Source of the DNA: Bacteroidales bacterium
GTDB lineage: Bacteria > Bacteroidota > Bacteroidia > Bacteroidales > F082
Length of the DNA stretch: 39,646 nt
Assembly (NCBI GenBank): GCA_017632935.1
Contig: JAGBQJ010000032.1
Location: forward strand, 1 to 39,646
Direction: 5' to 3'
Positions 1 through 39,646 of this stretch are shown here, piece after piece. The stretch's first letter is position 1; each line of letters opens with the position of its first letter. The translations under genes and the position numbers were made by a program. Below the pieces are notes generated by a model. The model was not told where the DNA came from. It saw nothing but the letters and a program-made list of their open reading frames with translations, and made no database searches.

Positions 1-310
1 ACTCAGTGATGCTTTCAATCTGGATCTTGCTCAGATACTGACGGTGACCGTTAGAAGTCTGATATCCTTTTCTTCTCTTCTTCTTGAAAACGATAATCTT
101 GTTGCCTTTGAGGTGCTGCATCACCGTGGCTTCGACACTGGCGCCGGCTACCGTCGGGGCTCCTACTTTGGTCGAACCGTCGTTTCCAATCAATAACACT
201 TTGTCGAAAGAAACCTTGCTTCCTTCTTCTTCATGCAGTCTGTTGACGAAGATCTGCTGACCCTTCTCAACTTTGAACTGTTGTCCTGCGATTTCTACTA
301 TTGCGTACAT
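1..310 (-). CDS. rplU: 50S ribosomal protein L21 (bL21), 3' end cut by the window edge
   Basis: Reading the minus strand from the ATG at 310 gives a protein starting MYAIVEIAGQQFKVEKGQ, the typical bL21 N-terminus, and continuing through the basic stretch FKKKRRKGYQTSNGHRQ that binds 23S rRNA in this family. About 103 codons are present; bL21 is usually about 103-105 residues, so only the last few residues and the stop lie outside the window. L21 is a structural protein of the large ribosomal subunit. In most bacteria rpmA (L27) follows, which would be to the left of position 1. Its own -7 promoter element is visible upstream at 359-366. Confidence 0.97.
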   Translation of the reverse strand, partial: MYAIVEIAGQQFKVEKGQQIFVNRLHEEEGSKVSFDKVLLIGNDGSTKVGAPTVAGASVEATVMQHLKGNKIIVFKKKRRKGYQTSNGHRQYLSKIQIESITE

Positions 311-358
311 TTCTCGATATCTTTTAGTTAGATACTAACTCTCTTTTTTTTCGGACTG

Positions 359-387
359 CAAAAATACAACTTTTTTCAATCGGTCAA
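359..387 (-). promoter_or_regulatory. Bacteroidetes-type promoter of rplU
   Basis: On the minus strand TATTTTTG (359-366) matches the Bacteroidetes -7 element TAnnTTTG, and a TTG lies 18 bases further upstream (385-387), close to the -33 spacing. The expected leader to the rplU ATG is about 45 bases. Pattern match only. Confidence 0.5.
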
Positions 388-526
388 GGTTTTCTTTTCG
401 ATTTTTCGCATTAATTTTCTTCAAAATGTCGCAAACAAGCATTTATACATCTGATAAATAGACGCTTACGCTTTTACATTAATTGCACAAATTAAACAAA
501 AATGTGATTTGTCTCATAAAAATACG

Positions 527-534
527 TACCTTTG
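527..534 (+). promoter_or_regulatory. -7 promoter element of the ECF sigma gene
   Basis: TACCTTTG matches TAnnTTTG and lies 41 bases before the ATG at 576. A TTTG at 508-511 is a possible -33 element, but its 15-base spacer is shorter than usual. This suggests the sigma gene can be transcribed by the housekeeping sigma factor. Confidence 0.5.
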
Positions 535-575
535 CCGCCGATTTTTGCACAAGGCAGCACATACCTTATTAATTA

Positions 576-1118
576 ATGAACGAAAACGAGCTTAAGGTAC
601 TTATCGAAAAAATGAAAGGCGGCGACAGGGAGTCGTTCAACCAGATTTTCCGTCGCTACTACACGCCTTTGACCCGTTTTTGTGTCCGGTTCGTGGCCGA
701 TGGCGACCAAGCCGCAGAGATTGTGCAAGACCTTTTCGTGAAACTTTGGACCAACCGTGAAAAGCTGACTTTCAACACCTCGTTCGAGTCATATATGCTG
801 CGTGCGGTGCGCAACTCGGCCATCACCTACATTAATAAGGAACGCGCCCACACCGACGTCAACGAGCGCATCTACACCGACGATTCGGATGCCACCGACC
901 CTTCGGAGACTTTGCAGTCCAACAACTTGGAAGCCTCTTACCAAAAGGTCTTGGCCACCATGCCCGAAAAACGCCGCGAAGTGTTTTTGGCCAGCCGATT
1001 CGATGGACTGAAATACGCCGAAATCGCAACAAAAATGGGACTGTCGCAAAAAACCGTCGAGGCCCACATGAGCGCGGCCATCAAGCAACTTAGGGAAGGT
1101 TTGAAAGAGTATCTCTGA
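576..1118 (+). CDS. ECF-family RNA polymerase sigma-70 factor
   Basis: This 180-residue protein has the two-domain layout of ECF sigma factors. Region 2 spans about residues 10-95 and includes FNQIFRRYYTPLTRFC and EIVQDLFVKLW, the -10 recognition helix. Region 4 spans about 120-172 and contains the helix-turn-helix FDGLKYAEIATKMGLSQKTV. The length and the EIVQDLFVKLW wording fit the group expanded in Bacteroides. The start ATG at 576 follows an AT-rich leader. A FecR-like anti-sigma gene lies 164 bases downstream, so the expected model is release of this factor on a signal from the outer membrane. Its natural targets are inferred to be the genes downstream to 9239; no binding site was proven. 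Confidence 0.95.
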   Translation: MNENELKVLIEKMKGGDRESFNQIFRRYYTPLTRFCVRFVADGDQAAEIVQDLFVKLWTNREKLTFNTSFESYMLRAVRNSAITYINKERAHTDVNERIYTDDSDATDPSETLQSNNLEASYQKVLATMPEKRREVFLASRFDGLKYAEIATKMGLSQKTVEAHMSAAIKQLREGLKEYL

Positions 1119-1124
1119 CCCCGC

Positions 1125-1176
1125 TGCGGTCCCTGAGCCTGCGGTTGCTGAACGAAGCCGAAGCATCGAAGGGCCG
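1125..1176. repeat. Dispersed palindromic repeat, family B (CCCTGAGC...GAAGGGCC), sigma-anti-sigma gap
   Basis: Seven bases after the sigma stop codon lies an imperfect inverted repeat with arms TGCGGTCCCT and AGGGCCGCA around a 30-base middle. The end motifs GGTCCCTGAGC and CGAAGGGCC recur at 32106-32151 and 37024-37047. It accounts for much of the 164-base gap before the fecR-like gene; I saw no clear promoter in the rest of the gap. Confidence 0.65.
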
Positions 1177-1282
1177 CATTAATGAAACCTGCAAAAATTA
1201 ATCGATTTTTTTTGTTTTCGACTAAGGGTAAAACCAAAGTTATTAGTCTTTTAAGTGAATCGATGAGATAAAAACGATTGAT

Positions 1283-2305
1283 ATGTACTCGGCAAACGAC
1301 AAATATGAAGCTTTGATTATGAGCTACTTAGACGGGCAATGCTCGGCTGAGGAAGCCCATAAACTGCTTTTGTGGGTGGCCGAGTCGGAAGAAAATCGTT
1401 TGTATTTCAACTCGCTCAAAGACCAATACGAGGTGTGGAACCTCACCGACTTCGCCATGCCTGAGTTTGACGAGGCCGATGTGGAAGCCGCCCTTGACGC
1501 CATCAACGCCAAGATTGACGCCATCGAAGAGACCGAGACCAAGGTGGTACAGATGCCTTGGCTCCGCAGGAACTACAAATACGTTTCCGGCGTGGCCGCT
1601 GCGCTCATCATCGCCTTGTTTGTGGGCTTCCTCGTGCGCAATCCTTTCAACTCGACCGTGACCTACGCCTACAACGGCCAGAACGAGTCGTCATACACCC
1701 TGCCTGACGGCACTTCGGTCAACTTCAACAGCGAAGGCACCCTGAGCCATCCCAAGCATTTCGCCAAATCGGAGCGTTCCGTCAACTTCGAAGGCGTCGC
1801 CTATTTCGATGTCGCTAAAGACGAAGCCCATCCCTTCGTGCTCCATTGCAACAACATGGATGTGGAAGTGCTGGGTACCAGCTTCCTGCTGAATGCCGGC
1901 AAGAACGCCGAGCGTTATACCGTCGACCTCTACACGGGCAAGGTAAAGATGACCTCTTTTGACGAAAAGGGTAATATCTTGTCGGTGGTGGAAATCAACC
2001 CGGGCGAGCGCGGCGTGTGGAATGCCACCGAAAGCGAGTTAAAGACGATGAGCTATTCCGAGGTGAAAGAAGACGAGTTGTTGACCAACCATGTCCTTGT
2101 GTTCGACAACGAGAAGCTGTCGAAGATTGTTGAAGCATTAGAGTACATCTACAAGGTTGAAATCAACCTCAGCGAATCCTGCGCCTCCAAGAAACTCACC
2201 GCCCGCTTCTCCGACGACGAATCCATCGACGAAGTGCTCGAGACCATCGCCGTTGTGACAGAAGTGACAGTCACCAAGGAAGGCGAAATCTATCAGATTC
2301 GCTAA
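1283..2305 (+). CDS. FecR-family anti-sigma factor (FecR domain plus DUF4974)
   Basis: This 340-residue inner-membrane protein is the expected partner of the preceding ECF sigma factor. The cytoplasmic N-terminal part (about 1-95) would bind the sigma factor. One membrane segment, VSGVAAALIIALFVGFLV, lies at about 101-118. The periplasmic FecR domain includes YTLPDGTSVNFNSEGTL, the VAYFDVAKDEAHPFVL strand pair and VLGTSFLL. The C-terminal part from about 265 (VLVFDNEKLSKIVEALE) matches the DUF4974/STN-like ending common in Bacteroidetes FecR proteins. Known homologues receive a signal from an outer-membrane protein through an STN domain; the gene downstream encodes such a domain. The length is normal for the family and there is no sign of damage. 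Confidence 0.94.
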   Translation: MYSANDKYEALIMSYLDGQCSAEEAHKLLLWVAESEENRLYFNSLKDQYEVWNLTDFAMPEFDEADVEAALDAINAKIDAIEETETKVVQMPWLRRNYKYVSGVAAALIIALFVGFLVRNPFNSTVTYAYNGQNESSYTLPDGTSVNFNSEGTLSHPKHFAKSERSVNFEGVAYFDVAKDEAHPFVLHCNNMDVEVLGTSFLLNAGKNAERYTVDLYTGKVKMTSFDEKGNILSVVEINPGERGVWNATESELKTMSYSEVKEDELLTNHVLVFDNEKLSKIVEALEYIYKVEINLSESCASKKLTARFSDDESIDEVLETIAVVTEVTVTKEGEIYQIR

Positions 2306-2338
2306 TCCAATATTCCTTTCCAAAGTCATTTTTTCAAG

Positions 2339-2363
2339 GAAATGAGAGCACTCTCATTTTTTT
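2339..2363 (+). terminator. Hairpin with T-run between the anti-sigma and STN genes
   Basis: AATGAGAG and CTCTCATT form an almost loopless 8-base-pair stem, followed by seven Ts. It ends 37 bases before the next start, so it may stop or attenuate transcription between the signalling pair and the outer-membrane/cargo genes. Imperfect -7-like strings (TATCTTAG at 2369, TATTTTG at 2381) follow it. Confidence 0.55.
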
Positions 2364-2400
2364 GTCGTATCTTAGCGGCCTATTTTGAAATCCTTTGGAA

Positions 2401-3699
2401 ATGGAATATCCGCATCTCAATATACCTAAACTGCGTTGGATGCCGCTGTTGTTGCTGTTTTTCTTGGTCATAGCTCTTCCACAACGCTCCCAAGCCCAGT
2501 CGTTTAATCCCCTGATTTCGTTCTCGGTCGAGTCGTGCACCTTGGACAAGGCCTTAGAGAAACTCTTCGCCGACTACGAACTGAATGTGGCCTTCAGCAA
2601 GGCTGAGTTGAGCAAAATACGCATCGAGAGATATTCCTGTTCCTACAAATCCGTTGAGGAGGTGCTGACCGACCTGCTGAAAGGTACCGACTATGGCTTC
2701 AAGAAAATCGGAAAGCAGTATGTAATCAAGAAAAACCAGCAGCTCGCCAATGACCCAATAGCCACGGTGACACCCCCTAACGACCCTAAAACCGAGGTCG
2801 TCAAGTCGAAACGCGACACAATAATCACCAAAACAGGTGACACTATCCGCATCTATGACACCCTGCAAATCATCCGCACCGTGATGCGCTATGACACCAT
2901 AGTTCAGGTGAAACACGAAGTGCAAACCGACACGGTGTATCAGGTGAAATACAGAGGTTTGGAAATTCCTTGGCCTAAATTCCGCAACAACGGCTGGTTT
3001 ATCACCCCTTCAATAGCCTTAGGCTTGGCACAATTCAAGCATGAAGCTGACATGCCTGCGCTTGATAACGGCTCCGTCGACGTGACCCCAAGTCTGGTAT
3101 ATAGCCTCGGCCTCGATGGAGGCTACAAATACAACCGCCTCAGCAGCGGCATGAGCCTCGGCTACCGCTCAGTGCGCTACCGCTTCCTGCTGGATCAGAC
3201 CGTGTTTTCTGGGGACTATTACGTCAACGATACTTTGGACACTTATTACGTGGTGCATCCTGCGGGCGACACCACCTATCAATACATTCTGGATTCAACT
3301 TACATCCCGCTGACCACGACACACTATGCCTATCGTGATGTCAACCGTCTGGATTACTTGACCATCGGGCTCTTTGCCGCCTTTGATTTTGTCAAGATGG
3401 AGCATTTCAGGGCTTTCATCAAAGCAGGTGCCTCGGTGGATATCCTTGTCGATTATGCCGGCTCGCTCAATGCAACCGAGTCACCCTTCCATGCGCCCAT
3501 CACCCAAACACAAGTAGAGCCAGTGCGTCTTTCCTATTACGGTGGTCTGGGTGTCGCCTGGAAGGTGGCCAACCGTATCGAATTCGTGCCTGAGGTACAT
3601 TACCGCGTGACCAACGGCTCCTTGTATCGTGCCGACTTCCCCTTCGACATGAGAATGCGCCTGTGGGACTTCCGTTTGGGTCTGACCTATTACTTCTAA
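2401..3699 (+). CDS. Outer-membrane protein with N-terminal STN domain and C-terminal beta-barrel
   Basis: The 432-residue product begins MEYPHLNIPK; the in-frame TTG at 2395 is a weaker start. A signal peptide ends near AQSF. An STN (secretin/TonB short N-terminal) domain follows at about 40-115: FSVESCTLDKALEKLF, then SYKSVEEVLTDLLKGTDY and KQYVIKK. A linker rich in DTI/DTV motifs (about 135-195) follows. The remainder alternates polar and aromatic residues like a small beta-barrel and ends in LGLTYYF, a terminal Phe typical of outer-membrane proteins. I see no plug domain and no room for a 22-strand TonB receptor. The STN domain is the part that speaks to FecR proteins, so this is inferred to be the signal receiver for the upstream anti-sigma factor. 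The next gene starts 3 bases after its stop. Confidence 0.8.
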   Translation: MEYPHLNIPKLRWMPLLLLFFLVIALPQRSQAQSFNPLISFSVESCTLDKALEKLFADYELNVAFSKAELSKIRIERYSCSYKSVEEVLTDLLKGTDYGFKKIGKQYVIKKNQQLANDPIATVTPPNDPKTEVVKSKRDTIITKTGDTIRIYDTLQIIRTVMRYDTIVQVKHEVQTDTVYQVKYRGLEIPWPKFRNNGWFITPSIALGLAQFKHEADMPALDNGSVDVTPSLVYSLGLDGGYKYNRLSSGMSLGYRSVRYRFLLDQTVFSGDYYVNDTLDTYYVVHPAGDTTYQYILDSTYIPLTTTHYAYRDVNRLDYLTIGLFAAFDFVKMEHFRAFIKAGASVDILVDYAGSLNATESPFHAPITQTQVEPVRLSYYGGLGVAWKVANRIEFVPEVHYRVTNGSLYRADFPFDMRMRLWDFRLGLTYYF

Positions 3700-3702
3700 A
3701 CC

Positions 3703-6696
3703 ATGAAACCGCTCAAGCACATACGGCATCTCTTGCTCCTGCTCTTCTTGGCGCAGGGACTGTGGGTCGAGGCGCAACATTACGTCCCGATTAACGGCGA
3801 GATTGATTCGTTGTTGGTGTTGCCGAAACTGGGTGGCGATTCGGTGTACTTTGTGAGTGAGTCACTGACTGTAAAAAGCAGTGGTACGCTTCGCGTGGAA
3901 AGCGGCACAAAGATATACTTCGGGCAATCGGCGGCCCTGCGTGTCGACGGTGGCAACCTGCTGCTTGAAGGTCAACGCAACGACTCGATTTATCTGCTCT
4001 GTTATGAGTTCTCACACGATTGGGGAGGTGTTTCGTTGAAAAACATTACCGAGGAAGACACGGTGAGGATTTCGTATGTCGAAGTTGTGGGGGCCCTAAC
4101 CGCTTTAAGTGCTTCTGCCAGCAACCATGTGCTTGTCAACCATTGCTCATTCAACAACTATTATGCGGGAAAAGGTATCGAGCTCTCCAACTGCAATAAC
4201 TGCTTGGTAGACAGCTGTTTCTTCTTCCAATGCGTGTCAGGCATTGAACTAAAGGCAAGTACCGCCGACAGCGAAGACAACGTCTTTTCGCACAATGTTT
4301 TCGATCAGGGGCAAATTAATATTGGGATTTCCAACACAGGCTATGGCTTCAAGTGCAACCGCAACCATGTCGTGGACAACTGCTTCCAAGGCGCGGCAAC
4401 GGCCATCAACTTTGAAACTGTGGGCGGCATCTCCGACAGAGACGCGACCAACTACATAGAAAACAACCTCATCTCATCGGAGCTACCGGAAGGCGGATCG
4501 GGCTATTCTTCGTACGGAGTGAAAGCCGCCATGGACTCAATCGTCCTCCGCAACAATGTGTTCTGGGGCAACGACGAAGCCATCCGTATGATGCGAGTAT
4601 GCCACCTTGTCGTTGACCACAACACATTCTATGACAATGATTTAACTATAACTAACCTATTTGCAGAAGGCTCTATCACCTTCATCGGCAACACCATCAG
4701 CGAGGCAAAAAACAGGATTGTGAACTTTCCCTCCGACAAGTCGCGGATGAACGGCAATAATTTCCTGCATTACAAGAAAAACACGACCCTCTTTGCCAAT
4801 GTCACAAGCGACGACATCGACATGCGCGGCAATTACTGGGATGCCGAAACCACTGCCGACATCGAATCTGTTATTCTCGACCAGCACGATTCGCCAGCCT
4901 TGGGTGAAATCATTTATGAGAACAACCTTCCCGAATGCGACACTACTGTGCCCATCGCACCGCCTTTCCTGGTGAAGAAGCAGTTTGTGAACAACCGTTG
5001 GCTGATCTCCTGGGACGAGAACTTGGAGCAGGATGTCGACCATTACGTCCTGTTTTACGGCAATTTCAACTACTACAAATTTGCTAACCACATTGACAAC
5101 ATCACTGATAATTCCTATATCCTCACGCCACAACAAGCTGAGAACGTTGCCATTATGGCATGCGACCGTCCTTACAATCCCGATGTGTATGCCTCGGTCG
5201 GACAGAGTGCCTACGCCTTCGCCAACTATTACCCCTATGCGGGTCTAGATGGCACGCTTTGTTCCTCACAATCAGATTATTCCATCAACGATGCCAACAT
5301 ACCATACATTTACAGTAGTTTCGTTTGGCAGACCTCGGGCACAGGTGTGTTCTCTGACTCATTAGCATTGAGCACCAGCTACTATCCTTCTGACGAAGAC
5401 TATGACGCAGGAGAAGTGACCCTAACCTTGAGCGTAACCAACAATGGCATGACCAAGACCGACGCCATGCATCTGGAATTGCATAAGGCTTTGAGCGTGT
5501 ATGCCGGCGAAGATAGTTATAGTGGTATCAACCGGCCGTTATTACTTCAACAAGCTGAAGTGCTCAACCAAGACTCACTGCTATGGCATTCCATGGGTGA
5601 TGGCCATTTCGAGGATTCTTTGGCTTTACAGACTCTTTACTATCCAGGTGAACGCGACAAAGAGCAAGGCTACGTGGAACTGGAACTCGAAGCCTGGTCA
5701 TTCTGCGGCCATGCCTCCGACAGGGTGCGTTTCGAGCTGTTCAAAGACTATGCCCTTGAAGGCAAGACTTGGTCAGGAGGCGTGTTGAGGCCGCACACCC
5801 AAGTGCTTGCTGCCGCTTTGAGCGACGACAACCCCTTTGTCTCAGGCTTCTATCGCACGGTTTCAGACGATGAAGGTTTCTTCAAGTTCGATGCCCTTTT
5901 ACCTGACACCTACATCCTCTACGCCTTCCCCGACACCTTGGATGCGGAGGCCGGTGGCTGCTATTACCTCGGCGACCTGCAATGGAACGAATCGAACATG
6001 ATCGAGGTGGATGGCAATGTCTATGACGTGGACATAGCCCTGCCCAAGATGGAGTCCGGCTTCCACACGGGCGAAGGCAGCATCAGCGGCGTGTTCGACT
6101 ACCCCGACAATCCCTTCAAAGCCCGTGACTTCTATTGTCAGCCTTGGCTTCGCGAAGGCAATGATGTTTCCTACTGCTCGGAAGGTTTGTCGAATGTAGG
6201 CATCTTGCTGCTCAACGCGGGCAAGCAACGCATCTTAGGCTTCGCCTTGACGGGTCCTGATGGGCATTTCAACTTCAACGGCCTGCCTTTCGGCACTTAT
6301 CATGTGATGGCTGACCTACCGCGCTATGGCCGTGGGATGTGTGAAGAAATCACCCTCACACCTGAACAACCTTCCACAAGCGAATTGCATCTCTTCGTCA
6401 ATTCTAAAGGTCGGGTGAGCATGCGGCACCAAAACAACGACCTGCAGTCAACAACATTGCAAGTCTATCCCAACCCTGCCAAAACACTGGTGACGGTGAA
6501 CGGTTTGGACAGCAACACGACACACAGCGTCGTTGTACTCAACAGTCTAGGTATGATGGTAATGCCCGAAACCCAATTGAGTTCCAACTTGTTGGGTGAG
6601 TTATCCATTTCGGTTGACGCTTTGTCATCGGGTATATACTTCATCCAAGCGAAAAGCTCCGAAGGAACAATGATGGCCAAATTCGTTAAACGATAA
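3703..6696 (+). CDS. Large secreted beta-helix protein with T9SS C-terminal sorting domain
   Basis: The 997-residue protein has a signal peptide (about 1-24, ending VEAQ). Residues about 60-410 look like a right-handed parallel beta-helix: short strands ending in N/D ladders, e.g. HCSFNNYYAGKGIELSNC and RNNVFWGNDEAIRMM. A fibronectin-III-like segment follows (about 420-500). Two copies of a PKD-like module (about 525-590 and 600-680) share the pattern W...G.G.F.DSLAL.T.YYP. Two carboxypeptidase-regulatory/CnaB-like folds follow (about 686-780 and 790-900). The type A T9SS sorting domain starts at VYPNPAKTLVTV and ends in KFVKR. It is expected to be exported by the Gld/Por machinery and anchored or released at the surface. 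No catalytic motif was recognised, so substrate or binding partner is unknown. It is tightly linked to the STN gene. Confidence 0.86.
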   Translation: MKPLKHIRHLLLLLFLAQGLWVEAQHYVPINGEIDSLLVLPKLGGDSVYFVSESLTVKSSGTLRVESGTKIYFGQSAALRVDGGNLLLEGQRNDSIYLLCYEFSHDWGGVSLKNITEEDTVRISYVEVVGALTALSASASNHVLVNHCSFNNYYAGKGIELSNCNNCLVDSCFFFQCVSGIELKASTADSEDNVFSHNVFDQGQINIGISNTGYGFKCNRNHVVDNCFQGAATAINFETVGGISDRDATNYIENNLISSELPEGGSGYSSYGVKAAMDSIVLRNNVFWGNDEAIRMMRVCHLVVDHNTFYDNDLTITNLFAEGSITFIGNTISEAKNRIVNFPSDKSRMNGNNFLHYKKNTTLFANVTSDDIDMRGNYWDAETTADIESVILDQHDSPALGEIIYENNLPECDTTVPIAPPFLVKKQFVNNRWLISWDENLEQDVDHYVLFYGNFNYYKFANHIDNITDNSYILTPQQAENVAIMACDRPYNPDVYASVGQSAYAFANYYPYAGLDGTLCSSQSDYSINDANIPYIYSSFVWQTSGTGVFSDSLALSTSYYPSDEDYDAGEVTLTLSVTNNGMTKTDAMHLELHKALSVYAGEDSYSGINRPLLLQQAEVLNQDSLLWHSMGDGHFEDSLALQTLYYPGERDKEQGYVELELEAWSFCGHASDRVRFELFKDYALEGKTWSGGVLRPHTQVLAAALSDDNPFVSGFYRTVSDDEGFFKFDALLPDTYILYAFPDTLDAEAGGCYYLGDLQWNESNMIEVDGNVYDVDIALPKMESGFHTGEGSISGVFDYPDNPFKARDFYCQPWLREGNDVSYCSEGLSNVGILLLNAGKQRILGFALTGPDGHFNFNGLPFGTYHVMADLPRYGRGMCEEITLTPEQPSTSELHLFVNSKGRVSMRHQNNDLQSTTLQVYPNPAKTLVTVNGLDSNTTHSVVVLNSLGMMVMPETQLSSNLLGELSISVDALSSGIYFIQAKSSEGTMMAKFVKR

Positions 6697-6697
6697 G

Positions 6698-6705
6698 AAA
6701 GGAGG
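6698..6705 (+). promoter_or_regulatory. Unusually strong Shine-Dalgarno sequence
   Basis: AAAGGAGG lies 5 bases before the ATG at 6711. Such a full anti-16S match is uncommon in Bacteroidetes, and it favours ATG 6711 over the in-frame GTG at 6708, which would be only 2 bases away. Confidence 0.6.
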
Positions 6706-6710
6706 ACGTG

Positions 6711-9239
6711 ATGAAAAGATGGACATGGGGTTTGATGGTTTTCGCCTTCCTCACTATAGGGCACAAAGCTTGGGCGCAGATCGCTGTTAGCGGTAACGTG
6801 TTCGAACAAGACAGCATTACTCCCATTGAAGCGGCCTCGGTCACCTTCTCGGGTATCAGCGTATCGGGCGACACGCTTGTTTATCAGTTTGTTACAGATG
6901 CTCTAGGTCAGTATTCCGACAGTTTGACGGCTGGCACTTATCGCGTTTGGGCCTCGGCCGAGGGCTATGCGACGACTTATCTCGAAGACTCCTTGCTTCT
7001 TGAGGAGGGACAAGCGCAAGAAGCCGTTAGCTTTATTCTCTACGAGCTGCTTCATCCCGTTCGGTATGTAGAAGCCAGACTATTCACCGATGAATTGGTG
7101 CGCATCCGTTGGTCGATGAATGACTCCATACCCCATGGGGACAGCACCAAGATAACGCGTTCTTTCCAATACTATGACCTGTTCCGTAGCCGCATCGAGG
7201 AGGCACCTGTGCTGATGGCCTCGCACCTGACCGACACGGTGTTTATGGACATGAATTGGAGTGGCCTGCCTTGGGGACAATACCGCTGGGGCGTGAGCTG
7301 CTATTATGAAGGCAACCGAAGCTATTCCGACACCATTTGGTCGGCTTATCTGGACAAGGATATGACCACCACCTTCACCCTCGATGCCACCACTAACGTG
7401 GGTCTTTCACCAGCAGGAGCTACTGTATTGCTTTCGTCACAAGACCATTCCTATCAGGCGACCTTGGATGGCGACGGTCATGTGTTGATGCCAGACGTCT
7501 ATCGCGATGCCTATGACGTTAGGGTGCATCTTGACGGTTTTGTGGACTATGTCTCAGATTCGGCGGTATCCGTTTTTGAGCCGACCCATGTTGAAATCGA
7601 GTTGATTGAAGCCACGAACGGCATCGACAGCCTGTATGTCTCTTCCACAGGTTGGGCGATATGGTCCTTAGAGGGAACACACAACCGTGATTTACAATAT
7701 TTTGAAATCATGTTAAATGGGGAAGCGGCGGGACAAACCATCAACACCTTTTTCCAATTTGAGGTCGGTGGCTTAGCAGCAGGTGACACCTGTACGGCTC
7801 AAGTGAGGCCTGTATATCTGTCAGAGACCGGTGCGTGGAAGACCTGCCAATGGGTGTATCGGCCTTGCACGGATTTCGCAGGCCCAACAAACTTGACCTG
7901 GGTGCTAGATGGAGAAGCGTTGCATCTTTCGTGGGATTATCCAGAGGGTGACTTTGTAGGCGCCATACTCTACCGCAACGGCGAGTTCCTTGCTTTCACT
8001 GAAGAGGACAACTACTTGGACGAGACCGTAGAACTGCACGGCGAGGTGGAGTACTGCCTGCGTTTGGTGTATGACGGACCCACGGACGGCACTTATTATT
8101 CCATGTCGTGCGAGCAATGCACCGTTGCTGTCTTCCCAGCCTATTGTGACCCGCCGGTCAAGTTGGACGGCATTCGCTATTTCGAAGACGAAAACGACCA
8201 CGGCGCTCTGGTGTCGTGGGGTGAGCGTCCTGAGCCCATCAATGAGTGGCTGTATTATGACAACGGCACGTTCAAGCGCTCTTTGGGCGGCGACAACGAC
8301 CCGCGTATCTTCTGGGCTATCCGCTTCGAGGCGGAGGACTTGGCCGATTATATTGGAACACACTTGAGGAAAGTGTCGCTCTATGATGTGGGCGCAGGCA
8401 CCTATCAGCTTTGGATCTATGTGGGTGGCGACACGGCGCCGCGTACCTTGGTCCGCTCCCAAAACATGGTCTTGACCAACGCGCAAGCATGGCATGAGGA
8501 AATCATCAGCCCGGCATACGATATCCCCGAGAACGAGCCACTTTGGATTGTCGTCGGACAGCAAGGCCTGTCACGACCGGCAGCCGCCTGCCAAGATATG
8601 GGAAATCCTAATGGACGTTGGGTGTCGTTGGACGGTGAGACCTGGACCGACATGCATATCTATAACATGCACTATACATGGATGTTGCGTGCCTTTGTCA
8701 CCAACCAAGCCGGACGCGAGATGGCACTCGGCAAGGAAGGTTACATCTTGCAGCAATACAAGCTGTATCGCTCGTTCGACAACGCAGACTATGAACAAGT
8801 GGCCTCAATTCCTGCCATCGAAAGCCAGCTGTATTATGAATACCGAGACAACCTGGCCGATGATGATTATGAGGATGTCTATTACCGCCTCACGGCCTAC
8901 TATCTGGCCGACAACGGCGAGACCTGCGAGTCGGACTATGCCACCACCTTGAACGACCCTGAGCAAAACTATGTGGCCATCGACCTCACCTCGACCGAAG
9001 AAAACCTTGCATCCTCGCTCAAGCTCTATCCCAATCCCACCAACGGATGCATTACTATCGAATTGGAAGGATTGCAAAAGGTGATGGTTTACAATGCCTT
9101 GGGTCAAGTCTTGCTCAGCAAAGAGGCTGACGGCGATGCCTTGCAACTGAATTTGTCGAGATTTGGGAATGGATTGTATTGGGCGAGTGTGATGACACAA
9201 AACGGAGTGGTAACACGGCGTTTCGTGCTTTCCCGTTGA
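6711..9239 (+). CDS. Large secreted multidomain protein with T9SS C-terminal sorting domain
   Basis: The 842-residue product has a signal peptide ending near KAWAQ. A carboxypeptidase-regulatory-like fold covers about 25-115 (ISVSGDTLVYQF, DALGQYSDSLTAGTYRVWA) and a second PEGA-like one about 222-305. Fibronectin-III-like segments cover about 300-500. A jelly-roll-like region at about 520-670 (GGDNDPRIFWAIRFEAEDL, LWIVVGQQG) resembles carbohydrate- or cleaved-adhesin-type modules. The T9SS sorting domain starts at LKLYPNPTNGCITIELEG and ends in RRFVLSR. It is the last gene of the sigma/anti-sigma/STN locus and shares domain style with the gene before it, so the two may act together at the surface. 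No enzyme signature was seen. ATG 6711 is chosen from the Shine-Dalgarno spacing. Confidence 0.86.
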   Translation: MKRWTWGLMVFAFLTIGHKAWAQIAVSGNVFEQDSITPIEAASVTFSGISVSGDTLVYQFVTDALGQYSDSLTAGTYRVWASAEGYATTYLEDSLLLEEGQAQEAVSFILYELLHPVRYVEARLFTDELVRIRWSMNDSIPHGDSTKITRSFQYYDLFRSRIEEAPVLMASHLTDTVFMDMNWSGLPWGQYRWGVSCYYEGNRSYSDTIWSAYLDKDMTTTFTLDATTNVGLSPAGATVLLSSQDHSYQATLDGDGHVLMPDVYRDAYDVRVHLDGFVDYVSDSAVSVFEPTHVEIELIEATNGIDSLYVSSTGWAIWSLEGTHNRDLQYFEIMLNGEAAGQTINTFFQFEVGGLAAGDTCTAQVRPVYLSETGAWKTCQWVYRPCTDFAGPTNLTWVLDGEALHLSWDYPEGDFVGAILYRNGEFLAFTEEDNYLDETVELHGEVEYCLRLVYDGPTDGTYYSMSCEQCTVAVFPAYCDPPVKLDGIRYFEDENDHGALVSWGERPEPINEWLYYDNGTFKRSLGGDNDPRIFWAIRFEAEDLADYIGTHLRKVSLYDVGAGTYQLWIYVGGDTAPRTLVRSQNMVLTNAQAWHEEIISPAYDIPENEPLWIVVGQQGLSRPAAACQDMGNPNGRWVSLDGETWTDMHIYNMHYTWMLRAFVTNQAGREMALGKEGYILQQYKLYRSFDNADYEQVASIPAIESQLYYEYRDNLADDDYEDVYYRLTAYYLADNGETCESDYATTLNDPEQNYVAIDLTSTEENLASSLKLYPNPTNGCITIELEGLQKVMVYNALGQVLLSKEADGDALQLNLSRFGNGLYWASVMTQNGVVTRRFVLSR

Positions 9240-9265
9240 GTGAAGCCTTAAAAAACGTATCTTTG
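9235..9265 (+). promoter_or_regulatory. Promoter of the ABC-F gene
   Basis: TTG at 9235-9237 and TATCTTTG at 9258-9265 are separated by 20 bases, a good fit to the Bacteroidetes -33/-7 pair. The start codon lies 20 bases further on, so the ABC-F gene is probably transcribed apart from the cargo genes that end at 9239. Confidence 0.6.
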
Positions 9266-9285
9266 CCGCCGCAAAACGGTAAGCC

Positions 9286-11238
9286 ATGATTTCAATCCAA
9301 AACCTGAGCATGCACTTTACCGGTGAGGATCTCTTCACCGATATTTCCTTCTTGATTCGCGAGAAGGACCGCATCGGCTTGGTGGGCAAAAACGGCGCAG
9401 GCAAGACCACGCTGCTGAAACTTATCTGTGGGTTGGAACAGCCTTCCAAGGGCGATATCATTATCCCACAAGGCGTTACCATTGGCTATCTGCCCCAAGA
9501 GAAGAACGTCAACAGCCCGAAGACCGTTTTGGACGAGGCCCTCTCCGCTTTCGACGAATACCATCAGCTGGAACGCGATTCGGAACGCTTGCAACAGGAA
9601 CTGGCCGACCGCACCGACTACGAAAGCCCACAATACGAGAAGCTCATCGTCAAGCTGAACAACTTGAACGACCGTTTGGCTTTGCTTGGTGGCAACTCCA
9701 TCGAAGGTGAGGCGGAAAGGATTCTTGTGGGTTTGGGCTTCAGCCACGACGACATGCTGCGCCCCATGCGCGAGTTCAGCAACGGCTGGCAGATGCGCGT
9801 GGAATTGGCCAAGATCCTGTTGAAAAAGCCCAACCTGCTCCTTCTCGACGAGCCGACCAACCACCTCGACATTGAGTCCATCCAATGGCTCGAAGGCTTC
9901 TTGAAGGCTTACTACGGTGCCATCCTAATGGTCTCGCACGACCGCGCTTTCTTGGACAACATCACCATCCGCACGGTGGAGATCAGCAATGGCAAGATCT
10001 ATGACTACAAGGTGCCGTATTCCGATTATGTCGGCCTGCGAGAAGAGCGTGTCGACATGCAACGTTCGGCCTACGAAAACCAGCAGCGCGAAATCAAAAA
10101 CATCGAGGCTTTCATCGAGCGTTTCCGCTACAAGGCCACCAAGGCCAAGCAGGTGCAGAGCCGCGTGAAGATGCTGGAGAAGATGGATGAGATCGTGGTG
10201 GACGACATCGACAGCACAGCCATCCACTTCAAGTTCCCGCCTGCGCCACATTCCGGCAAGGTGACTTTGGAACTCAATCATGTGGGCAAGTCCTACGGCG
10301 ACCAAGTTATCCTCAAAGACATCAACCTGCTGATACCGAGAGGCGAGAAGATTGCCTTTGTGGGCCGCAACGGCGAGGGCAAGTCCACGCTGTCGAAAAT
10401 CATTTGCGGTGTGCTCGACCATGAAGGCGAGGTGAAGCTCGGCCACGAGGTCAAAATCGGGTACTACGCTCAAAACCAGCAGGATATGCTCGACATGAAC
10501 AAGACCGTCTTCGAGACCTTGGACGATGTGGCCGTCGGCGACATGCGCCTCAAAGTGAAGGCCCTGTTAGGTTCCTTCCTCTTCCGTGGCGACGATATCG
10601 ACAAGAAGGTGAAGGTGCTCTCCGGTGGCGAAAAAGCCCGTCTGTCCCTGGCCAAGATGCTCCTTTTCCCGACCAACTTGTTGGTCCTCGACGAGCCGAC
10701 CAACCATCTGGACATGCTTTCGAAGGACATCCTGAAAAATGCCTTGATCCAATACGATGGCACACTCATCATCGTCTCCCACGACCGCGACTTCCTGCAA
10801 GGCTTGACCAACAAGGTCTACGAGTTCCGCAAACCGAACATCAAGGAGTATATCGGCGACATCTACGACTTCCTGGAGCAGAAGAACCTCAGCCATTTGA
10901 AGGAACTAGAGATTGCTGCCAAGTCACAACAAAAAGTTGCAGCCGTTGAACCTGTCTCGCAGAACAAGATTAACTACGAGCGCAAGAAGCAGATTGACGC
11001 CAAAATGCGCAAAGTTGACAAGGAAATCCAACGCTTAGAAGAAGCCATCGGCAAGTTAGAAGCCGAGCTGGCTGAGCAAGACGCCATCATGGCCAACCCC
11101 GACCAGCATCCCGACATCAAGATCGATAATGATTGGTACTGGGCCTACGGTCAAAAGAAAGAACAACTCCAAGCCCTCATGGACGACTGGGGCGAGAAGC
11201 AGATAGAGCGGGAAGAGATAATGGCCGAGTATGATTGA
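9286..11238 (+). CDS. ABC-F family ATPase
   Basis: This 650-residue soluble protein has two ABC ATPase domains and no membrane segments, the layout of ABC-F proteins that act on the ribosome. Walker A of domain 1 is GKNGAGKT (34-41); domain 2 has GRNGEGKS. Both domains have the LDEPTNHLD Walker B motif characteristic of ABC-F proteins. The domain 2 signature is a canonical LSGGEKARLSL, whereas domain 1 has the divergent FSNGWQMRV. A linker with basic helices (FIERFRYKATKAKQ) corresponds to the P-site tRNA-interaction motif. A C-terminal coiled coil (about 560-650) resembles the Uup/YheS type. Whether it is a housekeeping translation factor or a resistance protein cannot be decided; housekeeping is more likely in this context. 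Confidence 0.93.
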   Translation: MISIQNLSMHFTGEDLFTDISFLIREKDRIGLVGKNGAGKTTLLKLICGLEQPSKGDIIIPQGVTIGYLPQEKNVNSPKTVLDEALSAFDEYHQLERDSERLQQELADRTDYESPQYEKLIVKLNNLNDRLALLGGNSIEGEAERILVGLGFSHDDMLRPMREFSNGWQMRVELAKILLKKPNLLLLDEPTNHLDIESIQWLEGFLKAYYGAILMVSHDRAFLDNITIRTVEISNGKIYDYKVPYSDYVGLREERVDMQRSAYENQQREIKNIEAFIERFRYKATKAKQVQSRVKMLEKMDEIVVDDIDSTAIHFKFPPAPHSGKVTLELNHVGKSYGDQVILKDINLLIPRGEKIAFVGRNGEGKSTLSKIICGVLDHEGEVKLGHEVKIGYYAQNQQDMLDMNKTVFETLDDVAVGDMRLKVKALLGSFLFRGDDIDKKVKVLSGGEKARLSLAKMLLFPTNLLVLDEPTNHLDMLSKDILKNALIQYDGTLIIVSHDRDFLQGLTNKVYEFRKPNIKEYIGDIYDFLEQKNLSHLKELEIAAKSQQKVAAVEPVSQNKINYERKKQIDAKMRKVDKEIQRLEEAIGKLEAELAEQDAIMANPDQHPDIKIDNDWYWAYGQKKEQLQALMDDWGEKQIEREEIMAEYD

Positions 11239-11363
11239 GTGCCAATAAGTCTTCACTTTTTTCGTAAAATTTGGAAAAACCGCAAACCGCTTTGAAAATC
11301 AGCGGATTAAAAATGTAACAATCTTATTTTCAACTATTTATGAAAAAGCATTGGTTTTTTTAT

Positions 11364-11371
11364 TATCTTTG
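11364..11371 (+). promoter_or_regulatory. -7 promoter element of the small coiled-coil gene
   Basis: TATCTTTG matches TAnnTTTG and lies 51 bases before the ATG at 11423. No convincing -33 element is seen. Confidence 0.5.
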
Positions 11372-11422
11372 CCTTCGATTTTGAAAACGAACAACCAACA
11401 ATAGCGTAAATTTCAACGGATT

Positions 11423-11734
11423 ATGTACCAAATTTTTAAAGACCAACTCGACAAGTCAAAACTCATCATTTCCGGCGTAAAGAGAAATCAGCGCCTCGGT
11501 CGCGATGCGGGCGTCGAAGAAAGCGTGGTGCAGAAGATGGAGGAAGACTGCAAACGTTTGGAAGCCATTTCTGCCGAAATCGACAAACTTCAAGAAGAGC
11601 TCCGCAAGAAAAGTGATGAAGCCCACAAAGCATTGAACACCTTGAAAAACAGGACGCAGACCGTAAAAAAAGCCATCAAGACCAAATATGACCAAACTTG
11701 GTGGGTCAAATTCGGGATTCCTGACAGAAGATAA
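11423..11734 (+). CDS. Small conserved-looking coiled-coil protein of unknown function
   Basis: The 103-residue product is highly charged and almost fully helical. Heptad-like spacing runs through about 20-85 (VVQKMEEDCKRLEAISAEI, KLQEELRKKSDEAHKALN). It ends in a less charged tail containing TWWVKFGIPDRR. There is no signal peptide or membrane segment, so it is probably cytoplasmic. I do not recognise a named family. It has its own -7 element and its own terminator, which argues that it is a genuine single-gene transcription unit and not a spurious reading frame. The codon use resembles its neighbours. Confidence 0.8.
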   Translation: MYQIFKDQLDKSKLIISGVKRNQRLGRDAGVEESVVQKMEEDCKRLEAISAEIDKLQEELRKKSDEAHKALNTLKNRTQTVKKAIKTKYDQTWWVKFGIPDRR

Positions 11735-11755
11735 GTCCCATTTGTTGTTAAACCC

Positions 11756-12991
11756 TTAAGAAGCCGCTTCGTCAGAGGCGGCTTTTTTCGTGCGGATAAT
11801 GGCTTTCTCCTCCCCTTTCAAGGTCGTGGCAAAGAGATAAGTCTCGTCGCCATCACCGATTTTCAAAGACTTTCGCAACTCGACCACTGAAAGCGGGAAA
11901 TTGCGCACCGCGATGCTGGCTTTCTCCACATCCGACAACAACGTTTGCTTCACCTTTTTGTTATAAGGAGCGCAACCCTCCACTTCGAAGATACGGCCTG
12001 GAAAACCAGAAACAAGTCGCTCAGATGTATATAGGTTGCTGTTTTTATGCAATTTAAAGACACCAAAACGCTCGGTCAGCAGCCTAAAGCATCCTGCTTT
12101 CATCACGGCGGGATTAGGCTCATAGAGATAGTTTAACACACCCTCGGCAATCCTACTCGGGCAACTTCTTTCCTCTTCCATCGTGAAACGCAAATCGGGT
12201 TGTTGTGTCATCAAGTTGACGCATACGAATTTTGGCTCACCTTGATAGCCCTGTTCCATAATGACATCCAACTCCTTGCACTCGCTGGCGACGGCCACCA
12301 CATGAACTTCCTTCACATGGCGCAGTTCTTCCAAGGCCTTGCTGATGTCAAGCATAGGCGACAATTTGATCATCACACGTTTTGCCTTTTGCAGCAGCGA
12401 ATCCTGTAATGCTGCCACATCGGGAGTGCAGTCGGCGATGGAAACGGTCTTGCGGCCATGTTCGTCTCTTCGTGCCGGGTCGATGAAGATGCAATCCTTG
12501 GATTCGCAATGCTTCAGATAATCCTCAGCAGTTTCATTCCATACCTTGACATCGGCATCCAAGACAGCGAAATTGTGTCGGGCCAAGTCGCAGAGTTCGC
12601 TTTGCCGTTCCACATAGTCGGCTTGCTGGAAGTGTTGTGAGATATAATAGGTGTCTATGCCTAGGCCACCCGTGAGGTCGGCGAAGGTTTGGCCTTCCAA
12701 AAGACCAGCCTTGTATCGCGCAGCCGCCTCTGATGAGCATTGCTCGATGGAGAGATGGGCAGGGAAAAGCAGGTCCTCGTTGTCAGCCCATTGCGGCACC
12801 TTTTTCTGCAAAAGCTGTCGGGCGGCAATCTGTCGCAAGGCCAATGAAACGTCAGTGCCGACGGGCGCCTTCTTCAAGGCGAGCGTCGGCACGTCGGCAT
12901 TCAGGTTTTCCCTGATGAATTGTCTTGTTGTATCGTTCAAGTTCAAATCTTCTTCAAATTCATCACCTCGAGGTCGGTGAGGAAACGCCAC
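11756..12991 (-). CDS. SAM-dependent methyltransferase of the THUMP-like/PG_1098 family
   Basis: The class I methyltransferase core is visible: FADLTGGLGIDTYYIS is the SAM-binding motif I, ADYVERQ ends strand 2, and CIFIDPARRDEHGRK carries an acidic, proline-containing motif IV. The N-terminal ~90 residues and C-terminal part fit the PG_1098 ferredoxin-like and THUMP-like domains of a Bacteroidetes protein family thought to modify RNA; the substrate is unknown. The start is uncertain. ATG 12991 overlaps the upstream pseudouridine synthase gene by 49 bases. An in-frame TTG at 12946 forms a TTGA stop-start overlap with that gene's TGA and would give the shorter N-terminus (M)NLNDTTRQF, which looks more natural. 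The two genes are very likely co-transcribed. Confidence 0.88.
   Translation of the reverse strand: MAFPHRPRGDEFEEDLNLNDTTRQFIRENLNADVPTLALKKAPVGTDVSLALRQIAARQLLQKKVPQWADNEDLLFPAHLSIEQCSSEAAARYKAGLLEGQTFADLTGGLGIDTYYISQHFQQADYVERQSELCDLARHNFAVLDADVKVWNETAEDYLKHCESKDCIFIDPARRDEHGRKTVSIADCTPDVAALQDSLLQKAKRVMIKLSPMLDISKALEELRHVKEVHVVAVASECKELDVIMEQGYQGEPKFVCVNLMTQQPDLRFTMEEERSCPSRIAEGVLNYLYEPNPAVMKAGCFRLLTERFGVFKLHKNSNLYTSERLVSGFPGRIFEVEGCAPYNKKVKQTLLSDVEKASIAVRNFPLSVVELRKSLKIGDGDETYLFATTLKGEEKAIIRTKKAASDEAAS
11761..11788 (+). terminator. Rho-independent terminator of the coiled-coil gene
   Basis: AAGCCGC (11761-11767) pairs with GCGGCTT (11778-11784), and a T-run follows on the plus strand. 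The stem is also the coding sequence for the last residues (KKAASDEAAS) of the convergent methyltransferase gene, so one sequence serves both. Confidence 0.75.
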
Positions 12992-14373
12992 TCGCCACGA
13001 GGGAGTTTGTACTTGTCGAGACCGGCAAACATGACACGGTCGAGCTTGGTCACTTCGTAGCCGAGATGTTCGAAGATACGGCGCACGATGCGGTTGCGGC
13101 CCGAATGGAGTTCGATGCCGATGCTCTTCTTGCTGTCGTCGTCCTGGTCGTAGGCGATGTTGTCGGCTGCGATAGGACCGTCATCAAGTTCGATGCCTTC
13201 AGAGATGCGCAGCATGTCGTTCTTGGTCAGAGGCTTGTCGAGGATGACATGGTAGAGCTTCGGGACCTCGCTGCTCGGATGGGTGAGCTTCTTGGCCAAG
13301 TCACCGTCGTTGGTGAACAGCAAAAGACCCGTGGTCTGCTTGTCGAGACGACCCACCGGGAAGATGCGCTCGGGGCAGGCATTCTGCACGAGTTCCATCA
13401 CGGTGTCACGCTCATACGGGTCATCGGAAGTGGTGATATAGCCTTTGGGCTTGTTGAGCAGGATATAACGAAGTTTCTCACGGTTGAGGGTCTGACCACC
13501 ATACACCACCTTGTCTTCGGTCTTCACCTTATAGCCCATCGTGGTGATCACTTCACCGTTCACCTCCACACAGCCGGCCTTGATGAGGTCATCGGCTTCT
13601 CGGCGCGAGCAAATGCCACAGTCGGCCAGGTATTTGTTCAGGCGGATTTCGCCAGTGGCTTTCGGGCGGTCGTACAACGGGTCTTTCTCGCGGACATAGC
13701 CCTTGCGGCCACGACGTGGCTCTTCTTCATCCTCAAAACGGCGGCCACGGGGACGGTCATCGAAGCGGCGATTGCCACCACGCGGTCTGTCATCGTCAAA
13801 GCGACGACGGGGTTTGTCTTCATCGTCGAAACGACGTCTTGGACGGTCGTTATCATCAAATCTGCGACGAGGACGCTCGTCATCATGGAAGCGGCGTTCA
13901 CGCGGCTTGTCGTCATCGAAGCGACGGCGCGGGCGGTCGTCGAAACGGCGTTCACCACGAGGTTTGTCATCATCAAAGCGGCGACGCGGTTTGTCTTCGT
14001 CGTCAAAGCGGCGACGCGGACGGTCGTCATCATGGAAACGGCGTTCACGCGGTTTGTCGTCATCAAAACGACGGCGTGGACGCTCATCATCGTCAAATCT
14101 GCGGCGCGGGCGGTCGTCGCGACGGCCTTCACCGTGTTCATCGTCGAAGCGGCGGCGGGGACGGTCACCGAACTTACGGTCGCCGAACCTGCGGTCGCCA
14201 CGGTTGTCATCGAATCGGCGCTCACCTCTCGGCTTGTCGCCAAAGCTTCTCTCTTCACGTCCTTCCTCGTCACCGTCACGGTGATAGAATTTGAAGGACC
14301 TCCTCTGCTGGAATTCTTCCTCAGCAGGCTTTCTGGTGCGCGGACGCTTGCCAGATCTTTCGTTGTCAGTCAT
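12943..14373 (-). CDS. RluB/RsuA-type 23S rRNA pseudouridine synthase with long charged repeat N-terminus
   Basis: The C-terminal 240 residues form a standard RsuA/RluB enzyme. An S4 RNA-binding domain (RLNKYLADCGICSRREAD) leads to the pseudouridine synthase core with the catalytic motif GRLDKQTTGLLLFTNDGD, Asp344 being the expected nucleophile. The enzyme converts a uridine in ribosomal RNA to pseudouridine. Residues about 20-225 are low complexity, built from repeated units such as RRRFDDDKPRERRFHDD, alternating Arg-rich and Asp-rich blocks. Bacteroidetes homologues often have charged N-terminal tails, but this one is long. The ATG at 14373 (MTDNERSGKRPR) is chosen; the frame is open further up to 14466, but that part encodes a dispersed GC-rich repeat. 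A -7 element is at 14496-14503. Confidence 0.93.
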   Translation of the reverse strand: MTDNERSGKRPRTRKPAEEEFQQRRSFKFYHRDGDEEGREERSFGDKPRGERRFDDNRGDRRFGDRKFGDRPRRRFDDEHGEGRRDDRPRRRFDDDERPRRRFDDDKPRERRFHDDDRPRRRFDDEDKPRRRFDDDKPRGERRFDDRPRRRFDDDKPRERRFHDDERPRRRFDDNDRPRRRFDDEDKPRRRFDDDRPRGGNRRFDDRPRGRRFEDEEEPRRGRKGYVREKDPLYDRPKATGEIRLNKYLADCGICSRREADDLIKAGCVEVNGEVITTMGYKVKTEDKVVYGGQTLNREKLRYILLNKPKGYITTSDDPYERDTVMELVQNACPERIFPVGRLDKQTTGLLLFTNDGDLAKKLTHPSSEVPKLYHVILDKPLTKNDMLRISEGIELDDGPIAADNIAYDQDDDSKKSIGIELHSGRNRIVRRIFEHLGYEVTKLDRVMFAGLDKYKLPRGEWRFLTDLEVMNLKKI

Positions 14374-14409
14374 TTTGTTAGTGTATAAATATTGTAGATG
14401 TGATATTGG

Positions 14410-14454
14410 ACTACGTGACGCGGGACTGCGCGACTCGCGACTTTCAAGTCCCGT
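14410..14454. repeat. GC-rich dispersed repeat, family D, in the rluB-like leader
   Basis: The leader contains short tandem variants of a GACGCGGGACTGCG unit. A similar stretch lies in the groES leader (30339-30371). Both are upstream of genes, unlike most repeats of families A and B in this window. Confidence 0.5.
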
Positions 14455-14495
14455 TGTTTCAAACAATTGGAATGCCGAAGTCCGATAATGGGCGG

Positions 14496-14503
14496 CAAAA
14501 GTA
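14496..14503 (-). promoter_or_regulatory. -7 promoter element of the pseudouridine synthase gene
   Basis: On the minus strand TACTTTTG fits TAnnTTTG. The transcript would have a leader of about 115 bases that includes the family D repeat. Confidence 0.45.
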
Positions 14504-14530
14504 CGAATAATTTAGGAAATATGGTTATTT

Positions 14531-14758
14531 TTAATCCTTTTTCCTTTCTTTTCTCCAATCCGTAAAGCACTGGAAGAAATCATAGTCCAGCAAATCGCTG
14601 ATTTTGAGCAGCAGGTCCGTATAAATCCATGGGCGGTTGAAGATCTTGTAGGCGTTTTGTCGCGTGCAGCCCAGTTGCGCGGCCAGCCAAGTGATGCTGC
14701 GCCCCTGTCGTGCCAGTTCTGCCTTGATAAGTTTTACGATATGCGGTTCTTCGTTCAT
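14531..14758 (-). CDS. Small helix-turn-helix DNA-binding protein
   Basis: From the ATG at 14758 (MNEEPHIVKLI) the product is 75 residues. The core IKAELARQGRSITWLAAQLG followed by CTRQNAYKIF is an XRE/lambda-repressor-like helix-turn-helix, with the recognition helix in the second string. The C-terminal part (LLLKISDLLDYDFFQCF) completes the small helical bundle. Short proteins of this form are common in Bacteroidales genomes, and their targets are mostly unknown. The frame is open back to 14878, but the added 40 residues are Arg/Pro-rich and unlike a domain, so the shorter start is preferred. No partner gene is linked. Confidence 0.82.
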   Translation of the reverse strand: MNEEPHIVKLIKAELARQGRSITWLAAQLGCTRQNAYKIFNRPWIYTDLLLKISDLLDYDFFQCFTDWRKERKKD

Positions 14759-15078
14759 GCCGTTTGCCTTTCGGGGAGCCTTGCGCGGTGGGCAAACAAA
14801 ACGGGCGGAACCGTATTTGCTTACCTGTCTTGTAGGCATCGGCAAACGCCTTGGCAATGAATAAGCAAAACAACTCACGCCCTAACGACGTGAGCCTTTC
14901 GCAAGCTTATCCTTCACTGCCAAATGTTGCCGATTTCACAAGACAAAGAATAAGAGCGTAAAGCTCGGTGTGGTTATGTTTGTATTCTATTCTATAATTC
15001 TTTCTTCTTTCGATTTTACTTGGGCAAAAGTAGGAATTATTTCTAACCCAGTCTCATCTTTCTTATAAAAATCCATAG
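14759..15078. other. Gene-poor stretch upstream of the HTH gene
   Basis: Apart from a candidate minus-strand -7 element (15025-15032) nothing clear is present. The part 14759-14878 is open in two minus-strand frames and has coding-like composition, so the HTH gene may have a conserved leader or a longer N-terminus. A short inverted repeat GAGC/GCTC lies near 14954-14966. Confidence 0.4.
15025..15032 (-). promoter_or_regulatory. Possible -7 element for the HTH gene
   Basis: TACTTTTG on the minus strand matches TAnnTTTG and points towards the HTH gene. The leader would be long, about 260 bases. No -33 element was found. Confidence 0.35.
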
Positions 15079-15114
15079 AAAAAGGATACACCAATTGATT
15101 GGCATATCCTTTTT
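15079..15114 (-). terminator. Terminator of the small secreted protein gene
   Basis: AAAAAGGATA and TATCCTTTTT form a stem that continues into CCAAT/ATTGG pairing. It lies 22 bases after the stop codon, and a T-run ends it on the minus strand. The symmetric A/T flanks mean it could also work in the plus direction. Confidence 0.75.
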
Positions 15115-15135
15115 CAGATGCTCTTTCATCAATAC

Positions 15136-15507
15136 TTACCAAGCAGGTGTAGCTTTTGAGGCTCCATCATCTTGTTTCTTACATTTCATCTCCTTCCAGC
15201 TCTCAGTCTCAGTAACAGACTTTTGATTGGAATTTGACCTTGTATTTGACGAGTTATATCCCCCGCTAATGTTAGCACCAACAGTGGTACCTCCAACTTT
15301 TGCTCCTCCGTTGAGGTTGTATCCAGAAGTACCTGAATTGGACGAGCCAATAGTTGATGTAGTGGTTTGAGTAACCGTGACTTCTCTGCAAATTCCACGG
15401 TCACCTTCTTTTGTGACACATTTTTGTCCTTCAGTTTTGCAAACTTGGGCATTCGCCGCAAATGCAAATCCGATTACGGTTAAACATGTTAAAATCAATT
15501 TCTTCAT
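15136..15507 (-). CDS. Small secreted Cys-containing, Gly/Ser/Asn-rich protein of unknown function
   Basis: The 123-residue product has a clear signal peptide, MKKLILTCLTVIGFAFAANAQ, cut after about residue 20. The mature N-terminus carries three closely spaced cysteines (CKTEGQKCVTKEGDRGIC). A central low-complexity part of about 60 residues is rich in Gly, Ser, Thr and Asn (SSNSGTSGYNLNGGAKVGG). The end has one more Cys (EMKCKKQ). Four mature cysteines would allow two disulfides in the periplasm or outside the cell. I do not recognise the family. Own promoter element and terminator flank it, so it appears monocistronic. Confidence 0.75.
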   Translation of the reverse strand: MKKLILTCLTVIGFAFAANAQVCKTEGQKCVTKEGDRGICREVTVTQTTTSTIGSSNSGTSGYNLNGGAKVGGTTVGANISGGYNSSNTRSNSNQKSVTETESWKEMKCKKQDDGASKATPAW

Positions 15508-15570
15508 TTCTTTTCCTTACCCAGTTCTATCCCATCGGGCACATCGGTTTTAAGGTTAGTATTTATCTCG

Positions 15571-15578
15571 CAAAGGTA
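15571..15578 (-). promoter_or_regulatory. -7 promoter element of the small secreted protein gene
   Basis: TACCTTTG on the minus strand matches TAnnTTTG; the leader would be about 60 bases. Confidence 0.5.
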
Positions 15579-15745
15579 AAAACAAGCCTTATACCGCGCT
15601 CGTTTCCAGCGTCATTCATTAGGCGCGAAAGATTATCCTTTTTCGTTGTCGGAAGTGTAAACGGATAGATGACAAAAGAAACTTCAGTCAGGTTAGCACT
15701 TAGCTAGTTCTAACTGAGGCAAAATCAAATCAACTCTGAAAGAAA

Positions 15746-16885
15746 TCAAATGATTTCGTCATTCCAAAGCGCCTTGAAGAAGTCCGTCACGTAATACAAA
15801 TCGACCTCTCCACTATGGCGGCTGATCCGGTCACGCGACACAAGAATCTGCTTCACGTTGGGGTGTTCCTTGGCAAACCCGGCAAGCCCTTTTTTGTGGC
15901 TGGTTTGAACCATATCTGTAGATTTGATTTCGATAGCCACCCGTGCGTCGCCAATCACGGCATCCACCTCGTTGTTATCGTAGGTATGCCAGTAGGTCAG
16001 CTTCTCTTCACTGTCATGATAGCCCAGATAGGCCACTATCTCCTGCATCACAAGATGCTCAAAGGCATGTCCATATTCAGGTGTCTTGGGAGCAAGATGA
16101 TGGCGACCAGTCAGATAGTTAGCGATTCCCACATCAAAGAAATAGAACCTGGATGCCTTGGTGAGCTTCCGCTTGATGACTTTCCTATAGGCAGGTACCT
16201 CAAACCCCAACAGTGTGTCGCAAAGTATCTTGTAATAGGCTTTGACTGTATTGGCTGAAACACCGCAATCTGTTGCCACATTATCATAATTGAGTATTTC
16301 CCCGTCCGAGATGGCGGCCACCTCCAAAAAACGGACGAAATCGTCAATGTTTTGAACGGCAGCCTCTTCAAGGATTTCTTCCTTCAGATAAAGTTCTATA
16401 TAAGATTTGAGTCGGTTGCGGGCATTTGCCACCATATAATGCCTGGGAATCATGCCGTTCTGCACGGCCCGTTCCAAATCGAAATCTGGAATCTCTACAC
16501 TGACCAAGGGGAACAACGTTTCTGGAATAGCACGTCCGCCAAGAGTATTGGCTCCGCTCTTTTTCAGCTTACGGGCACTGGAGCCGCTGAGGATGAAAAA
16601 AAGGCCCCTGTTCACCATCAGCCAGTGGACTTCGTCCAACAGGTCGGGCACTTTCTGGACTTCATCCACAATGACCAGCGTTTCTGGAGGGTATCTCAAC
16701 AAACCCTCCCGAAACTCCTCGGGATGCAGACGATAACGATTTCTCAGTTCGGAGTTTAGAAGGTCGAAGTAAACGGCCTTCGGAAAGCGCTCTTTCAGCA
16801 AAGTGGACTTGCCTACCTGACGTCCGCCAAAAAGAAACATTGCTTCATCTAATCGATTCTCTATATCAAAGATTCTATGGTACAT
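15746..16885 (-). CDS. AAA+ ATPase with C-terminal DUF4143 (PD-(D/E)XK-like) domain
   Basis: The 379-residue protein has a Walker A motif GGRQVGKST (about 20-28), Walker B LVIVDEVQK, and the sensor-like string LSGSSARKLKK. The C-terminal DUF4143 part contains NNEVDAVIGDARVAIEIKS, the E/D...ExK pattern of restriction-endonuclease-like folds. A winged-helix-like segment precedes it (NVATDCGVSANTVKAYYKIL). This ATPase family is widespread and often mobile or multicopy in Bacteroidetes and archaea; its role is not settled. It stands alone, with its own promoter and a nearby inverted repeat, so it may be self-regulated. No key residue appears to be missing. Confidence 0.9.
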   Translation of the reverse strand: MYHRIFDIENRLDEAMFLFGGRQVGKSTLLKERFPKAVYFDLLNSELRNRYRLHPEEFREGLLRYPPETLVIVDEVQKVPDLLDEVHWLMVNRGLFFILSGSSARKLKKSGANTLGGRAIPETLFPLVSVEIPDFDLERAVQNGMIPRHYMVANARNRLKSYIELYLKEEILEEAAVQNIDDFVRFLEVAAISDGEILNYDNVATDCGVSANTVKAYYKILCDTLLGFEVPAYRKVIKRKLTKASRFYFFDVGIANYLTGRHHLAPKTPEYGHAFEHLVMQEIVAYLGYHDSEEKLTYWHTYDNNEVDAVIGDARVAIEIKSTDMVQTSHKKGLAGFAKEHPNVKQILVSRDRISRHSGEVDLYYVTDFFKALWNDEII

Positions 16886-16910
16886 AACTCTAAAATTTTC
16901 TCAATATAAT

Positions 16911-16952
16911 TGCGGATATTCTTGAAAAATCCGCAACAACGTTGCAAAAATA
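16911..16952 (-). promoter_or_regulatory. Promoter and inverted repeat upstream of the AAA+ ATPase gene
   Basis: A minus-strand -7 match (caaaaata, i.e. TATTTTTG, at 16945-16952) is followed downstream by the palindrome CAACGTTG (16937-16944). Then comes an inverted repeat TGCGGAT-N11-ATCCGCA (16911-16935). It covers the expected transcription start and early leader, a position typical for an operator or an RNA hairpin. Confidence 0.5.
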
Positions 16953-17002
16953 ACAAAGTTTTTTGATATAAAGTACTCTTGAAATAAAAAAAACATTTTG
17001 CC

Positions 17003-17956
17003 TTATTTGAATAAATTTTCTAGGCTAACTTTCGGATAGCTCTCTTTTAGCTCGCCTGTTTTCTCTTCTTTCAGCGACTCAAACCTCTTGTAAGCCTCGC
17101 TTTTGGGAAATAAAGACCTATGCTGCAGCATCTGCCGTAACTCGGCGGCAGCTTTCATGGCTGGCATCTCCTTAGGATCGATGGCGAAATCCGCGAAGCG
17201 CTCCCAGATGTAACGCACGGCCTGCTCGGTGGGATGCACCATGTCTTCCTTGTAGAAACGGTAGTCGCGCAATTCGTCCAAAAGGATTTCGTATGCGGGG
17301 AAATAATGGGCGTTGTTGAAGGTTTTGCAGACCTCATCGACAGCCAATAGCAAAGCCGCTTTGCTCAATTGGTTTTCGTGCAAGCCGTCCTTTAGGTGCC
17401 GCAAAGGCGAGACGGTGAAAATAAACCGCTTTTCGGGGTGCTGCTGAACGATTTCGGAAAGGCATTGAACAGATTGCTCCACTGGCAGGAAAACGCGTTC
17501 AAAACGAGCCGCAGGCAGCTTATGACAATTGGAAACCACCGTTTGTGTTTCCTTATCACGAAAAGCCCATGAAGTGCCCAAACTAATGACAACCCATTTA
17601 GACTTCTCAAAATGCGCATGAGCCTCAGCAAGGCTCTGGTTGACCTGTTCCAACAACGCCGACTCAGAAACGTTCCAGAAGGCCGTATTATGACTGAACG
17701 TGCAATATTGTCCCTCGCCCACTCCAATGACTTCTTCATGGCTAAAGGGCTTTCCACAATACAACCGCTCCAACGATTGCGCGATGCTGGCAGGGTTGTA
17801 TAGCACACCAAAAGGATTCACCAAGGCATTGAAGCCCAAGCCACGGCAAATCCCGCCCACCTCATCGGCAAAGCAGGAGCCTAAGAAGAGCAAACCATCG
17901 CCATAATGGATGGTTTGCTCCAGAGGATTAATACTTATTTCTGTCAGAAGCTTCAT
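17003..17956 (-). CDS. GSCFA domain protein
   Basis: From the ATG at 17956 (MKLLTEISINPLE) the product is 317 residues and has no signal peptide. The family-defining motif GSCFADEVGG lies at about 26-35, followed by LGFNALVNPFGVLYNP. Further conserved-looking segments are WVVISLGTSWAF, FIFTVSPLRHLKDGLHENQ and DMVHPTEQAVRYIWERF. The GSCFA family is related to SGNH/GDSL hydrolases: Ser in GSCFA and the DxVHP motif fit the nucleophile block and the Asp/His pair. Its substrate is unknown. The frame is open to 18103, but that extension runs through the family A repeat and into trxB, so it is rejected. It follows trxB with a 44-base gap and is probably co-transcribed. Confidence 0.9.
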   Translation of the reverse strand: MKLLTEISINPLEQTIHYGDGLLFLGSCFADEVGGICRGLGFNALVNPFGVLYNPASIAQSLERLYCGKPFSHEEVIGVGEGQYCTFSHNTAFWNVSESALLEQVNQSLAEAHAHFEKSKWVVISLGTSWAFRDKETQTVVSNCHKLPAARFERVFLPVEQSVQCLSEIVQQHPEKRFIFTVSPLRHLKDGLHENQLSKAALLLAVDEVCKTFNNAHYFPAYEILLDELRDYRFYKEDMVHPTEQAVRYIWERFADFAIDPKEMPAMKAAAELRQMLQHRSLFPKSEAYKRFESLKEEKTGELKESYPKVSLENLFK

Positions 17957-18000
17957 GTCTGGATTGCTTCGTTCCTCGCAATGACGCGAAGCGTCGTAGA
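17957..18000. repeat. Dispersed repeat, family A, filling the trxB-GSCFA gap
   Basis: The 44 bases between the trxB stop and the next ATG consist almost entirely of the motif GGATTGCTTCGTTCCTCGCA followed by ATGACGCGAAGCG. Other copies in the window are at 19331, 28291 and 36666-36750. Confidence 0.85.
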
Positions 18001-18939
18001 TTAATGGCCCATGAGGAACCTCTCCACCTCGATACCTGCCATGGCACCTGTGCCGGCAGCCACGATGGCCTGGCGGTAGATGCGATCCTGGCAGTCGCCG
18101 CAAGCGAAGATGCCCTCCACATTGGTGGCCGTCGACTTCGGCTTGGTGATGATATAGCCCTCTTCATCCATGTCGAGGATACCCTTGAACGGCTCGGTGT
18201 TGGGCGTGTGGCCAATGGCCTCAAAGAAGCCGTCCACATAGATGGTGCGTTCTTCCTTGGTGTCGCTGTGATACAGCACTGCCCCCTTCAGCTTCTTCAT
18301 GAAGCCTTGCTGCTCACCGAAGAGTTCCTTGGTCTGATGCTTCCACAATACTTCGATGTTGGGCGTATTGAGCACACGATGCTGCATGGCCTTGGAGGCG
18401 CGCAGCACGTCACGACGGACGATGAGATAGACCTTGTTGCAGAGCTTAGCCAGATAAGTGGCATCCTCGCAAGCCGTGTCACCACCACCCACTACCGCGA
18501 CGTCCTTACCTTTATAGAAGAAGCCATCGCAAGTAGCGCATGCCGACACGCCGCCGCCCTTGAATTCCTCTTCAGTGGGCAGGCCAAGATAACGTGCGGC
18601 GGCACCCGTGGAGACGATGATGCTATCAGCCAAGAGCTCGCCGTCATATTCCGTAGTCACCTTGAACGGACGCTGGCTGACATCGATGGCCGTCACCTCG
18701 CCTTCGCGAATCTCAGCGCCAAAGCGCAGCGCCTGTTGACGGATGTCTTCCATCATATCTGGGCCATTAATACCCTTGGGATAACCAGGGAAGTTCTCGA
18801 TTTCGGTAGTTTGGGTGAGTTGTCCACCAGGTTGCATACCCTCATAAACGACGGTTTTCACATCAGCACGGCAGGTATAGATAGCTGCTGTGCAACCAGC
18901 AGGACCAGAGCCAATTATCAGACATTCAATATGTTCCAT
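18001..18939 (-). CDS. trxB: Thioredoxin-disulfide reductase
   Basis: This 312-residue flavoenzyme reduces thioredoxin with NADPH in the cytoplasm. The FAD-binding motif is IIGSGPAGCTAAIY (about 8-21), the redox-active pair is Cys134/Cys137 in ACATCDGFF, and the NADPH-binding motif is GGGDTACEDATYL. The C-terminal FAD motif IFACGDCQDRIYRQAIVAAG is complete. Length matches the bacterial low-molecular-weight enzyme. Its promoter faces that of the divergent tRNA gene. The leader just before the ATG consists of TTTAGAGTTTAG-like tandem units (18944-18979). Confidence 0.97.
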   Translation of the reverse strand: MEHIECLIIGSGPAGCTAAIYTCRADVKTVVYEGMQPGGQLTQTTEIENFPGYPKGINGPDMMEDIRQQALRFGAEIREGEVTAIDVSQRPFKVTTEYDGELLADSIIVSTGAAARYLGLPTEEEFKGGGVSACATCDGFFYKGKDVAVVGGGDTACEDATYLAKLCNKVYLIVRRDVLRASKAMQHRVLNTPNIEVLWKHQTKELFGEQQGFMKKLKGAVLYHSDTKEERTIYVDGFFEAIGHTPNTEPFKGILDMDEEGYIITKPKSTATNVEGIFACGDCQDRIYRQAIVAAGTGAMAGIEVERFLMGH

Positions 18940-18943
18940 TTTC

Positions 18944-18979
18944 TTTAGTTTAGAGTTTAGCGTTTAAAGTTTAGAGTTA
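18944..18979. repeat. Low-complexity TTTAGAG-type tandem units in the trxB leader
   Basis: Units related to TTTAGAGTTTAG occur about four times between the promoter and the trxB start codon. Similar simple leaders of another wording (TTGTTGAATTGT) lie around groES. Confidence 0.5.
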
Positions 18980-18987
18980 TTGTTTTG

Positions 18988-19019
18988 CAAAGGTAACTTT
19001 TTTTTCGCTAAGTGAACAA
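18988..19019 (-). promoter_or_regulatory. Promoter of trxB
   Basis: On the minus strand TACCTTTG (18988-18995) lies 21 bases from TTG (19017-19019), a good -7/-33 pair. Confidence 0.6.
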
Positions 19020-19037
19020 CAATTCAAAAAACATTCG

Positions 19038-19045
19038 TATCTTTG
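19038..19045 (+). promoter_or_regulatory. -7 promoter element of the tRNA-Pro gene
   Basis: TATCTTTG matches TAnnTTTG and lies 29 bases before the tRNA 5' end, directed away from trxB. Confidence 0.55.
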
Positions 19046-19074
19046 CAGCCGCAATTCGAAAGAATACATGCAAT

Positions 19075-19148
19075 CGGGGTGTGGTGCAGTTGGCTAGCAT
19101 TCTTGCATGGGGTGCAAGCGGTCGCCCGTTCGAGTCGGGCCACTCCGA
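19075..19148 (+). tRNA. tRNA-Pro (anticodon GGG)
   Basis: A 74-base cloverleaf can be folded by eye. The acceptor stem is CGGGGTG/CACTCCG with discriminator A. The D stem is GTGC/GCAT, the anticodon stem CTTGC/GCAAG around loop ATGGGGT, and the T arm GCCCG-TTCGAGT-CGGGC. The anticodon GGG is at 19109-19111 and reads CCC and CCU. The 3' CCA is not encoded. Confidence 0.95.
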
Positions 19149-19153
19149 CGGTT

Positions 19154-19183
19154 AAAAGAGCAGCAGAATTCTGTTGCTCTTTT
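19154..19183 (+). terminator. Terminator of the tRNA gene
   Basis: AAAAGAGCAGCAG and CTGTTGCTCTTTT form a long stem with an AATT loop, starting 6 bases after the tRNA. Confidence 0.8.
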
Positions 19184-19330
19184 GTTTATATTTGGATTCG
19201 CTTCGCGAAGAAATTCCCCAAATCAATATCAATCAGCTTCATCAGATTAAAACCACACAAAAAACAAGTCAAAATTTGCCAATCAATAAAGATTGTATTG
19301 ATACAAAGTAGGTTTTGATACAATTCTTTC

Positions 19331-19372
19331 TGGATTGCTTCGTCGTTCCTCCTCGCAATGACGCAAAGCGAC
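19331..19372. repeat. Dispersed repeat, family A, downstream of gldN
   Basis: The motif TGGATTGCTTCGTCGTTCCT then CCTCGCAATGACGCAAAGCG is a longer variant of the copy at 17957. It lies just beyond the gldN terminator. The stretch from 19184 to 19330 shows no gene. Confidence 0.85.
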
Positions 19373-19377
19373 ACAAC

Positions 19378-19408
19378 AAAAAAAGGACGTCCGAAGACGT
19401 CCTTTTTT
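19378..19408 (-). terminator. Terminator after gldN
   Basis: AAAAAAGGACGTC and GACGTCCTTTTTT form a strong stem with a CGAA-type tetraloop, 20 bases beyond the gldN stop. It closes the T9SS cluster. Confidence 0.85.
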
Positions 19409-19428
19409 CCATTGTCATAAGCAAAACA

Positions 19429-20271
19429 TCAATACTCCCAAAGGCTCTGTTCGAAGTCGAACATTTCGTTCTTGATGCGCTCCGATTCGTAGAGAGCGTC
19501 AATGTTGAAAGCATAGGAGTTGATGTAACGGTCGTAAACGTTCTCTTCCTTGATGATATAGCTATCGAAGATACGTTTTTGGAAGACTTCGTCGTAAGTG
19601 CGACGCTGGGCCGAGTTGTTGCGGTTGAAGGCAAAGGCCTTGGCCAGCACCTCTCTTGAATCCTCATAAGGCACCCAGCACACCTGTGACAGACCGCCGT
19701 CGTCGTCAACGACGATAGGACCCAAAGCGATGATGCGGACCAGGAACTGCGACAATTTCTTGTCGAAATACCAGTCTTCCTTGACTCTCAGACGCGTCAC
19801 GTTGATCATACGGTCTTTGAAGATAATCTCGTTGGGCACCTCTTCGCCATCTTTCCAGATAACCGGCGGGTCACCAATCTTGACATTTTCCTTTTCAAAG
19901 TCGTCGCGAGTCAAAGGAGTCACCATGTCGTCGATGTTGTTTTCAACGCGATAAGGCGTGATGTCACCACTTTGGATGCCATCATAAATCACCGTGATGA
20001 GGTTTCTCCAGTCCTCGGTCGGATTGATCGGATAGTAGAACACTTGATTGATCTTCTGACGGAAGTCGATTTCCCTAATCACCGTCTTCTTCCACATGAT
20101 GTTGGATTCGTCGATAATCGGAAGCGGCGAAGGTCTCTTTTCGTTCATGATTTGCTGCTGGCCTGAGAGGATGCTGTTCTTCGGCGGCTTGATGTCGGTC
20201 GTCTGGGCGTTCAAGCACAGGCTACCGAAGAGCACCGCAAGGGTCAACATGGAAACAAGTGTCTTTTTCAT
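19429..20271 (-). CDS. gldN: T9SS protein GldN/PorN
   Basis: The 280-residue periplasmic protein has a signal peptide (MKKTLVSMLTLAVLFGSLCLNAQ). The conserved GldN body follows, including MWKKTVIREIDFRQKINQVF, YYPINPTEDWRNLITVIYDG and VKEDWYFDKKLSQFLVRIIA. In the known T9SS, GldN/PorN forms a large periplasmic ring with the lipoprotein GldK/PorK and contacts GldM. It is the last gene of the porP-gldKLMN series, 20 bases after gldM, and is followed by a strong terminator. Length and start are normal. Confidence 0.95.
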   Translation of the reverse strand: MKKTLVSMLTLAVLFGSLCLNAQTTDIKPPKNSILSGQQQIMNEKRPSPLPIIDESNIMWKKTVIREIDFRQKINQVFYYPINPTEDWRNLITVIYDGIQSGDITPYRVENNIDDMVTPLTRDDFEKENVKIGDPPVIWKDGEEVPNEIIFKDRMINVTRLRVKEDWYFDKKLSQFLVRIIALGPIVVDDDGGLSQVCWVPYEDSREVLAKAFAFNRNNSAQRRTYDEVFQKRIFDSYIIKEENVYDRYINSYAFNIDALYESERIKNEMFDFEQSLWEY

Positions 20272-20291
20272 CTTATAAAAGTTTTAATTGT

Positions 20292-22025
20292 TTACTTGAT
20301 TTCAACACCGATAGGCGTTTCGATGGTCTTGACCTTACCGTCGTTACCTTTCACCTGAATGGCAGTGAAGACGAACATATCGCCTACATTGGCCTGGCTG
20401 ATGGCATTTCTGATTTCATCAGTGAAGGCACCGCTACCAGCCTTGGCTTCCTTAGTCGTACCGCTCTTGGTCTTGTAACGGAAGGTATAACCAACCACAG
20501 CGTAACTGACACCGTCGAAGTCGAAGTCCTTCATCTCGGCTTCCACACGGCCAGCGGCTTGAAGAGCGCTCTTCGACACCTGACCGTTCACCACGTTACG
20601 GATGAGGGCCACAGGCTTAGGCAGGTCTTTCACACGGAACTTCATGCTACCGAGGCTGGAACCACCGGAAGTAACACTAATGGTCACTTCGTTGGCTTCG
20701 CCAGGACGTAAGGTATAGGTGCCGTTGCCCGTTCTGGTGAACGCGCCACTGCTGGCCGAAGCACTAATGTCGCCACCAACGCCACCACCGACGGCAATCG
20801 GGTTGTCGATACCACGATACACCACATTCATCTTAGTGGCCGAGACGCTCACCGCGGGAGGAGCCACGACAAACGCGCCTTCGAACGGATATTCTGCCAT
20901 CTGGTTGGTGGTAGGATCCAACATGTCGATGACACCTGTGTATTTGTGCGAGCCAACGCCGACGTTCCATTCCAACGGAATCACGCCTTGGGCATTACTC
21001 ACATACTCTTTTTCTGCACCGCCATCGAGTTTGACACGAGCGGTCAGCTGCGAGTTCTTCCAAGCAGTCACCATGGCCTGAGCCTTGTAAGTCTGGCCAG
21101 AGAGGAGATAGCCGCTCTCGGCAAACACCTTAGCGCCGACTTCGTCGAAGGTGAAATCTTGGGCGTGGATGTCCGACATCAACTGGGTGACAGCATTCAA
21201 CTCTGCAGTTTGTGCATCAGAGATCAACTTGTTGAGCAGGGTGACATCAGCAACCAACACCGTGTGGTGGAAGTTGTGATATTCCCAACTCTTCTGAAGC
21301 TCGTCAGTGGTCCCGGGGGCATAGTCAATCTTGGCGCCATAATACTTAATCATGGTAGTGTCAACTTTCACGTTGTACTCCCTGACTGCATCGGTGCCCA
21401 ATGCTTCCCGATTACGGTTGAAGGTACTATCGGTCATCAAACCCATCTCGTGGATATGTTCTTCTCCCACAGCTTTGAAGATCTCCGCTCTGAACTTACG
21501 GATTTTCTCGGAAAGCTCAAAAGCGACACCATTGCCTTCGGGCTCACCCATCATGTAGGCAGTAGGTTTGTTGTAGTTGTCTCTCGACTTCACCATTGAG
21601 GTATTGATGTCATACATCTTTCGTCCATTGACAGTGGTGTTGGAATTCTTCAGCAAACCACTTTCAAGAGCCTTCTGAACGGCTTCTTCGTCTGAAGAGG
21701 CATCAGCAACCTCAATATTCTTCACCAAGTCCCATTTCAGGGCTTCGATGTAGTTGATGAGCTCGTCAGCTTCACCTCTCAAAGCCTGAGCCTTTTCCCA
21801 GTAAGGACCGACTTTTTCCTCGTCAAGTCCGTACTGCTCCTCAAAGGCGGCGTATTTCTGATTAATCTGATTCGAAAGTGTGATGTTGGTCGTCTGAACG
21901 CCGCTGTTCACCGTGTCGAAGGCATCCAAGATGTCCTTCGAGACATTCATGGCTAACAAGGCAGTGTAGACCAGGTACATCATACCGATCATTTTCTGTC
22001 TTGGGGTTTCTTTTGCGCCTGACAT
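20292..22025 (-). CDS. gldM: T9SS motor protein GldM/PorM
   Basis: The 577-residue product begins MSGAKETPRQKMIGMMYLVY. It has one N-terminal membrane helix (about 11-31) and a long periplasmic part that in the family forms a dimer of stacked domains reaching the GldK/GldN ring. Arg9, just before the helix, corresponds to the conserved Arg described in GldM as contacting the essential Glu of GldL. Together GldL and GldM form the proton-driven rotary motor of the T9SS. The length is somewhat larger than the ~515 residues of the Flavobacterium and Porphyromonas proteins. The gene is 44 bases downstream of gldL. Confidence 0.95.
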   Translation of the reverse strand: MSGAKETPRQKMIGMMYLVYTALLAMNVSKDILDAFDTVNSGVQTTNITLSNQINQKYAAFEEQYGLDEEKVGPYWEKAQALRGEADELINYIEALKWDLVKNIEVADASSDEEAVQKALESGLLKNSNTTVNGRKMYDINTSMVKSRDNYNKPTAYMMGEPEGNGVAFELSEKIRKFRAEIFKAVGEEHIHEMGLMTDSTFNRNREALGTDAVREYNVKVDTTMIKYYGAKIDYAPGTTDELQKSWEYHNFHHTVLVADVTLLNKLISDAQTAELNAVTQLMSDIHAQDFTFDEVGAKVFAESGYLLSGQTYKAQAMVTAWKNSQLTARVKLDGGAEKEYVSNAQGVIPLEWNVGVGSHKYTGVIDMLDPTTNQMAEYPFEGAFVVAPPAVSVSATKMNVVYRGIDNPIAVGGGVGGDISASASSGAFTRTGNGTYTLRPGEANEVTISVTSGGSSLGSMKFRVKDLPKPVALIRNVVNGQVSKSALQAAGRVEAEMKDFDFDGVSYAVVGYTFRYKTKSGTTKEAKAGSGAFTDEIRNAISQANVGDMFVFTAIQVKGNDGKVKTIETPIGVEIK

Positions 22026-22069
22026 AATCTTACTCCTTTTTTATATTAAACAATCAGGTTTGAGTAGAA

Positions 22070-22918
22070 TTATGCCTTGATGTTCATTGCTGACAACATT
22101 CCACCATAGACGTTGTTCAAAGCGGTCAAGCGCTGCGACAACTGCGTCAACTGTTGGTTGAGTTGGCCGGCGTTCTGTGATGAAGCGTTGAGGTTATCCA
22201 TGTACTTGTTCATAGTTTCGGTCAAGGCCTTGCTGGCGGCTGAAGTCTGCTCGGCACCTTGCAGTTGCAGCTCGTAAATTGAGTTGAGCGAAGTCATGCT
22301 GTTGGCCACCTTCTTAATGGTGTTGGCATCAAGAGCGCTGAAGTCGAGCTTGCCCAAAGAATCGGACAACTTCTGGTTGGTCTGGACGTATGCATTCGAG
22401 AAGTCGGCGATAGACTTCGTGGCGCGGTCCATAGCGTTAGCGTAGTTGGTGGTAGCAGCCATGGCGTTGGAGATGTCAGCCATCTGGCCGGCATTTTCAG
22501 CCAATCTGTCAATACCTCTACCCAATTTCTTGAAGGTATCTTCGCTGACGTTCATCTTTTCGAACATCTTGCTCAGCATGGCTTCTTCCACATCGGTAGG
22601 AGCAGATGCGTTTTTTACAGAACCACTAGTGGCAAACTGGGTCTTCTGCACGCCATCCCAGTCTTCCTCAAGTTCAACGAAAACATTGTCCCATTCATAA
22701 TCCATATGGACGGGTTCGAAAGCCGACATAAAGAAGATGATGGCTTCAACACCCAGACCAATAGCCAACATAAGGTCAGCGCCAGGAATGTGGGTCAGTT
22801 TGAAGTAAGCACCAATCATAACCACGGAAGCACCCCAACCATAGAGGTAAGCCATGAAGGTCTTATACTTTTTCGATTTGAGGAATTTCTGGAATTTACC
22901 AAGTTCTTTTTTTGCCAT
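22070..22918 (-). CDS. gldL: T9SS motor protein GldL/PorL
   Basis: This 282-residue inner-membrane protein has two adjacent membrane helices at about 20-40 and 46-67, followed by a long cytoplasmic part with coiled-coil character. Glu58 (GLGVEAIIFF) in helix 2 matches the position of the essential proton-pathway Glu of GldL/PorL. The C-terminal part is rich in Gln, Asn and Ala (SQNAGQLNQQLTQLSQRL). With GldM it powers secretion, and gliding in species that glide. The gene sits between gldK and gldM in the standard order. Confidence 0.96.
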   Translation of the reverse strand: MAKKELGKFQKFLKSKKYKTFMAYLYGWGASVVMIGAYFKLTHIPGADLMLAIGLGVEAIIFFMSAFEPVHMDYEWDNVFVELEEDWDGVQKTQFATSGSVKNASAPTDVEEAMLSKMFEKMNVSEDTFKKLGRGIDRLAENAGQMADISNAMAATTNYANAMDRATKSIADFSNAYVQTNQKLSDSLGKLDFSALDANTIKKVANSMTSLNSIYELQLQGAEQTSAASKALTETMNKYMDNLNASSQNAGQLNQQLTQLSQRLTALNNVYGGMLSAMNIKA

Positions 22919-22987
22919 GACAATAGATTTTTTTAATGATTTAACTTTTATTTTTTAATTTATTGATTTTCTTTTGTTTAAGATAGA

Positions 22988-24397
22988 TTATCTGTAAACC
23001 CTTGACATTCTCGGGTTGTCGCCCTTGTTGCGGCCCAGATAAGGCTGGATGCAACGGAAGCCAGTGTAGCAGTTGGCTGAATCCTGATACTGATAGTCGC
23101 GGGTGGTGACTTGCAGATAGTAGGACACGTCCTTCCATGAGCCACCGCGGACGACTTTACGCTTCATGACCGGCGGGTCGTCGGCTTTGGCGTTGTAGGT
23201 GTAGTTGGGGTTCATGTCCCAAGTGAAGTTGTAGGAGTTGGGATCATAGGCCGTGTTGGTCCATTCCGACACGTTACCAGCCATATCGTAAAGGCCCCAA
23301 CCATTAGGAGGATAGCAACCCACCACGAGGGTACGCAAGCCACCGTCGGCGAGGTAGTTACCCCTTCTCGGCTTGAAGTTAGCCAAGAAGCAACCTTTGG
23401 CGTTGCTGGCGTTGGGACCTCCCCACGGATACGGATTCAACATCTTGCCGCCACGGGCAGCCCATTCCCATTCGGCCTCAGTAGGCAGACGGAACTCTGA
23501 CAAGTCGACATCCTTCTTCGAACGCAGGTACGCGTTGAGCAATTCGGTGCGCCACACGCAGAAGGCGCGAGCTTGTTGCCACGTGACACCCACCACCGGA
23601 TAGTTGTCGTAGGCCGGATGCCAGAAATATTTCTCTGTCATCGGGTCGTTGAACGAATAGCTGTAGTCGTGAATCCAGCAAAGCGTGTCGGGATACACAT
23701 TGATGACCTCAGCGCGGGCATAGACCGAACGGTCGCTATAACCCTGCTTACGGTTTGACCATGCGCCCTTGCGGTCGACATTAATGCCGGCATCCGCCTC
23801 GCCAAGTGAATAGTCGTTATCGACCAACTTGCCATCGGCAAAGTCCTTTTTGGCCGCGGCCACCATATCAAACCAGAAATAGGAATAATACAATTTTCTC
23901 GTGTCAATTTCTTTCCGACGGAAATATCTCTCATGTTCAGGGAGATACATTGGCTCGAGGGCTTCGCGCACGTCTTGTTCCTTGCTGTTCCAATCGAGTT
24001 TTTCCTTCCAATTCAACCTCGGCGGGTCATACACCTCACCGGTCTTGCTCTCAGTGATGGCATAACGGTCCGGAAACTGGTCGGCAAGAATTCTTCTTGC
24101 GATAGAGTCTCTCACCCAATAAACGAATTGGCGATACTCATTGTTGGTGATTTCGGTTTCATCCATGAAGAAAGCGGAGACAGAAACCGTTTTCGGCTCA
24201 TTAAGGTAAGAGCCAGTGATGTCTTCACTTCCCACACCCATGGTATAACTGCCTTGCGGAACAAAAACCATTCCGTAAGGATCTGGCTGGTTGAAAGTCT
24301 TATTGGTCTTTCGTACTCCAACCAACTCACCTTGATTTGAATTGCCGCAGGCTGTGAGCAGCAACGCTACGGAAATTACGAACAGTAGTCTTTTCAT
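22988..24397 (-). CDS. gldK: T9SS lipoprotein GldK/PorK
   Basis: The 469-residue lipoprotein has a signal ending in the lipobox LTAC (Cys17). The body is a formylglycine-generating-enzyme-like (SUMF1) fold typical of GldK: MVFVPQGSYTMGVG, DETEITNNEYRQFV, PVVGVTWQQARAFCVW, RLPTEAEWEWAARGG, DMAGNVSEWTNTAYD and KVVRGGSWKDV. In the family it is not an FGE enzyme but a structural outer-membrane partner of GldN, together forming rings. It lies 207 bases downstream of porP and 69 bases before gldL. A possible separate -7 element lies in the porP-gldK gap. Confidence 0.96.
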   Translation of the reverse strand: MKRLLFVISVALLLTACGNSNQGELVGVRKTNKTFNQPDPYGMVFVPQGSYTMGVGSEDITGSYLNEPKTVSVSAFFMDETEITNNEYRQFVYWVRDSIARRILADQFPDRYAITESKTGEVYDPPRLNWKEKLDWNSKEQDVREALEPMYLPEHERYFRRKEIDTRKLYYSYFWFDMVAAAKKDFADGKLVDNDYSLGEADAGINVDRKGAWSNRKQGYSDRSVYARAEVINVYPDTLCWIHDYSYSFNDPMTEKYFWHPAYDNYPVVGVTWQQARAFCVWRTELLNAYLRSKKDVDLSEFRLPTEAEWEWAARGGKMLNPYPWGGPNASNAKGCFLANFKPRRGNYLADGGLRTLVVGCYPPNGWGLYDMAGNVSEWTNTAYDPNSYNFTWDMNPNYTYNAKADDPPVMKRKVVRGGSWKDVSYYLQVTTRDYQYQDSANCYTGFRCIQPYLGRNKGDNPRMSRVYR

Positions 24398-24492
24398 CTT
24401 GTTGACAATGATATAATTACTATTTATTTTTCTATTATTTTTCCAACCAAATGTCCCCGAAATTGGAGACAGCGATTCCTATTAAAAACCGC

Positions 24493-24500
24493 CAAAATTA
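24493..24500 (-). promoter_or_regulatory. Possible -7 element before gldK
   Basis: TAATTTTG on the minus strand fits TAnnTTTG inside the 207-base AT-rich gap between porP and gldK. No -33 element at a suitable distance, so weak. Confidence 0.3.
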
Positions 24501-24604
24501 TAAAATATTATATTTCCCTCCTCATTTTTTCAAACTTTTTTCTTCAAATCCTCTCTAAATCATCATTAATGACACCCAAAACGTCTTCAACTCCTTCCTA
24601 AAAA

Positions 24605-25582
24605 TCACAGATAACGGACGCTGCGATAGTCGCGCGGCGTACGGTCGAGGTCGAGCTTGAAACAGTAGCTCAGACCTATTTCATGCGAGCCCGGCAAACC
24701 CAAACCTAAAGTATTGATATCGTATGAATAAGCAATGGTCAAATCCTTGATAGTGACGCCTGCCAGTATTCCGACGGACTCCTGAAAGCGGTAATTGACA
24801 CCCAAAGAAAAGATGTTATTATAGATAACGCGCGCGCTGGCGTTGAACTGTGTCGAAGAGATATTGCTCATCACGCTGGCCGACGGAACGAAAGTAAGGT
24901 ACGGAATGTCCTCGATCTGGAACGGATAACCAGCGATGGCATAGAAGGTACGGTCGGTGGTGAAACTGGCGCTCGTTTCGGCCTGGTCGTTAAGCGAGGC
25001 ACTCATCGACTCAAGCACGTTGACGACCGAGAAACCCAAGAAGAACGAGTCCGGGATTTGCCAGAACAGGCCGACATTAAAGTCGAACATCATGGCGCTT
25101 TCCTCGCCCAAGCCTTGGAGCAACGGGTCGCCTTCTTGATTAGGATTCAGTTGTGAGAAGTCGACGGTACGGTTGAGCAAAGTGCCCGCCACACCAATGC
25201 CGAGCGTAGATCCGCCAAGGTCGGCATGATAGGAATAGCCCAAGCCCACGTTGACATTGTTCTCAAAACCCAGCTTATCTTGCATGATGGAAAACTCCAT
25301 ACCGCCATGCAGCTTGCGGAAAGGCATATCTCCCGACAAAAGGAAAGTCGTCGGCGCAATCTCGTTGCCGTCCATATCCGTAAATCCCGCCCATTGCATA
25401 CGATATAGCCCCAACACATTAATCCCTTCGCTCATGCCCGCGAAACCCGCATTGGCGTAGGCATACGAATTCGAATAGTTAGTAAACATGGGGGCTTGCT
25501 GTGCTTTGACTCCCATGCCCATCGAAAACAGCATGACAAAGAGTAGGGCGATATGTGTTATTTTCGTCTTCAAAACCAACAA
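24605..25582 (-). CDS. porP: PorP/SprF-family type IX secretion outer-membrane protein
   Basis: The 325-residue product has a signal peptide ending near VKAQQ and then the family opening APMFTNYSNSYAYANAGFAG. A 14-strand-type beta-barrel pattern follows (LPGSHEIGLSYCFKLD near the end). PorP/SprF proteins act with the T9SS at the outer membrane, and the gene order porP-gldK-gldL-gldM-gldN is the classical core. Among several PorP-like paralogues usual in these genomes, this one is most likely the core member because of its position. The last residues (RTPRDYRSVRYL) extend beyond the barrel. Confidence 0.93.
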   Translation of the reverse strand: MLVLKTKITHIALLFVMLFSMGMGVKAQQAPMFTNYSNSYAYANAGFAGMSEGINVLGLYRMQWAGFTDMDGNEIAPTTFLLSGDMPFRKLHGGMEFSIMQDKLGFENNVNVGLGYSYHADLGGSTLGIGVAGTLLNRTVDFSQLNPNQEGDPLLQGLGEESAMMFDFNVGLFWQIPDSFFLGFSVVNVLESMSASLNDQAETSASFTTDRTFYAIAGYPFQIEDIPYLTFVPSASVMSNISSTQFNASARVIYNNIFSLGVNYRFQESVGILAGVTIKDLTIAYSYDINTLGLGLPGSHEIGLSYCFKLDLDRTPRDYRSVRYL

Positions 25583-25685
25583 TATTGCTGCGATTGAAAC
25601 CGCGAATTTACGAAAATAGTATTTATTTGAGCAAATTAATTTTCATCAGCTCGAACTAATGTTTTGTTTTTCAATATGATAATTT

Positions 25686-27173
25686 TTACTTGAACAGCCT
25701 GATAATGTCGTTGCCATTGGCCAAGACAACCAGACCCAAGACAATGACAAGACCCACCATTTCGGCCACTTCCATGAACTTGTCGGATGGTTTGCGGCGT
25801 GTGATAATCTCAAACAGCAGGAACAATATGTGACCGCCATCCAAGGCCGGAATAGGCAGGATGTTCATCACGGCGAGAGCAATGGACAGGAAGGCCGTCA
25901 TGCGCCAGAACATGCTCCAAATCCAGGTGTCAGGGAAAATCTTGCCGATGGAAATGAAACCACCGACATTTTCATAAGCCTTAGTCTTGGGGTTGAAGAT
26001 GAGCTTCACCTGCTTCCAATAGTCGCCCAACTCGCTGATAGTCTTTGAGAAACCAGCAGGAATGGCTTGGAAGAAGGTGTAATCCTTGACTGCGATAAGT
26101 GATTTGACTGTAGCGCCAATTATCGGCTGTTCGCCAATATGCATATCAAAGACAACTGTATCGTTTCCTCTTAACGCCAATAATTTGACATCTTGATTCT
26201 TATAATTTACAATTGTATTCCTGAAATCATGAAAATAAGGGGTCCTGATCTCATTAATCCCAATGACCTGATCACCCTTCTTCAATCCCGCTAAATAAGC
26301 AGGACTAACCTCCATTCTCTCATCAACCATGATGCTGTCGGCAACACTATCGATGACAAATGGGTATCGGGTTGAAATAAAGTCAGGGTCTTGTGTGCTA
26401 AGCAACAAACGAGTCGCTTCTTCTGGCAATTCAATAACAACATTCTTTCCATCGCGTTCCACCTCAACAGTTTCAGCTTTATCGATGATGATTTGCAATG
26501 GAATCTTAGAAAAGTCTTCATAAAACTTGCCATCAACAGCCAAAATCTTGTCCCCGGTGCGGAAGCCTAATTCGTATCCCAAGCTGTCAACGGCAATACC
26601 ATATTTGTTGACTTCGGTAGTGGGCAAATACTGCTCTCCTTTCGCGGTCAACAGGCCGATATAGATAGCAAACGCCAGCACCACGTTCATAAACACGCCG
26701 GCCACCATGATGATGAAACGTTGCCAAGCAGGTTTGGAACGGAACTCCCAAGGTTGGGGCGGTTGCTTCATCTGCGACTTGTCCATCGACTCGTCGACCA
26801 TGCCAGCAATCTTGTTGTAGCCACCCAGCGGGAACCAGCCGATGCCGTATTCCGTACCATCGCTGCGACGCCAGTCGTCCTCGGGTAAAGTGTTCAAGTC
26901 AATCGGGTCGTAGTTTTTCTGTTTCTTTCCGGCAGCATCACGGTATTCGGTCACGGTATATTTGTCGGGCACGTTCTTCGAGAAGAACTTGAAGCGCCAC
27001 TTACCGTTCACCTTCTTGCAGCGGAAAAGCGAGAAGCCCCAGTCGAAGAAAAGATAAAACTTGTCGACACGGGTCTTGAAAGCCTTGGCGGCGAGGAAAT
27101 GGCCTAGCTCATGGACGAAAATCAAGATGGAGAGAGAAAGGAAAAACTGTAATACCTTAATTAATATAGTCAT
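25686..27173 (-). CDS. rseP: RseP-like site-2 zinc metalloprotease
   Basis: The 495-residue integral membrane protease has the zinc motif HELGH at 21-25 in its first membrane helix. The second metal ligand motif NILPIPALDGGH lies in a later helix, and two PDZ-like regions lie in between (DSLGYELGFRTGDKILAVDG and VSPAYLAGLKKGDQVIGI). In other bacteria this enzyme cuts anti-sigma factors and cleared signal peptides within the membrane. An insertion with charged residues at about 50-110 (KFFSKNVPDKYTV and following) is typical for the Bacteroidetes form. The FecR-like protein at 1283 could be a substrate by analogy, but that is inference. It has its own -7 element and ends 103 bases before porP. 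Confidence 0.94.
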   Translation of the reverse strand: MTILIKVLQFFLSLSILIFVHELGHFLAAKAFKTRVDKFYLFFDWGFSLFRCKKVNGKWRFKFFSKNVPDKYTVTEYRDAAGKKQKNYDPIDLNTLPEDDWRRSDGTEYGIGWFPLGGYNKIAGMVDESMDKSQMKQPPQPWEFRSKPAWQRFIIMVAGVFMNVVLAFAIYIGLLTAKGEQYLPTTEVNKYGIAVDSLGYELGFRTGDKILAVDGKFYEDFSKIPLQIIIDKAETVEVERDGKNVVIELPEEATRLLLSTQDPDFISTRYPFVIDSVADSIMVDERMEVSPAYLAGLKKGDQVIGINEIRTPYFHDFRNTIVNYKNQDVKLLALRGNDTVVFDMHIGEQPIIGATVKSLIAVKDYTFFQAIPAGFSKTISELGDYWKQVKLIFNPKTKAYENVGGFISIGKIFPDTWIWSMFWRMTAFLSIALAVMNILPIPALDGGHILFLLFEIITRRKPSDKFMEVAEMVGLVIVLGLVVLANGNDIIRLFK

Positions 27174-27204
27174 AGTGGTTTTGTTTATCGTTGAAAAAAC
27201 GGCG

Positions 27205-27212
27205 CAAAGATA
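27205..27212 (-). promoter_or_regulatory. -7 promoter element of rseP
   Basis: TATCTTTG on the minus strand matches TAnnTTTG. It lies in the 46-base gap just before the M23 stop codon and 32 bases upstream of the rseP start. Confidence 0.5.
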
Positions 27213-27219
27213 GTGATTT

Positions 27220-28155
27220 TTACTTTTCGTCGGGTTGATTAATGGTCATATAATCGGCAGGATTGATGGCAACGCCGTTGCGCCAAAGCTCGAAATGCAG
27301 ATGCTCAGTCTCTTGCTTGTCGCCCGAACGACCCAAAATCGCGATGGCCTCCCCTGCCCTTACATAGTCGCCTTCCTTTTTCAGCAAAGTGGCATTGTGC
27401 TTATACACAGAGAAATAGCTGTCGGCATGTTGGATACCGATGCAATAACCATTGTTGATGCTCCAGGTGGAGAAAACCACGGTGCCATCCAAGGTGGCGT
27501 TGATAATCTGGTCACCGTCGGAGATGATGTCGATGCCAAAATGTCCCTCATCGACATTGAAGGCCTTAATGACCGTCCCGTTGAGTGGAACGAAGAAGTT
27601 CTTCACCAAAGAACTCGGTTTGGTGGGCGGCAGGTAGTCGGGACCGAAGAGGTTGTATTGGTTTTGGGCCTCGTATTCCAAACGCAAGATACTGTCCTGC
27701 TCCGATTTCTTCAAGGTGATGGTGTCGAGGACTTCCTTCGGCAAAGGCTCGTAGATGCTCATCGAAGCCAAAGCACTGTCGGCGGTAAAGTCATAGCCTT
27801 CCACGATTTTCTTCAGGTTTTCGAAGTATATATCCTTCTTCTGCATCTCACGGCTGAGCGAGTCGGCACGGAGATTGAGCAGATAAACCTCTCGGTTGAG
27901 GTTGGTATCGGTATAGCCTGGGATGTATTCGCGTAAAGGTGTGAAAGCGATGATAAACGTCGTGATGATAATAAGCAACAAAGAGATGCCGATAATCACT
28001 AAAACCAAGTTGAGCAAGTTCAGTTTGAAATTGAGGATAGGGCGGCCGTTTTCATCGTGCGACATCAGGAAGTCGTATCTCCGGTTCAGCTTTTTCAGGG
28101 AAATGTTACGGAGCCTGACTTTTTTCGGCTTTTTATTTTGTGGGGTTTCTGCCAT
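27220..28155 (-). CDS. M23 (LytM-type) peptidoglycan endopeptidase-like membrane protein
   Basis: From the ATG at 28155 (MAETPQNKKPKKVRLRN) the product is 311 residues. It has a basic cytoplasmic start, one membrane helix (about 46-71) and a coiled-coil-like segment (about 82-110). A C-terminal M23 domain contains GHFGIDI and HLHFELW, which keep the zinc ligands HxxxD and HxH. Enzymes of this type cut peptidoglycan cross-links; the zinc site looks intact, so activity is plausible. The open frame to 28227 adds an unlikely hydrophobic stretch upstream of the -7 element, so the shorter start is used. Its nearness to the T9SS core is of interest because large cell-envelope machines need wall openings, but a link is not shown. 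Confidence 0.9.
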   Translation of the reverse strand: MAETPQNKKPKKVRLRNISLKKLNRRYDFLMSHDENGRPILNFKLNLLNLVLVIIGISLLLIIITTFIIAFTPLREYIPGYTDTNLNREVYLLNLRADSLSREMQKKDIYFENLKKIVEGYDFTADSALASMSIYEPLPKEVLDTITLKKSEQDSILRLEYEAQNQYNLFGPDYLPPTKPSSLVKNFFVPLNGTVIKAFNVDEGHFGIDIISDGDQIINATLDGTVVFSTWSINNGYCIGIQHADSYFSVYKHNATLLKKEGDYVRAGEAIAILGRSGDKQETEHLHFELWRNGVAINPADYMTINQPDEK

Positions 28156-28185
28156 TATGCTATGTAATAGGTCATTAATAACCCG

Positions 28186-28193
28186 CAAAAATA
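28186..28193 (-). promoter_or_regulatory. -7 promoter element of the M23 gene
   Basis: TATTTTTG on the minus strand matches TAnnTTTG, 30 bases before the ATG at 28155. Confidence 0.5.
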
Positions 28194-28215
28194 GGAAAAA
28201 ATTGCGACATGGACG

Positions 28216-28250
28216 AAAAAAGGCCAACCGCTCTCGCGGTCAGCCTTTTG
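28216..28250 (-). terminator. Terminator of the groES-groEL operon
   Basis: AAAAGGC and GCCTTTT arms with an inner ACCGC/GCGGT stem form a strong hairpin followed by a T-run on the minus strand. It lies 84 bases after the groEL stop, with a family A repeat in between. Confidence 0.8.
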
Positions 28251-28290
28251 CTCGTTTCCATTTTTTCTGGATTAACTCCGTTGAATCTTC

Positions 28291-28330
28291 GATTTGCTTC
28301 GTTCCTCGCAATGACGCGAAGCGCGTCATA
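28291..28330. repeat. Dispersed repeat, family A, between groEL and its terminator
   Basis: GATTTGCTTCGTTCCTCGCA then ATGACGCGAAGCG begins 3 bases after the groEL stop codon on the transcribed strand, so it is part of the groEL 3' untranslated region. Confidence 0.85.
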
Positions 28331-28333
28331 GGA

Positions 28334-29968
28334 TTACATCATGCCGTCCATTCCGCCGCCCATGGGCATCGGAGGGGTCGGAGGCGTGGGCTCCTTGTGG
28401 TTGCTGATGACGCACTCGGTGGTCAGCAGCATGCCAGCGATGGATGCGGCGTTCTCCAAGGCGACTCTTGACACCTTGACGGGATCGATGACACCGGTCT
28501 TGAGCAGATTCTCATAGACCTCGGTGCGGGCATTGAAGCCGAAGTCACCCTTGCCTTCCATGACCTTGTTGACGACGACCGAGCCTTCGAGGCCGGCGTT
28601 CTCAACAATCTGACGCAGCGGCTCTTCCAGAGCGCGCTTGATGATGGCGATACCCGTGGTCTCGTCCTCGTTCTCGCCCTTCATCTTCTCGATGGCCTTG
28701 ATGGCACGGATGAAGCCGACACCGCCGCCAGGGATGATACCCTCTTCGATGGCAGCGCGGGTGGCGTTCAGAGCGTCCTCCACGCGGTCTTTCTTTTCCT
28801 TCATCTCGACCTCGGAAGCGGCACCGACGTAGATGACTGCCACGCCACCGGCCAACTTGGCCAGACGCTCTTGCAGTTTCTCGCGGTCATAGTCGCTCGT
28901 GGTGGTCTTGATTTGAGCCTTAATCTGGGCAGTGCGGCCTTCGATGTCCTTCTTGGCACCGTGACCATTCACGATGGTAGTGTTGTCCTTGTTGATGCTG
29001 ACCTTGTCGGCCTGACCTAGCATTTGCAGGGTGGCATCTTCAAGTTTGTAACCCTTCTCTTCGCTGATGACGGTACCACCGGTCAGGATGGCGATGTCTT
29101 CCAGCATCTCTTTTCTACGATCACCGAAGCCAGGAGCCTTGACGGCAGCGACTTTCAGCGAGCCACGCAAACGGTTGACGACCAAGGTAGCCAAAGCTTC
29201 ACCGTCGATGTCCTCAGCGATGATAACGAGGGCGCGACCGGTTTGCAAGGTCTTTTCGAGCACAGGCAGCAGGTCCTTCATCACGGAGATCTTCTTGTCG
29301 TAGATCAGGATGTAAGGATTCTCGTAAACGGCTTCCATCTTCTCGGTGTTGGTGACGAAATAAGGTGAAATGTAGCCACGGTCGAACTGCATACCTTCGA
29401 CGACGTCGACGTAGGTGTTGATACCCTTGGCATCTTCAACAGTGATGACGCCTTCTTGTTTCACCTTGCTCATAGCCTCAGCGATGAGACCTCCGATTTC
29501 ACCGTCGTTATTGGCGGAGATGGTAGCCACTTGCTTGATCTTCTCGTTGTCGCCGTCGACCTTCACCGACATCTTCTTCAGCGAAGCGACCACAGCGGCT
29601 ACAGCCTTGTCGATACCGCGCTTTAGGTCCAAAGGATTGGCACCGGCGGTGACGTTTTTCAGACCTGTGGCCACGATGGCTTGGGCCAACACGGTGGCGG
29701 TGGTGGTACCATCACCGGCTAGGTCGTTGGTCTTGGAAGCGACTTCCTTCACCAACTGAGCGCCCATGTTTTCAACAGGGTCGATGAGTTCGATTTCCTT
29801 GGCAACCGTCACACCGTCCTTGGTGATTTGGGGAGCGCCATACGATTTCTCGATGACCACGTTACGGCCTTTGGGGCCGAGGGTCACCTTCACTGCATTA
29901 CTCAATGCATCGACGCCTTTCTTCAGGCCGTCGCGTGATTCGATATTGAAAAGAATGTCTTTTGCCAT
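28334..29968 (-). CDS. groEL: Chaperonin GroEL (Cpn60)
   Basis: This 544-residue subunit of the double-ring chaperonin has the classical start [20 protein letters not shown]. The ATP site motif [14 protein letters not shown] (about 85-98) is intact. The apical domain contains [17 protein letters not shown]. The C-terminal tail, [15 protein letters not shown], is a short Gly/Met ending. It folds newly made and stressed proteins in the cytoplasm with GroES, whose gene is 46 bases upstream. No frameshift or missing motif is seen. Confidence 0.98.
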
Positions 29969-29973
29969 GATAT

Positions 29974-30014
29974 TTGTTGTTTATTGTTGACTGTTGAATT
30001 GTTTAATTGTTGGA
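29974..30014. repeat. TTGTTGA-type simple tandem units between groES and groEL
   Basis: Units such as TTGTTGACTGTTGAATTG fill the groES-groEL gap; the same wording recurs in the groES leader at 30304-30340. Weak secondary structure is expected. Confidence 0.5.
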
Positions 30015-30293
30015 TTAGATGATGGCGATGACGTCTGATTCACGCATGATCATATAATCCTTGCCGTCGAGGTGGAACTCGGTGCCGGCATATTTGCCAT
30101 AAATGACATTGTCGCCAACCTTCAGGGTCATGGCGTTGTCCTTGGTGCCGGGACCTACGGCGACTACTTTACCTTGTTGGGGTTTCTCTTTAGCGGTGTC
30201 GGGGATGATGATACCGCTAGCGGTTTTCTGTTCGGCGGCGGCGGGCTCGATGACCACGCGGTCGGCCAGAGGTTTGATTGCTAATTTTGCCAT
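30015..30293 (-). CDS. groES: Co-chaperonin GroES (Cpn10)
   Basis: From the ATG at 30293 ([17 protein letters not shown]) the product is 92 residues, the normal GroES size. The mobile loop is recognisable in [17 protein letters not shown], followed by the beta-barrel motifs GKVVAVGPG and [15 protein letters not shown]. It caps GroEL. The reading frame is open to 30416, but that extension runs through leader repeats and is rejected. The upstream region lacks a CIRCE element but has two unusual inverted repeats at 30397-30455. Confidence 0.97.
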
Positions 30294-30303
30294 AATGTGT
30301 TTA

Positions 30304-30340
30304 TGTTTAATTGTTGATTGTTTAATCGTTGAATTGTTGA
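30304..30340. repeat. TTGTTGA-type simple units in the groES leader
   Basis: TTAATTGTTGATTGTTTAAT and related units sit just before the groES ATG and mirror the groES-groEL gap at 29974-30014. Confidence 0.45.
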
Positions 30341-30371
30341 CGCAGGACTGCGGGACGCGGGACGCGAGACC
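30339..30371. repeat. GC-rich dispersed repeat, family D, in the groES leader
   Basis: GACGCAGGACTGCGGGACGC and a following GGGACGCGAGACC are three variants of a GGGACGC unit. They resemble the stretch at 14410-14454. Confidence 0.5.
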
Positions 30372-30396
30372 ACAATCCGCCCGACAACGGCGCGTT

Positions 30397-30455
30397 TTTG
30401 TCACATTTCGTGCCAAAGTGGAAAATGGCAGGGTTTTGTCAGTCGAGGTGACAAA
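30397..30455 (-). promoter_or_regulatory. Two tandem inverted repeats upstream of groES, candidate heat-shock control region
   Basis: TTTGTCA-N7-TGCCAAA (30397-30417) and TTTGTCA-N7-TGACAAA (30435-30455) have the same spacing; the second is perfect and the first has one mismatch. Read on the groES strand both begin CCACTTTGkCAC, a direct repeat with 38-base period. This is not CIRCE (TTAGCACTC-N9-GAGTGCTAA). No TAnnTTTG element lies at this site. The string TTGGCACG in one copy resembles a sigma-54 -24 element, but the -12 part fits poorly. Confidence 0.6.
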
Positions 30456-30473
30456 GTGGCATTTCGGAAAGCA

Positions 30474-32717
30474 TTACCGCTCAGTGATGACAGAATGCGT
30501 GACCTTACCATCTTTCCAAGTACATTCCACAACCTTGCCGTTTCGGGCACAGAGCCCTTTGAAATGGCCGTCCTTCCACACTGAAGGCAGGGCTGGAAGC
30601 AACTCGATTTTACCGTCATGGCTCTGCAGCAACATCTCGGCAATGCCTGCCGCGCCGCCGAAGTTGCCGTCGATTTGGAAAGGTGGATGGGCACAGAAGA
30701 GGTTGGGATAGGTGCCTGCTGAATGGCTTCCGTCAAGATGGACTGCTGGTTCGAGCAGGTTCCTCAAAAGATGATAGGCATGGTCGCCGTCATGAAGACG
30801 CGCCCAGAAGCAGATCTTCCAAGCCCTCGACCAGCCCGTGCCTTCGTCGCCACGGCGGCGCAAGGTCTCGCGGCAAGCATCCATCAGTTCGGGTGTCTTG
30901 GATTGGGTCAGCATCGTGCCGGGATACAGTCCAAAGAGATGCGACACATGACGGTGCTGCGGCTCCACTTCCTTGTAGTCTTTCAGCCATTCCTGCAAAT
31001 AGCCTTGCTCGCTGACCTGCATAGGCGGAAAATGGGATTTGGCATCGCGAAGGCTGTCGGAAAAAGCCTCATCGACACCCAAAATGTCTGCCGACTGACA
31101 CACCGCATCGTACAGCTCGCTGACAATCTGTACATCCATCGTGCTGCCCATGCACACGCTGACAGTCGTGCTGTCGTTAACGTAAAAGGCATTCTCGGGA
31201 GAGGTGGTCGGGGCGGTGACGAGCCAGCCGTGTTCGGGTTCCTCTATCATGGCATCGAGGAAAAACTGCGCCGCTTCTTTCATTAATGGATAGGTTTCTT
31301 TGAGAAACGCCGTGTCATGTGTGAATTGATAATGCTGCCATGCGTGAAGGGCCAGCCATGCCCCGCCCGTGTTGGTCGCACCCCATGAAGGATGCTCGCC
31401 GGGTGCCGTGAAGCCCCAAGGGTTACAGACCACATGCGCCGTCCAGCCTCGGGCACCATAGAAGTCACGGGCCGTCTTTTGTCCCGAGGGCATCAGCCCT
31501 TCGGCAAAATGTATTAATGGCATATGCAGTTCAGAGAGGTTGCAGACCTCGCATGGCCAGTGGTTCATCTCCACGTTGATGTTAAGATGATAGTCGCCGT
31601 TCCAAGGCGTCTGGATGGTGTTGGCCCACAGTCCTTGCAGGTTGGGTGGCAGTAGGTCCTCACGAGTGCTACTGATGAGCAGATAACGACCGTAATGGAA
31701 ATAACACGTCGGTAGCCACGGATCGTCATTAACAAGAAAGTCTTTCCAATGGTCTTCTACGGTAAGGTTTTGTTCCTCTTTAATGTCTCCGATCTCCAAC
31801 TCCACGCGGTCAAACAGTTCATGATGGGCTTTCAGATGGTCGTTTTTCACGGCATCAAAGCCTTTTGCGATGGCATTTTGAAGGTGTTCGTTGACGTATG
31901 CCTCGGGGTCGTCGCACAAGAAATCGGTGACAGCACAGAAGTAGATGACCGTTTCGTGGTCTGTGGTGACCGTTTGTGCCTTGGCGTAGTACCGCATCCC
32001 TTCTACACCATCGACATTGCTGTCTAACTGACCGTACATGATTACGGCATCGGTCTCGGTGATGACTTCGGCTTTTTCGGAGCGGGAGAGATTTACTTTC
32101 AGGGTCGGCCCTTCGCGTCCTTCGACAAGCTCAGGAATCGGCTCAGGGACCTTGACTTTTATCACTGCGACATCATCAACTCGCGAAATGAAAGCCTCTC
32201 GTTCGTAGTGTTGACCCCCTTTGTCAAAAGAAACCTTATGAATGGCATCATTAAGACAAAGCTTTCGTTTATAATTGGTTACGGAATCTTCGTTGGGATA
32301 ATGGTACTCAATGTTCATATCACCCAAGGTCTGGTAGCAGCCGAAAGGCACCTTGGCGCCTTGTCCATGGCCCGAGCCTTTGCCACCACAGACAAAAGTC
32401 TCATACATTAGATTTTGGGCTTCGTCGTTCTTGCCCTCCTTCAACAGGCGTTGTATTTCGGGCAGCGACTTCAAGGCCAAGGGGTTGCTGTCGTCGCTCG
32501 GTGCCCCCGACCATAAAGTGATGTCGTTCAGCACGATGGTCTCCTTGTCAATGCCGCCATCAGGCATCATGCCGAGATGACCGTTGCCCAAGGGGAAACA
32601 CTCCTCCCAGATTTGGGCGGGGGAAGTGGAAATGAGGTTCCATGATTGGGATTGCTCCTTCGTCTGACAACCCAACAATCCAGCCAATAGTAATATGATA
32701 GAAAACCGCAGTTTCAT
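30474..32717 (-). CDS. Glycoside hydrolase family 95 (alpha-L-fucosidase-like) lipoprotein
   Basis: The 747-residue product has a lipobox LLGC (Cys17). An N-terminal beta domain ([30 protein letters not shown]) is followed by an (alpha/alpha)6 barrel. The active-site blocks of GH95 are present: [19 protein letters not shown] (paired Asn), [10 protein letters not shown] (acid Glu) and [20 protein letters not shown] (Asp). GH95 enzymes release fucose, or in some members galactose, from glycans by inversion. The lipid anchor suggests the periplasm or outer surface. A short repeat-derived insert, [13 protein letters not shown], sits in the N-terminal domain (see 32106-32151). The gene follows the YfcC-like transporter by 7 bases, so the two are one operon. 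Confidence 0.93.
32106..32151. repeat. Dispersed repeat, family B, in frame inside the GH95 gene
   Basis: GGCCCTTCG and CTCAGGGACC flank an inner CCTTCGACAAGCTCAGG, making a nested palindrome. It is translated in frame as [13 protein letters not shown] within the N-terminal domain. Confidence 0.8.
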
Positions 32718-32724
32718 AGGCTTG

Positions 32725-34410
32725 TTAGAATCCAGCCAACTCCATCGTTACGGTAGGAATGAGCAGCAATGCACCCAAGACAATCAGCACGAGAATGAAC
32801 TTCCAGATGAAACGCACCCACTTGTCCCAAGGGATGCGAGCCACACCAAGGGCAGCCATCAACACACCGCTGGTGGGCGTAATCATGTTGGTGAAGCCGT
32901 CGCCAAACTGGAAGGCCACCACCGTGGCCTGACGTGAGATGCCGATCAGGTCGCTAAAAGGTGCCATGATAGGCATGGTGATGGCAGCCTTGGCCGAGCC
33001 ACTCGGGATGACGATATTAATTAAGGTCTGGATGCCATACATGATCTCTGCCGAAGCAACCTTTCCCATGTTGCCCATCGACTTGGAGAGACCGTAAAGA
33101 ATCGTGTCGATGATGCCACCATCCTGCAAGATGATAACGATACCGCCCGCCAAACCAACGATGATCGCCGCCGATAGGATGTCGCCCATGCCTTCGAGGA
33201 AAAGCTTCGCAATGTCGCTGGCACTCTTGTCGACGGACAAGCCACTTGCAATGCCCAGGACCAAGAACAGCGAAGCAATTTCCATGATGTACCACTCGTA
33301 GCCCAGCACGCCGACCACGAGGAAATACACTGTGGCGAAGAGCAACGTGAGCACGAAATAATGCACCGTTTTCCGCAAAGTGAGGACACTCAGCAGGACA
33401 AATACTGCCGTGCCAATGGGCAACAAAGGCAGGGTGGCGGTGCTGTTGCCGATTTTTAATGTGGTCATTGGATAAAGCACCGAGAACACGATCAATACTG
33501 CTGTCAGGAAGGCGAAGACCCACCAGGCCATGCGCGGCGTGTGGCGTTCCAGCTCCTCCTCCGGCACCTCGGCCATCCTGCGCCAATAGGCATCGTCCTC
33601 GTACATAATGGATGATTGCGGGTCTCTTTTGACTTTTCGGGCATAGAACAGCACAAACACGATGCCGACCACAGTCAAAATGACCCAGCAAACGGCGCGG
33701 TAGCCGATGCCCGTAAACAACGGAATATCAGCGATGCCTTGCGCAATGCCGATGGTGAACGGGTTGAGCATGGCACCCGAAAAGCCGATATGCGCCGCCA
33801 CATACACCATACAGAGACCCACGATGCTGTCGTAACCCATTGAGATGGCCAAAGGAATGATTATCAAGGTGAAAGCAATGGTTTCCTCGCTCATTCCAAA
33901 GACACTTCCAAAGAGGCTGAACAGCAGCATCACCAAGATAATGACGACATTGTTCACCCCTATTTTCCGCATTAACTTCCAGCGTTCCAGACGTTTAGTG
34001 AATTTCAGAAAGGAGAGAATACCCATATCGATGGCGCGGCTCTTGTTCATAATCCAAAAGGCACCACCTATTATTAATATGAACACGATGATGTTGCTCT
34101 GCCTTTCAAAACCTTTATAAAAGGCCGAAAAAACCTGCCAAGTCTGCGGCTCAGTATTCAAATCACTGGCATCCAAACTCTTGGATGGATCTTTGGGTTG
34201 TCTAAGAAGTTGAAGAGCGGTGGAGTCCATACTGCCCAGTTCTTCCATATAATAGAACCTCATCACCGTGTCGGTGCATTGACCTGTCTGCGGGTCTACA
34301 ACAAGTTGTTTCACATATTTTCCACGAGGGATAATCCATGTGAGCACCGCCGCTATGACAATGATAAAGAAAACAATGACGAAGGTATGCGGGACTTTGC
34401 GTTTTTTCAT
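32725..34410 (-). CDS. YfcC-family (DcuC-like) membrane transporter
   Basis: The 561-residue product begins [20 protein letters not shown]; the in-frame TTG at 34416 is less likely. It has about 12 hydrophobic helices in two halves. Recognisable blocks are [14 protein letters not shown] near the centre and FVFLLSVLTL-type helices, and the re-entrant-like segments [17 protein letters not shown] and [18 protein letters not shown] resemble the conserved loops of C4-dicarboxylate/YfcC carriers. A periplasmic loop of about 70 residues follows helix 1. YfcC-type proteins are predicted to move basic amino acids or dicarboxylates, and the true substrate here is unknown. It is transcribed with the GH95 gene, which is odd for a non-sugar carrier. 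Confidence 0.88.
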
Positions 34411-34429
34411 AGACAAAGAATTGAAGGCA

Positions 34430-34437
34430 CAAAGATA
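34430..34437 (-). promoter_or_regulatory. -7 promoter element of the transporter-GH95 operon
   Basis: TATCTTTG on the minus strand matches TAnnTTTG and lies 19 bases before the ATG at 34410. It faces the peptidase promoter only 13 bases away, so the two divergent promoters overlap. Confidence 0.5.
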
Positions 34438-34450
34438 TTGATTTATTCCT

Positions 34451-34458
34451 TATTTTTG
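34451..34458 (+). promoter_or_regulatory. -7 promoter element of the DPP IV-type peptidase gene
   Basis: TATTTTTG matches TAnnTTTG, 46 bases before the ATG at 34505. It overlaps the control region of the divergent transporter gene. Confidence 0.5.
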
Positions 34459-34504
34459 CCGCAAATTGAAATTTCAACGAAGTTAATCATCAAATCTATA
34501 GCAA

Positions 34505-36658
34505 ATGAAAAAGATACTAACGCTCCTATCGCTGGCATTCGTGATTACTTTTGTCCTGCCAGCCCAAGCACAAGAAAAGAAGATGTTTACCCCTGAAGAC
34601 GCGTCCTACAACAACCGCGCTGTCTATGCCCAACGTCCTAACCAACTGAAATGGATTGGCAACTCCGAAATCCTCATGCAGGTGCGCGACAACGAAATCG
34701 TCACCATGACGCCCAACAGCAAGAAAGAAGCCTCTTTCCTCACCCTTGACGAACTGAACGGCTACACTAAAGCTGAAGGCATCAATGACCTGAAACGCAT
34801 TCCCCAGCTGACTTGGCTCAACGACTATCAGGCTTATTATTATGCCTTGGGCGAAAACGGCATTACGCTCAACAAAATGGATGTCAAGAAGAAATCCATT
34901 GAAACCATCACTTCTGTTCCACAAAACGCTGAAAACCAAACGATTTGCGAAGCCACCATGTGTATTGCTTATACCGTTGACAACAACCTCTATGTGGCCA
35001 ATGGCGATAAACAAATCCAGATTACTGACAACCCGAAAGGTGTGGTGGCCGGTCAAAGCGTGCACCGCAACGAGTTCGCCATCAACGGAGGCATCTTCTG
35101 GTCGCCCAATGGTGATTACCTGGCCTATTATTCCATGGATGAGCGCATGGTGACCGACTATCCTTTGGTCGACATCACGGAGCGCATCGCCACCGCCAAA
35201 CCCATCAAATACCCCATGGCCGGCATGACCAGCCACCAGGTCACACTGCACATCTACAACCTCGCCACCGGCAAGGAAGTCGTGGTCAAGACAGGCGAGC
35301 CCGCCGAGCAGTATCTTACCGCCATCACCTGGAACCCCGACAACAAACGCATCTACATCGGCGTGTTGAACCGTGAGCAGAACCACCTGAAGTTCAATGA
35401 ATACAACGCCATCACGGGTGACTTCATCCAGACCATCTTCGAAGACCGCGACGAGCAATACGTGGAGCCACAAGGTCCCGCTTACTTCCTCCCCGACAAC
35501 CCCGACCAATTCATCTGGAAAGCCCAGCGCGACGGCTACTACCACCTCTACCTCTACACTATCAGCAAGAAGACCGTGAAGCAACTTACCCATGGCGACT
35601 TCGTCATCACCGACTTCAACGGCTTCTCGAAGGACGGCAGCAAGATCTACTACCGCTCCACCGAAATCAGCCCGTTGGAGCGCCATTGCTACATGATGGA
35701 CATCCGCAGCGGTAAAGTCACCAAACTTACCAAGGAACACGGCACCCACGACATCGTGCCTTCGGGCAACGGTAAGTACTTCCTTGACATCTACACCAGC
35801 ACTGATGTGCCTTACAATGTTGACTTGCAAGACAACAGCGGCAAGTTTGTGAAACGTCTGCACGAGGCCGAAAACCCGTTGAAGGACTATAACATCGGCG
35901 AGACCACCCTAGGTACTCTGAAAGCCGAAGATGGTCAGACGCTATACACCCGCCTCATCAAACCCTATAATTTCGATGCCACTAAGAAATATCCTGTCAT
36001 CGTCTATGTGTACGGCGGTCCCCACGCCCAGCTCATCACCGATGAATGGACGGCGGGCGCTGGCATCTACCTCAACTACCTCGCCCAGGAAGGCTTCCTC
36101 GTCTTCACCCTCGACAACCGTGGCTCCGCCGACCGTGGCGAAGCTTTTGAGCAATGCATCCACCGCCAGTGCGGCCAACTTGAGATGCGCGACCAGATGG
36201 TGGGCATCGAATGGCTGAAGACCCTGCCCTATGTCGACGCCGACCGCATTGGCAGCGACGGCTGGAGCTATGGCGGCTTCATGTCGACCTCGCTGAAGAT
36301 CAACCACCCCGAGGTGTTCAAGGTCAGCGTGGCTGGCGGTCCTGTGCTGGATTGGAAGTATTACGAGATTATGTACGGTGAGCGTTACATGGATACGCCT
36401 CAAGAGAACCCCGAAGGCTACGAGCTGACCAGCCTCGAGAACAAGACCGACAAGCTCGAAGGCAAGCTCCTGATGATCCATTGCACCACCGACGATGTAG
36501 TGATGTGGCAACACAGCCTCGTTTTCGTTGAGAACTGCATCCACAACGGCAAGCAACTGGATTACTTCGTCTATCCTGGCCATGGGCACAACGTCCGCGG
36601 CATGGACAGAGCGCACTTGATTACGAAGATTACGCAGTATTTTAAGGATAATCTGTAA
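34505..36658 (+). CDS. S9B dipeptidyl/tripeptidyl peptidase IV-type serine protease
   Basis: The 717-residue exported enzyme has a signal peptide ending LPAQAQ (about 22). A beta-propeller part (about 45-450) includes SMDERMVTDYP, whose Glu fits the N-terminus-binding residue of DPP IV enzymes. The alpha/beta-hydrolase part from about 460 carries the nucleophile Ser588 in GWSYGG, an acidic residue in CTTDDVVMWQHS (663/664) and a His in YPGHGHNVRG (693/695). It is expected to remove dipeptides (or tripeptides, like PTP-A) with Pro or Ala at the penultimate position in the periplasm, feeding peptide uptake. The length is normal. It ends with an unusual repeat pair and a bidirectional terminator. 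Confidence 0.94.
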   Translation: MKKILTLLSLAFVITFVLPAQAQEKKMFTPEDASYNNRAVYAQRPNQLKWIGNSEILMQVRDNEIVTMTPNSKKEASFLTLDELNGYTKAEGINDLKRIPQLTWLNDYQAYYYALGENGITLNKMDVKKKSIETITSVPQNAENQTICEATMCIAYTVDNNLYVANGDKQIQITDNPKGVVAGQSVHRNEFAINGGIFWSPNGDYLAYYSMDERMVTDYPLVDITERIATAKPIKYPMAGMTSHQVTLHIYNLATGKEVVVKTGEPAEQYLTAITWNPDNKRIYIGVLNREQNHLKFNEYNAITGDFIQTIFEDRDEQYVEPQGPAYFLPDNPDQFIWKAQRDGYYHLYLYTISKKTVKQLTHGDFVITDFNGFSKDGSKIYYRSTEISPLERHCYMMDIRSGKVTKLTKEHGTHDIVPSGNGKYFLDIYTSTDVPYNVDLQDNSGKFVKRLHEAENPLKDYNIGETTLGTLKAEDGQTLYTRLIKPYNFDATKKYPVIVYVYGGPHAQLITDEWTAGAGIYLNYLAQEGFLVFTLDNRGSADRGEAFEQCIHRQCGQLEMRDQMVGIEWLKTLPYVDADRIGSDGWSYGGFMSTSLKINHPEVFKVSVAGGPVLDWKYYEIMYGERYMDTPQENPEGYELTSLENKTDKLEGKLLMIHCTTDDVVMWQHSLVFVENCIHNGKQLDYFVYPGHGHNVRGMDRAHLITKITQYFKDNL

Positions 36659-36665
36659 TGCCTCA

Positions 36666-36750
36666 CGTCACTGCGAGGTACGAAGCAGTCCAGGCATGAG
36701 GTTTCATCCCTGGATTGCTTTGTCGTTCCTCCTCGCAATGACGCGAAGCG
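36666..36750. repeat. Inverted pair of family A dispersed repeats after the peptidase gene
   Basis: CGTCACTGCGAGGTACGAAG (36666-36694 as a whole) is a diverged reverse copy of the unit at 36710-36750 (CTGGATTGCTTTGTCGTTCC, then CTCGCAATGACGCGAAGCG). The pair can fold into a hairpin of almost 80 bases starting 7 bases after the peptidase stop codon. Confidence 0.85.
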
Positions 36751-36758
36751 ACGACAAG

Positions 36759-36791
36759 AAAAAAAGCCTCAGCGATTGCTGAGGCTTTTTT
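36759..36791. terminator. Bidirectional terminator between two convergent genes
   Basis: AAAAAAGCCTCAGC and GCTGAGGCTTTTTT form a 14-base-pair stem with a GATT loop. It lies 100 bases after the peptidase stop and 10 bases beyond the stop of the convergent T9SS cargo gene, so it serves both. Confidence 0.85.
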
Positions 36792-36801
36792 CATATTGTT
36801 T

Positions 36802-39646
36802 CTATCGTACCACAAATTTCCGTGTCATGTCACCAACGGTGATGAAATACATGCCTTGAGGCAACGGCGAAACATCAATCTGTTGGGTTTCAGCAGTGAT
36901 TTGGCCTGTCATTACGGTTTGGCCCATGAGATTGGTGATACGATACGTTTGGTCTGGTAGAGACGTGGCACGCCGCGTCTCTACAAACAAAACGCCATTG
37001 GTAGGATTAGGATAAACCGCAAAGGTCCCTGAGCCTGTCGAAAGGCCATTCTCTTCAACATTATGGATTTCGCTGATGATGGCGTCGCAGTCCTCGTCGC
37101 CGTATTTGAACACCAGTTCGCCTTCATTCCAATAACAACGCATACCTTCTACGCGCACGCCGTCTCGGTTGTTCATCAATCTTTCGGGGAAGAAACTCGT
37201 CAGGTGGCCAATGCCACACACGATGTTGCCACTGAAGAGGTCATCGGGGTCGCTTACGCGAAGCATCCGCCAAACCCTGCCCTCGTATTCGATTTCTTCA
37301 ACTGCGTCCACATGCATGGTAAGGATTTCCGTGCCGACAAAAATGTTCCAACTGTCGCCCACTTCGGCTTCATAGTCATACAGCACGGTGAACAATCCCA
37401 AGCGCTTGTTCCACCAATACAACTTGCCGTTGAGTTCAAACACATACTCATGTGTCACCTCGTCACGCAATCCCTTGTCATAAAGTGTGTTGATTCTCAC
37501 AAGGATATGCGTCGGCTCGTCCTGGATGATGGTGTCGCCTGCCTGATACATATATTGGTAAGTGATAGTACCATTTTCATTCAGGATTTCATAGTACCAT
37601 TCAGGATGGCTCGGCGGTGTGATAGTAGTCTCATCGCAATCATATCCCCCTTCGTGATAAAGCATCTCGCCATCATTCACATAACAACGAAGGTATTCTA
37701 TCTCACTTGCATCATACACTTCCCATCCATTGCAAACTTCTATGCTTGGGAACAAGCCTCTCTCATAGCCAATTCCCTCGATGATTTTCCCACTATAATA
37801 AGTCGGAAGATCATCGTTAAACCTAACCCACTGCGTACGGTAATTGTGTCCGTTCCAAGTCACACTGCCAACGCTATCGACAGTCGCCAAATGAGTACAG
37901 TCACCTACTTCGTAGTACCACGATTCGCCCGCTTCGGCATCAAAGTCATACAAGGTCGAGAAGGCGTTTGTGGTCGGGTTGAACCAATACACCTTGTTGT
38001 CTTCCTCGTACACAAATTCTCCCCCTTCATGCCCAGTATCAACAAAATTCTGGTTGATGATGCTGCACTGATGGCCTTGGATAATCGTGTCGCCATCCAC
38101 GAAAAACCTCAGGTATTCAGGATGCGTGCCCCATGGGTTGAACACATCGAAATACCATTCCGCCCCTTGGGGTGCAAACGTCGCAGGTGCTCCGTCGCTG
38201 TTCATCACGCACTCGTCAAACGCCTCGTTGTCCCAAACCAGGTTGCCATTCTCGTGGTAGCACAAAAGGTAAATAAACGCGCCACCCATGCCTTCACTAC
38301 CGCTGTTCAAGAAGCCGAATGTGCTGCCCACACCTTCAATCCAGTATTCATCAACTTCAGTTGGCGGATAACCAACAGAGTATCTTCCAAGACCCAATTG
38401 CCGCCTCATGGTGCCATCCACTTCCACTTCGGATTCTTCAAGCACCATCAGTTGCTGGCCCATCCAGTTCACCGTTACAGTATCACCTACCATAAGATTA
38501 AAGTCATATAGCAGGACTTCTTCTTGATAGTTCTGTTCTATTTTTCTTCGGAAATACACCCTCTTGTCCTCTTCACGAACTGCACCTGCAATTCTTTTGG
38601 AATCATACACATCTTCCTTCCAAACAAGTTTATAGTCCACACCATCCAAGTTGATATCATCCCTGATACTTTGGATTTCAGTATGGTAATCATTCGGATA
38701 GTTTGGTGTAACACCTATGTAAACCACATTCCATTTTTGGCGGTTGTTAGCTTCCTCAATCAAAGGGTAATAATCATAACTTGGGATATGGTCGGCATCA
38801 CGTATGCTTTTCCAATACTCTCCGCCACCATCAAAATACAGATGATTGTCAGCTCCTTTGAAAAGACGGGCATTTTCGCCGCCTGGAGCGATGTCAACAA
38901 GGGGAAGGTGCTCTCCTAACTCGGTGAAATGCTCGCCATGGTCGGTGGAATAAGAAAGGACAGCCTGAAGTCCCATGAAGTGAGGCGTGTACACAATTCC
39001 TTCATCGCTAATGGCTAAACTCGTTCCATCAAACAGAAAGAAGCCCGGAATATGCTGGAAACCAACACTACTTCCATCGGCATTATAGCCACAAGCCACC
39101 ACATTGCCCTCAGGGTCGAAAGCCATATCCTTAATGCTAATGCCTTCAAAGGCAACAAGTTCCCAGTTTTGGATATCTGACAAAGTAGAATGATAAATGC
39201 CGACGATATTCATTATGTAGTAGGCAACGCTGACATACACATCGCCGTTTTCATTGACCAAAAGGTCGCTGACGGATTCAGAGTTTTCGAGAAAATCAAG
39301 GATCCACCCATCCCATGTCTCACCTTCGTCAAGGGTATAGGAGATTTCCCCGTTTTCAGCCCAAACCACAATAACGTCGTTGGTTGGGACGCAAAGACCT
39401 GTTTTATCAGGCATTGCACACGAGGAAATTGACGGGGTTTGCTGCCATGTGTCGCCGCCATCGTCGGAATACGCTACAGTCTGCTGGTTATCATTAAAGA
39501 CACAGATTCTTCCTTCAGGGCTAACCGCAAAGCAATGCTGGTTGAAGTAACCACTGAAACCAGTTTCATAGCCCAATACAACTTGCCAAGTTTCGCCCTC
39601 ATCTTGCGAACGCAAGAGGCCGCTGTAGCCACCCATGGCATAAAGG
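36802..39646 (-). CDS. Large Asp-box (BNR) repeat protein with T9SS sorting domain, 5' end cut by the window edge
   Basis: The frame stays open to the window edge (the codons before ATG 39636 read LYA), so this is a 3' part of a longer gene. The N-terminal ~290 visible residues hold Asp-box blades SxDxGxTW: SQDEGETW, SDDGGDTW, TLDEGETW and STDHGEHF, as in sialidase-like propellers. No sialidase catalytic Arg triad was recognised. Three tandem copies of a ~180-residue module follow (roughly 38760-38195, 38190-37630, 37620-37075), each with a YW.N/YF....LYDF.AE.GDSW core and a G(I/V)G...GFF-type end. The T9SS sorting domain starts FAVYPNPTNGVLFVE and ends RKFVVR. Two dispersed repeats lie in frame at the C-terminal end. 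Confidence 0.88.
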   Translation of the reverse strand, partial: LYAMGGYSGLLRSQDEGETWQVVLGYETGFSGYFNQHCFAVSPEGRICVFNDNQQTVAYSDDGGDTWQQTPSISSCAMPDKTGLCVPTNDVIVVWAENGEISYTLDEGETWDGWILDFLENSESVSDLLVNENGDVYVSVAYYIMNIVGIYHSTLSDIQNWELVAFEGISIKDMAFDPEGNVVACGYNADGSSVGFQHIPGFFLFDGTSLAISDEGIVYTPHFMGLQAVLSYSTDHGEHFTELGEHLPLVDIAPGGENARLFKGADNHLYFDGGGEYWKSIRDADHIPSYDYYPLIEEANNRQKWNVVYIGVTPNYPNDYHTEIQSIRDDINLDGVDYKLVWKEDVYDSKRIAGAVREEDKRVYFRRKIEQNYQEEVLLYDFNLMVGDTVTVNWMGQQLMVLEESEVEVDGTMRRQLGLGRYSVGYPPTEVDEYWIEGVGSTFGFLNSGSEGMGGAFIYLLCYHENGNLVWDNEAFDECVMNSDGAPATFAPQGAEWYFDVFNPWGTHPEYLRFFVDGDTIIQGHQCSIINQNFVDTGHEGGEFVYEEDNKVYWFNPTTNAFSTLYDFDAEAGESWYYEVGDCTHLATVDSVGSVTWNGHNYRTQWVRFNDDLPTYYSGKIIEGIGYERGLFPSIEVCNGWEVYDASEIEYLRCYVNDGEMLYHEGGYDCDETTITPPSHPEWYYEILNENGTITYQYMYQAGDTIIQDEPTHILVRINTLYDKGLRDEVTHEYVFELNGKLYWWNKRLGLFTVLYDYEAEVGDSWNIFVGTEILTMHVDAVEEIEYEGRVWRMLRVSDPDDLFSGNIVCGIGHLTSFFPERLMNNRDGVRVEGMRCYWNEGELVFKYGDEDCDAIISEIHNVEENGLSTGSGTFAVYPNPTNGVLFVETRRATSLPDQTYRITNLMGQTVMTGQITAETQQIDVSPLPQGMYFITVGDMTRKFVVR
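36957..36984. repeat. Perfect palindromic repeat, family C, inside the T9SS sorting domain
   Basis: GTAGAGACG and CGTCTCTAC form a perfect 9-base-pair stem, with an inner GGC/GCC pairing. It is translated on the minus strand as part of VETRRATSLPD, between two strands of the sorting domain. Confidence 0.85.
37024..37047. repeat. Dispersed repeat, family B, in the linker before the T9SS sorting domain
   Basis: GGTCCCTGAGCCTGTCGAAA then GGCC matches the family B ends. It is translated on the minus strand as GLSTGSGT just before FAVYPNPTNG. Confidence 0.8.

Follow-up and report, generated by a model that had tools for sequence, protein, structure and literature searches.

The DNA analysed here, hereafter the window, is a stretch of 39,646 nucleotides from a Bacteroidales bacterium (contig JAGBQJ010000032.1). 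A conserved sensor-like gene set occurs in this rumen bacterium and in relatives from a number of other families; in the window it consists of genes for an ECF sigma factor, FecR, an STN protein with a small barrel, and two T9SS proteins (C1 and C2), in this order and all on the + strand. An initial annotation had described this five-gene layout, and each open reading frame was found in its place. The genomes are metagenome-assembled; they are labelled G (the window's genome is G000) and loci L. The features are listed below, with the evidence in brackets.

508..535, + strand: P1, sigma-A-type promoter in front of the ECF sigma gene (alignment with 14 relatives)
576..1118, + strand: ECF sigma factor, TIGR02985 subfamily (open reading frame and profile score)
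1226..1250, + strand: P2, ECF-type promoter GGGTAAAACCAAAGTTATTAGTCTT, GGGTA-N15-GTC (genus alignment)
1283..2305, + strand: FecR-type anti-sigma with a FecR_C C-terminal domain (Pfam profiles, membrane-helix prediction)
2336..2363, + strand: terminator-like hairpin leading into a run of T (in the fecR-STN gap)
2358..2380, + strand: P3, element TTTTTTGTCGTATCTTAGCGGCC (also TTTTTTGTCGTAnnTTAGCGGCC), TAnnTTAGC (genus alignment)
2401..3699, + strand: predicted STN-barrel outer-membrane sensor, 432 aa (Pfam profiles, AlphaFold2, fold match)
3703..6696, + strand: C1, T9SS type A protein, 997 aa (profile scans)
6708..9239, + strand: C2, T9SS type A protein, 843 aa (profile scans)

The sigma factor scored 167 bits against TIGR02985 (cut-off 126) and was the only protein above this cut-off in the window's genome. 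P1 consists of TTTG and then TACCTTTGC, which is a TAnnTTTG -7 box, and is conserved in the window and 14 relatives; TAnnTTTG is given as the consensus sigma-A -7 box in PMC9723704. The adjoining FecR-type anti-sigma scored 48 bits with PF04773 and 51 bits with PF16344, each above its cut-off, and has its best candidate membrane helix near residue 100. In 13 of the 20 other sigma loci fetched, the gene after fecR encodes 830-1200 aa, a SusC-like neighbour being judged here by length and sequence and not by family scan; this fits the earlier remark that sigma/FecR systems usually pair with SusC.

The STN gene starts at TTG 2395 or ATG 2401. Its product scored 28.5 bits with PF07660 (cut-off 28.4), and the barrel scored 20.6 bits with PF13568, under the cut-off of 27. 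The whole STN profile matched no solved chain by sequence at E≤5, and folds were therefore needed. The protein has a predicted signal peptide. The AlphaFold2 model (mean pLDDT 73.8) shows STN-like elements (residues 39-111), a linker modelled with low confidence (about 128-188), and a barrel (197-431) in which eight long strands and an extracellular hairpin were counted manually. The modelled barrel is OmpA/OmpW-like, and the predicted fold matches that of PupB in complex with PupR (6ovm). We accepted the STN and barrel identities because the structure settles the weak sequence evidence. The protein also has a conserved loop, DT.D.YY...DT...DS. No plug domain appeared in the Pfam scan or in the AlphaFold2 model, so the earlier description of a 432-residue STN protein with a small barrel and no plug was borne out, the STN fold being a true one and a full TonB receptor being ruled out.

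This is thus an outer-membrane protein with an N-terminal STN domain that lacks the plug and 22-strand barrel of a TonB-dependent transducer. We did not class the locus as a TonB-dependent transducer system because of the length of 432 aa, the missing plug and the small barrel; PUMA3 is the precedent for a system that has no such transducer. Comparison with seven sigma-linked Dma-like proteins gave Prob 99.9 over 234 columns; by this comparison, which covers those seven, the barrel has its relatives among dual-membrane anti-sigma proteins resembling Dma. The STN domain is related to the STN of SusC receptors, and the STN-barrel protein is a split hybrid of two known designs.

C1 begins 3 bases past the STN stop codon, as the initial annotation had it, and contains Beta_helix (a right-handed beta-helix, ~27-366), CarboxypepD_reg and Por_Secre_tail domains. 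C2 contains the latter two and carries, in many relatives of the genus, an insert of ~140 aa after residue 145. The C-terminal sorting domain (TIGR04183 / PF18962) scored 40.3 bits in C1 and 45.8 bits in C2 (cut-off 23). The two had been called giant T9SS-exported proteins; the T9SS type A tails were found, but at 997 and 843 aa neither protein is giant. On another contig the same genome encodes a giant of 3081 aa whose sorting domain scored 48.6 bits (cut-off 27). Export is predicted for all three from their hydrophobic N-termini, and SprA is encoded in the genome.

The STN protein was present in 16 of the 35 other genomes of the genus, and FecR in exactly those 16, which is beyond chance; the sigma gene is co-inherited with these two. 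Both within the genus and in further families of Bacteroidales the genes keep the order sigma-FecR-STN barrel-C1, and the loss of synteny that the initial annotation had named as counter-evidence was not encountered. In other families STN and C1 retain ~25-30% identity, and the slot of C1 can instead hold an RCC1 propeller or a CBM9 protein. The STN part could be aligned in four families and the whole profile matched in three more; full-length STN barrels numbered 11 by reading of the match table, plus family f5 through a separate search. T9SS presence was rejected as an explanation for the presence of the locus, SprA being found with or without it.

P2 lies between the sigma and fecR genes. 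The full element gave one match in the genome at ≤3 mismatches (P2 itself), and the reversed pattern also gave one. In the sigma-fecR gaps of other families it takes the form GGGTAAA-N11-TTGTC[AT]T; it was not seen in L166. This pattern was read from the sigma-fecR gaps first and then tried elsewhere, and seven genomes (G040, G178, G334, G266, G173, G261, and G206) supplied both pattern source and test. In these other families 8 of 11 loci have a further P2-type element ahead of the neighbouring giant gene (the second copy is poor in L163), and genome-wide it precedes T9SS genes. The genes behind it were not T9SS in L211 and L219 and were broken in L227 and L229; L231 lay outside the NCBIfam scan. 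The local tail model was partly built from 9 of the 13 genes later scored, and TIGR04183 is the independent count. The genome-wide pattern search gave no match in G048, and one in G329 versus four in controls, the G329 site being counted within the control group although this genome has the locus.

Within the window's genome a second, weaker copy of P2 precedes the 3081-aa adhesin, with a weaker core in which GACTCGAT stands in place of AAGTTRTT. Across the 17 locus genomes of the genus (STN shown in 13; FecR alone in G066, G071, G081, and G083) there were 36 sites, 13 of them the locus P2. Twelve of the other sites were inspected, and eight lead into a giant, one (L280) into a leader only before the contig end, and three into unrelated genes; the remaining 11 fell outside this inspection. 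Two of the 17 genomes had no site, and the giant-side site is unconfirmed in 10. As judged from these patterns, the promoter element that the sigma locus has in common with its putative target genes appears above chance, where the shuffles, as in the sigma-fecR gap and hairpin tests, kept mononucleotide composition only. The element links the sigma to T9SS cargo genes, but not where the initial annotation had proposed to look for an ECF motif: by the patterns used, no GGGTA-type element stands just upstream of 2401, C1 or C2 in the window.

The gap between fecR and the STN gene holds the hairpin and P3. The hairpin is often kept in relatives though its sequence differs (18 of 26 distinct sequences, manual count), and its folding had a mean z of -2.3 against the shuffles; a simple promoter/terminator scan gave nothing above shuffles and left this hairpin unflagged. 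P3 is conserved in the genus alignment and matches exactly once in the window, against 0.19 matches expected at ≤3 mismatches. At ≤2 mismatches the genome had 12 matches versus 2 for the reversed pattern, mostly with TTTGC. In four rearranged loci P3 is still beside STN, at fecR-STN distances of 3.0 kb (L089) and 6.2 kb (L058) or with no fecR nearby (L075, L086), and P3-like boxes precede STN in L051, L090, L092-L094 and, loosely, L164. In L053, L054, L160, L161, and L163, from other families, the fecR-STN gap measures -8 to 45 bases and shows nothing of the P3 pattern; STN, and perhaps C1, would therefore be sigma-driven there. The gap is 292 bases in L165, and the STN start is unsure in L162 and L164.

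P3 was considered as a promoter read by the ECF sigma and dropped, since it has no GGGTA part in common with P2 and its TAnnTTAGC is a variant of the sigma-A -7 box. The likeness to sigma-A does not explain the constant TTAGC, and P3 could be the target of an alternative sigma.

From the observed gene order, folds, and promoter-like elements and their placement, we consider this to be, rather probably, a split-sensor cell-surface-signalling locus with a T9SS partner, whose sigma targets lie mainly elsewhere. The STN-barrel in the outer membrane and the co-encoded C1 at the cell surface would together form the sensor, and the STN domain, on its flexible linker in the periplasm, would contact the C-terminal domain of the inner-membrane FecR. 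The trigger might be ligand binding to C1, or simply whether exported C1 is there. A change of surface state would lead to FecR being altered or cut and the sigma being freed to read GGGTAAA-N11-T[TA]GTC[AT]T promoters, of which the copy in the sigma-fecR gap would provide feedback and others precede very large T9SS surface proteins. Probable targets in the window's genus are fecR and, at a distant site in the genome, the gene of a ~3000-aa Cleaved_Adhesin protein; for other families the list would comprise fecR (with STN and C1 if close), the adjacent giant, and scattered T9SS genes. We infer the STN-FecR contact and the cutting of FecR by analogy with 6ovm and the systems in PMC11637429, and the direction of the signal, with C1 as input, is proposed in the same conditional sense. 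C1 more probably belongs to the sensor than to its output, because the hairpin and P3 precede STN-C1-C2 and the sigma-linked cargo lies elsewhere.

The initial annotation had let the signal pass from the STN barrel through FecR to a sigma that directly controls C1 and C2 as cargo output. Its outline agrees with ours and the promoter does tie the sigma to T9SS genes, but the regulated cargo appears to lie mainly elsewhere, and we regard direct control of the neighbouring pair as unlikely. The 3-base spacing of STN and C1 speaks for it, as do the five loci with short fecR-STN gaps, where one P2 transcript could reach both genes. Against it, the hairpin and the conserved P3 intervene between fecR and STN in the genus, P3 stays with STN in the four rearranged loci, and with the patterns used no GGGTA-type element turned up before STN, C1 or C2 in the window.

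The tight STN-C1 coupling would also suit a PorP-like barrel serving mainly as anchor or export partner of C1, with sigma and FecR as neighbours with another task, and T9SS type B cargo has been reported with PorP-like barrels (PMC9143113). We hold this to be improbable: an anchor would have no need of an STN signalling domain, yet the STN part extends across families and is inherited with sigma and FecR, the barrel is related to anti-sigma barrels, and the tail of C1 is type A, not type B. Decay of the receptor of an ordinary FecI/FecR/SusC locus to a small barrel would account for the resemblance of FecR and sigma to those of SusC-type loci, but this reading, already disfavoured, is highly improbable given an OmpA/OmpW-like barrel model, the Dma-like relation, and a barrel that is intact and conserved in several families.

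Several known systems come close to the locus. FecI/FecR/FecA and Fox/Pup (PMC11637429) likewise have an ECF sigma, a membrane FecR-type anti-sigma and an outer-membrane STN protein, but the small, plugless barrel of our locus cannot be a 22-strand TonB receptor, and the genes it probably controls encode T9SS surface proteins rather than uptake functions. In PUMA3 (VreA/VreI/VreR) of Pseudomonas aeruginosa the STN protein is likewise no TonB receptor, and the sigma controls secreted proteins and secretion components; VreA, however, lacks a barrel and is mostly soluble, and the available text names neither T9SS nor an exported partner in the C1 slot (PMC2729926). In Dma/Das of Bacteroides an ECF sigma is also controlled via a barrel in the outer membrane, attached by a long disordered tether, but anti-sigma, membrane helix and barrel form a single chain, whereas our locus has a separate fecR gene and an STN link; the Dma/Das sigmas are ECF21 (PMC13088901), while ours is placed in TIGR02985 only. 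PorA-PorXY-SigP of Porphyromonas gingivalis similarly signals from a T9SS tail-bearing surface protein to an ECF sigma, but its route is a two-component system and its target the T9SS machinery, and the text available mentions no FecR or STN protein (PMC7712824). The SM6 promoter class of Flavobacterium psychrophilum is, like P2, ECF-type and precedes T9SS-related genes, but has a CGT box and serves T9SS components rather than cargo, with no tie to an STN sensor mentioned in the text available (PMC9723704).

Within the open-access subset searched, no paper combined an STN domain and FecR with T9SS or with Bacteroid terms, and 'type IX secretion' and FecR co-occurred in PMC5395568 (unrelated) and PMC9864904, as far as their available text goes. 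On the basis of these searches we consider the locus not described before.

The locus joins the STN/FecR relay and barrel-tethered anti-sigma control, previously separate designs, with T9SS cargo, and to our knowledge few dedicated regulators of type IX secretion cargo are known. Through the promoter element, target genes can be listed at once and the model tested directly. In a culturable relative, the way Bacteroidota match the production of very large surface adhesins to cell-surface conditions would become testable.

More tentatively, the locus might act as a T9SS surface checkpoint, in which C1 or its RCC1 or CBM9 counterpart docks on the outside of the STN barrel, its arrival or a bound glycan is read via FecR, and the sigma then adjusts giant T9SS adhesins and, in four genomes, a small RNA. 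Such a checkpoint would be a modular sensor, with a constant barrel-STN-FecR-sigma relay and a replaceable exported partner. The putative small RNA, which lies next to argS in the f6 genomes, had no match in Rfam; its four sequences gave only 4 consensus pairs, and we treat it as a lead.

The initial annotation described a sigma factor, a FecR protein, an STN protein and two T9SS-exported cargo proteins (C1 and C2) in one locus, and all five genes were found as stated. The sigma factor matches the family profile TIGR02985, the STN protein, C1 and C2 are 432, 997 and 843 aa long, and profile matches place T9SS type A tails on both C1 and C2. Genome-wide profile searches of the assembly (2.86 Mb, 62 contigs, completeness 92%) returned one STN match, one sigma factor above the TIGR02985 cut-off, and two FecR matches, the locus copy at 51 bits and a copy on another contig at 25 bits (cut-off 24). 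Close named relatives are mostly Bacteroidales bins from rumen and gut. The locus is best read as a FecR-kind cell-surface signalling system in which the STN domain sits on a Dma-like barrel (Dma being a dual membrane-spanning anti-sigma factor) and the regulon consists of T9SS surface proteins; what the signal is, which components touch and which way control runs are what we infer. PUMA3 (PMC2729926) is the precedent for an STN protein other than a TonB receptor and for a system that controls secreted proteins, and PorA-PorXY-SigP (PMC7712824) is the precedent for an ECF sigma factor that takes its input from a protein with a T9SS tail.

The STN protein was present in 16 of 35 other genomes of the genus and FecR in the identical 16; the sigma factor occurred in the same nine genomes among the 21 searched for it. 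The T9SS component SprA was found in 20/21 genus genomes, irrespective of locus presence. The order sigma-FecR-STN-C1 was seen in 34 of 40 named loci, and C1 adjoins the STN gene in 39. Among these 40, contig ends cut L074, L076 and L091, no sigma factor or FecR lay within 8 kb upstream in L075 and L086, and L095 is a poor match. In many relatives (L036-L047) C2 has about 140 additional aa inserted behind residue 145; L049 and C2 of the window (6708-9239) lack this insert. The SprA profile match was split in two near position 1573 in the 10 locus-bearing genus genomes searched and in G004, G008, G010 and G013, a pattern suggestive of a clade-marking insertion in this protein.

A sigma-A type box (P1) precedes the sigma gene, and the sigma-fecR gap contains an ECF-type element (P2), GGGTAAA...TTAGTC, conserved across the genus. 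GGGTA-N15-GT occurred in 9/25 sigma-fecR gaps vs. 0.11/25 in shuffles, five of the nine gaps coming from 17 comparison loci that include L123, itself an STN-barrel locus. In STN-barrel loci of other families P2 reads GGGTAAA-N11 or N12-TTGTC[AT] (L053, L160-L165), GGGTA or GGGTT with TTGTCAT (f5), or GGGTT (L054); no P2-type element was found in the L166 gap. A second P2 copy behind C1, upstream of the next large gene, was detected by pattern in 8 of 11 loci, with a chance level of 6.9 matches per 515 kb of shuffled sequence.

Loci with a second P2 copy by pattern: L053, L161, L162, L164, L165, L092, L093, L094

L160 has a second copy by eye (GGGTA-N15-GTC), L163 shows just a poor match, and the copy of L054 lies one gene further on. 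L092 (JAHJRN010000069.1) is a Bacteroidota-type locus on a contig labelled Patescibacteria, probably a binning error.

P2-type sites also followed the locus genome-wide. Nine locus-bearing genomes held 37 sites vs. 8 for the reversed pattern, and nine genomes without the locus 6 vs. 11; exceptions were G329 (1 vs. 4) and G048 (no sites). Off-locus sites were intergenic in 25 of 27 cases, and 7/7 control sites (one from G329, the other six from locus-free genomes) fell inside ORFs. Nineteen of the 27 had a same-strand gene within 650 bases behind them, four of these being cut by the sequence end. Among the 15 complete genes, 13 encoded a T9SS tail by a local model built partly from nine of those 13, and 11 scored above the independent TIGR04183 cut-off, compared with 7/90 of the remaining complete genes of the same stretches.

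Within the window's genus, an A-for-T variant of the pattern gave 32 sites vs. 5 controls in 17 locus genomes, and 4 vs. 5 in nine others. Eight sites, spread over seven genomes, lie directly upstream of homologues of the same giant gene. The encoded protein starts with MK[KR]KVFSLMM; the version in the window's genome is 3081 aa long and combines Cleaved_Adhesin, DUF2436 and fn3 domains with a T9SS tail. The variant search confirmed a giant-side site in none of the other 10 locus genomes. The leader of this giant is conserved (L274-L276, L279, L280; ACGCGTTTACTATGCATTC...) over a length exceeding promoter needs, and is possibly a leader RNA element.

The fecR-STN gap in the genus, about 95 bases in most loci and 204 in three, contains a hairpin with a T run and a sigma-A-like element (P3). 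The distance grows to 3.0 kb in L089 and to 6.2 kb in L058, where the insert includes a 1651-aa BspA-type LRR protein; STN is preceded by another large gene in L086 and by unrelated genes in L075, and no fecR is seen in either. P3 remains immediately upstream of STN in all four rearranged loci, which argues that STN-C1-C2 acts as its own unit in this genus, where whatever follows fecR or another P2 is likely the output of the system. In other families fecR and STN lie closer together, so the separation of sensor and output is not general.

Four of the 27 off-locus sites lie beside argS, in four f6 genomes (L213, L215, L217, L223). The roughly 100 bases behind them share a conserved CCTGATTAAA core, a C-rich stretch and a terminal hairpin with a T run, a possible sigma-driven small RNA that had no match in Rfam. 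Shine-Dalgarno-like runs are unusual for Bacteroidota. One such run, GAAAGGAGG, lies at 6695-6705 directly upstream of C2, not above chance in the window alone, and recurs 56-259 bases upstream of P2-linked giants in other families (L053, L160-L165, L214, L225; variant AAAAGGAGG in L160). Base pairing would be possible between the GGAGG of this run and the C-rich stretch of the small-RNA candidate.

An order-wide search with the STN alignment gave matches in 120 of 294 genomes; the matches listed include at least 11 full-length STN barrels, the remainder being mainly STN-only in receptor-sized frames or barrel-only. In neighbourhoods from f6, f115, f49 and f14, the genes for sigma, FecR, STN barrel and C1 occur in that order, followed by a large gene. 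Its complete versions encode 2080-2519 aa (L054, L161, L164); in L053, L160, L162, L163 and L165 the sequence ends within it, and in L163 a 432-aa ORF precedes it. The beta-helix is retained in all nine divergent C1 proteins, of which eight come from other families and one, L051, from the genus; seven have a sorting tail above cut-off, the exceptions being L161 (23.7 bits vs. 27) and L163 (none listed). The position of C1 is taken by an RCC1 propeller protein in f5 (3/3) and by a CBM9 protein in f43 (n = 1).

Dma-like Bacteroidales loci (L167-L173, L055) pair a sigma factor with a 460-535 aa helix-and-barrel protein, and since several precede large secreted-looking proteins, barrel-linked control of surface proteins may extend beyond the window-type locus. 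Another non-receptor STN design is found in L176 and L177 (two genomes), where sigma-FecR is followed by an STN protein of 514/519 aa without the window-type barrel, and an upstream protein of 435/436 aa has a similar C-terminus.
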